This document shows, piece by piece, positions 1 through 64,000 of a DNA stretch of 64,000 bases. The notes below the pieces were generated by a model. It did no database searches. It saw nothing but the letters and a program-made list of their open reading frames with translations, and was not told the origin of the DNA. This stretch comes from Fimbriimonas ginsengisoli Gsoil 348 (GTDB lineage: Bacteria; Armatimonadota; Fimbriimonadia; Fimbriimonadales; Fimbriimonadaceae), in assembly GCA_945881865.1 (NCBI GenBank), contig CAMCVK010000013.1, positions 18,838 to 82,837 on the forward strand, given 5' to 3'. The position numbers and the translations under genes are program-made. Within the stretch, counting starts at the first letter, position 1; each line of letters starts with the position of its first letter.

Positions 1-146
1 ATGTCGACGGTGTGATCCGGCTTAAATTCGGCAGATCCGCCCGGGACGTCCCACTTACCCAAGACCTTCGCTTCTGGGTTAGAGCAACCCGCCATGACCA
101 TGATTCCCAAAAGTGCCATGGCACCGAGAGCTACGCTTCGTTTCAC
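1..146 (-). CDS. Putative lipoprotein, N-terminal part (truncated by window edge)
   Basis: Reverse-strand reading from GTG at 146 gives (M)KRSVALGAMALLGIMVMAGCSNPEAKVLGKWDVPGG..., a signal peptide with lipobox MAGC; runs off the window start. Confidence 0.6.
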   Translation of the reverse strand, partial: MKRSVALGAMALLGIMVMAGCSNPEAKVLGKWDVPGGSAEFKPDHTVD

Positions 147-184
147 GCTCCCATTATCCTCGCGATGGCGCGCCAAATGCTGAA

Positions 185-928
185 TCATTCTTGTGTCCGT
201 TGGTAAATGCGAACGACGGCCCTCATGAGATGCGTTACGCCCGCGAATCCGAGCAACACCAAAAAGCCCAGACCCTCGGAAAACATCCAAAAAATCATGA
301 GCGCAATCGCGGCGGCGTAGACCCAGCGCCACAGAAAGCGCAGGTACGGCTCCAATCCCGCCATGGCCAGCGCAAGGCCGGTGCCGACGATGGCCACGTT
401 CGGCTTATAGCCGATGGGGACAAGCGGCTCCCACATGGCTTCGGTAATGATGCCAAACGCGATGAGCCCAAGGCCGTAGAACGCGAGCAGCAGAATCTTC
501 GTGTCCGTCGCCGGCAGCGTGATCGGCTCCTTAAAGTCTTCCCACCGAATCGGCTCGCGCTTCTTCTTGATCGGAGGCGAATACTCCGGGTACTGCGTCC
601 ACAACGGCGGCTGGGCCGCAAAGTCCATTGGATTCCTGGCGAGCAAGGGAGGAGCCGCAACGGGCGGCAGAATCGGCGGCGGCGGCGCATCGTACTGCGG
701 ATAGGCGGGAAGCTCCGGCGTGGTTTCCGGGCGGGCGTCTTCAAATCGATCCGGTGCGTCCGTTGGGCTGAAGAGGTGATGCTCCGGGATCGGCGGCGGC
801 GTGTCGTACTGCGGTTTAGCGTCATCGAACCGATCGGGCTCCGTCGCTGCGCTGTAGGCGTGATGGTCTGCCACCGGCTCTGGAGATGGACTCGATTCAA
901 ACGATGGTGGGTCTTGGGGATCCTGCAT
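185..928 (-). CDS. Hypothetical protein: Pro-rich N-terminal region and C-terminal transmembrane segments
   Basis: 247-aa ORF; Pro/Asp-rich repeats then hydrophobic helices (ILLLAFYGLGLIAFGI, ALMIFWMFSEGLGFLVLLGFAGV). Confidence 0.7.
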   Translation of the reverse strand: MQDPQDPPSFESSPSPEPVADHHAYSAATEPDRFDDAKPQYDTPPPIPEHHLFSPTDAPDRFEDARPETTPELPAYPQYDAPPPPILPPVAAPPLLARNPMDFAAQPPLWTQYPEYSPPIKKKREPIRWEDFKEPITLPATDTKILLLAFYGLGLIAFGIITEAMWEPLVPIGYKPNVAIVGTGLALAMAGLEPYLRFLWRWVYAAAIALMIFWMFSEGLGFLVLLGFAGVTHLMRAVVRIYQRTQE

Positions 929-1055
929 ACGCCGTCGTCCGGGCTTCCTAGCTTAACACGTGGAATTCTTGCTTGTTACCAAAGGCCCAAAACTTCCCGG
1001 CAAGAATGTGCGGTCCCGGGACACCCTTGGCTTGCGGGTAGCGTATTACCCATTC

Positions 1056-1805
1056 ATGGGCAAGGCGATTATTGAAACGAAGGGTCTCAGCAAACGGTAT
1101 GTCATGGGAGATCAGGTCGTCAACGCACTCAAAGACGTCAACCTGACGATTGAGCAAGGCGAGTTTGTTGCCATCATGGGCCCGTCTGGCTCCGGCAAGT
1201 CGACGTTTATGAACCTCATCGGGTGTCTTGACCGTCCCACAGCCGGCGAATATTTGCTGAACGCAGAGGCGGTTGCTTACATGGAAGACAACCAGCTGGC
1301 CGAAATCCGTAACAAGTACATCGGCTTCGTGTTCCAGAACTTTAACCTTTTGCCCCGAACGACGGCTCTTAAGAACGTCGAACTTCCGCTGATGTACGCC
1401 GGTGCCAAGAACCGCTCCCAGCGCGCCAAGAAAGCGCTGGAGATGGTCGGTCTCGCCCAGCGAATGGATCACACGCCCGCGATGCTCTCGGGTGGCCAGC
1501 AGCAGCGCGTTGCCATCGCCCGCGCCATCGTGAACGAACCGGTTTTGATCCTTGGCGACGAGCCGACCGGAAACCTAGACTCGCGCACCTCCGAGGAGAT
1601 CATGGCGGTGTTCCAACAGCTCAACCGCGAGGGCAAAACGGTCGTAATCGTTACCCACGAAGAGGACGTTGCGCTGCACTGCAAGCGGATCATCCGGTTT
1701 AAGGATGGAGCCGTGCGGGTGGATGAGAAGGTGGCGGTTCAGACCGACGCGCGCGAAGTATTGAAGATGATGGACACGCCGGAAGGCGGAAAAGTAGCCG
1801 CCTAA
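1056..1805 (+). CDS. ABC transporter ATP-binding protein (MacB/LolD-like)
   Basis: Walker [10 protein letters not shown], signature [14 protein letters not shown], Walker [14 protein letters not shown]. Internal ATG at 1056 ([15 protein letters not shown]) preferred over the 960 start. Confidence 0.9.
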
Positions 1806-2356
1806 CCGGCGGCTTTCTTTCTTTCTTTCGCTCGCTTCAGGTTCTGGACGGCCGACAGATCCTTCGGGTAGAGCTTTAGGTAGCGCTCCCACACTTTGAT
1901 CGACTTGTCGTAATTCTTCATCCGTGAGTGCGCGTTCGCCACGATCCGGAACAAGTTTGGGTGAGCCTTATCGGTGAGGGCGGGTTCGGCGACGGCAAGC
2001 GCTTTGGCGAACTCCCGCTTGATGAAGAGCGATTGCGCCTCCATTAGCGCACCGTCCGGGTCCTTCGGGTTGTTCTTCACGTAGCGGCGGTAAGCGGCGC
2101 GACCGGCCTCCGGCTGTTGCACGTTTTCTAGCATCCAGCCAAGATTGCTGGCGGTTTCGTAGTCGTTCGGATACAGGCTGGCCTGGAAGCGCAACGACTG
2201 GATGATCTTCGGATAGTCGCCCCGCTCGAACCAAACATCGGACTGCTGGTTGATGCGGTTGTAGGCGGCGACCCAGACGGATCGGACCCGAGGAGACTCC
2301 ACTTCTGGCGCCGGGCCGCCGAGCAGCAAGAGAGGAAGCATCGCGACGCTGTTCAT
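1802..2356 (-). CDS. TPR-repeat protein, exported
   Basis: TPR-like helical repeats (YPNDYETASNLGWMLENVQQPEAGRAAYRRYVKNNP, MKNYDKSIKVWERYLKLYP). Confidence 0.7.
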   Translation of the reverse strand: MNSVAMLPLLLLGGPAPEVESPRVRSVWVAAYNRINQQSDVWFERGDYPKIIQSLRFQASLYPNDYETASNLGWMLENVQQPEAGRAAYRRYVKNNPKDPDGALMEAQSLFIKREFAKALAVAEPALTDKAHPNLFRIVANAHSRMKNYDKSIKVWERYLKLYPKDLSAVQNLKRAKERKKAAG

Positions 2357-2392
2357 GGGCAGTCCAGATTCTACGCCGAATCCCGCATACTT

Positions 2393-3043
2393 GTGGCCGT
2401 GGCAGGTCTAGATCCGTTCAACGGTCGAATTGGCGTGGATGAAAGCGGAAAGGGCGATTTCTTTGGGCCTTTGGTCGTGGCCGCGTGCTACGTTGGGCCA
2501 GAACACGTGGCCGAACTGGAAGGCGTGAAGGACTCGAAAAAGCTCACCGACCCGCAGGCGATCCGGTTGGCGGCGATCATTCGGCGGGTCTGCCCCCACG
2601 AGGTCATCGGCATTGGACCCACGAAATACAACGAGCTTTACGAAAAATTTAAGAACCTGAACAAGTTGCTGGCCTGGGGCCACGCCCGCGCGATTGAGAA
2701 CGTCCTCGAGAAACAGGAGGCCCACTTGGTGATTTCCGACCAGTTTGCCGCCGGGGGCGATGTCGTGAAGCGGGCTCTCTACGAAAAAGGAAAGGCCGTG
2801 GAGTTTCGCTCGATGGTGCGCGCCGAGGCGGATTTGGCGGTCGCGGCGGCGTCGATCTTAGCGCGGGCTGAGTTCTTGAGCCGACTTCGTAAGCTCAGTG
2901 AGGAGTTTGGAATCGAACTCCCGAAAGGGGCCACGAACGTGATTGGCCCCGGAAAGCGATTTGTGCAGATGCATGGCCCGGCGGCGTTGTCGCAAGTGGC
3001 AAAAATGCACTTCCGGACCGCCGGGCAAGTTTTGGCTGGCTAA
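2393..3043 (+). CDS. rnhC: Ribonuclease HIII
   Basis: Characteristic GVDESGKGDFFGPLVVAACYV and KDSKKLTD motifs. Confidence 0.88.
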   Translation: MAVAGLDPFNGRIGVDESGKGDFFGPLVVAACYVGPEHVAELEGVKDSKKLTDPQAIRLAAIIRRVCPHEVIGIGPTKYNELYEKFKNLNKLLAWGHARAIENVLEKQEAHLVISDQFAAGGDVVKRALYEKGKAVEFRSMVRAEADLAVAAASILARAEFLSRLRKLSEEFGIELPKGATNVIGPGKRFVQMHGPAALSQVAKMHFRTAGQVLAG

Positions 3044-3044
3044 C

Positions 3045-3704
3045 TTATTTAGCTTGGCCGCCGGTAAGGGCAACGCGAAGCTCGATCGAATCGCCAACGA
3101 CCTTCGACGTTCGCTCATCCTGGGGTCCGATCGCGAAGTCCTTTCGGCTGATCGTGAAGTCGGTGCGGAGCTTGAAGGTGTCGCCCTGCATCCCGCCGCG
3201 GGTTCGGTCGGCAAGACCGCCCTTGATGTGCTGGACCGTTACCGGCGTCGTGACTTCCTTCGTGATGCCGCGAACCGTGAGGTCGCCCGTTACGACGGCC
3301 ACGAGTCGGCCGGCCTTGTTGGCCTTTCCGGCCTTGACCTTCTTCAGCTTGAACTCGATGGTCGGGTACTTCGTGGTATCGAGCCACTGGCCGCCTTGAA
3401 TGTGCTCGGACATCAGGGCAACCGGTGCCGCGATGGTCTTGGCGTCGATGACGAGGGTGCCGCTGCTCTTGGCCGGGTTCGCCGGGTCGAACACAAGGGT
3501 GCCCGAGACGCCGCTTGCGGAGCCGGCAATCGGCTCAAGCGGGGAGTCGATGAACCACTGCACGCTGTTGATCTTCTTCGGGTCGGAGAAGTCGAATTTG
3601 AGGGCACCGGGGGCTTGGGCAAGGGCCGGAAGCACGAGGGCACCTACGAGGACGGAGCTGATAATTAGACCGCGTTTCACATCCTCTACTATGCCCGACC
3701 GCAT
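3045..3704 (-). CDS. YceI family protein
   Basis: Exported YceI-like beta-barrel pattern: LKFDFSDPKKINSVQWFIDSPLEPIAGSASGVSGTLVFDP, LTVRGITKEVTTPVTV. Confidence 0.85.
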   Translation of the reverse strand: MRSGIVEDVKRGLIISSVLVGALVLPALAQAPGALKFDFSDPKKINSVQWFIDSPLEPIAGSASGVSGTLVFDPANPAKSSGTLVIDAKTIAAPVALMSEHIQGGQWLDTTKYPTIEFKLKKVKAGKANKAGRLVAVVTGDLTVRGITKEVTTPVTVQHIKGGLADRTRGGMQGDTFKLRTDFTISRKDFAIGPQDERTSKVVGDSIELRVALTGGQAK

Positions 3705-3714
3705 CCCTTGCGTT

Positions 3715-3840
3715 GCACTAGGCTACGAAAAACTTCCGCAGATCCCAATACTTCGCAAGGATATTCGAGCCTGGGTACCGCTTTGCCAACGATCCGATGG
3801 CCGCCCACTCGGTCGCCCGGTAGGGATACGGCGGCACGAA
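3715..3840. repeat. Direct repeat copy 1: remnant of the DUF5107 gene 3' end (att-like)
   Basis: 126 bp matching 5866-5991 with one mismatch (ggccgcccac vs ggcctcccac); encodes GFVPPYPYRATEWAAIGSLAKRYPGSNILAKYWDLRKFFVA on the minus strand. Confidence 0.95.
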
Positions 3841-3984
3841 ACCGGTCGTCTCGGCGAAACGCGCCGGTGGTCGGGAGTATGAACTTCGGCACGCTCCAGG
3901 AGCATTGCCTGTTGTATTCTCTTTACTAACCGCGTATGCGCAATTCGACGACGAGACCTTCTTCAGACGAGACGAGCCAAACAA
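3718..3984 (-). pseudogene. Truncated C-terminal fragment of the DUF5107 protein
   Basis: The 88-aa ORF has homology to the DUF5107 protein only over its last ~44 residues; the N-terminal part is unrelated and antisense to the AAA ATPase start. Confidence 0.8.
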
Positions 3985-5297
3985 CGCGGCTTATTAGTCG
4001 CATCACGTCGGTCAAGGTCGGTGGATTCAAGGCAATTTCTCAGGTCAAAGACATTGAGATCGGCTCGCTAACGATTCTGGCCGGGGCAAATAGTTCCGGC
4101 AAGTCGAGTGCACTTCAGCCTTTGCTTATTCTGAAGCAGACCATCGATGACCATTTGGGCGGTTCAGACTTAGTCTTGGCAGCCGGACATACAGATTTCA
4201 CCGACAAGGAGCAGATTTTGTCGAAGTCGTCCGAAAACGGGGACCCTTACCCGCTCACGATTGGGTTGACCGTTAAGGACTACTCAATGCGCCAAACTTA
4301 TCGTTCAGTGAACAGCAATCCACTAGCGATAGCTGCCATTTTATACAGTTCTCCACACTTTCACCCGGACGGTCTGGCGTTAGCGCCCGAAATGACTTCG
4401 GAAGACATAAAGCGGGCAATAGATAATTGGTTTCGCCAAAGCCCAGAATCATTCCGCCCGCCCAATTTGCGCCCTAAGGTTGATAGCGGAATTCTATCTG
4501 TGGCAATGGATACCACGGAAGATAGTGCGAACCTTAAGATCATAGGTACGGACGAGCCTGCAGCAGTGGCGATGTCTTTTCCATTTCCATTTATAACGGC
4601 CCTATCTCGCGTTCTTCACGTAAAGGGGGTGCGAGGCTTGGGGCGGCAACCCCGCTTTACTCCTCCGCGAGGGGATCTGTTTCCTGGCCCGATTGAACTC
4701 TATGCAGCTTCGCTACTGTTAAAGTGGCAAGAAGATAGGGACGCACGACTGGATCAGCTCCGCGCTCAGCTCGCTAAGCTTGCCCTCACCGCATCGATCA
4801 GTGCCAAGTCAATCAACGACTCCACCGCAGAAATTTCGGTCGGGCGATCACTGGCTCATCCCGATGAATTGGTGAGCATCGCCGACGTGGGCTTTGGCGT
4901 TTCTCAGGTGCTGCCGGTCCTACTCGCGTTGTTGGCCGCAGAGCCCGGCCGCCTTGTCTACATCGAGCAGCCCGAAGTTCATCTCCATCCGAACGCCCAA
5001 GTTGCCCTCGCCCAGATCATTTGCGAAGCGGTCCAGAAAGGCATTCAGGTTGTGATGGAGACACACAGCGAGCTAATGCTTTTGGCCGTTCAAACGGCTG
5101 TTGCGAAGCAGGAACTCGATCCGTCGCAAGTTGTCCTGCACTGGTTTTCTCAGAGTAAGGAAACCGGAGAAACGCAGATCGACTCTCGAAAGCCCGAGCC
5201 AGATGGTAGTTTCGGAGATTGGCCCGTAGATTTCTCGGCCGTAACAATGGATGCCCAGCTGGCCTATCTCCGAAGCGTGCATGCGATCGCAGACTGA
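3936..5297 (+). CDS. AAA15/OLD-like (SMC-type head) ATPase, putative defence-cassette ATPase
   Basis: Walker A LAGANSSGKSS, Walker B LVYIEQPEVHLHPNAQ, ...VVMETHSELMLL typical of AAA_15/AAA_21 ATPases; visibly lower GC than its neighbours. Confidence 0.85.
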   Translation: MRNSTTRPSSDETSQTTRLISRITSVKVGGFKAISQVKDIEIGSLTILAGANSSGKSSALQPLLILKQTIDDHLGGSDLVLAAGHTDFTDKEQILSKSSENGDPYPLTIGLTVKDYSMRQTYRSVNSNPLAIAAILYSSPHFHPDGLALAPEMTSEDIKRAIDNWFRQSPESFRPPNLRPKVDSGILSVAMDTTEDSANLKIIGTDEPAAVAMSFPFPFITALSRVLHVKGVRGLGRQPRFTPPRGDLFPGPIELYAASLLLKWQEDRDARLDQLRAQLAKLALTASISAKSINDSTAEISVGRSLAHPDELVSIADVGFGVSQVLPVLLALLAAEPGRLVYIEQPEVHLHPNAQVALAQIICEAVQKGIQVVMETHSELMLLAVQTAVAKQELDPSQVVLHWFSQSKETGETQIDSRKPEPDGSFGDWPVDFSAVTMDAQLAYLRSVHAIAD

Positions 5298-5302
5298 GAC
5301 CA

Positions 5303-5824
5303 ATGACAATTGTTGTTGACGCAGATATCGCCTGTTCTGCCGGGGGTCAAGCAGGGAAATCCATTTGTTGCACTGAAATCCTGAAGGCAATAAACGATGA
5401 AGGCTTCCATATCCATTTTGGTCCGATACTCAGGGACGAGTGGTTTCGGAATATGAGTGCCTACGCCCGGACCTGGTACGTCACCATGCGGGCGCGGAAT
5501 CGGCTCGACCTCAGAGAAGCGGAGGAATGTCAGCTCCTTGGAGAGCATTTGCGAAGCCTTCCTTTGTCTCACAATCACAGCGGAATAATGCGGAGGGATC
5601 GCCACCTGGTAGATGCAGCCCTCGTGAGGGATTTCCGTATCGTCAGTGGGGATAAGAAGGCTAGGAATGCCTTTCGGACCACGGCATTACCAGCCGTGCC
5701 CCTTCTAGAATCAATCTACTGGGCTCAAGCGGATGATGGAAGTGCGGGTGAAGCATGTATTCAATGGCTTCGAGGCGGTGCCCCCGATGACGAGACGTTA
5801 ATGCTCCACTGCGAAATCAACTGA
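5303..5824 (+). CDS. PIN-like domain protein, putative ribonuclease effector
   Basis: 173-aa ORF, 5 nt after the ATPase stop; PIN-like acidic pattern MTIVVDADI ... LRDEW ... RRDRHLVDAAL ... FRIVSGDKKAR. Confidence 0.6.
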   Translation: MTIVVDADIACSAGGQAGKSICCTEILKAINDEGFHIHFGPILRDEWFRNMSAYARTWYVTMRARNRLDLREAEECQLLGEHLRSLPLSHNHSGIMRRDRHLVDAALVRDFRIVSGDKKARNAFRTTALPAVPLLESIYWAQADDGSAGEACIQWLRGGAPDDETLMLHCEIN

Positions 5825-5865
5825 TCAGCGGTCGATAAACTCGAAACACGGCACCAGAACGTAAG

Positions 5866-5991
5866 GCACTAGGCTACGAAAAACTTCCGCAGATCCCAAT
5901 ACTTCGCAAGGATATTCGAGCCTGGGTACCGCTTTGCCAACGATCCGATGGCCTCCCACTCGGTCGCCCGGTAGGGATACGGCGGCACGAA
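5866..5991. repeat. Direct repeat copy 2: 3' end of the intact DUF5107 gene
   Basis: 126 bp, 125 identical to 3715-3840. Confidence 0.95.
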
Positions 5992-7566
5992 CCCCGTTGC
6001 CTCCGCCGCCGCCAGGTGCATGCCGATTTCGATCTCCATCGACGTCCGCCGCGCAAACGCATGGGCGAGCAGAAACCGCAAAACCGGAAGGTCCACATGC
6101 CGAATGGCTTCGTCCAGCCAGCGGATCGCTTCGTCGTCTTGCCCCATTTCCAGCAGCATGCAGGCGACCTCAACGAGCTCATCCGGGCGGTCCTTCATCG
6201 GCGCGACCAGCGGGGAGCCTTCTTTGCCAAAGCCGCCCGTGCTTTGGGCGAGAAAAGCCTCGGCGCGGAAGACCGGCTCCATCGGGGCCAGAAAGTGTCC
6301 GTTGGGAAGGATGCTGCTTTCGTTCTCGGCGGCCTCGGAGTCGCGCCGCTCGGCAAGCGCCCAGCCCCACCAGGCCAGCGGGTCTTCGGCGTTGAATAGC
6401 AGCGATCTCTCGAACGCGGCTTGGGCGCGCGGAAAGTCGTGCGCCATGAGCGCTCGACGCCCGAGTTCTCGGTAGGCAAGATGCCGACGCGAGACGTCGA
6501 ACGTTGCTTGCATCAGCCGGGTGTCATCGAGATCTTCCGGCAACGAGATGGGAACCGGCGCGATCATCTCCTCGCACGGCACGGTCTGCCACTCGGGGTC
6601 CGTCGGCAGCGGAAGCTCCACCAGCCCCTCAATTCGAATCGGCTTCATCGGATCCAATTCGAGCGAGCCCGACTCGTCCGAGATCGAAACCACTTCGGTA
6701 ACGAGGATCTCGGTCAGGTCGTCGCTTTCAAAAATCGCTCCCGCCCGGACGCAGCGCGTAACGCCCGCGAGACCCGAGATCGGGCAGAACCGAACGGACC
6801 ACACATCCCGCTGGTACGGGGCAAGAAATGCCGGAGACGCGAATCGGGCCGCGACGAGGTTCCCGGTTTGGCCACTCAGCCGCTCCAGCGGCAGTGATCC
6901 GGCAAATGCCGCAATCCCCGCCTTTTGCGCAGAATCATAAATCCAGTTGCCCCGCGCTTTCGATGCGTCTGATCCGAACCAGATAAACGCCGGCGCGTAG
7001 TCTGCCGCCTGGTTGGTCCGGTTGTAGACGGTGACCTCAAGCGTCAGCTCGGCCCGATCGGCCGGAAGCGTCCAGTGGAGGTGGTAGCTGAGGCCGGTCG
7101 CCGAGGTCGCCTCGGCAAACCAGACTCCGGCGGTGCCGTCTTCCGAAGGGAGATCGAGCCGGTGCTCGACCGGGGCGAGTTCGGTTGGATGATGCGTTCC
7201 GACCAGAACGAAGCGACCGCCCATCGGCCAATGAATCCCGCGCGGGCCACCCGCACGAGGCTCACTCGGACTCGGAAGGAGCTCGGTCTCGGTGCGCTTA
7301 TCGAAGAACGAAACGGGGCGACCGCCGAGGTCCGGCGCAAATGTAACGCGGACGAGCGCGTTCTCCAACACCACCGTCGGCAGCGTTCGTGTCTCATAGG
7401 CGCCGCCCCACTCTAGCGAAGGGAATGGGTACGACGACGCCAAAAAGCCGGGTTCACCGGGCGCGACAGAAGCGAGTTGCGGGACGGCGATTTCGATGCC
7501 ATCCTCAAAGGCTTCGGCCGGGGTCCAGGCGGTTGAGGGCGTCTCGTCTTCGGGCATTTGTTTCAA
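5869..7566 (-). CDS. DUF5107 domain-containing protein with TPR-like C-terminal region
   Basis: LPTVVLENALVRVTFAPDLGGRPVSFFDKRTETELL...GIHWPMGGRF, typical of the DUF5107 N-terminus. Confidence 0.8.
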   Translation of the reverse strand: MKQMPEDETPSTAWTPAEAFEDGIEIAVPQLASVAPGEPGFLASSYPFPSLEWGGAYETRTLPTVVLENALVRVTFAPDLGGRPVSFFDKRTETELLPSPSEPRAGGPRGIHWPMGGRFVLVGTHHPTELAPVEHRLDLPSEDGTAGVWFAEATSATGLSYHLHWTLPADRAELTLEVTVYNRTNQAADYAPAFIWFGSDASKARGNWIYDSAQKAGIAAFAGSLPLERLSGQTGNLVAARFASPAFLAPYQRDVWSVRFCPISGLAGVTRCVRAGAIFESDDLTEILVTEVVSISDESGSLELDPMKPIRIEGLVELPLPTDPEWQTVPCEEMIAPVPISLPEDLDDTRLMQATFDVSRRHLAYRELGRRALMAHDFPRAQAAFERSLLFNAEDPLAWWGWALAERRDSEAAENESSILPNGHFLAPMEPVFRAEAFLAQSTGGFGKEGSPLVAPMKDRPDELVEVACMLLEMGQDDEAIRWLDEAIRHVDLPVLRFLLAHAFARRTSMEIEIGMHLAAAEATGFVPPYPYRATEWEAIGSLAKRYPGSNILAKYWDLRKFFVA

Positions 7567-7608
7567 GGGTACCGGCCAAAGTCAGGACCTGTGCGATACT
7601 GGAGGGAG

Positions 7609-8226
7609 ATGGCGAAGAAGGCCAGCCCTTGGCGGGGCATTATTAAGTGGGTGGTCGTGCCTGCCGCGCTTGCGGGCATCGGCTATGCATTTGTCGGGCC
7701 GCGTGTTGGCGGGCCGCTTGCCGAGAAGGCCGCCGAACAGTTGAAGTCGGCCCCGCTGCCGGCTGAAGTTGCTTCGCTGGTCCGCCGGAAGGCGGTTTCC
7801 GAGCCGACGGCTTCTACCGAGCCAACGAAGCTTGATCGTGAACCGGCACCCAAGACGACCGTTCCGGACGATCCGGCACCCGTGGCTCCGGCCGCCGAGC
7901 CGCAGATTGAAGTCAAGGTTCGCCGCGCCGACTCCGTGTTGCCCGTGACCTCGCCGCGGCGTAGCCTTCGTGCCGAATCCCCTTCTGGCACCTACCCGGA
8001 TCTGACTGATCCTTCAGCGACCGAACCACCAAAGCGTAAGAAGCGCCGTTCCCGAAAGCCAACGGCCGAGAAGCCGAAGCCGCCCGAAAGCGCGCCGGTG
8101 ACCGACCCAGCCAGCACGCCGTTTCCCGAGACCGTTCCGCCCATCGACCCGGCCAGCGGGCCCGGCAACGGATCTGGCACTGAAACCGGCGGCGATCCTG
8201 CCGGCGGCGGAACCACCGGCCTATAG
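7609..8226 (+). CDS. Hypothetical membrane-anchored Pro/Thr-rich protein
   Basis: Start at MAKKASPWRGIIKWVVVPAALAGIGYAFVG (single TM); Pro/Ala/Thr-rich low-complexity tail. Confidence 0.6.
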   Translation: MAKKASPWRGIIKWVVVPAALAGIGYAFVGPRVGGPLAEKAAEQLKSAPLPAEVASLVRRKAVSEPTASTEPTKLDREPAPKTTVPDDPAPVAPAAEPQIEVKVRRADSVLPVTSPRRSLRAESPSGTYPDLTDPSATEPPKRKKRRSRKPTAEKPKPPESAPVTDPASTPFPETVPPIDPASGPGNGSGTETGGDPAGGGTTGL

Positions 8227-8260
8227 GGTCGCAGATTCCGCTGGGTAAACTGCTAGGTTC

Positions 8261-8518
8261 GTGAAGGATAAGAAGGCCCCCGTGCGACCCAACTGGGTTA
8301 AAAACACCTACTTTTGGCTTGGTGCAATTCTTTTTATCCTTGGAATCGTTGGGCTGCCCATGTTTGGCGGAGACGGCGCGATCCGCGACCCAGGACAGAA
8401 GAGAGAAGATAGCCTTTACCTCCTCTATTTCGTGGCCTCCGTCGTCATGTTCGTGAACGGCTGGCTTAGCCAGAAGCAGGCCGTTCAGCATTTTGAAGAA
8501 GAACAAGGTTCGAAATAA
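8261..8518 (+). CDS. Small membrane protein
   Basis: 85 aa with two hydrophobic segments. Confidence 0.55.
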   Translation: MKDKKAPVRPNWVKNTYFWLGAILFILGIVGLPMFGGDGAIRDPGQKREDSLYLLYFVASVVMFVNGWLSQKQAVQHFEEEQGSK

Positions 8519-8520
8519 CA

Positions 8521-8733
8521 ATGGTTACTTGCGTTTGCGGAAAGAATATTGAGAAGATCCCGGATTGGTTGCAGGGCGTTCAGGCGGACTTCGTCTGCAA
8601 CAACTGCCCAAATCGCCAGACGAAAAACATCGCGGTGATGAGCGCCGAGATCGACCAGCGAATTGCCGGCGGTCTGAAGGCGGCGGTTCTGGAAACCACC
8701 GACGAAGAGCCGATCGACGAAGACGAAGAGTAA
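8521..8733 (+). CDS. Small zinc-ribbon-like protein
   Basis: CVCGK...CNNCPNRQ Cys pairs; 70 aa; adjacent to the preceding gene. Confidence 0.55.
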   Translation: MVTCVCGKNIEKIPDWLQGVQADFVCNNCPNRQTKNIAVMSAEIDQRIAGGLKAAVLETTDEEPIDEDEE

Positions 8734-8757
8734 GCGCGGGCCGAGTAATCTGCACGC

Positions 8758-9783
8758 ATGATTATCGTGATGCAGATGGGGGCCACGCCCGAACAGATCG
8801 AGGCGGTCGCTGCTTCAATTCGAAGCCGGGGCATTGACCCGCTGGTTCTCCCGGGCGAGGACCGAACCGCCATCGGCATCCCGGCGTCGCTTTCCAGTGA
8901 CGCTCGGACCGACATCGAAGCCCAGATCGCGGCGATGGACGGCGTCAGCAAGGTCACCCAGACCAGCCATCCGTACAAGCTGGCCTCGCGCGAATTCCAT
9001 CGCGAAGACACCCTCGTCACCGTCGGCGAAGTTGTTATCGGTGGCGGCGACTTCGTCGTGATGGGCGGTCCGTGCTCCATCGAATCCTACGAACAGTTCT
9101 CCTCGGCGGCGCTCATCGTAAAATCCGCCGGAGCGCAGATCCTGCGCGGCGGTGCGTTCAAGCCGCGAACCTCGCCGTACGCATTCCAGGGCCTCGCCCT
9201 CGAGGGCCTCAAGATCATGCAGCAGGTCGGCCAAGAGGTCGGGCTGCCGACGATCACGGAGGTCATGAGCGGCGATTTGGTCCCGCTCGTTGCCGAGTAC
9301 GTCGATATTTTGCAGATCGGCGCGCGATCGATGCAAAACTTCCCGCTGCTGATTGAGGCCGGAAAGAGCGGCAAGCCGGTGTTCCTGAAGCGCGGCCCGT
9401 CGGCCACGATTGACGAGTTCTTGCTCGCCGCCGAGTACGTGCTCAGCCAGGGCAACCCGAACGTCATCCTTTGCGAGCGCGGCATTGTCGCCCTCGATAA
9501 GGCCTACACGCGAAACGTGCTGGACCTCGCGGCGATTCCGGTTTTGAAGGAGCACACGCACCTTCCGGTCATCGCCGACCCGTCGCATGGCACCGGCGTC
9601 GCCCGCTACGTGCTGCCGATGGCCAAAGCCGCCCTCGTGGCCGGCGCGGACGGAATCATGGTTGAGATGCACCCGAACCCGCGGGAGGCACTCAGCGACG
9701 GCTCGCAAGCCCTGCGGCCCGAGCAGTTCCAGAAGTTGATGGACGAGATTCACCACCTGGCGACGTTCGTAAAAGGACGGTAG
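8758..9783 (+). CDS. aroF: 3-deoxy-7-phosphoheptulonate (DAHP) synthase
   Basis: [65 protein letters not shown] motifs of the type I beta DAHP synthase family, with an N-terminal ferredoxin-like regulatory domain. Confidence 0.93.
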
Positions 9784-9799
9784 AATCGCGTCTACGGTT

Positions 9800-11839
9800 A
9801 TGGCATCGAACGCGTACGCAAACGGCAAAATCGTGGTCGTCGGGGCCCGCGAAAACAACCTGAAGAACATCACGGTTGAGATTCCTCGCGACCGGCTGGT
9901 CGTGATTACCGGGCTTTCGGGTTCCGGAAAGTCGTCGCTAGCGTTCGAAACCATCTATGCCGAGGGCCAGCGTCGGTATGTCGAGTCGCTGAGCGCGTAC
10001 GCCCGCCAGTTCCTGGGCCAGATGGATAAGCCCGACGTGGACCACATCGAGGGCCTGTCGCCGGCGGTGTCGATCGACCAAAAGACGGCCTCCAAGAACC
10101 CGCGTTCGACCGTCGGAACCGTCACCGAAATTTACGACTACTTGCGAATTCTCTTTGCCCGAATCGGGACGCCGTACTGCATCAACGGCCACGGACCGAT
10201 TGAGCGGCAATCTACCGATCAGATTGTCGACGTCGCGCGCACGCTTCCCGAAGGCACGAAAATCCAGATTTTGTCGCCGATCATTCGCGGCCGAAAGGGC
10301 GAATACAAGAAGGAGCTGCAGGAAGTCGGCCGGGCCGGATACGTGCGGGTTCGGGTGGATGGTCGCATGTATGAGGTCACGGATGACATTCCGATGGACC
10401 GGTACAAGAACCACACGATCGAGGTCGTGGTGGACCGCCTTGTGATGAAGGACGGCATCGAGCGCCGGCTTACCGACTCGATTGAGGCGGCACTGAAGAT
10501 GGGCAAGGGGCTCGTCCAGCTCTCGCTGGAGTTTCGCGACCCCACCGAGGTGCCGGAATTGGTGCAGCAAATCGCCGCGCAACAGGCCTCGCGGGCGACG
10601 GAGCCGCTCCCCGAAGATTCCGTCGAGCTTCTGTTCTCGGAAAGCTACTCCTGCCCGGTATGCGGATTTACGCTGACCGAGCTTGAACCGCGCATGTTCT
10701 CATTTAACTCGCCGTTTGGCGCCTGTCCGGACTGCACGGGCCTGGGTACCAAGACCGAGTTCGACCTTGACCTCGTCGCTCCGGACCTTTCAAAGCCCCT
10801 GCGAAACGGCGCGATTTTGCCGTTTACTTACAAGTCGGGCGAGGTCAAAGACTGGTGGCCGGAGATGCTGGATGCGGTTGGTAAAGTTGTCGGTTTTGAC
10901 GCGGCCGCGCCGATCGGCTCGATCCCCGCCGAGAAAATGGACGCCGTCTGGAACGGCTTGCCTAACCCGATTGAGGTCGACATGAAATACGGAAAGGGCA
11001 CCCGCACTTTCACGACCGAGTGGCGCGGCGTCCTCGGCTCCCTGCGCAAGCGGTACGACGAAACCGAGAGCGAGTGGGTTCGGCAGGACCTGGAGCAGTA
11101 CATGGCGACCAAGCCATGCCCCAGCTGCACCGGAAAGCGACTGAAACCAGATTCCCTCAGCGTGAAAATTACGGATCACGACATCGCCCAGGTGACCGGG
11201 ATGGCGATTGATGACGCGCTGGCGTTCTTCCGCGGCCTTCCCGAGAAGCTGTCTCTTCGCCAGAAGACTATCGGTGAGCGCGCGGTGAAAGAGATCACGG
11301 AGCGCCTCATGTTTCTGGCCGACGTCGGGCTCGGCTATCTGACCATGGACCGAAACGCCCGGACTCTGGCCGGCGGCGAAGCCCAGCGCATTCGGTTGGC
11401 CAGCCAAATTGGCTCGGGACTCATGGGCGTGCTCTACGTTCTCGATGAGCCATCCATCGGGTTGCATCAGCGCGATAACCGAAAGCTGATCGAAACACTT
11501 ATCCGGCTGCGCGACCTAGGCAACACGGTTCTGGTAGTCGAGCACGACGAGGAAACGATGCTAGCCGCCGATCACCTTCTGGAGCTCGGGCCGGGCGCCG
11601 GGGAGCACGGCGGCGAAGTCACCGCTCAGGGAACGGTCGACGAATTCCTAAAAAGCGATGCGATCACCGCGAAATACCTGCGCGGAGAAAAGCGGATCGA
11701 AGTGCCGATTCACCGTCGCGAGCCGAAGTCGCCGCCGCCGATATTTGCCAGCCGTGTGAGCTCGGACGAAACCCAGCCCAAGATCTCGTCGCGGTCGGTT
11801 CGCGGCGGAAAACGGCGCGTCTCGCCGAAAACGATCTGA
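9800..11839 (+). CDS. uvrA: UvrA-like protein, N-terminal half only (NBD1)
   Basis: [81 protein letters not shown] ... [38 protein letters not shown]; no second NBD before the stop. Last ~35 aa antisense to plsC. Confidence 0.9.
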
Positions 11840-12402
11840 ATCGGATTTTTCGAAGCCACGAGGCCCTGTCCCGGCGGCGGCATGAACTCGTCGACGTTGG
11901 ACAACCAGGCGCAAATCACGGGCACCTCCGCCCGCCGCAGAATGAGCGAGATGCCCGGTTTGAGGTCTGGCGGAAGGATGATCGGCGTCGGGTACTCGTC
12001 CGGGCAGCCGCCCTCGGGAAAGATGCCCACCACTTCGCCGGCCTCCAGGAGCTTGAGGGAGTAGTCGATCGCGCTTCGATCCGGCGTGTTCGTCTCCACC
12101 GGGAAGGCGCGGAAGAACCGCAGTAGGTCGCCCACGCGCGGCATGTCAAAAATGTTGCGGTTCGACATGTAGTGAATGGGGCGGCGGGAGGCGTACTGCA
12201 GGACGACCGGGTCGAGGTACGACCGATGGTTCGCCAGAATGAGCACCGGACCCGTGCGCGGGATGTTCTCTGCCCCTGAGATGCGAAGCGGGTTCTTTGG
12301 CCCCTTCTTTTTGAGGCCGCCGAGGAGCACCGGCCGCAGCATCGGAATCACGCCGTTGGCGATCCAAAACGGGTACCGCAGCGGCCGTGCATCTTTTGAC
12401 AT
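11710..12402 (-). CDS. 1-acyl-sn-glycerol-3-phosphate acyltransferase (PlsC family)
   Basis: LANHRSYLDPVVL (HX4D-type), GIFPEGG motifs. Confidence 0.87.
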   Translation of the reverse strand: MSKDARPLRYPFWIANGVIPMLRPVLLGGLKKKGPKNPLRISGAENIPRTGPVLILANHRSYLDPVVLQYASRRPIHYMSNRNIFDMPRVGDLLRFFRAFPVETNTPDRSAIDYSLKLLEAGEVVGIFPEGGCPDEYPTPIILPPDLKPGISLILRRAEVPVICAWLSNVDEFMPPPGQGLVASKNPIQIVFGETRRFPPRTDRDEILGWVSSELTRLANIGGGDFGSRR

Positions 12403-12490
12403 CCCGAAAAATTATGAAGGTAATCCCAAATTTGCGCGGCTCCCTGCCATTCCGCCGATCAGAGTGCTGAGATTCCGATTTCCGGGTTTT

Positions 12491-12940
12491 GGAGTGCGTG
12501 CGGCTCTGCCGCCGCTTTTTTCCGCGGTGTGACACCGGTAAAAACCAACCGGTGGCTACCGAATCGTCTCTCTGAGTGGGAAGGTTCTGGCACCCCGCTG
12601 GGGTGCGCATTTTGGCCGGCATCTGACCCCGGGTCGCCTTGCGACCCGGGGCTACGGTATACGATCCCTTCAGGATCGGGCTTTCAGGGAAATCTAGGGT
12701 TCGTCGGTTCACCCAGAGCGGTTCTCCGAAGGATGGCGATCACGGCGAGGGGGGGAGAAATGCCTCTCCACGATCCCGGAGGGATCGCCGACATTAGCCC
12801 CGGGTCGAAGACCCGGGGACCGCGAGCATCCAGTCCTATCGACCCTGGCAGGGTCGCAGAAACTCTCCTCGAGAGAAAGCGATGGCACGGAGCCATCGGC
12901 TACAGCCCTTCGGGCTCACCGGAACCCCACGCGAAGCGTG
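12491..12940. repeat. Array of short perfect hairpins (intergenic palindromic repeat cluster)
   Basis: Perfect stems, mostly 3-nt loops: 12590-12606 GCACCCC-gct-GGGGTGC; 12627-12651 CCCCGGGTCGC-ctt-GCGACCCGGGG; 12662-12678; 12771-12787; 12798-12818; 12840-12856; 12863-12875; 12880-12898; 12904-12916; 12928-12940. Confidence 0.9.
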
Positions 12941-13027
12941 CTGCCCGGGCTACTCGGTTGGGCCTTCCGGTCTCTCGGCGCGAGCAGACCCACCGGCACG
13001 GTAATTCCGCGCGGGTAACCTGCGGCA

Positions 13028-13489
13028 ATGCGCGTTGCGGTTGGGGGAGACCATGCTGGGTTCGAGCTGAAGCAGTTCCTGGAGCAAGAAATCGAGCGAC
13101 TAGGTCACGACGTCGTGAGCCTGGGCGCACACGAATACAACGCCCTTGACGACTACCCAGACTTCGCCCTTGAGGTCGCCCAGCACGTCGCAAGCCGAGA
13201 CGCCGACCGAGGCGTGGTCGTTTGCGGAAGCGGAATCGGGGCCTGTATCGCCGCAAACAAGGTCCATGGCGTGCGCGCCGGAGTAGGTGCCGACACCTAC
13301 AGCGCCCGCCAAGGCGTGGAGCACGACGACATGAACGTTCTCGCCCTCGGCAGCCGAATCACCGGCATCGAAGTCGTGAAAGACGTCCTGAAGGCTTTCC
13401 TTGCCGCCGAGTTTAGCGGCGAAGACCGCCATGTCCGCCGCCTTAACAAAGTGATCGAAATCGAACGTTTGCCGGGCAACGGAGCCTAG
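13028..13489 (+). CDS. rpiB: Ribose-5-phosphate isomerase B
   Basis: MRVAVGGDHAGFELK, GVVVCGSGIGACIAANKVHGVRAG, HDDMNVLALGSRI. Confidence 0.93.
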   Translation: MRVAVGGDHAGFELKQFLEQEIERLGHDVVSLGAHEYNALDDYPDFALEVAQHVASRDADRGVVVCGSGIGACIAANKVHGVRAGVGADTYSARQGVEHDDMNVLALGSRITGIEVVKDVLKAFLAAEFSGEDRHVRRLNKVIEIERLPGNGA

Positions 13490-13518
13490 CTTTCTCGAAA
13501 GAAGAAGTAGGCCCCCGC

Positions 13519-15000
13519 ATGAACCCAAAGACCCTCCCCAACAATTTTGCCGCCCGCTTCTGGGCGAAAGACCCCACGCTCTGGCCGGCCGGTGACGCCG
13601 ATGCGGTCGCCGGAATGCTCGGCTGGATCGACGTCCTGCCAAAGATGATCGAGCGGATTGACGAGATCGAAGAGTTTGTGGCTTCGGTGCGAGAAGACGG
13701 CTTCACCCAGGTTGTGCTGTGCGGAATGGGAGGCTCCTCGCTTGCGCCCCTCGTGCTGGCCAACGCGTTCAAGGGCGGCCTGCCGCTGCACGTTCTCGAC
13801 TCGACGCATCCCGAGGACGTCTTAGCGGTGAACGTCACGCCGACGACGCTGTTCATCGTCGCCTCCAAATCTGGAAGCACCGCCGAGCCGACCGCCTTTG
13901 CCAACTACTTTTTCGCCAAAGCCGCCAACCCGAACCAGTTCGTGGCGATCACCGACCCGGGCAGCCCATTCCAGTCCTCCGCGGAGGGCCTTGGTTACCG
14001 AAAAGTCTTTTTGAACTACGCGGACATCGGTGGCCGTTTCTCTGCGCTGTCGCTGTTCGGCATCGTGCCGGCCGCGCTGCTGGGGGTTGACGTTCGGCGA
14101 TTCCTTACCGCCGCCCTGGACTATTTGGAAGCGAATCAGGACTTTTCCGAGCCGTTCCAGCTTGGCGAAGAGCTTGGAAATCTGGCGCTGAACGGCGTCA
14201 ATAAGCTCACGATTTTGACCACCTCCGAGTGGGCCACCTTCGGCCTGTGGCTGGAGCAACTGGTCGCCGAATCAACCGGAAAGCTAGGCAAGGGAATCCT
14301 TCCGATTGCGGGCGAGCCGGTGGGAGCGCCGGAAGCCTACGGACAGGATCGCTTCTTTGCCCTGATCGGCGACGGCGTGGAGGCTCCGGTCGCGGGGGCG
14401 CCTTCCACCGGGTCCGATCTGAAGGACCCGTACCAGCTTGGTGCCGAGTTCCTGCGTTGGGAGATTGCGACCGCCACGGCGGGCGCGGTGCTCGAAATCA
14501 ACCCGTTCGACCAGCCGAACGTGCAGGAATCCAAGGACGTTACGAAGAAGATTCTCGCTGAGATCGAAGCGACCGGCGATCTGCCGGCGATCCCTGCAGA
14601 GCACCGAAGCCTTGCCGAGTTCCTGGCCGACGTCGCGCCGGGCGACTACGTCGCGATTCAGGCTTACCTTCACGAAACGCCGGAACTTCACGCCCACCTC
14701 ACCGCGCTGCAGGCCGCGATCCGCGACGCCAAACACGTTCCGGTAACGCTGGGCTACGGACCGCGATTCCTTCACAGCACGGGTCAGTTCCACAAAGGTG
14801 GACCGAATGTCGGCCACTTCGTCCAGTTCTTCGATGACCCGGCGGCAGACGACGCGATTCCGGGTCAAAAGGCGACCTGGCGGCAGTTCGTGCGCGCGCA
14901 GGCGCTTGGCGATGCCGAAGCTCTGCGGGCCAAAGACCGCCGAGTATTCGCGCTTGACCTCGGCAGCGACCCGACGGGCAACCTCCCGATTTTTCCGTAA
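13519..15000 (+). CDS. pgi: Glucose-6-phosphate isomerase (Tal-Pgi-type Pgi domain)
   Basis: CGMGGSSLAPLV, VASKSGSTAEP, GPRFLHSTGQFHKGGP motifs. Confidence 0.85.
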   Translation: MNPKTLPNNFAARFWAKDPTLWPAGDADAVAGMLGWIDVLPKMIERIDEIEEFVASVREDGFTQVVLCGMGGSSLAPLVLANAFKGGLPLHVLDSTHPEDVLAVNVTPTTLFIVASKSGSTAEPTAFANYFFAKAANPNQFVAITDPGSPFQSSAEGLGYRKVFLNYADIGGRFSALSLFGIVPAALLGVDVRRFLTAALDYLEANQDFSEPFQLGEELGNLALNGVNKLTILTTSEWATFGLWLEQLVAESTGKLGKGILPIAGEPVGAPEAYGQDRFFALIGDGVEAPVAGAPSTGSDLKDPYQLGAEFLRWEIATATAGAVLEINPFDQPNVQESKDVTKKILAEIEATGDLPAIPAEHRSLAEFLADVAPGDYVAIQAYLHETPELHAHLTALQAAIRDAKHVPVTLGYGPRFLHSTGQFHKGGPNVGHFVQFFDDPAADDAIPGQKATWRQFVRAQALGDAEALRAKDRRVFALDLGSDPTGNLPIFP

Positions 15001-15014
15001 ACTCGAACGCAAAC

Positions 15015-16421
15015 ATGGAAGCAAATCACGATTTCGGACTCATTGGCCTCGGCACCATGGGCAAAGCCCTGCTGCTGAACATGCTGGATAACGGCAACCA
15101 GGTCGTCGGCTACAACCGAACGCCCAGCAAGGCCCAGGCCATCGAAGCCGAGACCGAGGGTCGGCTGAAGGTCTACAGCGACATGGAGGCCTTCGTCAAG
15201 AGCATTCGCCGCCCGCGCGCGATCATGCTTTTGGTGACCGCCGGTGCCGCGACCGACGAAGTAATCGAAGGCATGTTGCCGTTCTTAGAGCCGGATGATT
15301 TCATCATCGACGGCGGAAACGCCCATTATCGAGATACTGATCGCCGCCTAAAGGACCTCACGGCGAAGGGCTTCGGCTTCATGGGGATGGGAGTCAGCGG
15401 CGGGGAAGAGGGCGCGCGGCGCGGCCCCAGCATGATGCCCGGCGGAACCCCGGCGCAGTACGACCGCGTTGGCAAGGTGCTAGAGAGCGTTGCGGCTCGA
15501 TTTGACGGTGCTCCGTGCGTTGCGTTGATGGGCCACGGAAGCGCGGGCCACTACGTGAAGATGGTCCACAACGGCATCGAGTACGCGATCATGCAGGCGA
15601 TTGCCGAGGTCTACGACGTACTGCATCGCGGCGCGGACCACGGCGTTCCGGAGATTGCCGACCTGTTCGGCAAGTGGAACGAGGGCGAACTAGCCAGCTT
15701 CCTCACGGAGATCACGCACGTTGTTTTGCAAAAGCGCGATGACCTGGCCGACGGCTGGCTGGTCGACGCCATCTCGGACAAAGCAAAAGCGAAGGGCACC
15801 GGAAAGTGGACCAGTCAGGACGCTTTCGATCTCGGCATTCCGGTTCCGGCCATCGACGCGGCGGTTTCGGCCCGGCAGCTTTCCGGCTACAAGGCGCTTC
15901 GCGGCGAGGTTTCGGCGGTGCAGGGCGGCGTAACCGGAGTCGTCTCGTTGAACCCGGATGTCGTTCGAGACGCCCTTTTGGCCACGATGTTGCTGGCCTA
16001 TGCCCAGGGGCTCACGCTCATCCGTACGGCTTCGCTGGACTACGGCTACGAAACGAACCTGGAGACGGTCGCCAAGGTCTGGCGCGCTGGATGCATCATC
16101 CGTAGCGTCCAGCTCGAGCCGATTCGCGCGGCGTTCGCGGCCAATCCGGACCTCGAGAGTCTGCTACTCGACGCGGCGTTCGGCGAGAAGGTGCGGGGTC
16201 TCATCCCATCCCTCCGAAGCACGGTCGAAGCGGCGGTTGCGGCGGGAATCCCAGCGCCGGTGCTTTCGGCGAGCCTGGCCTACTACGACGGATTCCGATC
16301 CGTGCGGCTTCCGGCAAATGTGATCCAAGCGCAGCGCGACTTCTTCGGCGCACACACCTACGAGCGGCTGGACCGCGAAGGTTCGTTCCACGCGCACTGG
16401 TCCGACTCCAGCGGGCAATAA
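15015..16421 (+). CDS. gnd: 6-phosphogluconate dehydrogenase (decarboxylating)
   Basis: GLIGLGTMGKALLLNM, FMGMGVSGGEEGARRGPSMMPGG, HYVKMVHNGIEYAIMQ. Confidence 0.95.
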   Translation: MEANHDFGLIGLGTMGKALLLNMLDNGNQVVGYNRTPSKAQAIEAETEGRLKVYSDMEAFVKSIRRPRAIMLLVTAGAATDEVIEGMLPFLEPDDFIIDGGNAHYRDTDRRLKDLTAKGFGFMGMGVSGGEEGARRGPSMMPGGTPAQYDRVGKVLESVAARFDGAPCVALMGHGSAGHYVKMVHNGIEYAIMQAIAEVYDVLHRGADHGVPEIADLFGKWNEGELASFLTEITHVVLQKRDDLADGWLVDAISDKAKAKGTGKWTSQDAFDLGIPVPAIDAAVSARQLSGYKALRGEVSAVQGGVTGVVSLNPDVVRDALLATMLLAYAQGLTLIRTASLDYGYETNLETVAKVWRAGCIIRSVQLEPIRAAFAANPDLESLLLDAAFGEKVRGLIPSLRSTVEAAVAAGIPAPVLSASLAYYDGFRSVRLPANVIQAQRDFFGAHTYERLDREGSFHAHWSDSSGQ

Positions 16422-16424
16422 ACC

Positions 16425-17945
16425 ATGCCGAATCATCCAGAACTGCCGGCCATCGTCACGATTTTTGGCGCGACGGGCGACCTCACCAAGCGAAAGCTGG
16501 TGCCCGCCCTGTTCAATCTTTTCCTGGATCGCGAGCTACCCAAGAAGTTCACCCTACTTGCGGTGGGGCGGCGCGGCGACCAGGCTTCGTTCATCGAGGC
16601 GATGGAGGAAGGGCTTGCCAAGTTCAGCCGACGCGGCACCGCCGACCCCAAGAAGTGGGCTGAGTTTGCCGCGCGAATTCGCTACGTTGCATTGCCGTTT
16701 GAGGACCCGAACCTCTACACCGAGATCGCGGGCGTGATCGCCGAAAGCGAAGAAGAGTTTGGCGAGCCCGCCACGCGCGTTTTCTACCTCTCGGTTCCGC
16801 CAGAGATTTTTGCGACGGTCTCTGACGGCCTCGGCGTCGCCGGGTTGTCAGGCAATCGCGAGCGTGACCGCATCGTCATCGAAAAGCCGTTCGGGCGCGA
16901 CCTTGAGTCGGCCGAACAGCTGAACAACCGGCTGCTGAACCATTTCGAGGAGCCGCAAATCTACCGGATCGACCACTATTTGGGCAAAGAAACGGTCCAA
17001 AACATCTTGGCACTGCGCTTTGGAAATACGCTGTACGAGCCGATTTGGAACCGACGGTACGTGGAAAACGTGCAGATTACGGTGGCCGAGGAAGTCGGCG
17101 TCGAGAAGCGCGGCGGCTACTACGAGACGTCCGGCGCGCTGCGTGACATGGTTCAAAACCACTTGTTGCAGTTGATGTGCCTGGTGGCGATGGAGCCGCT
17201 TGTCAGCTTTGAGGCGGACGAGGTTCGCAACAAAAAGGTCGACGTTCTAAAGGCGATCCGGCCGATTGACATCAAGAACCGCCATGCATTTTCGGTCCGC
17301 GGCCAATACGGCCCGGGCTACTTCCAGGGCCAAGCGGTGCCTGGCTATCGGCAAGAAACCGGAGTCGACCTGTACAGCAGCACCGAGACGTATGTCGCGC
17401 TGAAGCTCTACGTGGACAACTGGCGATGGCAGCGCGTGCCGTTCTACCTTCGCACGGGTAAGCGCATGCCGCGCAAGCTGTCGCAGGTCGTCATCAACTT
17501 CACGCCTGTGCCGCACCAGATGTTCCCCAGCAGCGTGGACGACATCGAGGCGAACCGGATGATCATCAACATCCAGCCGGAGGAAGGCATTTCGGTGCGC
17601 TTCGCGGCAAAAGAGCCGGGCAGCGGCATGCGCCTTCGCACGGTGTCGATGGACTTCAACTACGAGGAAGCGTTCCACGCCGAGAGCCGTGAAGCCTACG
17701 AGACGCTCTTGCAGGAAGTTATCGAAGGGAACACAACTCTGTTCATGCGCGCCGACCAAGAGCACCTGGCCTGGGAGCTGTTGCAGCCGCTTATCAACGC
17801 CTACGAGGAGCATCCGGCTTCGAGCTTCCCAAACTATGTTGCGGGAACATGGGGACCGGAGTCGGCCGACATCATGCTGGCGCGCGACGGACACAGTTGG
17901 TACAACCCCAATTCTGGGCCCGCCCCGAGGAAGGAACACGCATGA
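16425..17945 (+). CDS. zwf: Glucose-6-phosphate 1-dehydrogenase
   Basis: [42 protein letters not shown] motifs. Confidence 0.97.
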
Positions 17946-18655
17946 TTCAGGTGTTTGAAAGTCCGGAGGATTTGGCCTCGGCGGCGGCCGACGAATTCAT
18001 CGAGATCGCGACCCAGTACATCCAAGAGAACGGCGTTTTCACGGTCGGGCTTAGCGGCGGATCGACGCCGAAACGGATGTACGAGATTCTCGCGGATGAG
18101 TACCTGGATGCGCTCGATTGGTCTCGCGTGAAGTTCTTCTTTGGCGACGAGCGATACGTTCCGGCGCAGGACCCGAACAGCAACGAAGGCATGGCGCGCC
18201 GCACCCTGCTGGACAAAATTCCGGAATCGCAACGGAACGTTTTTGGTATGCACTTGCCCGGCGAGGGTCCGCTGGATGCGGCGATAGCCTATGAGGCGTT
18301 GTTAGAACGCCATTTAGGTCGCGTGCGTCCCTCGCTGAATCTTCTTTTTCTTGGCCTCGGGGCCGATGGCCATACGCTTTCTCTGTTTCCCGGTGAGCTC
18401 TCCGTGCACCGAACCGACCGGCTGGTGATTCCGGCGAAGGCACCGGTTGGGGTCACCGACCGCATATCGCTCACGGTTCCGTTTGCGCTGCAGTCCAGCG
18501 TCATCCGGTTCCTAGTCGCGGGTCAGGAGAAAACTGCCGCTCTGGCGGAATGCCTCTACGGCACCTATGACCTGGACGTCACGCCCTCGCAGGCGTTTGG
18601 CCAGTCCGACCACCCGAACCTGGAAATCTGGACGGACATCGACCTTCCGGAGTAG
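17942..18655 (+). CDS. pgl: 6-phosphogluconolactonase
   Basis: [46 protein letters not shown] overlap with zwf. Confidence 0.93.
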
Positions 18656-18664
18656 GAAGCAAGC

Positions 18665-19168
18665 TCACCGAATGTGGACTTGGGGGTGGGATTTGCTGGC
18701 GATGCTAAACACGTAGCCTTCTTTCGCCACCGTTTGGTGGCAGCCGACGCAAGACTCCATCTTGCCGCGCTCGATGAATCGCTTTTTTGCTAGGTTCACG
18801 ACAAAGAACTCCCAGTCGCCGACGGCGGGCGCAAAGCCTTTTTCTCGTTTCACCATGCCGGTGAACAGCGCCGACTTTCCGCCGGTTTGCCGGTCGAACT
18901 TTTCCTTGATCAGCACCGAGCCAGCGGGAAAGGCTCGTTTGCCGGGCAGCGAGAGAGCCGCCTTTGCGATCGGGTTGGATTTCGTCATCACCCACGCACC
19001 GCCGTGAGGCGGTTCGTTGCCGCTCATCTTCACCGTTCGGCAGAGCAGGGCGATGTCATCTCGCAGGCGATGCCGCCGGGTCCAGGCGGGAATCAGCGCA
19101 TCCGGATTTTTGATCTCGGCCGGAAGTGGTTGCACTTGCGTGAGAACCAACCCGAGAAGCAGCGTCAT
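18665..19168 (-). CDS. Cytochrome P460 family protein
   Basis: Signal peptide MTLLLGLVLTQVQ; GDWEFFVVN; heme motif CVGCH. Internal ATG at 19168 chosen. Confidence 0.75.
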   Translation of the reverse strand: MTLLLGLVLTQVQPLPAEIKNPDALIPAWTRRHRLRDDIALLCRTVKMSGNEPPHGGAWVMTKSNPIAKAALSLPGKRAFPAGSVLIKEKFDRQTGGKSALFTGMVKREKGFAPAVGDWEFFVVNLAKKRFIERGKMESCVGCHQTVAKEGYVFSIASKSHPQVHIR

Positions 19169-19173
19169 AGTTT

Positions 19174-20706
19174 CTAGCCCTGTAACGAAATTTGCGGCCA
19201 GGAGACCTGGATGCCCGCCGCTGCGATCTCGGCCCGGAAGCGTCGCAGCAGCTTCTTCTCCGCCGCGACGTCCGCCGGTTGGACTCCGTTCAGAGCGCAG
19301 AACGAAGCAAGGTGCCCCGCCGCCTCGCCGATGTTCCACTCCACCGGGTGGAGCCGGTAGCACCCATTGGTGATGTGCGTGGTGCCGATGTTTTTCGCCG
19401 CCGCGATCAGATTTTTCGTTTCCACCGGGATCAAGGCGCGAAGCGGGATCTCGAACGGGAGGGAAGCGACATCGAGATAGTTGCGTCCACCGGTGCTTGG
19501 ATGAAGGTCGATTCGGTAGGAACCGACGCCGACGCTGTCTTCGTAGTGCGTGCCTCGGTCGCGATTCGGGTTATCCGCCGCCGAAACATCCCGGCTTGTG
19601 ATCGTCGTGAGGGCCTTGATTCGGCGGGATTCTCGGATGTAAGGCCGCGAGGCGAAGCCGTCCGGAGTGCCGGTCGCCTCCGGGGCGAGTCGAAGTTCGG
19701 GGTATCCGAGGTGGTCGGTATCGTGGCGCGGCGCTTCGGTCTGGAGCCAAAACATCAAAGACTTCGAGAGTTCCTTGGAGGCTTCGGCGGCACCGGGTTC
19801 GAGCGCCGTACTCAGGAAGTAGTCGTTCATCGGCCAGTTCACCGCCGTGGTGTCCAGCGCGCCGGTTTCGACATCCTTGCTAATGATTTTGCGGTAGCCA
19901 AAAAGTCCCATTGATGCGCCGAGCAACGGGAGGTAGCGCGGCAGCAACGTAATCGGGTGGACGTCGGTGAAGCCTAGCAAGTTTCCGGGCCAGAAGTCGG
20001 GCCGATAGTTGCGCCAAAACTCGTAGCCTTCGGGTTGGACGATCGGCTGAGTGTGGCCGGGGTCCCAGGCGGCGGCAAAAACCCAGGTGATTGCCTGCCA
20101 GTCGTTCGGGTCCGCCTCCAGCGGCGCAAGCGGTTCGCCGGTCTCCGCTTGGCTCTCGAATCCGGTGACGAAGGCCGTTTCGGTGAGCGGGAGTAGGTCG
20201 CCCAACTCGGTGGCGTCGAGAAAAACCTTCGCCTCGATCCGCACATGGACCCCATCCGGATTTTGCAGGGTTACAGAGTGAACGCTTCCTTGGCGCGCTT
20301 CGGCGGAGACGGGAGCATGGTTGACCAGAACCCGAACTGCGTCACCGGAAACGTACGGGGCGATCATATCGCTGAGGACGGCACGCGCCAGGGTCGGCGG
20401 GTGGCATAGGTTAGAGACCCAACCGGAACCGGGGTTGAAGTGCGGGTTGTCCGGCGTGAAACTCCGGCTCGAAAGGTAGTAGCGACGAACCCGTCGGCGA
20501 AACTCCGTATAGCGGTCGGTTCGGCCGAAGCTTTCGATCCACGGGTGCTCGTCCGGCGGCACGGCCTGCGAGGTCAGCTGACCACCCAATTCGGGCGACT
20601 CGTCGGAGACGATGACTTTCAGGCCCGACTCAGCAGCGGCCAGCGCGGCCGCAAATCCGCCCACGCCTCCTCCGATAATGGCTATATCCGCCGATAGGGT
20701 CTGCAT
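19174..20706 (-). CDS. FAD-dependent oxidoreductase
   Basis: N-terminal ADIAIIGGGVGGFAAALAAAESGLKVIVSDES dinucleotide-binding fold; AKNIGTTHITNGCYRLHPVEWNIGEAAGHLA. Confidence 0.85.
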   Translation of the reverse strand: MQTLSADIAIIGGGVGGFAAALAAAESGLKVIVSDESPELGGQLTSQAVPPDEHPWIESFGRTDRYTEFRRRVRRYYLSSRSFTPDNPHFNPGSGWVSNLCHPPTLARAVLSDMIAPYVSGDAVRVLVNHAPVSAEARQGSVHSVTLQNPDGVHVRIEAKVFLDATELGDLLPLTETAFVTGFESQAETGEPLAPLEADPNDWQAITWVFAAAWDPGHTQPIVQPEGYEFWRNYRPDFWPGNLLGFTDVHPITLLPRYLPLLGASMGLFGYRKIISKDVETGALDTTAVNWPMNDYFLSTALEPGAAEASKELSKSLMFWLQTEAPRHDTDHLGYPELRLAPEATGTPDGFASRPYIRESRRIKALTTITSRDVSAADNPNRDRGTHYEDSVGVGSYRIDLHPSTGGRNYLDVASLPFEIPLRALIPVETKNLIAAAKNIGTTHITNGCYRLHPVEWNIGEAAGHLASFCALNGVQPADVAAEKKLLRRFRAEIAAAGIQVSWPQISLQG

Positions 20707-20721
20707 TCTGTTACTCTACGC

Positions 20722-22110
20722 CTAGGCAATACGCGGGAATCCACGCTCGGCGAAAAGGAGGTTGGCGTGGCTCAATTGGGCCGCCATTGCGTTTGGACCA
20801 GGTCCACCTAACGACTCGCGCCGCGCCACCGAACCGGCCGCCGAAAGCACGCCAAGCGCCGCCGCCGGAACATCCGGCTCGATCTCGGCCAGGGTCTCGG
20901 GCGTCAGCTCTTCCAGGACGATTCCGCGATCGAGGCAATGCCGAACGAGCCGACCGACGATTTCGTGCGCCTGGCGGAACGGCAGGCCGGTCGTCGCGAG
21001 ATAGTCGGCCAGATCCGTAGCGGTGCTGAAGTCGCCGTAGGTCGATTCGGCCATGCGTTGCGTCTGCCAATCCGCAGTTTCCAGCATCAAATAGACCAGC
21101 TGAATGGAATCGCGGCACTTGCGGAGCGAGTCAAAGAGCGGCGGTTTATCCTCCTGGGTGTCTCGGTTGTAGCCCAGCGGGAGCGCCTTCATCGTTCCGG
21201 CAAGGGTGGTCCAGTTGGCGATGGCGCGAGCGGTCCGGCCGCGAATCAGCTCGGCCATATCCGGGTTTCGCTTCTGCGGCATGATGCTGGAGCCGGTGGT
21301 CACGGTGTCGCTGAGCTTGACGAAGCCGAACTCTTTGCCCGACCACAGGATGAGCTCCTGCGAGATGCGCGAAAGGTCGATCATGATGAGCGCGCAAAGG
21401 TGCAGCGCGTCCATGATGTAGCTCCGGTCGCTTGTGGCATCGAGGGCGTTCGGAATCGGCGCGATGAAGCCGAGCTCATGGGCGGTGGCTTCGCGGTCGA
21501 TGGGAAATGACGTTCCGGCTAGAGCGGCGGCTCCCAGCGGCGAATAATTCGTCACGGTGACGATGCGCTCGCTGCGGGTGCCGTGCCGCTGAAACGCCCA
21601 GAAATAGGCGAGCAAATGGAAGCCGAGCGTGACCGGCTGGGCTCGCTGCTGGTGGGTGTATCCGGGCATCAAAGTGCCGCTTTCTCGGCTCGAAATCTCC
21701 AAGAAAAGCCCCTGAAGCTTTTTGATCTCGTCTTGCAGCGCCAGCAGTTCGTTAACGGTGAACATACGGGTGTCGGTAGCGATCTGGTCGTTGCGGCTGC
21801 GAGCGGTGTGCAGCTTGCCGGCGACCTCGCCGACGAGCTCGTGGAGCCGGACTTCGATGGCGGTGTGAATATCCTCGACGTCGAACTTCAGGTAGGACGG
21901 ACCTTCTTCGTGGATTCGCTCTAGACCGTCGATCAGGGCTTTGGCTTCTTCGGGAGAGATGATTCCTTGCTCGCCGAGCATGCGGGCGTGGGCGACCGAG
22001 CCGATGATGTCTTCTTGCCAGAAGTTCAAATCGGTTTGAATCGACTGGCCGAACCGGTCGACCAGCTCCGCCGTTGTCTCGTTAAACGCCCCGCCCCACA
22101 GCTTTCGCAT
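20722..22110 (-). CDS. argH: Argininosuccinate lyase
   Basis: LWGGAFNETT, TARSRNDQIATD, GYTHQQRAQPVTLG, GSSIMPQKRNPD. Confidence 0.97.
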   Translation of the reverse strand: MRKLWGGAFNETTAELVDRFGQSIQTDLNFWQEDIIGSVAHARMLGEQGIISPEEAKALIDGLERIHEEGPSYLKFDVEDIHTAIEVRLHELVGEVAGKLHTARSRNDQIATDTRMFTVNELLALQDEIKKLQGLFLEISSRESGTLMPGYTHQQRAQPVTLGFHLLAYFWAFQRHGTRSERIVTVTNYSPLGAAALAGTSFPIDREATAHELGFIAPIPNALDATSDRSYIMDALHLCALIMIDLSRISQELILWSGKEFGFVKLSDTVTTGSSIMPQKRNPDMAELIRGRTARAIANWTTLAGTMKALPLGYNRDTQEDKPPLFDSLRKCRDSIQLVYLMLETADWQTQRMAESTYGDFSTATDLADYLATTGLPFRQAHEIVGRLVRHCLDRGIVLEELTPETLAEIEPDVPAAALGVLSAAGSVARRESLGGPGPNAMAAQLSHANLLFAERGFPRIA

Positions 22111-22229
22111 AGTTTCCTATCTTACTTAGCAGGTTAGGCGGGCTACGGCGCCGGGCGGCGTTTTGCCGTCAACAACGCAAAATCGTGACGCCGCTGCAAC
22201 CGGTGGCCATCACCCCGCGTACAAAGTTC

Positions 22230-22904
22230 ATGCCCCAAAATCCTACTTCTGCGCCAAAGTCTCAGCACATTCTGTTTATCCTGGACCGGAGTGGAAGCAT
22301 GTCCGATCAGGCCGACGATGTGATCGGTGGATTTAACACCTATATTGGCGAAATGCAGGCCGAGGCGCGGAACGACGGGCTTTCGACGGTGGTGTCGCTG
22401 GTGACGTTTGCCAACGACCACCGGATCGTTTTCGCGGGCAAAGCGGTCGCGGACGTGGCGCCACTGACCCGTGAGGACTACCGGGCGGTGGGGTCAACGG
22501 CGTTGCTCGACACGGTCTATGCGTCTGTAACGCAATACCGAGATCACATCGGGCAGGGCGTTTTTGGCGGCGCACAGGCGCAGGAGGACTCTCCCTCGGT
22601 GCTGGTCATTATCTTCACCGACGGTCACGAGAACGCCTCGACCCGAGCCACCGCCGCACAGGTTCGGGAGGTCATCGATGCTTGTGAGCGACTTGGGAAC
22701 TGGACTTTCAGCTACGTTGGCGCGCACGCGGGAGTCTGGGCGCAAGCGGAAGGCATCGCGATGAAGAAGGGAAATACGCTGGACGCAACCGGCCTCGACT
22801 TTCACGAGACGACCGATCGGCTCGTGGCGAGTTCGAAAAAGCACCGAACGAATTACCGAGATCTCAACCAGAAAGCCACCCAGGACGTTTTCGAAGAAGC
22901 GTAG
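22230..22904 (+). CDS. VWA domain protein
   Basis: HILFILDRSGSMSDQADDVIGGFN (MIDAS DxSxS), IIFTDGHENAS. Confidence 0.8.
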   Translation: MPQNPTSAPKSQHILFILDRSGSMSDQADDVIGGFNTYIGEMQAEARNDGLSTVVSLVTFANDHRIVFAGKAVADVAPLTREDYRAVGSTALLDTVYASVTQYRDHIGQGVFGGAQAQEDSPSVLVIIFTDGHENASTRATAAQVREVIDACERLGNWTFSYVGAHAGVWAQAEGIAMKKGNTLDATGLDFHETTDRLVASSKKHRTNYRDLNQKATQDVFEEA

Positions 22905-22915
22905 TTCTCTTTTTT

Positions 22916-23020
22916 GGAGTGCGGTGGCGGTGCTGCCGCTTTAAAGCATCGTAAGAGCGCTTAAAGTGGCGGGCAAGCGGAGCTTGCCTTAGAAAAGCGG
23001 CGGCAGAGCCGCCGCACTCC
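22916..23020. repeat. Long imperfect inverted repeat with nested hairpin
   Basis: GGAGTGCGGTGGCGGTGCTGCCGCTTT (22916-22942) vs rc of aaaagcggcggcagagccgccgcactcc (22993-23020); nested GGCAAGC-gga-GCTTGCC 22972-22988. Confidence 0.9.
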
Positions 23021-23039
23021 GAAAATGGGCACAAAAAAT

Positions 23040-23115
23040 TGGCGCCCCCGACAGGAATCGAACCTGCGACAAACCGCTTAGAAGGCGGTTGCTCTATCCA
23101 CTGAGCTACGGGGGC
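23040..23115 (-). tRNA. tRNA-Arg (anticodon TCT), CCA encoded
   Basis: rc GCCCCCGTAGCTCAGTGGATAGAGCAACCGCCTTCTAAGCGGTTTGTCGCAGGTTCGATTCCTGTCGGGGGCGCCA; cloverleaf stems pair, anticodon loop CTTCTAA. Confidence 0.95.
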
Positions 23116-23241
23116 CACGGAGTACCTGGGCGTCTTGCCCGTCGGGTGACTTTTCCAAGATACCAGCGCGACTGCCGACAACTTTATCGGCACTTTCGAA
23201 GAACTTATGCAACTCCTACGCGAAATCGCGGATAATCAAAT

Positions 23242-25859
<2,618 letters not shown>

Positions 25860-25863
<4 letters not shown>

Positions 25864-26444
25864 CTTCGGCGAGATTGGCGATTCAAAGCGTTAAGGCTCA
25901 CGTCGAGCACGGGGAATTCGTGCCAGTTCGGCCCGTCAAAGTGCCACCATTCGGTTCGAATGACGCCAAAGCCGGCCGACGCCATGATCTCCCGCAACAG
26001 GGCACGGTTGCCCAAAACTTCGGCGGGAAAATTGGCATAGGCGGTGTGCGATTGCTCGGAAAAGTCGTCGAACTCCGTGCCCATGTCGAGATTACGCCCG
26101 CGCGAATCCATCAGAGTGAGGTCGATGGCGCATCCGCGATTGTGGCGGGAGCCTGTTTTTGGATTGGCGACGTATCTCGGATCGCCGATGCGATTCCACA
26201 TCTGTCGGGTCACGGCAAGCGGTCGGTAGGCATCGTAGATTCGGAACCGCAGCCCGTACCGACGGATGACTTTCTCGGTCTTCGCGAGCGCGTCGGCGGC
26301 AGATTGCTCCAGAAAGCAGGCGTCGCACGGATAGAGCCTACGACCCATAAAGTTGTGCGGCCCGGCGTAGCGGATGTCGAACTCGGCGTGCCGAAGGACC
26401 GTTCGGAGATCGACGAGATAGCTCGGCACGTCGCCGCGGGCCAT
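25860..26444 (-). CDS. D-Ala-D-Ala dipeptidase (VanX/DdpX family)
   Basis: [31 protein letters not shown] motifs. Start at [14 protein letters not shown] (26444) rather than 26711. Confidence 0.88.
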
Positions 26445-27259
26445 CACGAGGCTTCCGCCGGATACAAAGTGAGCAGGCTCACCTCGGGTCGGCAGTTCAA
26501 TCGGCTGGGGAAAAACGTCGTGCCAACGCCGCGCGTCACGTAGAGCGGGGTCGGGGCGTGGGGATAGAAACCGCGCGGGTACTTGCGACCCATTTCGCTG
26601 TATTTCGGCGTGAATCCGCCCGGCAGGATGAATTGGCCGCCGTGTGAATGCCCTGAGAGCATGAGGTCGCATCCTTCGGGGAGGTAGTCCACCGCGTCTG
26701 GCTCGTGCCAAAGCGCAATTGCCGGACCGGGTTGAAGGTTGCTCATCGTTTGGCGGGGCCGGCCGGCATGGGCCTGGTAGCTGTCAATGCCGACCCACTG
26801 GATGCCCTGATGCTCCCAGATTTCGTTCCGGAGCAGACGGATGTTTAGCTCATCGAGGATCAATTTCAAGAGCTTGGGGTTGCCGCCGTGGTAATCGTGA
26901 TTGCCGGGGACAGCCACCGCGCGGCCGCCCATAAGAAGGAGCGGTTCCAAAACGCTGCCCAATAGCTCGGGCGTAACCGGCTTCCAACACTCCACAAAGT
27001 CGCCGACGAAAACCACGACGTCCGGGTCGGTTTCGAGGGCCATCGCGACCGCCCGCCGACTGAGCTCCGCCGTCGTCTCATCCTTCACATGCAGGTCGCC
27101 GAGGACCGCCATCGTGAATCCGGCAAGGTGCTCGGGCCAGTTTGGCAGATGGATTTTCCGCTTCTCCAGGACGAGGTTGCCGACCTCGACGAGCGCGCCG
27201 TACGTAAGCAAGCCGGTGCCCACGACGCCGGCCCCGAACAGGAGATCGCGCAATTTCAT
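26444..27259 (-). CDS. Metallophosphoesterase (YkuE-like)
   Basis: MAVLGDLHVKD, VFVGDFVE, VPGNHDYHGG, LSGHSHGGQ. Confidence 0.9.
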   Translation of the reverse strand: MKLRDLLFGAGVVGTGLLTYGALVEVGNLVLEKRKIHLPNWPEHLAGFTMAVLGDLHVKDETTAELSRRAVAMALETDPDVVVFVGDFVECWKPVTPELLGSVLEPLLLMGGRAVAVPGNHDYHGGNPKLLKLILDELNIRLLRNEIWEHQGIQWVGIDSYQAHAGRPRQTMSNLQPGPAIALWHEPDAVDYLPEGCDLMLSGHSHGGQFILPGGFTPKYSEMGRKYPRGFYPHAPTPLYVTRGVGTTFFPSRLNCRPEVSLLTLYPAEAS

Positions 27260-28260
27260 CGTTGGCTCCGCTCGTTACGGCGCAGGACTTCAACGAGGAA
27301 CATGACCGATCGGTCCGTAATCGCCCGTGCGTAGGCGCTCTCGCCGCCGATTTCTTCCAGTTCCAGGGCGATGTCGAGAACCTTCTTGAAGTCCTCGTCG
27401 CCGGATCGCGACAACGCAAGCGTGAGGTCCAGCAGTCGGGCGACGTGGTCGGCAACAACCGCCGGAGTAAACAGTTGGGCCCGCGCACCGGCAAGGAGCC
27501 GCAACGTTTCGGCCTGACGCTCTTCGTCCGAGAGTCCATTCCTGGCCGCTTGGGCGTCGTAGAGCTCGCGCAAGGTCGGGCTCACGCTGCCCAGTTCCAG
27601 TCGCCAATCTTCAGTTTCGACGATTCCAAGGAAGGCGGCGGCTCGCTCGTCGGCCTCGGTCCCAACCGAGCCACGCTCAAATGCCCTCGCGGGATGCTCG
27701 GCCTCGGGAAGTTCGGCAAAGTATTTTCGCCAAGCGGTCGCAAGCAGCGGCAAACGCTCGCCGGTGCTTCGAATGGCGGCGCCAAGACGCTGTTGGGCGT
27801 ACTCGAGAGGGATTTCGGCGGCGACCTGCGGGGCAACCGATCTTCGCAGGAGGTCGTCTCGATGCTCGGTCGACTGGCCAACGGAAAGGGTCTCTTCGCT
27901 GGCTCGGGTGACGCCCTCGGTCGGATGGACGTGGGCGGTGAACCATCGGACGCGGCCGTTGGCTTCTTCCGCAAGACTGATCACGCTCGCACCGCTGGGA
28001 TCGGGGGAGATGAGGAGAGCGAACCGAAACGGAATCACGATCTGGTCGGGAACTTCCTCCACGTGGTCGGGCGTGTAACCTCGCTCTTTCAGGAGGAAGA
28101 GAATCTTTTTGAGGGCCTTTAGATCGGCTTTCTCGTCGAGGCCCCGCACCAATTCGCCCACGGTATCGGTGAGTGCTTGGTTGGGCTCACGCTTCGCTTC
28201 CTTTTCCAAGGCCGCCCAATTGCGGTCTTTGATCCATCCGGTCCATTCCTTTCGCATCAA
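27256..28260 (-). CDS. Hypothetical protein
   Basis: 334-aa ORF, 4-bp overlap with the downstream phosphoesterase; no motif recognised. Confidence 0.65.
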   Translation of the reverse strand: MMRKEWTGWIKDRNWAALEKEAKREPNQALTDTVGELVRGLDEKADLKALKKILFLLKERGYTPDHVEEVPDQIVIPFRFALLISPDPSGASVISLAEEANGRVRWFTAHVHPTEGVTRASEETLSVGQSTEHRDDLLRRSVAPQVAAEIPLEYAQQRLGAAIRSTGERLPLLATAWRKYFAELPEAEHPARAFERGSVGTEADERAAAFLGIVETEDWRLELGSVSPTLRELYDAQAARNGLSDEERQAETLRLLAGARAQLFTPAVVADHVARLLDLTLALSRSGDEDFKKVLDIALELEEIGGESAYARAITDRSVMFLVEVLRRNERSQR

Positions 28261-28285
28261 TCGGAGAGTTTATCGTGTCTGGGTA

Positions 28286-28303
28286 TTTAACCGTCCCTTA
28301 ACG
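28286..28303 (+). promoter_or_regulatory. Candidate Pho-box-like direct repeat upstream of pstS
   Basis: TTTAACC-gtcc-CTTAACG, 11-bp spaced similar heptamers. Confidence 0.35.
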
Positions 28304-28341
28304 TTTCCGGGGTAGTTTGCCTTTTCCGGCAGAAGAGAACC

Positions 28342-29376
28342 ATGAAACAGAAACTTAATTTCGGCCTCGGTCTCGCAACGCTCGCCTTCGGCATCGCGCT
28401 GTTTGGCTGTGCTCCGACCGATGACACCGCAGGGGCTAAACCGGCCGGCGAAAAGCCCGACGGCTCGGCGGCAAAGCTTGCCGGCACGATTAACATCGAC
28501 GGCAGCTCGACGGTGTATCCGATCGCGCAGCTTCTCGGCGAGGACTTCAGCAAGAACAACCCGGACGTGACGGTAAACGTGAGCAAGTCCGGCACCGGTA
28601 GCGGCTTCACCAAGTTCCTCAACGGCGAGATCGACATCGCGACCGCCAGCCGACCCATCGAAGAGAAGGAGCTCGAGCGAGCCAAGGCAAAGTCGATCGA
28701 CTTCGTGGAAGTTCCGATCGCATTCGATGGCGTCTCCATTGTTGTGAACCCGGCAAACACCTGGGCAACCAGCATGACTCTTGCCGAACTGAAGATGGCT
28801 TGGGCGGCCGACAGCACGGTGAAGACCTGGAAGGACATCAACCCAGCTTGGCCAGCAGATGCCATCACGTTCGTCGGCCCGACCGACAACCACGGAACCT
28901 ACGAATACTTCACCGAAGCCGTGAACGGCAAGAAGAACCAGATTCGAAAGGCGTATCAGCCGAACCAGGAGTACACGACCATCATCCAAGCAGTCGCGAA
29001 CGACAAGAACACGATTGGCTACGTTGGGTTCAACTACCTGGAAGAGAATGCCGACAAGGTGAAGGCCGTCGCCGTTGACACCACCCTTCCGACGGTCGAG
29101 ACGATTGCTGACGGTAGCTACCGCCCGCTGAGCCGACCGCTGTTCCTCTACGTTTCGAAGAAGGCGTTCGACCGGGCCGAAGTCAAGGAGTTCTTGAAGT
29201 TCACGCTTGGTGCAGGAACGGAGGCCGTGGTTGAGGCAAAGTACGTGAAGCTTCCGCAGGACGCTTACGATGCGGTGCAGGCACGGCTTGATGCCGCAAC
29301 CATGGGCAGCGTCTTCCAGGGCGTTACGCCGGGAATGAAGATCACCGACATCCTCAAAAAGGAATCCACCAAGTAA
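28342..29376 (+). CDS. pstS: Phosphate ABC transporter substrate-binding lipoprotein
   Basis: Lipobox LFGCAP; GTINIDGSSTVYPIAQLLGEDF; KSGTGSGFTKFLNGEIDIATASRPI. Confidence 0.92.
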   Translation: MKQKLNFGLGLATLAFGIALFGCAPTDDTAGAKPAGEKPDGSAAKLAGTINIDGSSTVYPIAQLLGEDFSKNNPDVTVNVSKSGTGSGFTKFLNGEIDIATASRPIEEKELERAKAKSIDFVEVPIAFDGVSIVVNPANTWATSMTLAELKMAWAADSTVKTWKDINPAWPADAITFVGPTDNHGTYEYFTEAVNGKKNQIRKAYQPNQEYTTIIQAVANDKNTIGYVGFNYLEENADKVKAVAVDTTLPTVETIADGSYRPLSRPLFLYVSKKAFDRAEVKEFLKFTLGAGTEAVVEAKYVKLPQDAYDAVQARLDAATMGSVFQGVTPGMKITDILKKESTK

Positions 29377-29384
29377 TCTAGCCA

Positions 29385-30317
29385 ATGATGCGGAACGCCC
29401 CGGTCCAGCACGTTTCTGGACAAAAATCAGCGCGGAGCGTTCCGCGGGCCGTTGAGTCTCTGATGCGATGGCTGACCTTTGCGTCGGCCCTTCTCAGCGT
29501 CGTGACGACCTTCGGCATCATCTGGGTCTTGCTGAGCCAGTCGATACCGTTCTTCCGAGCGGTATCTCCGATCGACTTTTTCACCGGCACCGAGTGGCGA
29601 CCCACCCGCGAGCCGGTGTCCTACGGCGTTTTGCCGCTTATCACCGGAACGCTGATCATCACCGTTGGGGCCGGGATCGTCGCCATTCCGCTTGGCCTGC
29701 TTAGTGCGATCTTCCTCAGCGAGTACGCCTCGGTTCGGGTTCGCTCGATTCTCAAGCCGTTGCTGGAGCTTCTGGCCGGAATTCCAACCGTCGTCTACGG
29801 CTACTTTGGCCTCTTCTTTGTCACGCCGCTGCTCAAACCGCTGCTTCCGGGCATTCAAAGCTCCAACGCGTTGGCCGGTGCCATCGTCGTCGGCATCATG
29901 ATTCTGCCATTGGTTTCCTCCTTGTGCGAGGACGCGCTCGCGGCCGTACCGAGGCCCTTGCGCGACGCGGCCTATGCCTTGGGCGCTACGAAAGCCGAGG
30001 TGACCACCCGAACCACCGTTCCGGCGGCCCTTTCTGGCATCATGGCGGCCTTCATTTTGGCCCTCAGCCGTGCGCTCGGTGAGACGATGGCGGTCGCGTT
30101 GGCGGCGGGTTCGACCCCGCAGCTCACCTTCAATCCGACCCAGAGCGTTCAGACGATGACGGCCTACATCGTCAGCACCTCGAAGGGCGATGCGCCGGCC
30201 GGAACAATGAAGTCTTACTCGCTCTTCGCGGTTGGCGTGACGCTCTTCGCGTTTACGCTTTTCCTTAACGTGATTGCTGCCCGGCTCGTGCGGAAGTTCC
30301 GGCAGGTGTACGCCTAA
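29385..30317 (+). CDS. pstC: Phosphate ABC transporter permease
   Basis: GIPTVVYGYFGL, ALAAVPRPLRDAAYALGATKAEV, ALGETMAVALAAG; first of two permeases after pstS. Confidence 0.92.
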   Translation: MMRNAPVQHVSGQKSARSVPRAVESLMRWLTFASALLSVVTTFGIIWVLLSQSIPFFRAVSPIDFFTGTEWRPTREPVSYGVLPLITGTLIITVGAGIVAIPLGLLSAIFLSEYASVRVRSILKPLLELLAGIPTVVYGYFGLFFVTPLLKPLLPGIQSSNALAGAIVVGIMILPLVSSLCEDALAAVPRPLRDAAYALGATKAEVTTRTTVPAALSGIMAAFILALSRALGETMAVALAAGSTPQLTFNPTQSVQTMTAYIVSTSKGDAPAGTMKSYSLFAVGVTLFAFTLFLNVIAARLVRKFRQVYA

Positions 30318-31189
30318 TGATGACGGCCAGCAGCTACACCCGAAAGCGGCGGCGAAAGGACGGGGCGTTTCGCGCGCTCTGCTTCACGGCCGTGGCCTTC
30401 AGTGTGCTGCTGCTGTTCATCTTCCTGATCAAAATTGTCCACGACGGGGCACCGCGCTTCAGCCTCGAGTTCATCGGGTCGCCGCTTTCGGGTCGCCCGG
30501 CGCGGACGGGCATTTGGCCGGCGGTCGTTGGCAGCCTTTGGATCATGGCGCTCACCGGCGCACTGAGCGTGCCCATCGGAGTTGCCGCTGCGATTTATCT
30601 GGAGGAATTCACCCTTAAGAAAACCGCGTTCATCCGGTTTATCCAGCTGAACATTTCAAACCTCGCCGGCGTGCCGTCAATCGTCTACGGCCTGCTTGGG
30701 CTTGCGGTGTTCTCGCGCTGGTTCAACCTTCAGCAGAGCATCCTCGCGGGAGCGTTCACCATGAGTCTTCTCGTCCTGCCGATGGTCATCATCGTTACGC
30801 AGGAAGCCCTGCGCGCCGTGCCCCAGTCGTACCGAGACGGATCCTTGGCCCTTGGTTCGACCCGCTGGCAAGCCATTCGGCTTCAAGTGCTCCCGGCGGC
30901 GATGCCGGGCATTCTCACCGGCGTGATTCTCGCCATGTCGCGTGCCGTGGGCGAAACCGCTCCGCTCATCGTGGTCGGAGCCGCCAGTTTTGTGCCAGGA
31001 GCCCCGTCTAAGCTGAATGATCTTTACACCGTTCTGCCGATCCAGATCTTTGACTGGTCGCTGGAGTCGCGCAAAGGCTTCAACGATGCCGCAGCAAGCG
31101 CTATTCTGTTTCTGATGCTGCTTTTGCTTTCAATGAACTCCCTCGCGATCTGGCTTCGCGCTCGGAGCGCATCACGCTCCGTCCGATAG
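30317..31189 (+). CDS. pstA: Phosphate ABC transporter permease
   Basis: LAGVPSIVYGLLGLAVF, ALRAVPQSYRDGSLALGSTRWQAI, AVGETAPLIVVGAA. Confidence 0.92.
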   Translation: MMTASSYTRKRRRKDGAFRALCFTAVAFSVLLLFIFLIKIVHDGAPRFSLEFIGSPLSGRPARTGIWPAVVGSLWIMALTGALSVPIGVAAAIYLEEFTLKKTAFIRFIQLNISNLAGVPSIVYGLLGLAVFSRWFNLQQSILAGAFTMSLLVLPMVIIVTQEALRAVPQSYRDGSLALGSTRWQAIRLQVLPAAMPGILTGVILAMSRAVGETAPLIVVGAASFVPGAPSKLNDLYTVLPIQIFDWSLESRKGFNDAAASAILFLMLLLLSMNSLAIWLRARSASRSVR

Positions 31190-31217
31190 CACGGTTTATT
31201 GCGCATAATTGAGCGAT

Positions 31218-32291
31218 ATGCGCGAGGCATCTTTCAAATTTTTTAGCCAGTTCGTCAACATCCCGTCCCCATCTGGATTCGAAGAGACGGCCGCCGAGGC
31301 CTACCTCGCTTACGTTGGCGACTTTGCGGATGCGATCACGACGGATGTTCACGGGAACGTGGCCGCTATTTTGAACCCGCATGCCGAGACCAAGATCATG
31401 CTGGCCGGACACATGGACGAGATCGGCTTCATTGTTCACTACATCAGCGAGAAAGGCTTCGTCTACTTCCAGGCGATTGGCGGACATGACACCGCGATTC
31501 CAGTCGGGCAGCGGGTTTGGGTGTACGGCAAGGAGAAGGTTGCGGGCGTGATTGGGCGTAAGGCGATCCATCTCATGGACGAGGAAGAGCGCAAGCGACG
31601 TATCGAAATGCACGATCTTTGGATTGACGTCGGGGCAGACTCGCGCGAAGAAGCCGAGGAGCTGATCTCGCTGGGAGACTGTGTGACCTACCAGGTGGAG
31701 TTCCAGCGGCTGCTGGGCAACCGGGCTACGGCGCGTGGTTTCGACAACAAAATGGGCACGTTTATCGTTGCCGAAGCGCTTCGTAGCCTCAAAGAAGAGG
31801 GCGGATTGCACCCCGAAGTCGGCGTCTACGCCGTGGCGACCGTTCAGGAGGAGATTGGCCTGCGCGGTGCCCGCACATCGAGTTTTAGCATCAATCCGCA
31901 AGTTGGCCTGGCGGTCGACGTGAACCACGCGATGGATACGCCGTCGGTTTCAAAGGCTCGGTATGGAGAATTGAACGTTGGCGATGGGCCCAGCGTGATG
32001 CGCGGTCCGAACTCGAATCCGGTCGTCTTTCGGATGATTCTTGACGCATGTAAAAAGGCAGAGATTCCGTACCAAGTCGACGTGAGCCCCCGAGGCACTG
32101 GCACCGACGGCAACGCGATGCAGCTGAACCGCGCGGGGATGGCGACGGGAATCGTTGGCGTTCCTTTACGCTACATGCACACTCCGTGCGAAGTGCTTTC
32201 GATTACGGACGTTGAGAACTGCGCCCGCATGATGGCCGCCTTCTGCCGCGAAGTCACGCCCGAGACGGACTTCACCCCGCGAGTGGTCTAA
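31218..32291 (+). CDS. M42 family metallopeptidase
   Basis: KIMLAGHMDEIGFIVHYISEKGF, FDNKMGTFIV, VATVQEEIGLRGARTS, DVSPRGTGTDGNAMQL. Confidence 0.93.
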   Translation: MREASFKFFSQFVNIPSPSGFEETAAEAYLAYVGDFADAITTDVHGNVAAILNPHAETKIMLAGHMDEIGFIVHYISEKGFVYFQAIGGHDTAIPVGQRVWVYGKEKVAGVIGRKAIHLMDEEERKRRIEMHDLWIDVGADSREEAEELISLGDCVTYQVEFQRLLGNRATARGFDNKMGTFIVAEALRSLKEEGGLHPEVGVYAVATVQEEIGLRGARTSSFSINPQVGLAVDVNHAMDTPSVSKARYGELNVGDGPSVMRGPNSNPVVFRMILDACKKAEIPYQVDVSPRGTGTDGNAMQLNRAGMATGIVGVPLRYMHTPCEVLSITDVENCARMMAAFCREVTPETDFTPRVV

Positions 32292-32344
32292 GATCTGAAC
32301 GCCCGCGCGCCCGGCGAAGAGTGTGGTATCTTCTTGCCTGGAGC

Positions 32345-32430
32345 GCGCGGGTGGCGGAATTGGTAGACGCACTACCTTGAGGTGGTAGCGCCCACAAAGC
32401 GTGAAGGTTCGAGTCCTTTCCCGCGCACCA
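32345..32430 (+). tRNA. tRNA-Leu (anticodon GAG), CCA encoded
   Basis: GCGCGGGTGGCGGAATTGGTAGACGCACTACCTTGAGGTGGTAGCGCCC...GGTTCGAGTCCTTTCCCGCGCACCA; class II with long variable arm. Confidence 0.95.
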
Positions 32431-32471
32431 ACTTTTTGAACTTTTCTTGAGTTCCTTCCCATCTACTTTTC

Positions 32472-34865
32472 ATGGAGGAGAGGCCGTATCACTTGCCAGG
32501 GCAAAGCGAAAGGCTCCTCTTCGTTCTGGTGGTATCCGTTGACTCCGCCGACTTCGTAATGGTGACTCCGTTCCGCTCTGCCCTCGAGGCGGCTGCAGAG
32601 AAAAAATACGGTTCCGTGCACCTGACCGCCGAAATTGAAGCCGATGGCGGCGTCCCTTTGCCCGGGCAGTTAGAAAACTGGAAAACCTTTGCGAGCCTTT
32701 GCTCGCCCGATCAATGGGCTGTCTCTGTAGCCGTACACGGCCTCATTCGCGCGTCCCATTCTGACGAGTGGACATTTGAAGAACTCGGAAGTTTCGGTGA
32801 CTTTGCGCCGGACCGCTTCCTTGTCGGCCGGCGGCGAGAGCTGTCCGGAGTTGAAACTCGCAGAAGTCCCATTGCCTCGCGAAGCCTGATCGTGGGTCGT
32901 CACGCTGAGTTCGACGAGGTTATTCGCCAACTTACGGCAAACCGCTTGAGCTGGTTGCTTGGCATGCCGGGTACGGGAAAGAGCGAACTGGCGCGGCTCA
33001 TCTGGGAGGCGTCCGAGCCGGAGCCCTCAGCGTTTCCCGTGCGATACGTTGACCTGCAAGGTGCTACCGACGGCGGGTTTGCCGGCCATGCGATTTTGCG
33101 TCAGCTTGGGGCCGTTAAGCTACCGATGGAAACCCCGTGGGCGGCGATTCAGCGGACAATGGCTACATTTTCGGGCGGCCTCATCCTGGACTTGGTAGAC
33201 CCGAATCTCCTCTCTGCGCAGGAGCACCTCCCAGCGTTGCTGGATGCCGCGCCGGGCCTGCACGTTCTGCTGGTGGCCAGAACCCCTTCCGCAGGAAGCA
33301 TGCTTCCTCGGTATGTGCTCGATGGATTACCGTTCCCCGGAGAAGAGGTTGGGTTCCCAGAAGTTCTCCAGTTTGACGCGGTGAAGCTGTTTGAGGACAA
33401 AGCCCAGGCCCTGTCGCCAAAATTTCGAGTTAGCGATCGCAACGCAGCCGATGTTTCGCAGTTGGTTAGGGAAGTTGCGGGCAATCCCTTGGCAATCGAG
33501 ACGCTGGCAAAAAACACCAACATGTTTAGTCCGCGGCAGTTAGTGCGGCGGCTGCAAGACCGCGTGCGGAGTCTGCGCTTGGGCGAGGACCGCTTTTCGG
33601 CAAGCATGGACGTTTGGCTGCGAGATCAATCGCCCGACGATATTCTCGTTTTGCGCCTGATGGGGCAGGTCTCTTCCCCGGTCACGGTTGACGACGTTGC
33701 CGATCTGGCCGAGGGCCTCCTGCCGCCCGATGCGGTGATTCGTACCTTTCAAAGCTTAATTTCGAATTCGCTGCTCGCGGAAGATCCCGGTTGGGAAGAC
33801 AAGCGGTTCCTAGTGGAGAGCAACGTTGCCCGCTGGGTGCGGGCCAACCATGCGCCGTGGGATGAAGCCGATTTCCGCCGCCGCCGTTCGTCTTGGGTGA
33901 TAAGACTTTGCCGCAAAGAAGGGGAATCGAAGTTTTCCGATCTTGACGCGACGTTCTCGGACCTTGCCGCCGCCGCCGAAGGCGACGTGGAAGAAGCAGT
34001 TCAAATCGCGATTCTGGCGCACCTCCACTGGGTTGACCGGGGATACCTGGTGGAGGGCTTTCAGCTTCTGAAGCGGCTCGGTACGAAAGAAGGGGTTGTC
34101 CGCGCCGCCGGGTATCCGCAGTTGTTGACCATCACGAGCTACGTTGCCGCCGAGGTGGGAGAGTTTTCGGCGGCAAGGCTCGCAGCAAAAGAGGCAATTT
34201 TGTTGGCGGCCAAAAACGGAGACTTTCGTCGGTCGCTGGGAGGCTGGTGTTCTTTGGCCCACTTAGCTTACGTGAGCGGGCGGGTGGCGAGGGCGTTCAG
34301 AATTGCTGAACGCGTGTGGCATCGATGGATGCATCAGACTGATGATCCGCGAAGACCCGCCTTGGCCTGCAATATTTTAGCCTATGCGGCTAGAGTCCCA
34401 CTTGAGAGTCAGATACACCGGCGCGAGTCAGCGATTCGGACGATGCGTGAAATCCTTGCTGAGCTGGAAGCGCCGCTCTCTGAGCCGATGCTTGAGGCAA
34501 CGCGGTGCATGAATCTCATTGACTGGCAGATCACAAGTGGTCGGTTTGAGGACACTCCGTCGCTCCTTGGTCGTGGGTGGAATGCCTTCAAGGAGAGTAA
34601 AAACTTTACTAGCCAGGCTCGAATTTTGCGGAACGCTGCGTACTGGCGAGTGGCGATGGGCGATGCGGCGGGGGCGGTCCGGCTCTTCGCAAGCGCCCGA
34701 CAGATTCCGTACTCAAGGCCACGCCACGAGGAACAAGCTCGCTCAGAAAGGCAGATGTGGGATCTTCGAAAGATTCTTGGGCCGGAAAAGTACCAGGAGG
34801 AACTCCTCCGTGGAGACATATCCGACCCAGAAAATGTGCTTAAAGAAATTATAACCGGTATTTAG
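32472..34865 (+). CDS. STAND-type NTPase (NB-ARC-like) with helical C-terminal repeats
   Basis: SLIVGRHAEFDEVIRQLTANRLSWLLGMPGTGKSELARLIWEA (P-loop); GGLILDLVDP Walker B-like; EVAGNPLAIETLA (GxP-like); alpha-helical TPR-like C-terminal half. Confidence 0.75.
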   Translation: MEERPYHLPGQSERLLFVLVVSVDSADFVMVTPFRSALEAAAEKKYGSVHLTAEIEADGGVPLPGQLENWKTFASLCSPDQWAVSVAVHGLIRASHSDEWTFEELGSFGDFAPDRFLVGRRRELSGVETRRSPIASRSLIVGRHAEFDEVIRQLTANRLSWLLGMPGTGKSELARLIWEASEPEPSAFPVRYVDLQGATDGGFAGHAILRQLGAVKLPMETPWAAIQRTMATFSGGLILDLVDPNLLSAQEHLPALLDAAPGLHVLLVARTPSAGSMLPRYVLDGLPFPGEEVGFPEVLQFDAVKLFEDKAQALSPKFRVSDRNAADVSQLVREVAGNPLAIETLAKNTNMFSPRQLVRRLQDRVRSLRLGEDRFSASMDVWLRDQSPDDILVLRLMGQVSSPVTVDDVADLAEGLLPPDAVIRTFQSLISNSLLAEDPGWEDKRFLVESNVARWVRANHAPWDEADFRRRRSSWVIRLCRKEGESKFSDLDATFSDLAAAAEGDVEEAVQIAILAHLHWVDRGYLVEGFQLLKRLGTKEGVVRAAGYPQLLTITSYVAAEVGEFSAARLAAKEAILLAAKNGDFRRSLGGWCSLAHLAYVSGRVARAFRIAERVWHRWMHQTDDPRRPALACNILAYAARVPLESQIHRRESAIRTMREILAELEAPLSEPMLEATRCMNLIDWQITSGRFEDTPSLLGRGWNAFKESKNFTSQARILRNAAYWRVAMGDAAGAVRLFASARQIPYSRPRHEEQARSERQMWDLRKILGPEKYQEELLRGDISDPENVLKEIITGI

Positions 34866-34907
34866 TACGCAGTATTTCGGGAGCTCGAAGGCGATAATTG
34901 GGTTGCT

Positions 34908-35276
34908 ATGAAAGCACCCGTACTTGTTGTCGCTGTTCTTGGCCTAATTGGTCTCGCATTTGCCGCCCTCGATGGCAATTCTGTTCCCATCGTCGCCACC
35001 CCCGACCAGTCGTCCATCTCGGCCGGCGCCTCGACGGGCGTCACCGTTCAGATGTCGCAGGCCGCAACCTCCGACACAACGGTCATGCTATCGAGCTCCA
35101 ACCCTTCGGTCCTGGCCACGCCGGGGTCAGTCATTGTCCGGCAAGGAAACCAGTCGGCCCGCTTCAACGTCATCTCCTCGCCGGTTGCCGGAAAAGAGCC
35201 GAGCCCGGGAACGGCGGTGACCATCACCGCATCCGCCAACGGCGGCTCGGCGTCGACCACCATCACCGTGAACTAG
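34908..35276 (+). CDS. Small exported Ig-like-fold protein
   Basis: Signal peptide MKAPVLVVAVLGLIGLAFA; Ig-like pattern (Ser/Thr-rich, VTVQMS...VTITASANGGSASTTITVN). Confidence 0.6.
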   Translation: MKAPVLVVAVLGLIGLAFAALDGNSVPIVATPDQSSISAGASTGVTVQMSQAATSDTTVMLSSSNPSVLATPGSVIVRQGNQSARFNVISSPVAGKEPSPGTAVTITASANGGSASTTITVN

Positions 35277-35312
35277 GGAACCATTCGGAGCCTCGGGGGC
35301 TATACTCTTTAT

Positions 35313-36197
35313 ATGTCCCAGCGGCTCCCCGAGTGGCTGACGATTCGACTTCCTAGACCGGACACGATTAAGGAAGTCGAATCGATGATGCGGGCCAAGA
35401 GCCTGCATACCGTTTGCGAAAGTGCGCGGTGCCCCAACATGCCCGAATGCTGGTCGAAGAAGACCGCAACTTTCATGATTCTTGGAGACACGTGCACACG
35501 TGCCTGCGGCTTCTGCGCCATTAAAGTTGGCAAGGGCCTAACCGTAGATGCCGAAGAGCCGGCGAACGTTGCAGACGTGGCCAACACCCTCGGCCTGAAG
35601 CATGTCGTTGTGACCTCTGTGGCGCGAGACGACCTTCCCGATGAAGGAAGCGGCCAGTTTGCCGACACGATTCGGTCGATCCATGCGCAGAATCCTCACA
35701 CGATCGTCGAAGTTCTGACGCCGGACTTCAAAGGGAAGCGGTGGTGTATCCAGAACGTTACGGATGCAGAACCCGAGATCTATAACCACAACATCGAGAC
35801 GATCGAGAGGTTGCACACCATCGTGCGGCCGCAGGCGAAGTATTCGCGAACGATGAGTGTGCTGAGAATTGTTAAAGAACTGAACCCAAAGATCTACACA
35901 AAATCGGGCCTGATGCTCGGGCTTGGAGAGACGAAGGACGAGGTTGTCCAGACGCTTCGCGACCTACGCGCCATCGGCGTGGACGCAGTGACCATCGGTC
36001 AATATCTGCGACCCACGATGCGGCATCTTCCGGTGGCCGAGTACGTTCACCCGGACGTCTTTAAAGAATACGAAGGCATCGGCGAAGAGATCGGGTTTGT
36101 CTTCGTGGCGTCTGGCCCATTCATTCGAAGCTCCTACAACGCGATCGACTTCTCCAAGAAGGTCATGAGTGAGCGCTTAGAAAAGAGCGCCGCTTAG
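35313..36197 (+). CDS. lipA: Lipoyl synthase
   Basis: ESARCPNMPECW, DTCTRACGFCAIKVG radical-SAM motifs, TKSGLMLGLGETKDEV. Confidence 0.96.
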   Translation: MSQRLPEWLTIRLPRPDTIKEVESMMRAKSLHTVCESARCPNMPECWSKKTATFMILGDTCTRACGFCAIKVGKGLTVDAEEPANVADVANTLGLKHVVVTSVARDDLPDEGSGQFADTIRSIHAQNPHTIVEVLTPDFKGKRWCIQNVTDAEPEIYNHNIETIERLHTIVRPQAKYSRTMSVLRIVKELNPKIYTKSGLMLGLGETKDEVVQTLRDLRAIGVDAVTIGQYLRPTMRHLPVAEYVHPDVFKEYEGIGEEIGFVFVASGPFIRSSYNAIDFSKKVMSERLEKSAA

Positions 36198-36203
36198 CGG
36201 AAC

Positions 36204-39200
36204 ATGCTGCTCCGAGCCGTCGGTTTTGTCCTCCGGCTTGGGATCCTTTGTGTGCCGATTGCGCTGATTCTGTTCCAGTGCTATCGGTACGGCCAGGAAA
36301 TGCTGCTGGCTCTGCTCGACCCACGAGCGCCGGTCGTCTACGTGCTTCAAACCGAAGCCGGTCCGCTTCAGGCCCGAGTTGAAAACTATCGGATTGATCT
36401 TTCAAGCTTAACCATAACCGCGCAGCGGTTCCGTCTTTCCGAGGCGTCGGGGCGGACGCTGCTTTCTTTGGATGAGGCCACGATTCCGAAGTTCGACCCG
36501 CAAGGGGGTCTCTCGCAGCCAATTACCGTACGTGCCCGCGGACTCTTCCTGCGGATTCGGCGCGGGGCCGACGGTTCGCTGGAATTCCAGAAGTACTTAC
36601 CGAAGACGAAGGGCCCGCCCGGCTTGACGCCGTTCTTTGTGAGCCTACGGGATGCGCGCGTTCTGTATGAAGACGACTCGCCCGCTAGGCGAATCACCCA
36701 GGAATTCGCCTCCAAGCGCGTGTTGGTTTCCGGGCTGGGCGACGACTTGGTCTTCTCTGGAAAAGTTCAGGTTTCAGGCGCTGGAGCTGTCGCTTTGCGC
36801 GGCCAACAGACCCCCGGTCCGGGATTCTTGCTCCATGCGAGGACGGTAGGACTCACGCCCGAGCGGTTATTGAAGGATTTCGGCATATTGGGCCTGCCGC
36901 CCGACCTTGAGGTATCCAAGCCGGTCGTTTCGGGAAGCGCCGTAGCATGGCTACCGCCCAAAGGGCCGTTCAGAACCGTCGCCGCCGGGACCATACGATC
37001 GGAAAGCCTAAAGCAAGGTGATTGGCAGGTCCGGCAAAGCCAGGCAGAGTTTAGCCTCAGCGAAGAAGCGGCTCGAATTCGGGCGAGCGGGGCGTTGCCA
37101 GACGGCAAGGTGACGTTTGTTGGAGGGGCAAAGTTTGGTGCCTGGCAAGTTGCCGGAGCGGTCACGGGGCAGTTGGCCCGGGCGGATTCTTTGCCGGGCG
37201 TTCGGTTGGCAGATGGGATTCGGGTAGCTGGTCTAGCGGCTAACGGCTGGATCGCGGCCGGTGATAGGGTACCGCTGCGATATCAGGCAGTGGTTTCTGC
37301 GAAGTCCGTCGAGGTGCCGTCTGTTCCGGCGGTGGCCCTGGTCGCACGCCTTTACGGCGATGACAAGAGGATGAGCTTCGCCGCGGAGAATCAGCTGATT
37401 TCTGCAAGTTTGGCGAGTGGAATTGGAAGTTATTCGATGGCGGATGGTCGCCTGAATGTGGCGGCGGTCGCCCCTACCATCCGCCCGGAGACGGTGCGAC
37501 AGCTTGCGAAGTCGGACCAAATCCAGTTCACCGGTTCGGCGACGGCCTTCGCAGAAGGTGCTGAAAACATCCTGGTCGACCTGGCCGGTGGCGGGCAACT
37601 AGGTTGGCGCGGGGAATCAAGCCAACCGTTCGCGCCCCTAGGGGAAATCTCGTTTGCCGGAAATTGGGCGAAGAATCAGCTCAATGTGAGTCGAGCCGTG
37701 GTGGCTGGTCCGGTCGGACTGGCAAGCGCCGAAGGCACCCTGCGGCCGAACGGCGCGGCTGAGATTTTAGTGAAGGGTCGAAACCTTCAACTAACGCAGC
37801 TGGACGCAGAAACGAAAGGGGTGGCGAGCATCCGGGGGTCGATTCGCGGCACCTTGTCAAATCCCCGTCTGCTGGCCAGGGTCGAAGTATATAACTTTGA
37901 GCGGAACAACCAATATATTCCGCTCATCGCGGCCGAAGGCACGGCGGACTTAAAGCGGGTGCAGTTATCGTCAATCAAGGCGGTGAGCGGGACGAGCTTG
38001 GCAAAAGGCGACGCCGAAGTCCAGATTGCCGGCCGGCGGCTATCCGGCGAGCTAAGCGTTTCGAACCTGCAATTGTCGGACTACGTGGAGGAGGGAGCGT
38101 TTGGCTCGCTCGATTTCCCAAAGATTGTCCTCGGCGGAACTCTCTCGCGACCTCAACTCCGCGCTACCGGCCAAGGCGAAAACTTGGTTGTCGCCAGTCG
38201 AAAGGTCGAGAAGCTGCCGATAGCTGCAACCCTGATCGGAAACAACCTGTACGTTCGTACCAGCGGAATCGAAGGACTAGAGGGCACGGCAAACGTCGAC
38301 CTCAGCTACAACCTCGTTACCGGGAACGGACGAGGAAATATACAGGCAATGGGCCTAGAACTAGAATCGATCATCAACGATCCGGAGCAGCCCTTCGACC
38401 TCACGGGGCGCGTTAGCGGCACCGGAAGCTTTGGTTTTGCGTCGTCCGCGTTCCTCGCGGCGGAGTTTGATGGCGATCTCGAAGGCGTCGTGATTAACGG
38501 GACGGCGATGGGTGCGGGCACCGCTGTATTGCGGTACGGATACGGTCAAGTTCTGGGTGACATCCAGGTGGGAGGCGTTGATCGCTATCTCGTCGCTTCG
38601 AAAATCAAGTTCGATCCGGACGCGCAAACGCTTGGGCTTCGGCTGGACGCGAACCGATTCGAAATCAGCGACCTCGTGGAAGGCAGTCAGCGCTACCGAG
38701 AGGGATTTTCGTACGATGCGAACCAGCAGCTCGCACTTTTGAAAGGTGAGTTCAACTTGGGTGGGACGTTCTCGGGTCCGCTCTTGGCACCAGACCTGGA
38801 TATTGATATTTTAGAGGCCAAAAACCTAACGTTATCCGGACGGAAGCTCGGCGACATCAAAGCGGCCGTTTCCAGGATTGGCCGAAAGTGGAACATCGGA
38901 AGTTTAGAAACGACCGGGCCGGTTGTCCGGTTGCAGGCGAAAGGGACGGCCGAAGAAGGGGGCGCAATCGCGATCGACGGTGAAATCGCCTCGCTCGACT
39001 TCGCCGAGCTGACGGCGCTCATCCCGTCGGCAAGCAAGCTTGCCGGAAGCGTCACCGTGCCGTTCCTTATTTCCGGCGAAACCCTGCATCCGACGATCCA
39101 GGCATCCGTGAACACGTTGCCGGCGGACACCTTAAGGCCGATAAACGATGACCCGCTTACCGGCCTTTCCCTCGACTTTCCGACGGTGCAGCTGGTGCCG

Positions 39201-40718
39201 AGCGCGGGCACGGAAGAGGGCAAACTGACGCTGGAGGGAACCTACAAGCTCCGGGGATTTGAAGGTAGCGCGGTCGCGGCGCTGCCATACCTGTATCCGC
39301 TCAGCATCCCAAGGGACAAAGATATCGCTGTGCGCGTTGCGCTGAAACAAAGAACGCTACAAGAAATCGCCGAGCTCTCGGGCGCCCTCGACCCGGCGAG
39401 GACCGAAGGGTCCGCAAGCGGCTCGGTGAGCTTTACTGGCCCGCTCGAGAACTTGCTTTACGACGGAAATCTGACGCTAAACGCGCCTAAACTTGGACTA
39501 AACGCCTATGCTGGTTCGTTCCAAAACGTCGCGGCCGCCGCGAGGCTCGACAAGAACGGGCTTCACTTGGACCTCAAGGCAGACCACAGCGAGGGCGGAA
39601 AGTTCACGTTCGCGGCCCAGTCGCCGCTTTCGGTGGAAAGCGGCCTGACGGCGGCTTTGACGGAACGCAGCCTTTCCGCATTGCTAGACCGGCAAATCAC
39701 GGCAAAGCTCACGCTGGACGGATTTCGCTACCGCCAGAAATTCGCCGGAGATTCGTTCGTTGCGGCGACGGCCACGGGCGATCTAACCGCAACCGGAACT
39801 CTCCGGTCGCCGCTTATCCAAGGTGGAATCGGAATCTCGCGGGCGTCGAGCGTCATTCCATTCCTGGAACCGGCCGCCGGCCGAGACGAGCCGCCCACCG
39901 TGAATCCAAAATTCGACATCCGCATTGACCTCGCGGAGGCGGCGAATCTCCGGTCCGCAACGGCGGAACTTTACATCCTTGGCGGCGGTAAGTTGCAAGG
40001 ATCGTTGTCCAACCCGTTCGTTCTGGCCGACATGCTGGTCGAGCGCGGCTCGATCCGCTTGCCGGGCGGACTGGTTCGCCTGGAGCAAGGCGGGGACGCC
40101 AAGTTTGTTTACGACGGCACCCAGCGCAGCCCGGTTGCGCAGCTCTTGTTGGATGTTGAAGGGCGCACCTCGATTACCGCCGCCGACACGTTCCAAACGG
40201 TCAATCGCTACGATGTCTACATCAATCTGCGCGGCGATTTGGTGAAGGAAAACGGTCTAAACCTGTCCGCAAGATCCGATCCGCCCGGACTGAGCCAAGA
40301 CCGCGTCATCGCATTGCTGGGTCAGACCGACATCCTCACCGCGCTCGGCGATAGTAACAAGCGGTCCGGCGCGGAAGAGCAAGTGCGTAACGCCCTCACC
40401 GGCTATGCGGTGCCGGCGGTCTTCGAAAAGCTGACCTCGGACATCGCGCGAAGCCTGGGGCTGGACTACCTGAGCCTGGACTACAACCCGTTCGACCGGG
40501 CGTCGATTCTGTTCGCCCGTGCACTCAACAAGGACTTCGTGCTTCAGGGCCAGCGGCAGCTCTCCGAGCCGCAACCCGGCTTTCCGGTCAAATTCGACTT
40601 CCGGCTCTCCTACCGACCCCGCCGCGCGAAAGGAATCATCAATCAACTTAACTTTTCTGTCGGCACCGACGAGCGGCGTCCGATCAAGTTCTCAATCGAT
40701 TACGGCATTCGATTCTGA
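36204..40718 (+). CDS. tamB: TamB-like translocation/assembly module (DUF490), AsmA-like
   Basis: 1504 aa, N-terminal TM, long beta-repeat body, C-terminal DUF490-like region (GSLSNPFVLADMLVERGSIRLPGG...). Confidence 0.85.
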   Translation: MLLRAVGFVLRLGILCVPIALILFQCYRYGQEMLLALLDPRAPVVYVLQTEAGPLQARVENYRIDLSSLTITAQRFRLSEASGRTLLSLDEATIPKFDPQGGLSQPITVRARGLFLRIRRGADGSLEFQKYLPKTKGPPGLTPFFVSLRDARVLYEDDSPARRITQEFASKRVLVSGLGDDLVFSGKVQVSGAGAVALRGQQTPGPGFLLHARTVGLTPERLLKDFGILGLPPDLEVSKPVVSGSAVAWLPPKGPFRTVAAGTIRSESLKQGDWQVRQSQAEFSLSEEAARIRASGALPDGKVTFVGGAKFGAWQVAGAVTGQLARADSLPGVRLADGIRVAGLAANGWIAAGDRVPLRYQAVVSAKSVEVPSVPAVALVARLYGDDKRMSFAAENQLISASLASGIGSYSMADGRLNVAAVAPTIRPETVRQLAKSDQIQFTGSATAFAEGAENILVDLAGGGQLGWRGESSQPFAPLGEISFAGNWAKNQLNVSRAVVAGPVGLASAEGTLRPNGAAEILVKGRNLQLTQLDAETKGVASIRGSIRGTLSNPRLLARVEVYNFERNNQYIPLIAAEGTADLKRVQLSSIKAVSGTSLAKGDAEVQIAGRRLSGELSVSNLQLSDYVEEGAFGSLDFPKIVLGGTLSRPQLRATGQGENLVVASRKVEKLPIAATLIGNNLYVRTSGIEGLEGTANVDLSYNLVTGNGRGNIQAMGLELESIINDPEQPFDLTGRVSGTGSFGFASSAFLAAEFDGDLEGVVINGTAMGAGTAVLRYGYGQVLGDIQVGGVDRYLVASKIKFDPDAQTLGLRLDANRFEISDLVEGSQRYREGFSYDANQQLALLKGEFNLGGTFSGPLLAPDLDIDILEAKNLTLSGRKLGDIKAAVSRIGRKWNIGSLETTGPVVRLQAKGTAEEGGAIAIDGEIASLDFAELTALIPSASKLAGSVTVPFLISGETLHPTIQASVNTLPADTLRPINDDPLTGLSLDFPTVQLVPSAGTEEGKLTLEGTYKLRGFEGSAVAALPYLYPLSIPRDKDIAVRVALKQRTLQEIAELSGALDPARTEGSASGSVSFTGPLENLLYDGNLTLNAPKLGLNAYAGSFQNVAAAARLDKNGLHLDLKADHSEGGKFTFAAQSPLSVESGLTAALTERSLSALLDRQITAKLTLDGFRYRQKFAGDSFVAATATGDLTATGTLRSPLIQGGIGISRASSVIPFLEPAAGRDEPPTVNPKFDIRIDLAEAANLRSATAELYILGGGKLQGSLSNPFVLADMLVERGSIRLPGGLVRLEQGGDAKFVYDGTQRSPVAQLLLDVEGRTSITAADTFQTVNRYDVYINLRGDLVKENGLNLSARSDPPGLSQDRVIALLGQTDILTALGDSNKRSGAEEQVRNALTGYAVPAVFEKLTSDIARSLGLDYLSLDYNPFDRASILFARALNKDFVLQGQRQLSEPQPGFPVKFDFRLSYRPRRAKGIINQLNFSVGTDERRPIKFSIDYGIRF

Positions 40719-40810
40719 AGAAATGCCCAGTGGGCGGGTAACCCGGCGGCGCGCCAGTCGTTCTATTCCGGGAACGGCCAAGGCCGGACTCACTTGACCT
40801 CAGGGGTACA

Positions 40811-42631
40811 GTGAGTCAGATTCGTAGGATCGGAGGAATTTTGAATCGAGTAATTTCGGCAGGAGTATTGTTGGTCATGCTAGCCAGCGCGGCCATGGCG
40901 CAAGAAGCCAGCAAAATTAAGGACTTGTTGATACGTGGCAACCGCCGCGTGGTCAGCGATGTCATCAGCGGCGTCATGCGGACGAAGATCGGCCAGCCGT
41001 ACATCCAAGACAACCTGGACCGTGACAAGAAGTCCATCGAAGACCTCGGCTTCTTCTCGGCGGTCAGCGTTCGGGCGACGCCGGGGGAAGGCGGAAGCTA
41101 CTCCATTACGGTCGACGTTGAGGAATTCCCGGAAATCAAAGAGATTCGGATTACCGGCAACACGGCCCTCACCACCGAAGAAATTTTGTCGAAGGTCTCG
41201 CTGAAGGCCGGCGACGTCTTCAACGCAAACAACGTTTCCCCGGCGATTACCGCCATCGAAGATTTGTATGCCGCGCGCGGCTTCTTCGCTCGAGTCAGCG
41301 ATTTCTCCCCTTCGAAGGATGTCCCTGGTCTCATCACGATCGCGATCGTGGAGCTAAAGGTCGGCAACGTTTACGTTCAAGGCAACAAGCGCACCCGCGA
41401 CTGGGTGATGAAGCGACTCATCAAGACGCGTTCCGGCGAGTCGTTCTCCGGCGAAAAGTGGGGCAAAGATCTGCGCCGCATCGCCAGTACCGGTTGGTTT
41501 GAACCCGGCACGATACGCAGCATTGAGGACCCCGAGCGAGAGTTCGGCAAGATCGACCTCACGGCCGAAGTCAAAGAAGCCAATACCGGCATGTTCAATG
41601 TCGGCCTCCAAATCGACCCGCGATCGTCGCTTGCCGGCATTCTCCGCCTCAGCGAGTCGAACCTGCGCGGCACCGGCCAAAGCGTTGGCATCGATTACCT
41701 TCAGACCACGCAAGGCGGCGGTGCGAGCATCGGCCTCAACTACGTGAACCCGTTCTGGGATAGCAAAGACACCAGTCTCACGGCGTCTTTGTACAGTCAA
41801 ATCGTTTACCGATTCACCGGAATTTTTGGCTCCAGCGCGAGTTCCGAGACGGAAGGCTACAACGAGCGCCGTAACGGCGGAAGCATCGGTCTTTCGCGAC
41901 CGGTGAAAGATGACTTTAACGTTGGACTTTCAGCCCGATTCGAGAGCGTGCGAACGAATAACATCCCGACCGGAGCCGACCCGAACGGATTCATCCGCCA
42001 GGACGGCGACGTGACGGCGATCAACGCAAGCGCAACGCTAGACCGTCGAGACTTGGCGACCGATCCGTCGCGCGGCATCTTCCAGAGAATTGAGTTCGAA
42101 CCGGGCATCGCAAAGATCGACAAGATCGGCGGAGCGGTGACCGATCAGTCCCTGATAGGCACGCATAACTTCACCAAAACGACGTTGGAGTACCGCCAGT
42201 ACTTCACCGACCAGCCTCCGCGCGGCCGGAAAGATCCGGATGCGCCGCGCCGCGTCCTCGCGGTTCGGGCAAAGTATGGCGCCGTTTCGGGAACGATTCC
42301 GTTCTTCGAGCAGTATTTCGCGGGTGGATCGAACAGCATTCGTGGCTACGACGAGGACAGATTCTGGGGCAAGTACACGCTTCAAACCAGCGTGGAACTC
42401 CGAATTCCGATTCAGCGGTCGTTCAATACGGTGCTCTTTGTGGATTACGGCGGAGCGTGGGGAGGCTTCGGGTCGGTGAACGACTTCAAGCAGTCCGACA
42501 AGTTTAAGCTTCACGTGGGCTATGGCATCGGCCTCAGCTTCCGAACGCCGCTTGGCCCCATCCGGGTCGACTTTGGCTTCAACGAGGATCGCGGAAGCCG
42601 CACGCACTTCCTCATCGGAACGTCTTTCTAA
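40811..42631 (+). CDS. bamA: BamA/Omp85 outer membrane assembly factor
   Basis: POTRA motifs (IKDLLIRGNRRV, IKEIRITGNTALTTEEIL, VGNVYVQGNKRTRDWVM); Omp85 signature FAGGSNSIRGYDEDRFWG; C-terminal IRVDFGFNEDRGSRTHFLIGTSF. Confidence 0.92.
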   Translation: MSQIRRIGGILNRVISAGVLLVMLASAAMAQEASKIKDLLIRGNRRVVSDVISGVMRTKIGQPYIQDNLDRDKKSIEDLGFFSAVSVRATPGEGGSYSITVDVEEFPEIKEIRITGNTALTTEEILSKVSLKAGDVFNANNVSPAITAIEDLYAARGFFARVSDFSPSKDVPGLITIAIVELKVGNVYVQGNKRTRDWVMKRLIKTRSGESFSGEKWGKDLRRIASTGWFEPGTIRSIEDPEREFGKIDLTAEVKEANTGMFNVGLQIDPRSSLAGILRLSESNLRGTGQSVGIDYLQTTQGGGASIGLNYVNPFWDSKDTSLTASLYSQIVYRFTGIFGSSASSETEGYNERRNGGSIGLSRPVKDDFNVGLSARFESVRTNNIPTGADPNGFIRQDGDVTAINASATLDRRDLATDPSRGIFQRIEFEPGIAKIDKIGGAVTDQSLIGTHNFTKTTLEYRQYFTDQPPRGRKDPDAPRRVLAVRAKYGAVSGTIPFFEQYFAGGSNSIRGYDEDRFWGKYTLQTSVELRIPIQRSFNTVLFVDYGGAWGGFGSVNDFKQSDKFKLHVGYGIGLSFRTPLGPIRVDFGFNEDRGSRTHFLIGTSF

Positions 42632-42664
42632 AGATGCGCACGTTAAACCAGGAAAATACGAGAA

Positions 42665-43309
42665 ATGAAGATTAACTCCAACCAAACCGGCTGGGTCGTG
42701 GCGGGCGTCATGGGCCTTGGCTTTGCCTTCCTCGCCGGGTCTGGCTTCCAAGATAGCTCGACCAAAATTGGCACCGTCAGCGTGGGCCGCGTTTTTAACG
42801 ACAGCGAGTACAAGAAGGACCAGGACGCTCAGCTTCAGCAGATCGGGCAATCGCGACGCGCGCTGTTCGATTTTATCGACACGTACAAGTTCATGTCGCT
42901 GGCTGATCTGACGAAGTTCAAGGACCTCAGCGTTAAGGCAAACCCGACGGACGCCGACAAAGCTGAGATCAACCGGTTGAAGGACGTCGCAACGAAGGCG
43001 GACCAACAGTACCGCTTGCTTCAAACCAAGGCGAATGCTTCTGAGGCCGAGAAGTCGGTGCTCAACAACTTCATCAAGAACTCGCAGGACAACGCAAGCT
43101 TTGTCGGCAAGTTGAACCAAGAGTTCACGGACGAGCTACAACAGAAGCAAGAGAAGATGCGATCCGACATTCTGGATCGCGTGAAGGCCGCCGTCGCGGA
43201 CGTTTCGAAGAAGCAGGGCTTCAGCATCGTTCTGAACGACGAGATTGCGCCGTACAGTGCAAACGACCTAACGCCCGAGGCCCTCAAGGCCATGAACGCA
43301 AAGAAGTAA
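42665..43309 (+). CDS. OmpH/Skp-like periplasmic chaperone (paralog 1)
   Basis: Signal-anchor, KIGTVSVGRVFNDSEYKKD, coiled-coil, C-terminal AVADVSKKQGFSIVLNDEIAPYSANDLTPEALKAMNAKK. Confidence 0.75.
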   Translation: MKINSNQTGWVVAGVMGLGFAFLAGSGFQDSSTKIGTVSVGRVFNDSEYKKDQDAQLQQIGQSRRALFDFIDTYKFMSLADLTKFKDLSVKANPTDADKAEINRLKDVATKADQQYRLLQTKANASEAEKSVLNNFIKNSQDNASFVGKLNQEFTDELQQKQEKMRSDILDRVKAAVADVSKKQGFSIVLNDEIAPYSANDLTPEALKAMNAKK

Positions 43310-43313
43310 CGCC

Positions 43314-43952
43314 ATGAAAAACGTCGGCTTTCTGCAACTGGGTTGGGTTTTTGCGGCTGCGCTCCTTGCCGTTTTGGTTGGGGGCGGGTTTCAGGATGCT
43401 TCGCAGAAAGTCGGCGTGGTCGATATTTCGAAGATGATCGAGGCGAGCGATTTTGGTAAGGGAAACCAGGAAACCTTCGCCAAAATGCGAAAGTCGCGGG
43501 AAGACTTGCTCGAGTTCATCGACACGAATCGCGTCCTCACCACCGAGCAGGCCACCCGGCTTCGCGATCTCGCGGTGAAGATGACTCAGACGGCCGAGGA
43601 AAAAGCCGAGTTTGAACGCCTAAAGGCCGAGGTGATTGCAGCGAACAAGAAGTGGACCGAGCTTTCCACCAAGCCAAACCTCACGGCAGAGGAGCGAACT
43701 CTACTCGAAGAATATTCTCGCCGAAGCCAGGCAATGGGCGACTTCGCCCAGCGTCTCCTCAACGGATTCACCAGCGAGATGACCGGCTGGGCGGACCAGC
43801 AGAAGCTGAGAAGCCTGGAGAAAGCGCGCACGGCGGTCCAAGAAGTCGCCAAGGCCCAGGGCTACAACGTTGTGTTCGAGATCGGGATCGCGCCGTACGG
43901 GGCGAATGACCTCTCGGACGCGAGTTTGGTCGCGATGAACGCCAAGAAGTAA
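43314..43952 (+). CDS. OmpH/Skp-like periplasmic chaperone (paralog 2)
   Basis: KVGVVDISKMIEASDFGK, coiled-coil, C-terminal AQGYNVVFEIGIAPYGANDLSDASLVAMNAKK matching paralog 1. Confidence 0.75.
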   Translation: MKNVGFLQLGWVFAAALLAVLVGGGFQDASQKVGVVDISKMIEASDFGKGNQETFAKMRKSREDLLEFIDTNRVLTTEQATRLRDLAVKMTQTAEEKAEFERLKAEVIAANKKWTELSTKPNLTAEERTLLEEYSRRSQAMGDFAQRLLNGFTSEMTGWADQQKLRSLEKARTAVQEVAKAQGYNVVFEIGIAPYGANDLSDASLVAMNAKK

Positions 43953-43954
43953 AC

Positions 43955-44962
43955 ATGCGGCTGCGCGACATGTGCCTGGTCGCCGCCGTTCTCCTCTACG
44001 GATGCAACAGTCCGAAGCCCGTGGTCACGTACGTCTCGCTGGACCTCGCGGCGATCGAGGCCGCAAACCTCGGGAAACCGTTCCCCACGATCGATGTTCC
44101 GGCACCGCCGGCCGCGATCGGGCCGCAGACCATTCGTCGCGAGGCAGTGCCAGCGAAGCGAATTGCTACGCCGGCAAAAGACTACGAGCAAATTCAACAA
44201 ATCTTACGCGAGCAGCAGGAGATCACCCGGCGCAAGCTGGAGCGACAGCTGCAAGCCTTCTACGCGCGCGAGGCGCGGCGGTTCGAGCTGGATGCCAAGG
44301 CAGCCCAGACCGAGCTGGAGAGGACACGCTACGCAGAAGCGAATCTGAAGGTAAGGGCCGCGTTCGAGGCGTTGGCCGCCGAACGTATGCCGCGGGTGGC
44401 GCGGCTCGCCTTGCTGGCCGGATTCCCGGATCCGAATCCACTATCGGAGGCGCCGTCCGAACGGCTTGGAAACGTTTCGCAGCAGCGATTCGACGAAGCA
44501 AAACGCATCCGCGCGGAATTGAAGGCTTTGGATGCCGACTTTGACAAAGTGGTCAAGCAGGTGGTGGAAGAAACCGCCGCCGGGCTTTCGCAACGCCAAA
44601 CCGAGATGCTGCTCGAGATTGAGGCCTTCAAGACAGCAAAGGATCGGCAGGCCGAGAAAGAAGCTGCGGACCAGGTGACGGCCGCCCGTGAGGTGATGCG
44701 GATGCAACTGGCCGACCGGGACGTGACAGAAGCACCGGCAATCCCTGCGCGCAGCCTAACGATTCCCGGAAACGCACCCATGGCCTCGGCCCCCAAGGTA
44801 ACGTTTGATCCGATCTTTACCGACCGCGCGTTTTTAAGGAAGCGACTGCAGGCCCAAGCACGCATTTGGCTCGGCCTAAACGGCTATTCCGAAATGAAGG
44901 GCGCGCGCGACGCAACGGCAGAATTTTTGGCATGGCAGAAGCAAAACGAATTTGGCAACTAG
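43955..44962 (+). CDS. Putative lipoprotein, coiled-coil
   Basis: MRLRDMCLVAAVLLYGCNSPKP lipobox-like N-terminus; Lys/Glu-rich coiled-coil; in the OM operon. Confidence 0.65.
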   Translation: MRLRDMCLVAAVLLYGCNSPKPVVTYVSLDLAAIEAANLGKPFPTIDVPAPPAAIGPQTIRREAVPAKRIATPAKDYEQIQQILREQQEITRRKLERQLQAFYAREARRFELDAKAAQTELERTRYAEANLKVRAAFEALAAERMPRVARLALLAGFPDPNPLSEAPSERLGNVSQQRFDEAKRIRAELKALDADFDKVVKQVVEETAAGLSQRQTEMLLEIEAFKTAKDRQAEKEAADQVTAAREVMRMQLADRDVTEAPAIPARSLTIPGNAPMASAPKVTFDPIFTDRAFLRKRLQAQARIWLGLNGYSEMKGARDATAEFLAWQKQNEFGN

Positions 44963-45999
44963 GCGAACTAGCCCAACTTTTTGGGGGCAAGCTGGACGGC
45001 CCCGAAAACGGCACGGTTCTTCGGCCGGTACCGGCCGGCTCGGTCGACGCTGAGGGCCTCAGCTTCGCGGAATCGGAGAAGTATTTGGCCAAGGCCGAAA
45101 CGGGAGTGCTGGCCGCGATTATTTTGCCCGAGAACTCGCGCGAGACCGAGCTGCCCAGCATTCGGGTCAAGAACCCGCGGTTGGCCTTTGCGCAATTCCT
45201 CGGCATGTACCGTCGTCCGCTTCCGCTCGAAGACGGCATCCACCCAACGGCGATCGTTTCCCCGGAGGCCACGGTTCATCCTTCGGCGAAAGTTGGTGCC
45301 TACGCGGTCGTGGAGCGCGGCGCCAACATCGAGGCCGGGGCAAGCATCTACCCGTTCGTCTATGTGGGCGAGGATTGCGAGGTCGGCAAAGGCACTGTGC
45401 TGTTTCCGCACGTCACGCTCTATCAGGAGGTGCGCATCGGGGCGCGATGCATCATCCACGCCCATGCCGTTCTTGGCGCCGATGGATTTGGCTTTGTTTT
45501 CGACGGCAAGCGGCACCACAAGATTCCGCAGGTCGGTCGTGTTTCGCTGGGGGATGATGTCGAGATCGGGGCGCTATCGGCCATCGACCGCGCGGCAACC
45601 GGAACGACGACGTTGGCCGACGGCGTGAAGGTGGACAACTTGGTGCAGATCGCCCACAACGTCGAGATTGGCGAGCACGTGGTCATCGCAAGCCAGTCCG
45701 GGGTTGCGGGTAGCGCGGTCATCGGGCATCATTCGGTAATGGCCGGCCGAGCCGGCGTGATCGACCACCTCACGTTGCAGCCGGGCAGCGTCGTTGGCGT
45801 CGGCGCAATCGTCACCGAGAACTTTCCGGCAGCGACGCAATTTCTTGGGAATCCGGCGCGCCCGGCGGCCGAAATGAAGCGGACGCTCGTCCACCAGCGT
45901 CGGTTGGATGACTACGCAAAAAGAATTAAGAAAATGGAAAAGGAACTGGAGGAACTGAGAAATGCAATTTCAACGAAAGACGCTTCGAACGGAGGTTAA
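44932..45999 (+). CDS. lpxD: UDP-3-O-(3-hydroxyacyl)glucosamine N-acyltransferase
   Basis: Hexapeptide repeats; HAHAVLGADGFGFVFDGKRHHKIPQVGRVSLGDDVEIGA; IAHNVEIGEHVVIASQSGVAGS. Confidence 0.95.
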   Translation: MAEAKRIWQLGELAQLFGGKLDGPENGTVLRPVPAGSVDAEGLSFAESEKYLAKAETGVLAAIILPENSRETELPSIRVKNPRLAFAQFLGMYRRPLPLEDGIHPTAIVSPEATVHPSAKVGAYAVVERGANIEAGASIYPFVYVGEDCEVGKGTVLFPHVTLYQEVRIGARCIIHAHAVLGADGFGFVFDGKRHHKIPQVGRVSLGDDVEIGALSAIDRAATGTTTLADGVKVDNLVQIAHNVEIGEHVVIASQSGVAGSAVIGHHSVMAGRAGVIDHLTLQPGSVVGVGAIVTENFPAATQFLGNPARPAAEMKRTLVHQRRLDDYAKRIKKMEKELEELRNAISTKDASNGG

Positions 46000-46756
46000 C
46001 CTGGCGGGGCGTGGGCTCCATTCCGGAGTTCCCACGCAACTTCGCATTCGGCCTGGTAGCGACGGCATCGGATTCTGGTACGGCGGCGAACGCACGGCCG
46101 CGAAACCCGAGAACGTGACCGACACTACGCGCAGCACGAAGCTTGGACAGATCGGGACGATCGAGCACCTCATGAGCGCGTTCGCGGGCATGGAGGTCAC
46201 CGACGCCGAGGTGGAGCTGACTTACCCCGAACTGCCGGGAATGGACGGAAGCGCGCTTCCCTTCGTCGAAGCGCTCCTAGAAGTTGGATTCGAAGACATC
46301 GGTGAAAAGGAGATGCCGGACCTGTTCCGCCGGGTCTTCCTGCAGGAAGACGGGATCAAGATCGCGATTTCGAAGGGCGACGGATTCTGGCGTTATGAGT
46401 ACAACACCGGAGACCGCTGGCCCAACGTGCAGAGCTTCGAGCTTCAATCGCCGATCGATTATCTTGCGCAGGTCGCGCCCGCACGAACGTTTGCCTTGAT
46501 GGAGGAGATTCCGTATCTTATCCAGAACGGATTGGGGCAAGGCTTGGATGAAGACTCCGCGGTCATTCTCGGCGAAGTCGGCTACAAAAACGACGTGCGT
46601 TTTGAGGATGAGCCGGCGCGACACAAGCTGCTGGACTTCATCGGAGACATGTATCTCTCCGGGGTGCCGATCCGGTTCTTGGATGCGGTGTCCGAAAAAT
46701 CCGGACACCGCGCCAACGTTCACGCCGCGTCGTTGCTGGCGAAATCGTTGGAATAG
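45962..46756 (+). CDS. lpxC: UDP-3-O-acyl-N-acetylglucosamine deacetylase
   Basis: GRGLHSGVP, TIEHLMSAFAGM, GMDGSALPFVEAL, RHKLLDFIGDMYLSG, SGHRANVHAASLLA; overlaps the lpxD 3' end by 38 bp. Confidence 0.93.
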   Translation: MQFQRKTLRTEVNLAGRGLHSGVPTQLRIRPGSDGIGFWYGGERTAAKPENVTDTTRSTKLGQIGTIEHLMSAFAGMEVTDAEVELTYPELPGMDGSALPFVEALLEVGFEDIGEKEMPDLFRRVFLQEDGIKIAISKGDGFWRYEYNTGDRWPNVQSFELQSPIDYLAQVAPARTFALMEEIPYLIQNGLGQGLDEDSAVILGEVGYKNDVRFEDEPARHKLLDFIGDMYLSGVPIRFLDAVSEKSGHRANVHAASLLAKSLE

Positions 46757-47197
46757 GGATTACAGGACGAGGACCAAGGCGATTGCCCCGGTTGCGCCCG
46801 GAAGACATTCCGGGGCGTTCTCCTGCAAATGATGAATGAGGTGGGGGCAGCCCGAACCAAAGTTGGCGAGGGAAGCCGAAGGAATGGGAGGACAAGGAGC
46901 GGAGGAATAGACTCCGTTCAAGAGAAGGACGTATTTCATCGAATCGCCGGGAATTGGGGCAAAGCTGTCGGCCTGGCCGTTCCAAGCGATTTTTGAAGAG
47001 TGGATCTTCGTTGATACTCTCTGCATATCTGGCTCTAACGCGGAACGTAAAAGGCTTGACTGGGTTCTGGGCCAAATGGCTCAGAAAAATCTCACCTTCG
47101 GGAATTCTACGACAAAAACCGCAATTAGTGCTGACTTCGTTGGATCACCGAACGTTCCCGGGTGGACCAGGTTAGGTTTGGGTTTAATGAATCTTCC

Positions 47198-48028
47198 ATG
47201 AGCGCGCAGTACCGGCTGAATCGTTTGTTCGCGGCGGACGGTAAATGTTTTGACGTTGCGATAGATCACGGATTTTTTAACGAGCCGTCGTTCCTAAGCG
47301 GCATCGAGGATGTTTCCCAAGCGATTGCCAAGGTGGTGGCTGCCATGCCCGATGCCGTGCAGCTGCCGCCCGGCTCAGCGCGCATCTTGCAGGCCATTCC
47401 TGGCCCCAGAAAGCCCGCCCTAGTGCTACGAACCGATACGGCGAACATCTACGGCAAGGAGCTGCCCTCCGTCCTGGCGTCCGAGCTGCTGGAAGATGCC
47501 GTCGAGATGGCGGTGCGGCTGGATGCGGCGGCGGTCGTCGTGAATCTGCTCCTTCTGCCCAATCAACCAGGGCTGCACCGGGACTGCATCCGAAACGTAG
47601 CCCGGCTTCGGGCGCGGTGCGACGAGTTCGGGATGCCGCTGATGGTTGAGCCGCTCGTGATGCAAGAGAACTCCACCGCCGGCGGCTATATGGTGGACGG
47701 CGACCTGCAAAAGATTTTGCCGCTGGTGCGGCAAGCAGCCGAGCTCGGGGCAGATATCATTAAAGCGGATCCTTGCGACGATGTTAGCGAGTATCACCGG
47801 GTCATCGAGATTGCGGGCGGCTTGCCCGTATTGGTGCGGGGCGGTGGTCGGGCGACGAACGAGGAGATTTTGCGGCGGACGGAAGCCCTCATGCGGCAGG
47901 GAGCCTCGGGAATCGTTTACGGCCGAAACGTGATCCAACACCCTCAACCCACGCAAATGACAAGCGCTCTAATGGGCATCGTTCACGATGGGCTTTCCGC
48001 AACCGAGGCGTTGCAACTGCTCGATTAG
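47198..48028 (+). CDS. DhnA/class I fructose-bisphosphate aldolase-like protein
   Basis: FDVAIDHGFFNEPSFLSGIED, AAELGADIIKADPCDD, LPVLVRGGGRATNEEILRRTEALMRQGASGIVYGRNVIQHP (TIM barrel). Confidence 0.82.
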   Translation: MSAQYRLNRLFAADGKCFDVAIDHGFFNEPSFLSGIEDVSQAIAKVVAAMPDAVQLPPGSARILQAIPGPRKPALVLRTDTANIYGKELPSVLASELLEDAVEMAVRLDAAAVVVNLLLLPNQPGLHRDCIRNVARLRARCDEFGMPLMVEPLVMQENSTAGGYMVDGDLQKILPLVRQAAELGADIIKADPCDDVSEYHRVIEIAGGLPVLVRGGGRATNEEILRRTEALMRQGASGIVYGRNVIQHPQPTQMTSALMGIVHDGLSATEALQLLD

Positions 48029-48041
48029 TTTAGGTATTTCC

Positions 48042-49913
48042 ATGGACACAACACAAATCCTCATGTTGCTGATCGGCGTCGGCGTTGGTGCCGTTGCCGG
48101 AGTGCTCGTCGGACAGATGCTCTCCCAAAGGAAATTGGATCGCCGAACCGAAGAGATGTCCTCCCAGATCAACGACCTATCCGTGGATAAGGCACGTTTG
48201 GAGGGCAACTTGCAGTCCTCCAAGTCGGTGAAAGAGGAGCTGGAGGCCGAGCGCCAACTCGTCGACGAGCTCCGGGCGAACATCACCGCTTTGAAGACTT
48301 CGCTGGAGCATGAGTCGATGCAGGCTCAGCAAGAGCGCCGATTGAAAGAGGAATCTCTCAACGCCAAAGATACGCAAATCAGCTCTGTTTTGCAGGCGGA
48401 ACGGGGCGGATTGGAAGCCGAAAAGCGTGCGCTCACAGAGGGCCATGCCGCCCAGATGGCCGAGATGAAGAAGAACGTCGAAGAGCAGCGGCGAGCAAAA
48501 GAAGAAGCTTTGGCTACGAAAGATGAACAAATCGCGGCACTTCTCCGTGCCGAGCGAGCCGGGATGGAAGCGGAGAAACGCGCACTAACCGAAGGCCACA
48601 CTGCCCAAATGGAGGAGATGAAGAAGAACGTTGAGGAGCAGCGGCGAGCAAAAGAAGAAGCTCTAGCCACGAAAGATGAACAAATCGCGGCACTTCTCCG
48701 TGCCGAGCGGGCCGGAATGGAAGCGGAAAAACGCGCTTTAACCGAAGGCCACACCGCCCAAATGGAGGAGATGAAGAAGAACGTTGAGGAGCAGCGCCGG
48801 GTGCTCGCCGAAGCGGAAACGAAGCTGCGCGAGGCGTTCACCTCACTTTCGGCGACCGCCCTCGAAAAAGCCCAAACTCAGTTGCTGGAGCTGGCCGAGG
48901 CGCGATTTAAGCAGAACCAGGAAGCGGCGACGGCGGACATGGACCACCGCCACAAGGCCATTGAAACCCTCGTGAAGCCGTTGGAGGATGGCCTGAAGAC
49001 GCTGGACCAGACCCGCCAGGAGTTCGAAAAGAAGGTTGCGGCAGAGAACGCGGTGCTGCAAGAGAACCTGAAGGTTCTGCTTGGCGCGACGGAGGGGCTA
49101 TCGAACGCACTGCGAAAGCCGCAGGCGCGCGGAAGCTGGGGCGAGATTCACCTCGATACCGTCCTGTCCAGTTCGGGGCTACAAGAGGGGGTCGATTACC
49201 ACCGGCAGGTCTCGACGAGAGACGGCGACACTCAGCTCATCGCCGACATCGTGATTCACCTCCCCAAAGGGCGCCGCATCATCATCGACGCGAAGACCTC
49301 GTTTGAACCTTTCCGCGAGTACGTCAACGCCGAGACAGATCTAGAGCGCGCGGCGCTTTTGTCCAAGTTCCTTAGCAGCATGCGTAAACATATGAACGAC
49401 CTCGGCACGAAGCGGTATCAAGACAAGCAGGAATCTCCTGACTTCGTTTTGATGTACGTTCCACACGAGTCGATGTATTACACGGCGATCCAGGAAGATC
49501 GCTCGCTGGTGACGGATGCGTTCTCGAAGAGCGTTTACTTGGCGAACCCGATGACCCTGATTTCCCTGCTGAAATCGGTCGAGTATGTCTTGCAGCAAGA
49601 GCGGATGAACGAGGGCGCGCAGGCGGTCTCGCTCCTCGGAAAGACGGTTTACGACAACCTGAAGAAGTATGCCGAGCATGTATCGAAGGTCGGCACGCAG
49701 TTGCGAAAGACGGTGGAGGCGTACAACGACTCGGTGGGAAGCCTGGAGCGCCGGCTGCTGCCGAGCGCGCGCCGGTTCAAAGACGTGGTGCCTGGCGCGT
49801 TAGAGCTTTCAACCGAGGCGATTGTCTTGGAAACGATGCCGACCGAGATTCAGAGCCCGGAGCTGACTTCGCCGAAAGAGGACAAGACGCTGTTCAACGA
49901 GTTCGGCGACTAG
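48042..49913 (+). CDS. rmuC: DNA recombination protein RmuC homolog
   Basis: N-terminal TM, coiled-coil, RGSWGEIHLDTVLSSSGLQEGVDYHRQ, IIIDAKTSFEPFREYV, GTKRYQDKQESPDFVLMYVPHE. Confidence 0.92.
   Translation: MDTTQILMLLIGVGVGAVAGVLVGQMLSQRKLDRRTEEMSSQINDLSVDKARLEGNLQSSKSVKEELEAERQLVDELRANITALKTSLEHESMQAQQERRLKEESLNAKDTQISSVLQAERGGLEAEKRALTEGHAAQMAEMKKNVEEQRRAKEEALATKDEQIAALLRAERAGMEAEKRALTEGHTAQMEEMKKNVEEQRRAKEEALATKDEQIAALLRAERAGMEAEKRALTEGHTAQMEEMKKNVEEQRRVLAEAETKLREAFTSLSATALEKAQTQLLELAEARFKQNQEAATADMDHRHKAIETLVKPLEDGLKTLDQTRQEFEKKVAAENAVLQENLKVLLGATEGLSNALRKPQARGSWGEIHLDTVLSSSGLQEGVDYHRQVSTRDGDTQLIADIVIHLPKGRRIIIDAKTSFEPFREYVNAETDLERAALLSKFLSSMRKHMNDLGTKRYQDKQESPDFVLMYVPHESMYYTAIQEDRSLVTDAFSKSVYLANPMTLISLLKSVEYVLQQERMNEGAQAVSLLGKTVYDNLKKYAEHVSKVGTQLRKTVEAYNDSVGSLERRLLPSARRFKDVVPGALELSTEAIVLETMPTEIQSPELTSPKEDKTLFNEFGD
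48426..48803 (+). repeat. Near-perfect 153-bp (51-aa) tandem repeat inside the rmuC coiled-coil, ~2.5 copies
   Basis: Units start at 48426, 48579 and 48732 (partial): RALTEGHxAQMxEMKKNVEEQRRAKEEALATKDEQIAALLRAERAGMEAEK. Confidence 0.92.
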
Positions 49914-51496
49914 AACGGCGACGCGGTGAGCTTGAACTCAATGCGTACTTCGTAAGCCCTGGGCCACGGCAGCCAGATTTTCACGTCATCGATGCTGGAG
50001 AACTCGTACGAGCGGCTTCCGGCCATGAACTTGCGGCCAAAGAACTGCTCGCGGAAGTAAGAGCCAAGGTGTTTGCCCAGGTCTCGTTGCACAAAGCTAT
50101 TTAGAACGGCAAAGGATTCGCCGTTTGTTTCTTCCCGGCTAGCGTTTGGAAGGACGTCGAGCAGCCGGTAAGCCTGGGGCCGCGTGAACTTGTGGTAGGC
50201 GTAATCGTTCACGTACCGGTGCAGCAAGAACTCGTGCTGGGCGATCTCGCGCCGCAGTGGATCGATCTCCAACCGCTTGGCCAGAAGATACACGTTTGCC
50301 GCCGGGATCGACGTGCCCATGGTATTTCCGGCGGTATTCCAGCCGGCGAAACTCAGGAGCTTGCCGCCCCGGTCCGCCTGGGTCAAAAGTTCGAAAAGAC
50401 GCGGATCGGCGGTGCCATCGTTGGCCAGGTTGATGTCGGCCACGGCGACCGGCAGGCCTTGGTCGATCTCGGCACCCAATACGCTCGCAAACGTTTCAAA
50501 GCTATCCGGCCGGGGTTTTGGTGTGTTTACGAACAGCGTGTAGTCGTAGAAGCCGTCTTCGCCCATCGGCCGCGCTCCGGCGGCATAGAGCTGCTCGTCC
50601 AGGCTCTGGAAGATAGGTTTAGATTCAAAACTAGCAAATTGCTTTGCGGCCTCGGGGTCCGAGAAGACGATCCGAACTCGCGGCGTCCAGCCGTTCTGCT
50701 TCAGCAGCGCGCGCGACAAAAGGATGTTCGAGTGCTGGTCGATGCCCTCGCAAAAGAAGACGGAGCCCACCGCGCCGGTGTTCTCAGCCATCGCTTTCAG
50801 CCGGATCGTTTCCCCAACGTGCGGGCCGTACGGCTTGGCGTCATCTTGGCCGATGACGAGATAATCTAGACCGCCGCCGGCTGCGATCTCCACCAGTGCT
50901 TTCTGGACGATGAAGTTTCGACGCCGGGTGCTGCGGTACTTCGCGAGCTCGGCCTTTGGCACCGCCTCCATCTGTCGTCGCATCTCGGCCCGTGCGGTTT
51001 CGCTGCCGGTGCGTAGGGTTTTGTCCTCAAGTTCGACAAATCGCGAGAGGTTCATGCGCCAACTGGCCGACTGCCGGGTGGCGGTCGGCGCGAGACGCAT
51101 CGTCGCCGAGAACATGAAAAGCTTGATGTCCGGAGCGCGAAGCTTCAGGTTGGCAAACCGCCGCAGGCGCCGGGTAGCGGTCTCAACGCTCACGCCGCCA
51201 GCGCGGCTTTGGATCAGACCGCCGTAGGCAATCATGTCGGCCGAGGCGATAATGGCGCGCGTATTGGATAGGTCTTGCGACTCTAACCAACTCAAAATGC
51301 GCTCTGGATTTCCAGGGGTTGTGAACCTCCCCAGCGACTCGTAGGGCGGCATCCGCACGTCGGCATCGGCGATTTTGCCGATCATTTGTGCGAACTGTCC
51401 AGACGCAGGCCGGCTATCGAGCGGAACGAGGAGGATTCGTTGGCAAAGGGCCGACGACGCCAAGCAAAGCGCCAAAACGACGGCCAGAGTCCTCAC
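49910..51496 (-). CDS. DUF4127 family protein, exported
   Basis: Signal peptide; ILLVPLDSRPASGQFAQMIGKIA; AIIASADMIAYGGLIQSR, typical of DUF4127. Confidence 0.85.
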   Translation of the reverse strand: MRTLAVVLALCLASSALCQRILLVPLDSRPASGQFAQMIGKIADADVRMPPYESLGRFTTPGNPERILSWLESQDLSNTRAIIASADMIAYGGLIQSRAGGVSVETATRRLRRFANLKLRAPDIKLFMFSATMRLAPTATRQSASWRMNLSRFVELEDKTLRTGSETARAEMRRQMEAVPKAELAKYRSTRRRNFIVQKALVEIAAGGGLDYLVIGQDDAKPYGPHVGETIRLKAMAENTGAVGSVFFCEGIDQHSNILLSRALLKQNGWTPRVRIVFSDPEAAKQFASFESKPIFQSLDEQLYAAGARPMGEDGFYDYTLFVNTPKPRPDSFETFASVLGAEIDQGLPVAVADINLANDGTADPRLFELLTQADRGGKLLSFAGWNTAGNTMGTSIPAANVYLLAKRLEIDPLRREIAQHEFLLHRYVNDYAYHKFTRPQAYRLLDVLPNASREETNGESFAVLNSFVQRDLGKHLGSYFREQFFGRKFMAGSRSYEFSSIDDVKIWLPWPRAYEVRIEFKLTASPF

Positions 51497-51517
51497 CTGG
51501 ATAAGGTACCCGTGTTC

Positions 51518-52102
51518 TTACGGGGAGCTTTCAGATCGGCGGTGGATAATTGCCGCCGCAAGTTCAATTGCCCACGGATAGGCTTGGTGTTCCAGCGCGA
51601 GAACCCGGGCTGCGAGGGCCTCGGCCGTATCTTCCGGCATCACGGGGCAACGGAGTTGCAAAAGGGGAGAGCCCTCGTCATACTTGTCGTTCACGTAGTG
51701 GACGGTGCAGCCTGACTCTGACTCACCGGCAGCGATGACGGCTTCGTGAACGCGGGATCCATACATGCCTTGGCCGCCAAACTTGGGCAGAAGCGACGGA
51801 TGAATGTTTAACACTCGGCCATCGAACGTGCGGAGCACTTCAGCCGGAAGCAGACGCATGTAGCCGGCGAGGCAAACGAAGTCGACTTTGCCCAGGGCTT
51901 CGACAAGTCGGGAGCCGTACTCGTCGCCGGGGGGAACGATGCTTACCGCCAGGCCGAGATCGTGAGCGATTTGAACTGCCGGAGCGGACTCGCTCGGGGC
52001 GATGACGACGGACACGTCGGCGAAACCGGACCGCGCGATGGCAGCCATGTTGCTGCCACGGCCGCGCGGTCCTACAAGAATCCCGACTCTCGGAATATCC
52101 AT
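51518..52102 (-). CDS. purN: Phosphoribosylglycinamide formyltransferase
   Basis: GRGSNMAAI, FVCLAGYMRLL, ILNIHPSLLPKFGG, GCTVHYVNDKYDEG. Confidence 0.95.
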   Translation of the reverse strand: MDIPRVGILVGPRGRGSNMAAIARSGFADVSVVIAPSESAPAVQIAHDLGLAVSIVPPGDEYGSRLVEALGKVDFVCLAGYMRLLPAEVLRTFDGRVLNIHPSLLPKFGGQGMYGSRVHEAVIAAGESESGCTVHYVNDKYDEGSPLLQLRCPVMPEDTAEALAARVLALEHQAYPWAIELAAAIIHRRSESSP

Positions 52103-52113
52103 GTTTTGGCGCG

Positions 52114-52842
52114 TTACTTGCGCTTTTCGATGCGGATCGTCTTCACGATCACCGGAGTCACCGGCTCGTCGATATGGGTCGGCGTTTCCGCGATCTTGTT
52201 AACGACGTTCATGCCTTCGATGACCTTGCCAAATGCGGTGTATTGGCCGTCGAGGTGGGGGGCGGTTTCATGGACGATGAAGAACTGCGATCCGGCTGAG
52301 TCCGGATCCTGCGATCTGGCCATGCTCACGATTCCGGCCACGTGGCGAGTCTCATTAAATTCCGCCTTAACTTGGTAGCCCGGGCCACCCGTTCCTGCCG
52401 GTCCGTTGCCTTCGTTGCCCGGCTTCGTGTTCGGGTCGCCGCCCTGAATCATGAATCCCTTGATCACCCGATGGAATCGGGTCCCGTCGTAGAACTTCTT
52501 GTTCGCCAGCGTCGTGAAGTTCTTCACCGTGCCGGGAGCCAACTTCGAAAGGAACTCAAACTTGATGACACCCATGCTCGTGGTGACCACGGCGATGTCT
52601 GCGCCCTTACCTTTTCCAGCGGCGGCTTTCGTTTGAGGTTCAGCAGCGGGCGCGGCGGGTTCCGCCATCGGCTCTGCCGCGTCGGTTGCCTTTGCATCCA
52701 GCTCTTCCTTTGAAGAGACGGAGCCAGAACTGGAGCTAATCGCGTTGGTCGGGGACCCAGCGTCGGAAGAGCAACCAAACATCGAGAGCATCGCGATGGA
52801 TGCGGCGAGAAAGGGGAGAATTTTCATGGTTCCGGAATTCAT
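52114..52842 (-). CDS. Peptidyl-prolyl cis-trans isomerase (cyclophilin), lipoprotein
   Basis: Lipobox LSMFGCSS; FHRVIKGFMIQGGDPN, GSQFFIVHETAPHLDGQYTAFGKVIEGM. Confidence 0.93.
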   Translation of the reverse strand: MNSGTMKILPFLAASIAMLSMFGCSSDAGSPTNAISSSSGSVSSKEELDAKATDAAEPMAEPAAPAAEPQTKAAAGKGKGADIAVVTTSMGVIKFEFLSKLAPGTVKNFTTLANKKFYDGTRFHRVIKGFMIQGGDPNTKPGNEGNGPAGTGGPGYQVKAEFNETRHVAGIVSMARSQDPDSAGSQFFIVHETAPHLDGQYTAFGKVIEGMNVVNKIAETPTHIDEPVTPVIVKTIRIEKRK

Positions 52843-52851
52843 TACGCCAAA

Positions 52852-53370
52852 TTAGATTGCGGTAATCAGCTCAGCCGACTCGATAATTGCCGGATTTTCG
52901 GGCAGCGGACGGTCGCTTCGGTCGCGCTTCAGGGCAACGATCTTGTCGGCAACGTCCATGCCGGTTACGACCTCGCCAAAGGCGGTGTACTGGTTGTCAA
53001 GGTGCGTCGAGGTCGCGACCATCAAGAAGAACTGCGATCCGGCGCTGTTCGGGTCTTGTGCTCGGGCAGCGCTAAGAATGCCGCGCACGTGCTTGGTATC
53101 GTTGAACTCCTGCTTTAGCTTGTAGCCCGCGTCTCCGGTTCCGGCCGGACCTTTCTTCTCGTTGCCAGGCTTCGTGTTCGGGCAGCCGCCCTGAATCATG
53201 AAGCCAGGGATCACGCGGTGAAAGTGGATTCCGTTGTAGAAGCCCTCTTTAACGAGCTTCTGGAACGCTTCCACGTGGCGCGGGGCCTTATCGCTGAAAA
53301 AGCGAAGCGTGATGTCGCCGAGATTGGTGTGAAAGACGGCCAAAGTTTCGCCAGGAGTCGGAAGCGTCAT
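52852..53370 (-). CDS. Peptidyl-prolyl cis-trans isomerase (cyclophilin)
   Basis: FHRVIPGFMIQGGCPN, GSQFFLMVATSTHLDNQYTAFGEVVTGMDV. Confidence 0.93.
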   Translation of the reverse strand: MTLPTPGETLAVFHTNLGDITLRFFSDKAPRHVEAFQKLVKEGFYNGIHFHRVIPGFMIQGGCPNTKPGNEKKGPAGTGDAGYKLKQEFNDTKHVRGILSAARAQDPNSAGSQFFLMVATSTHLDNQYTAFGEVVTGMDVADKIVALKRDRSDRPLPENPAIIESAELITAI

Positions 53371-53387
53371 GGCCTAAGGGTACCGCT

Positions 53388-54200
53388 TCACTGGCCAAAC
53401 AAAATTTTGTCCAGCCCAATCGTCAAGCCCTGACGGCCCAAGACCGACCGAACCGAAATCTTTACGCCGGCCATAAAGCTCACGCGGTCCGTGCTGTCGT
53501 GCCGAATCGTGAGGATCTCGCCCGGTCCGCCAAACAGCACCTGCTGGTGCGCCAAAAAGCCGGGCATCCGCACCGAGTGCACGTGGATACCGTTCTTCTC
53601 GGCGCCGCGCGCCCCGGCAAGCTTAAGGGTTTCCCGTGGTTTTTTGGTGGGTTCTTCGGTTCGAGCCTTAGCGATAAGATCCAAAGTCAGCATCGCGGTC
53701 CCGCTTGGCGCGTCCTCTTTCCGCTCGTGATGCATTTCGATGATCTCGGCGTCTGGCATCCACCGCGAGGCCATTTCGGCAAACTTCATCATCAGCACCG
53801 CGCCAACGGCGAAGTTCGGAACTACAAGCCCAGGTTGGGAGTGCTTTTCGCAAGTCTCCCGTAGAGAGGCCATATCGTTGGCGTCCAACCCGGTGCAGCC
53901 GATGACAAAGGCAGCTCCGCGCTTGGCGGCACTTTCGGCATGGGTTGCCGCGCAGCTATGGTGCGAGAGGTCCACGACGACATCCGCAGGGGAAGTATCG
54001 AGCGAGGCGCCGAGCTTGTTCGAAAAAGTGAGGTCCGGTGCCTTGGGTCCGGCCACTGCGCGGGCGTTCTCCCCAACGCGCGACCGTGAGATTGCCGCTA
54101 CGACCCGGAAGCCTGGATCGGAACCCAGGGCCCGCAGAATCTCCTGCCCCATGCGTCCCGAGGCCCCGACGACCGCCACTCGAATGGGTGCCTGTTCCAT
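53388..54200 (-). CDS. dapB: 4-hydroxy-tetrahydrodipicolinate reductase
   Basis: RVAVVGASGRMGQEILRAL, VVDLSHH, IIEMHHERKEDAPSGTA. Confidence 0.95.
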   Translation of the reverse strand: MEQAPIRVAVVGASGRMGQEILRALGSDPGFRVVAAISRSRVGENARAVAGPKAPDLTFSNKLGASLDTSPADVVVDLSHHSCAATHAESAAKRGAAFVIGCTGLDANDMASLRETCEKHSQPGLVVPNFAVGAVLMMKFAEMASRWMPDAEIIEMHHERKEDAPSGTAMLTLDLIAKARTEEPTKKPRETLKLAGARGAEKNGIHVHSVRMPGFLAHQQVLFGGPGEILTIRHDSTDRVSFMAGVKISVRSVLGRQGLTIGLDKILFGQ

Positions 54201-54223
54201 TTTTGGGTTTTACCTTCGAATGG

Positions 54224-54853
54224 CTACCGTCGCTCCCAGCGAATTCCGGCCGAGTCGGCCACGTAGAGCGGGTTGCCGTTGTCGTCCAGGTAGGAAGTCA
54301 CGGTGCGGTCGCCCACCTTGAGTACCGTCTTGTGGGCCAAAGTTCGCGGCGAGTTCGGCAGGGCAAATTTGCCGGTATAGGTGGTCTCGGCTTGTTCCCA
54401 GGCGAGCTTTTCGATGCTGAATACGACGCTGCGCTCCGTTTGGCCGACGGTCGGCGGGTCGCGGAGAAACCAGAACTCGGCTGGGTTGTTCTTCTTGGCG
54501 ACGTCGATAAAGCTGACCACCTGAACGGTTCGTTCTCCGTCGGCCTCGGAGGTGATCCGCGCATCTTCGTCGTTGAATGTGACCAGCACGGACCGAACTT
54601 TTTTGCCATCGACCCGCTGGTCCACCGATTTTCGGACGGCGCGGCCGCGCGAGTCGTACTGGCTTTTCTGCAAAACCACGCTCGTTGCTAGTTCGAGCCG
54701 GATGTCCAGCATCTTTCCGCCATCGGCCAGCCTCTTTTGGCTGAATCGGGCACGGCCAATCGGACGCTGCTCGACGAACAGCTGGAATTCAATCCCGACC
54801 GGTACGACCGGAACTTGGCCAACGGTCGCGGCGAGAAAGGCGAAGGCTAACAC
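54224..54853 (-). CDS. Hypothetical exported protein
   Basis: 209-aa ORF with signal peptide, beta-rich; 7-bp overlap with neighbour. Confidence 0.65.
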   Translation of the reverse strand: MLAFAFLAATVGQVPVVPVGIEFQLFVEQRPIGRARFSQKRLADGGKMLDIRLELATSVVLQKSQYDSRGRAVRKSVDQRVDGKKVRSVLVTFNDEDARITSEADGERTVQVVSFIDVAKKNNPAEFWFLRDPPTVGQTERSVVFSIEKLAWEQAETTYTGKFALPNSPRTLAHKTVLKVGDRTVTSYLDDNGNPLYVADSAGIRWERR

Positions 54854-55803
54854 AGTAATTGAGACGCGCGAAGGCCGGAATCGAACGCTTCTTCAAGGCG
54901 GCCCGCGCTCACGCCGTCTCCGGCAATGATGAGGCGGCTACCGGGCGGATTCACCGTTTCGAAGTCGGCGGTGGTGTCTGGCTGGGCATATTTCCACTTC
55001 ATCACGTCGGCGGCGGCTGGAACCCGATAGGTCGCGCCGAACAGCGCTTCTACATATCGAGAAATGTCCACGATGAGCTCGTTCGGCGAATCGGCGTAAT
55101 GGTCGAATGAATACTGGCGGCTCATCTGCACCACGACCGCAGGGGCGCGTTCGGGGGCTTTCACGCTCTCGATGGACATCCAGGTCATCGGGTGAACTTG
55201 GGTCGGGTCAAGAATGGCAAAGTAGGGCGTTTCGGGCAAGGGCGTGTCGTAGCCCAGGGCGATGCACAAGTTCGAGCGGTAGCGGGCCGAGGCAATAGGG
55301 CGGCTCTCGTCCAGCGTCCAAAGCAGCGCGGCCGTCTGCGGAATCGGGGCTGTCAGAATGATGGCGTCGAAGTGCATCCCGCCAATTCGATAGCCTTCGC
55401 CTGCTCGCGAAATGCGTTCGATTTCGACCTCCGGACGCATATCGATGCCGTCCGCAAGGAGCTTGGGAAGCGTGTTCATTCCGTTTCGGTAGGTATAGCG
55501 AGGAACCGTCCGGGAAGGGTCTCCCGCCTCCGGTATCAGGTTTCGATGCAGATAGATCGGCTTTTCCACCGGGATCAGTTCATCGGTCGGCAGCTCATTC
55601 AGCATCAGACGTTCGATCGCCTTGCCGCGCGGGGCAATGCTTGTGGCACCGGTATCCCAAACAAAGCCGTTCGAACGACGGGTTGAACACCGACCTCCGG
55701 GCCCCCGGCTCTTTTCGAAAACAACCACTTTGGCCCCGCGTTGTTGCAAATCTCGGGCCGCTGCGAGCCCAGAAATGCCCGCCCCAACGATGCCAACCCT
55801 CAT
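54847..55803 (-). CDS. FAD-dependent amine oxidoreductase (renalase-like)
   Basis: MRVGIVGAGISGLAAARDLQQRGAKVVVFEKSRGPGGRCSTRR; C-terminal LIIAGDGVSAGRLEEAFDSG. Confidence 0.87.
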   Translation of the reverse strand: MRVGIVGAGISGLAAARDLQQRGAKVVVFEKSRGPGGRCSTRRSNGFVWDTGATSIAPRGKAIERLMLNELPTDELIPVEKPIYLHRNLIPEAGDPSRTVPRYTYRNGMNTLPKLLADGIDMRPEVEIERISRAGEGYRIGGMHFDAIILTAPIPQTAALLWTLDESRPIASARYRSNLCIALGYDTPLPETPYFAILDPTQVHPMTWMSIESVKAPERAPAVVVQMSRQYSFDHYADSPNELIVDISRYVEALFGATYRVPAAADVMKWKYAQPDTTADFETVNPPGSRLIIAGDGVSAGRLEEAFDSGLRASQLLC

Positions 55804-57014
55804 TGCAATAGCCTACGCAATACGGCCTTGGCGCATTTCTCGCCACTAGCGATTGCGCCGTCAATTGAGCCGTTTTCCGTATATTCGCCCGCCAAGTAAA
55901 CGCCCGGGATCTTGGTTTCGGTGGTCGAAAGAGAATCGCGAAAGTTTGGTGGTTGCGGCATCTGCGCATTCAGAACACGGTAGGTTCGCAGGTGCCGAAG
56001 TGATTTCGCCTTTGGCAGCCAGGCGGTCAGCTCTCCAAGAATCGTGGCCTCGGGCGGCGCTTCGTCACCCAAAACCGTCGCCGAAATGAGCGAGCCGCCG
56101 TTCGGCGCGAGGCCGGGAGCCACGTTCGAAAGGATCGCGACCTCGTTGATGAAACCGGTTTGTTCTCCGTTCAAAATCAAATGACTCTCTTCCGTTGGGG
56201 CATGGGCGGTGGAAAAATAGTAGCAGGTTGAGGTCTTGCCCGGGTTACCTGGCTCGACGTTGGTCAGTCGTCGGGATGTGGCAACGTCCGTGGCGATCAC
56301 GATCGCCGAAGAAGAGAGGGTTTCTCCGCTCTCCAGCCGAACGCCATCAGGAAGGAGGGCGGCAACCGGTGAAAAGGTTCGCACCATCGTGCGGGTTAAC
56401 GATTTTTCAAGCTGTATCGGGATGGCCTCGATGCCGACGTTGGGCAGCGTGGCGCTGCCTTCGCCCAGCATTTTGAAGATGAACCGCATTTGGTTGGCCG
56501 AGAAAGCGAGCGAGCGGTCCAAGAAAATTCCTCCGAAAAATGGCCGGGCAAATCGGTTGATGTAGGCGGCGCTGAAGCCGAACTCCTGGAGGAACGCCTC
56601 GGCGGTCCGGTCGGTCGCCTTCTCAATTTCGACCTGAGATTGCCCTCGGAGTTCGGCCTGGAGCCGCAGTGTCAGCAGCTTGTCCTTGAAGCCAAATAGG
56701 CGGGAGCGCACCGTGGTCCAAGGCTTGCGCTTGTCGATCAGGTACGAATCGCCGCGATAGCGAACCCGCGCCCCGGCAGGAAATTGTCGCAGGTCAAGCG
56801 CGTCGTAGTCCAGGAACCGAGCCGCGTTCGGGTACGCGTCCAGAAAGATTTGGAAACCACGGTCCAAGCGGAAGCCACTCACCTCGTCAGTCTTTAGCCG
56901 CCCTCCAACCCGGTCGGTTGCCTCCAAAAGCACGACCGGCACGTCGGCGTCGTTGAGCACCTTCGCGCAGGTTAACCCGGCCAATCCGCCGCCAGCGATG
57001 ATAACCGGATTCAT
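55800..57014 (-). CDS. FAD-dependent oxidoreductase (protoporphyrinogen oxidase/phytoene desaturase-like)
   Basis: VIIAGGGLAGLTCAKVLNDADVPVVLLEATDRVGGRLKTD; GVYLAGEYTENGSIDGAIASGEKCA. Confidence 0.88.
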   Translation of the reverse strand: MNPVIIAGGGLAGLTCAKVLNDADVPVVLLEATDRVGGRLKTDEVSGFRLDRGFQIFLDAYPNAARFLDYDALDLRQFPAGARVRYRGDSYLIDKRKPWTTVRSRLFGFKDKLLTLRLQAELRGQSQVEIEKATDRTAEAFLQEFGFSAAYINRFARPFFGGIFLDRSLAFSANQMRFIFKMLGEGSATLPNVGIEAIPIQLEKSLTRTMVRTFSPVAALLPDGVRLESGETLSSSAIVIATDVATSRRLTNVEPGNPGKTSTCYYFSTAHAPTEESHLILNGEQTGFINEVAILSNVAPGLAPNGGSLISATVLGDEAPPEATILGELTAWLPKAKSLRHLRTYRVLNAQMPQPPNFRDSLSTTETKIPGVYLAGEYTENGSIDGAIASGEKCAKAVLRRLLQ

Positions 57015-57062
57015 AGGTCCAGGTTACCGCTGTAACCGAGTGGTCCCAGGTAAACCGGTTAG

Positions 57063-57857
57063 ATGTCGGTAGATCTGAGCGAAACCAAAAAAGACGGCGG
57101 CCTGACGAAAGAGCAGGGCCAGGAAAGAACGGCCGCCCTTGGGACGGAAGCGTCGCGCTTGGCCGAGCTACTTTTTGCCGCAGGCACGCACGGGTTGCTG
57201 ATCGTGCTGCAGGGACGGGATACGAGCGGAAAGGATGGTTCGATCCGCCGAATTCTTTCGTACGTCAACGTGCAATCGACCCACGTGGTGCCGTTCAAAG
57301 TGCCGACGGAGCTGGAGCTACGGCACGATTTTCTTTGGCGAGTGCACCCTCATGCCCCCGCAAACGGGGATATCGCCATTTTTAACCGCAGCCACTACGA
57401 AGACGTGATCGCGGTTCGAGTGCATACGCTCGCGCCGGAAGCCGTCTGGCGAAAGCGTTACGCGCACATCCGCGCCTTCGAGGCGAACCTCGCCGACGCC
57501 AACGTGATCATCCTCAAATTCTTCCTGAACATTTCCGCCGAGGAGCAGGATCTGCGCCTTCGCGAAAGGGAAGAAGACGCAGTGAAGGCGTGGAAGCTGA
57601 ACGTGGGCGACTGGAAAGAGCGCGAGCTTTGGGACGCAACCACCGAGGCGTACGAAGATGCCATCCGGGAGACTTCGACCGCCGACGCGCCTTGGATCGT
57701 GGTCCCGGCCGATAAGAAGTGGTACCGCGACTTGGTGGTCGCCGAGGCTCTGGTGAATGCAATGCGGAAGCACGAGAACCATTGGCAGTCGGCCCTGGAC
57801 CGTATGGGCGCGGCCAAAAAGGCGGAACTCGCCGCCTTTCGGGCGACGAAGAAGTAG
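57063..57857 (+). CDS. Polyphosphate kinase 2 (PPK2) family protein
   Basis: LLIVLQGRDTSGKDGSIRRI (Walker A), IAIFNRSHYEDVIAVRVH, KWYRDLVVAEALVNAM. Confidence 0.92.
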   Translation: MSVDLSETKKDGGLTKEQGQERTAALGTEASRLAELLFAAGTHGLLIVLQGRDTSGKDGSIRRILSYVNVQSTHVVPFKVPTELELRHDFLWRVHPHAPANGDIAIFNRSHYEDVIAVRVHTLAPEAVWRKRYAHIRAFEANLADANVIILKFFLNISAEEQDLRLREREEDAVKAWKLNVGDWKERELWDATTEAYEDAIRETSTADAPWIVVPADKKWYRDLVVAEALVNAMRKHENHWQSALDRMGAAKKAELAAFRATKK

Positions 57858-57860
57858 GGT

Positions 57861-58463
57861 CTACTCGACGATGAGGCCGAGTTCGGCCGCCAGCAACGGG
57901 GCGATTTCGATCAATTGCACGGCGTCGATGGTTGCTCCGGCCAGCCCGCGCAAGCTCGGCAGCTTTGCGACATCGGAAGATCGCAGGTCAACCTCGGCGA
58001 TGCGGCAGGTCTCGAACGTCGCACCGGCGAGGTCGCAGTGCGAAAACTCAACGTTGAAAAGGCTCGCTCCGAAAAAATCCACCGCAATCAGCGGGACGTG
58101 AGAGAACTGGACGGTATCAAACTGAGCCGTCCGGAAGCTGGCCCGATCGGCTTTCCCACTGGAAAAAGAAACATGACGCAAAACCGATTCGGGGAACTGC
58201 GTCGCCGACAACCGGCAGTTCGTAAACGTCGCGCGATGAAAGCCGCAGTCGGTGAAGCTGGTACCCAGCAGGTCGCAGTCCTCAAACGTGACGTCCCAAA
58301 ACTGGCAGCCTTCAAAGCAACATTGCGTCCATCCGCCGCCGACAACCGAAACCCGGTTCAGGTTCAGTCGCTCCGCGGTCAGACCTTCAAGGCCCGGCTT
58401 CAAAAGCCGGACATCGAAGGTGACGCCCCCGCGCGAGGCATCCAGTTCTCCGTCCGGTAAGTT
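57861..58463 (-). CDS. Pentapeptide-repeat-like protein (start uncertain)
   Basis: Repeats CCFEGCQFWDVTFEDCDLLGTSFTDCGFHRATFTNCRLSATQF; no clear ATG/GTG start near the upstream thrS stop. Confidence 0.6.
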   Translation of the reverse strand, partial: NLPDGELDASRGGVTFDVRLLKPGLEGLTAERLNLNRVSVVGGGWTQCCFEGCQFWDVTFEDCDLLGTSFTDCGFHRATFTNCRLSATQFPESVLRHVSFSSGKADRASFRTAQFDTVQFSHVPLIAVDFFGASLFNVEFSHCDLAGATFETCRIAEVDLRSSDVAKLPSLRGLAGATIDAVQLIEIAPLLAAELGLIVE

Positions 58464-58483
58464 TGCCGGTAGGGCCGGCGACT

Positions 58484-60277
58484 TTAGACGGACAGCCGCT
58501 CCAGGAACGTAGCCAGCGCCATGGCTCCGAGGTCGCCGTCCTCGCGGGACCGAACGCCGACGGTGCCTTCTTCCAGGTCCTTGTCGCCTAGAATCAGCAT
58601 ATACGGAACCTTCTGCAACTGGTTCTCGCGGATCTTCTTGCCGAGGGTCTCGCGCCGGTCGTCTACCGAAACGCGCAACGGACGGTCGTCGAACACCGTG
58701 TCGCGAAGCTGTCGCGCCAATCCTTCGGCCGCCTCGTTGTGGCGATCGGCGATCGGAAGAATGGCGATCTGGACCGGTGCGAGCCACGTGGGGAACGCGC
58801 CCGCATACTGCTCGGTCAGAAGCCCGATCATGCGCTCCAGCGAGCCAAATGGAGCCCGGTGGATCATGACCGGCCGGTGCGGCTTGCTGTCCTCACCGAT
58901 GTACTCCAGCTCGAAGCGCTCCGGCAGGTTGTAGTCGACCTGCACGGTTCCCATCTGCCAATCGCGGCCAAGCGCGTCCTTAATGATGAGGTCGAGCTTC
59001 GGTCCGTAGAAGGCGGCATCGCCGGCCGAGACTTCGTAGGGCAGCCCAAGCTTTTGGCAAGCGGCCTCGATGGCCTCCTGCGCGGCGGTCCAGTTGTCGT
59101 CGTGGCCGACGTATTTGTCGGACGATGGATCTTTCGTGCCCACCCGCGCTCGGAAGTTCGTGAGGCCGAGCTTCTTCAGCACGCATTGCATCAGGTCGAC
59201 GACGCCGATGAACTCATCCAGCAGCTGGTCCGGCCGAACGAAGAGGTGGGCGTCGTCTTGCGTAAAGCCGCGCGCCCGAAGAATTCCGGTGACTTCCCCG
59301 CTCTGCTCGTAGCGATGCACATTGCCAAACTCCGCGTACCGAACCGGCAAGTCCCGGTAGGAGCGCATCTGCGACGCGTAAATCTCCATGTGGAACGGGC
59401 AGTTCATCGGCTTCAGCACGTAGGCTTCGTCGTCGCCCGACTCCATGATGGGATACATCTTCTCGCGGTAGTTGGCCATGTGCCCAGACTTGATGAACAG
59501 CTGCGTGCTGCCGATCGCCGGGGTCACGACGGGGTCGTAGCCGCGCTTCACCTGCTCGCGCTGCAAAAAGTCCGTCATCACCTGCCGCAAGGTTGCGCCC
59601 TTGGGTAGCCAAAGCGGAAGGCCGGTACCAACCCGCGCGCTGAACATGAACAGGCCCAGCTCTTTGCCCAAGATTCGGTGATCGCGCTTCTTGGCCTCCT
59701 CCAGGTTGTGGAGGTGCAGTTCCAGCTCCTCCTTCGTTTCGAAGGCGGTGCCGTAGATGCGCGTCAGCTGCTTGTTCTTGACGTCGCCGCGCCAGTAAGC
59801 ACCTGCGAGGGTCATCAGCTTGAACGCCTTGATCTCCTTCGTGCTGTCAACGTGCGGGCCGCGGCAAAGGTCGAGGAATCGGTGCAGGGTGCCTTCGCGG
59901 TCCGTGCGCTGTTGGTTGTAGAAGCTCAGCGTCTCGCCTTCGGGGATTCCCTCCAGCAGTTGCAGCTTGTAGTCAGCGACCGCTGCGCCCATACCGGGGA
60001 TAGCTTCGTCGACGATCAGCGCGCGCGCTTCCTCCCGGGAGACTTCGAGCCGCTCAATCCGCTGGTCGAGCTTGGCGAGCTCCTTCATCTTCGCTTCCAG
60101 TTTGGGAAGGTCTTCCTCTCGAAGCTGCGTTGGAAACTCGATGTCGTAGTAGAAGCCGTTCTCAACTGGCGGGCCGATCGCGAGCTTGGCGCCGGGATGC
60201 AGTTCGGTAACCGCCTGCGCCAGAAGGTGGGCGGCAGAATGCCGCAGACGATAAAGATAGCTGTCTTCGTAACGCAT
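58484..60277 (-). CDS. thrS: Threonyl-tRNA synthetase lacking TGS domain
   Basis: RHSAAHLLAQAV, GPPVENGFYYDIE, MNCPFHMEIY, RGFTQDDAHLFVRPDQL, HRAPFGSLERMIGLLTEQYAG; begins at the HxxxH editing-domain region. Confidence 0.96.
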   Translation of the reverse strand: MRYEDSYLYRLRHSAAHLLAQAVTELHPGAKLAIGPPVENGFYYDIEFPTQLREEDLPKLEAKMKELAKLDQRIERLEVSREEARALIVDEAIPGMGAAVADYKLQLLEGIPEGETLSFYNQQRTDREGTLHRFLDLCRGPHVDSTKEIKAFKLMTLAGAYWRGDVKNKQLTRIYGTAFETKEELELHLHNLEEAKKRDHRILGKELGLFMFSARVGTGLPLWLPKGATLRQVMTDFLQREQVKRGYDPVVTPAIGSTQLFIKSGHMANYREKMYPIMESGDDEAYVLKPMNCPFHMEIYASQMRSYRDLPVRYAEFGNVHRYEQSGEVTGILRARGFTQDDAHLFVRPDQLLDEFIGVVDLMQCVLKKLGLTNFRARVGTKDPSSDKYVGHDDNWTAAQEAIEAACQKLGLPYEVSAGDAAFYGPKLDLIIKDALGRDWQMGTVQVDYNLPERFELEYIGEDSKPHRPVMIHRAPFGSLERMIGLLTEQYAGAFPTWLAPVQIAILPIADRHNEAAEGLARQLRDTVFDDRPLRVSVDDRRETLGKKIRENQLQKVPYMLILGDKDLEEGTVGVRSREDGDLGAMALATFLERLSV

Positions 60278-60338
60278 GGTGGTGTCCGTCCCCTACAACG
60301 GGATCTGGTTGTCACTAAAAAGATACCAAACTAGGGGC

Positions 60339-60851
60339 ATGAGTTTAACGATTCGCCGGGCAACAAACGCTGACCAAGACGCCGTGGTGTACGTCATCAA
60401 GGCGGTTTACGACGAGTACGGATTTCCGTGGATTCCCGATGGCTACCACGCCGACCTGTATGACCTGGAGGGCAGTTACGACGCTTCCGGCGACGAATTT
60501 TTCCTGGCCGAGCTAGACGGGATTCCGGTCGGAACGGCGGCGCTGGAGGTTTTTCCGGTGGTGCCGGCGGGCGTCGTGACGCCCCTGGTGCGCATTGAAG
60601 GCTGCGACTGCAGCATCGAGCGGCTCTACGTTCATCCGTCAGCGCGGCGAAAGCGCGTCGGTCAGTCGCTCATGCAACACGTGATGGACCGGGCCCGGGA
60701 GCTCGGCCGAACTCAGATGGAGATTTGGTCGGACGTGACGTTTTTGGAAGCGCACACCCTATATGAAAAATTCGGGGCCTCCGTCGTGGCCAATCGCTTG
60801 TGCGATGACCCCGACGAAAGCCCCGAGTACGGACTTAGCCTGCGGCTTTAG
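60339..60851 (+). CDS. GNAT family N-acetyltransferase
   Basis: LTIRRATNADQDAVVYVI, CSIERLYVHPSARRKRVGQSLMQHVMDRARELG. Confidence 0.9.
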   Translation: MSLTIRRATNADQDAVVYVIKAVYDEYGFPWIPDGYHADLYDLEGSYDASGDEFFLAELDGIPVGTAALEVFPVVPAGVVTPLVRIEGCDCSIERLYVHPSARRKRVGQSLMQHVMDRARELGRTQMEIWSDVTFLEAHTLYEKFGASVVANRLCDDPDESPEYGLSLRL

Positions 60852-61294
60852 ATTCCGCCGCCGGGCTTGCCGGCGCCCGGGCCACCCGGTCCGCGGCCCT
60901 GGCCGCGCATTTTCTCGCGCATCTCTTTGCGAAGGGTCTCGTACTTCTTGTACTGAGCGTCCGTGAGGATCTTCTTCATGTCGGCTTCCATCTTCGGTCG
61001 CATCTCGCGCATGCTGGCCATCATCTTCTCTCGGTCGCCGCCGGCGGCCTCGAATGCGCTCTTCATGGCTTCCTGCTGCTTCTTGCCGAGTTCCTTCATC
61101 TTGGCTTCCTGATCCTTCGTCAGGTTGAGCTTCTGGAAGATCTCCTGGTTCATCTTGGCCATTCGGCCGCCGGGCATGCCCTTACCGGCCTGTGCGCCTT
61201 TGCCCTTCTTTGGGCCGGCGTCTTGGGCGTGGGAGACCTGGCCGAGGCCAAGCGAGAGAACGGCGATCAACGCGCTGAGAATGAGTTTGTTCAT
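60848..61294 (-). CDS. Spy/CpxP-like (LTXXQ) periplasmic protein
   Basis: Signal peptide MNKLILSALIAVLSLGLGQVSHAQ; LNLTKDQEAKMKELGKKQQ, ILTDAQYKKYETLR. Confidence 0.65.
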   Translation of the reverse strand: MNKLILSALIAVLSLGLGQVSHAQDAGPKKGKGAQAGKGMPGGRMAKMNQEIFQKLNLTKDQEAKMKELGKKQQEAMKSAFEAAGGDREKMMASMREMRPKMEADMKKILTDAQYKKYETLRKEMREKMRGQGRGPGGPGAGKPGGGI

Positions 61295-61376
61295 TTTTGT
61301 GTGCTCCTGTTTCAGGTTCATGAGGGAAAACGTTGGAGGCACCGAAGTGTTCACCAACATTCTTCTTCTCATATCA

Positions 61377-62192
61377 CTACAGCGATTGTGCTTGGGACTT
61401 CCTGACTAATTCCTGAATATTCGGCTGATCCGCCTTCAGAAAATCTGCCGGGGGGCCAAGAAAGACCATTTTCCCGGCATCTAGGAACGCGATACGGTCG
61501 GAGGTTCGAAGCACTGAGTTCACGTCGTGACTCACAAGGAGGCTGGTGATGCCGGTTTCGTCTTTCATCTTTCGGATAAGGACGTCGATTGCGTAGGTCG
61601 TGATAGGGTCGAGGCCGGTTGTCGGTTCGTCGTAGAGCAGGACTTTGGGCTGAGAGGCGATGGCGCGCGCGAGGCCAACCCGCTTTCGCATTCCTCCAGA
61701 CAATTCGCTTGGCATCTGCTTCGAGATCGATGGGTCGAGCTCGACCGCCTTCAGAGTGTCGGTTAGCAAAGTCTGTTCTTCGGTGACGGATCGTCGCTTC
61801 AGGCGACGCGGCCCGAAAAGGATGTTGTCCGCGACGCTGAGGAAATCGAAAAGCGCGGCCGATTGAAAAACCATGCCCATCCGCTGCCGGGCCTGCTCGC
61901 CATCCTTTTCCACGTTCATCCCGTCGACCTTCACCGAACCTTTCGTTGGCGTGATGAGACCGCTAATACACTTAAGAAGCGTTGTTTTGCCGCCCCCGCT
62001 GCTGCCCATTACGGCCACGATTTCGCCGGGCGCGACCGAAAACTCAATGCCAGACAGAACGCGGCGTCCGTCGTACTCGTGGTCCAGCCCAGCGACTTCA
62101 ATCAACCGCGCCCGGCCCTTTGGTTCGGAGTGCCCGAATTGAGGTGGGGTTGATGGAAAACCGCTGCGCGAAGGCGCGGCTGAAATGGGCAA
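61377..62192 (-). CDS. ABC transporter ATP-binding protein (MlaF-like)
   Basis: MGSSGGGKTTLLKCISGLI, PSELSGGMRKRVGLARAIASQPKVLLYDEPTTGLDPI. Likely true start is TTG at 62105 (LIEVAGLDHEYDGRRV). Confidence 0.88.
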   Translation of the reverse strand: MPISAAPSRSGFPSTPPQFGHSEPKGRARLIEVAGLDHEYDGRRVLSGIEFSVAPGEIVAVMGSSGGGKTTLLKCISGLITPTKGSVKVDGMNVEKDGEQARQRMGMVFQSAALFDFLSVADNILFGPRRLKRRSVTEEQTLLTDTLKAVELDPSISKQMPSELSGGMRKRVGLARAIASQPKVLLYDEPTTGLDPITTYAIDVLIRKMKDETGITSLLVSHDVNSVLRTSDRIAFLDAGKMVFLGPPADFLKADQPNIQELVRKSQAQSL

Positions 62193-63342
62193 GGCCGGAG
62201 AACCCGACAGAACGCGCCACGGATGACACGCTGAGATCGTCCTCCTGCAGCAGCCGCTTGGCCTTTTCCAGCCGCAGGGCCATCAGATACTTGTGAAACG
62301 GCTGCCCGGTGGTTTGCTTAAACAGGTAGCGGAAGTGCGAGGTCGAGAGCCCCAGCTGGGTGGCCAAAGCCGCGTCGGAGATGTCCTTGGCGTAGTTCCG
62401 ATCCAGGATCGAGACTGCGCGTTCGATCAGATAACCGGACGGGCTTTCCGACTCTTGGAACATGAACGCTGCCAGGGTGTTGAGGTCCTCGCGTACGAGG
62501 TCAGCCAGTTCGAGCGACGTGGTTGCCGCCTCCAACTTTCGCGCGAAGTCTAGCAAAGCTCGGTGCAGTTGGCGGTCTCCGCCGGATTCGAGAGCGGCCG
62601 TGACGACGGTGGCGGCGAAGGTTAGTGCCTGGCCACGTGCTTCTTCCAGGTCGGTTTGGCTGAGCGACCGGGTGAGGAAATCCAAAGCCTGGTTGAACCG
62701 CGCTCGGTCGCCAAGCCGAAGGGCACCGGTGACTTCCGCAAGCGGGACGCCGGTTCCCTGCGAGTGGAACGGACAACCGTGAGCCGGTTCCAATTCGAAA
62801 ATGATGTCGAACAAGATGAACGATGCCGGGGTGCCGAGGTCCTTAAATCGAATTCGGTCAATGGTGAGGTCTGGGACGTCGATCGTGAGCAGATCAACCC
62901 GTTGGGTTTTGCCGTCAACGGTCACCCTTCCGACGGTTTCGAGGCTCGTGCCGTCGCCGTTCAGGCGGTCGATTTGACGAGCCGCAACGGCTTCGCCGTA
63001 GTGCCTACCGTTGACGAGGTCAACTCGGAACGCGGTGTCTTCGCCATCCGTAAAATGGATGCTTCCGCCCAGCGTCTCGAGCGGTTCGGATTGCGCATCG
63101 GCAAAGGCGGCCAGCACACCGACGAAATGAACCCGGCGCAATTTGCCGGGCACGGCTACTTCCAAGGTAAATGGCAATGCCCGGGCTTTGTGGCCACGCA
63201 CCGCCCCGCCGTTACTCTGCCAGGGCGCGTCCTCGGTAAGCAGAAAACCCAGATCTCGATCCAACTCGACGTGATGCGACCCGAGGTTTTCGGGTCGTTC
63301 AATCTCGGCGGCTTGGAATCTGCTGGGTTTCTTTCGGGTCAT
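62098..63342 (-). CDS. AraC-family regulator with beta-rich N-terminal domain
   Basis: C-terminal HTH: SDAALATQLGLSTSHFRYLFKQTTGQPFHKYLMALRLEKAKRLLQEDDLSVSSVARSVGFSGLAHFSRAFAQRFSINPTSIR. Confidence 0.88.
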   Translation of the reverse strand: MTRKKPSRFQAAEIERPENLGSHHVELDRDLGFLLTEDAPWQSNGGAVRGHKARALPFTLEVAVPGKLRRVHFVGVLAAFADAQSEPLETLGGSIHFTDGEDTAFRVDLVNGRHYGEAVAARQIDRLNGDGTSLETVGRVTVDGKTQRVDLLTIDVPDLTIDRIRFKDLGTPASFILFDIIFELEPAHGCPFHSQGTGVPLAEVTGALRLGDRARFNQALDFLTRSLSQTDLEEARGQALTFAATVVTAALESGGDRQLHRALLDFARKLEAATTSLELADLVREDLNTLAAFMFQESESPSGYLIERAVSILDRNYAKDISDAALATQLGLSTSHFRYLFKQTTGQPFHKYLMALRLEKAKRLLQEDDLSVSSVARSVGFSGLAHFSRAFAQRFSINPTSIRALRTKGPGAVD

Positions 63343-63350
63343 ACGCGGCT

Positions 63351-64000
63351 TTACTTGGTATCTACGATCTCTACCGTCGTATGTGGCAGATGGCCGAATA
63401 CACTTTCGCGGAGACCCTTCACGCTGCTTCGAATCAGCTCGGCGTCGCGCTGGAAGTAGATCGGCACGAACGGCGCGTCGCGCAACACGATGTCCTCGGC
63501 TTGGGCGTACAGCTTCAGTCGCTCGGCTTCATCCAGCGTGCTGTCGGCCTTGGCGCAGAGCGCATCGTATTCCGGATTCACGTAGTTGACCTTGTTCTCC
63601 GGTCCGTAGCCGGCAAGCAGCGTCGAAAGGAAGTTCTCGGCGTCGAGGTAGTCGGCACCCCAGCGCATGTGGAAGAACGGCATTTCCTTCTTGTTGTGCT
63701 TCTCGAGGTACGCGCGCCATTCCATCGTGCGGAGGTTCGCGGTGATGTTCAGGTTCTTTTTCAGGTCGGTGGCAATCTTTTGCGCCACGAGCTGAATGTC
63801 GGGTCGGGCTTCGCGGAAGCTCAGCTCAAGCGTTGGGAATCCCTTTCCGTTCGGAAAGCCAGCGTCGGCCAGAGCTTTTCGCGCTGCCTCTGGGTTGTAT
63901 TTCCAGACCTTGGCGTCGGTTCGGTGGCCGAGGACGCCGGGCGGAACGATGCCGGTTGCCTTCTCGTTTGCGCCGCCAAGAACGTTCTCAATGATGTCGT
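63351..64000 (-). CDS. ABC transporter substrate-binding protein, peptide-type (SBP_bac_5), truncated by window edge
   Basis: KIATDLKKNLNITANLRTMEWRAYLEKHNKKEMPFFHMRWGADYLDAENFLSTLLAGYGPENKVNYVNPEYDALC; frame stays open past 63788 to the window end. Confidence 0.8.
   Translation of the reverse strand, partial: DIIENVLGGANEKATGIVPPGVLGHRTDAKVWKYNPEAARKALADAGFPNGKGFPTLELSFREARPDIQLVAQKIATDLKKNLNITANLRTMEWRAYLEKHNKKEMPFFHMRWGADYLDAENFLSTLLAGYGPENKVNYVNPEYDALCAKADSTLDEAERLKLYAQAEDIVLRDAPFVPIYFQRDAELIRSSVKGLRESVFGHLPHTTVEIVDTK

Follow-up and report, generated by a model that had tools for sequence, protein, structure and literature searches.

The hairpin-dense region between a plsC-like gene and rpiB in this Fimbriimonas-group genome is, in our reading (probability of about 0.8), mainly a transposase-less, REP/BIME-like member of a dispersed repeat family that has probably been moved in trans by a TnpA transposase, a mobility that we infer. 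In its native setting, the module from which it is built forms the ends of a small element encoding a Y1 HUH transposase, with the layout c-b-a [tnpA] a-b-c, and its gene-less copies lie in alternating orientation, like E. coli BIMEs. The hairpin cluster itself is a pile-up of dispersed repeats, with most of its hairpins in one 277-nt unit (12585-12861), and is no gene switch.

Composition of the hairpin cluster

The cluster occupies a 625-nt spacer between the two divergent genes in the window, that is, the whole 64-kb stretch of DNA that was analysed. A recheck of the sequence between 12590 and 12940 recovered the ten perfect short-loop hairpins described in the earlier note, with the same stems, loops, and coordinates. 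When non-overlapping, perfect hairpins (stem of at least 5, loop of 3-5) were counted and compared with 1000 dinucleotide shuffles, their number was 10 versus a shuffle mean of 1.4 (maximum 5), their total stem was 69 versus 7.7 (maximum 30), and six had a stem of at least 7 versus 0.11 (maximum 2). The possibility, raised beforehand, that shuffled sequence would give a similar hairpin density was thus not borne out, and a chance origin of this density is ruled out. The region was the sole hairpin peak of the window; elsewhere, with the peak edges excluded, the best 351-nt windows had a total stem of 28. The parts of the array and its neighbouring genes are listed below; the six hairpins a to a' were aligned with other copies.

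11710-12402, minus strand: plsC-like 1-acylglycerol-3-phosphate acyltransferase (neighbouring gene)
12487-12566, minus strand: family C repeat, with GTAG, 2 nt, and an ACCGGT stem (ACCGGT-tggttttt-ACCGGT), plus a GCGGC-tct-GCCGC hairpin; dispersed matches to 12533-12566
12585-12861, unstranded: family A unit, a transposase-less inverted double module, TTCTG-(a b c)-92 nt-(c b a)-CAGAA, from genome copies and model
12585-12589, plus strand: TTCTG foot of the left hairpin a
12590-12606, plus strand: hairpin a, GCACCCC-gct-GGGGTGC
12627-12651, plus strand: hairpin b, CCCCGGGTCGC-ctt-GCGACCCGGGG
12662-12678, plus strand: hairpin c, CGATCC-cttca-GGATCG
12771-12787, minus strand: hairpin c', CGATCCC-gga-GGGATCG
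12798-12818, minus strand: hairpin b', CCCCGGGTC-gaa-GACCCGGGG, preceded by TTAG (12794-12797, plus strand)
12840-12856, minus strand: hairpin a', CGACCCT-ggc-AGGGTCG, followed by CAGAA (12857-12861)
12863-12875, unstranded: CTCTC-ctc-GAGAG, linker of families A and B; the same linker string lies between A and B at G000:C4:224429 (L088)
12879-12964, minus strand: family B REP cluster; dispersed matches to 12879-12946
13028-13489, plus strand: rpiB (neighbouring gene)

The earlier note had taken the region as one array of ten independent hairpins, every stem being different, and this description had to be revised. In the left part, the stem of b (12627) matches that of b' (12798) and the stem of c (12662) matches that of c' (12771), in inverted order, and this part is therefore an inverted double module, while 12880-12940 belongs to another repeat family. 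When the spacer was compared by blastn with its own genome (G000; 3.23 Mb in 26 contigs), the 98 matches obtained fell into separate blocks A, B, and C. The cluster thus consists of at least two, and probably three, dispersed repeat families that adjoin one another. The suspicion that the region might be a decayed ORF is rejected, since the spacer blocks and modules recur dispersed in the genome by blastn and by covariance model.

A copy of the family A unit with 91% identity was found by blastn (12582-12861) at G000:C4:205409-205685, together with many weaker matches, and the R1 covariance model matched both halves of the window unit (C13:31427-31515, plus strand; 31608-31693, minus strand). 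As single-strand DNA, the unit folded better than its shuffles on both strands (z values of -3.8 and -3.9). The CTAC at 12652-12655, directly 3' of hairpin b, corresponds to a GTAG-footed hairpin on the minus strand.

Family B, at the right end of the array, is a REP cluster independent of family A and belongs to a class-2 RAYT. Its hairpins are CGATGGC-acgga-GCCATCG with CTAC at 12900-12903, AGCCC-ttc-GGGCT, and CACGC-gaa-GCGTG, followed by a decayed fourth hairpin at about 12944-12962. Copies of family B lie on both sides of the RAYT gene L003 (G000:C1:291273-291339 and 291977-292040); family B therefore combines a GTAG foot with a flanked class 2 RAYT and is a conventional REP. The L003 product scored 79.4 bits with the RAYT model NF047646 (cut-off 80), carries the motif YIALNP, and gave a weak profile match to the TnpAREP structure 4er8. 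GTAG repeats are known in the PVC group (PMC3733652). The third dispersed repeat, family C (GTAG-footed, with an ACCGGT stem), lies outside 12590-12940; its fuller form starts at about 12487 and often adjoins family A arrays in the same genome, and no cognate transposase was identified for it.

As an observation on the same neighbourhood, UvrA seems to be encoded by two unlinked genes, one at 9800-11839 of the window and one at G000:C3:1259-2272 (L288). Model positions 1-609 are covered by the window ORF, which ends at that point; positions 609-924 lie in a distinct ORF of 337 aa that starts with an ATG of its own on the other contig. Possible explanations are that the gene is split, that it was rearranged, or that the assembly was joined at about 11730.

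The three-hairpin module and its copies

The family A module has the layout a, about 20 nt, b, CTA, about 10 nt, c, and is 80-92 nt long. Hairpin a has a stem of 6-7 bp with CTG at its 5' foot (25/27 modules, the longer TTCTG being found in 18/27). Hairpin b has a stem of 9-12 bp followed by a CTA that was invariant in 27 modules and is equivalent to a TAG-footed hairpin on the other strand; the first letter of this foot is variable, the window copies having GTAG and TTAG.

The stems change while remaining paired. Hairpin a occurs in the same genome in compensatory variants (CGACCCT/AGGGTCG, CGACCCC/GGGGTCG, and CGACGC/GCGTCG). In a pair-change test that took in the window-type copies, a second family of this genome (that of L001), and genomes G032 and G044, 15/23 module pairs were changed on both sides, a value equalled by 0/500 shuffles, and 62 cells had both-sided changes versus 16.1 in shuffles; slid controls collapsed. 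In G044, the b stem is wholly different (CCAGGCATT-AATGCCTGG) and the layout is unchanged. These results corroborate the initial view that selection acts on structure over sequence.

Covariance modelling, an analysis that had been suggested, detected module copies across the whole genome: the R1 model gave at least 38 modules at E ≤ 0.01 under strict filters and at least 45 matches at E ≤ 0.1, these counts being lower bounds owing to the filters and to limits on the number of candidates. About 40 modules are thus present, most of them away from tnpA. Of 19 pairs of neighbouring modules, 18 were oppositely oriented (p = 8e-5). The gap was 9-25 nt in the c-b-a/a-b-c arrangement, which is the position of tnpA, and mostly 76-92 nt in the a-b-c/c-b-a arrangement (92 nt in the window). 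Family A thus displays both the alternating orientation and regular spacing of BIMEs and the dispersed copies away from a transposase gene that are typical of REPs. No precise empty site was found; a G067 spacer corresponded to the spacer of a G044 copy and had no module, but the rest of this spacer was also changed. None of the relatives checked showed plsC next to rpiB.

Transposase genes flanked by the module

The genome contains four Y1_Tnp genes (L001-L004), and the search for a linked Y1 transposase that the earlier note had proposed succeeded, as the module flanks such genes. L001 and L002 are IS200-like by profile, with the motifs DHVH, WQ, and Y---Q--HH, and L003 and L004 have the class 2 NP motif. 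L002 has the layout c-b-a [tnpA] a-b-c, its stems being almost the same as those of the window, and L001 has tandem units upstream. The L002 element extends as far as the contig C4 end, and contig C21 starts with matching sequence followed by a further c-b-a. An assembly break was observed inside this tnpA element: G000:C4:236652-236778 and G000:C21:1-249 carry the same sequence, and C4 and C21 may therefore be adjacent.

In the 61 genomes of the family that were sampled, the transposase was found in 16, modules in 19, and both in 15. Modules were present in 15/16 genomes with the transposase versus 4/45 without it (p = 8e-10), and in 12/13 versus 4/45 when the three genomes used to train the model were left out (p = 2e-8), these p-values overstating independence because the genomes are related. 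Six genera (g1, g5, g6, g7, g15, and g16) are each represented by some genomes that have both and by others that have neither. Among 151 genomes of the phylum, modules were found in 14/23 with a subclass 1.2 transposase versus 5/128 without, and outside the family in 7/14 versus 5/117; this test is weaker than the family test because the threshold that defined subclass 1.2 (profile E ≤ 1e-40, plus the split G014) was chosen after the table had been seen. Among genomes whose sole matches were weaker and IS200-like, one (G121) had modules. At the ten loci at which both flanks gave a module match (G000, G032, G041 twice, G014, G035, G044, G067 twice, and G194), the modules had the same inverted facing around tnpA in 10/10.

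Four genomes of the family had modules and no detected tnpA. G107 and G012 have at least 23 and at least 11 modules, respectively, with no subclass 1.2 transposase detected, which may be due to gene loss, a diverged gene, or an assembly gap. In G061, a complete genome of the same genus (5,231,762 bases), the transposase gave seven matches, and the modules numbered at least 29.

Judged by their motifs (DH[VI]H, WQ, and Y---Q--HH), the module-flanked transposases carry the signature of subclass 1.2, with which they also share a length of about 150 aa. Among 43 genes, Y---Q with the final H was found in 43/43, HH in 42/43, WQ in 43/43, and DHxH in 41/43; the HUH, WQ, and catalytic Tyr are intact in the family. 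The class 2 Y---NP motif was absent from these genes, which have Y---Q--HH instead. In the transposase tree, the hairpin label was scattered and formed no single clade. Among plasmid and phage records, a relative was encoded on only two Bacteroidota plasmids and on no phage.

Other phyla were sampled via 30 genomes. On visual inspection, genes with the same motifs in Acidobacteriota, Planctomycetota, and others had similar flanks, L220 and L232 (a, 20 nt, b, CTA, c) being examples, in line with the similar clusters in Planctomycetes that the earlier note mentions. We then scored 44 transposase loci from several phyla, with the reversed orientation as an internal control. A TAG-hairpin was present upstream at 16/44 loci versus 7 for the reverse form, a hairpin-CTA downstream at 20/44 versus 3, and both flanks at 13/44 versus 1 with both reversed. 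At least one oriented TAG-foot hairpin was found at 23/44 loci versus 1.8 in shuffles (maximum 5) and 8/62 in rpiB controls, a control frequency at which single-locus matches are not rare enough to be taken as proof. By these criteria, 21/44 loci had no recognisable TAG-footed hairpin, and hairpin flanks were looked for and not found at four Bacteroidetes genes (L215, L217, L226, and L227) from two Saprospiraceae genomes.

Relation to known systems and other explanations

Quentin et al. (2018; PMC6006769) defined subclass 1.2 by the same motifs, reported it mostly from Cyanobacteria and Bacteroidetes with REP scored as 'no', and described it without typical IS200 end structures and as not sharing IS properties. 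The four Bacteroidetes genes without hairpins agree with this description. In contrast, hairpin modules are present here in Armatimonadota, Acidobacteriota, and Planctomycetota hosts, and the trait of having neither REP nor IS200-type ends does not hold for the loci scored, given the 23/44 with an oriented hairpin versus a shuffle maximum of 5. A literature search, to which subscription papers were out of reach, found no earlier report of the three-hairpin module.

Family A works like a REP system and, by the class 2 motif, lies outside the class 2 REPtrons. It shares with these TAG-type foot hairpins, inversion around a Y1 gene, and dispersed gene-less copies, but it is a compound module of three hairpins, with an NTAG foot in place of the strict GT[AG]G, and the motif of its transposase is Y---Q--HH instead of Y---NP. 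As in the BIMEs of E. coli and the REPINs of Pseudomonas, orientation alternates and linker sizes are fixed, whereas the unit here has three hairpins and a copy number of about 40 instead of hundreds. Class 3 TnpA-Y1 genes of Planctomycetes and Acidobacteria are likewise surrounded by several atypical hairpins with copies elsewhere in the genome, but have NHVH, W[TA], Y----Q, and a CnGA foot where DH[VI]H, WQ, Y---Q--HH, and NTAG are found here. The family profile matches the TnpA structures of ISDra2 and IS608, indicating the same catalytic fold as in IS200/IS605 elements, which also have hairpins near both ends; the ends here are inverted copies of one three-hairpin module, and the copies are mostly gene-less.

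The last comparison bears on the possibility that the modules are the ends of dead IS200-like insertion sequences, decaying without upkeep in trans by a transposase. A c-b-a/a-b-c pair with its 9-25 nt gap does resemble an element from which the gene was deleted, and tnpA copies are few per genome. Gene deletion nevertheless fails to explain the a-b-c/c-b-a arrangement with its linker of 76-92 nt, which is the most frequent tandem form, and perfect stems with compensatory changes speak against decay. The published absence of IS properties in subclass 1.2 (PMC6006769) also argues against this explanation, which we consider unlikely. The two tnpA copies of the host genome are diverged (50-51% identical), unlike the identical copies expected of IS200/IS605 elements. 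That the modules serve the host, by binding gyrase or a nucleoid protein or by protecting mRNA 3' ends, with TnpA recruited for that purpose, appears improbable: several host proteins are known to bind REPs and BIMEs (PMC2817692), but the modules here are patchy within genera and track tnpA, a distribution more in keeping with a selfish or domesticated mobile repeat than with a function that the host requires.

It is very improbable that the hairpins act in cis, as an RNA element or transcription terminator of plsC or rpiB. The spacer does lie upstream of two divergent genes and contains two terminator-like sites, one in family C and one leading leftward through family B1. The six family A hairpins, however, have no T tracts, the genome contains these modules at about 19 further sites, and no Rfam family matched the array, tRNAs being the only matches in the window. 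A cis element of rpiB was rejected on the ground that the array is missing upstream of this gene in relatives, the rpiB upstream regions of G067, G044, G062, G072, and G061 being without any array.

In the preferred reading, that of a repeat mobilised in trans, TnpA would bind the modules by recognising hairpin b with its NTAG foot, together with the neighbouring hairpins, on single-stranded DNA at replication forks. It would cleave near the conserved CTG foot of hairpin a, a candidate cut site by analogy, because class 2 TnpAREP cleaves at CT dinucleotides (PMC8266576), and would thereby copy or move modules in trans. The stems would then be kept because they are the predicted TnpA binding sites. 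Whether subclass 1.2 TnpA-Y1 represents a third single-strand DNA repeat system, distinct from both IS200/IS605 and class 2 REPtrons, with inverted three-hairpin ends in several phyla and spreading transposase-less BIME-like arrays, is a broader proposal to which we give even odds.

These results provide a candidate DNA substrate for a transposase subclass that was listed without one in the published survey, and thus make its function testable. They also offer an explanation for hairpin-dense intergenic clusters of these phyla and tie them to named genes. With a protein of 150 aa, a module of 85 nt, and natural sequence variants, this compact system is suited to the study of how HUH enzymes read hairpins.
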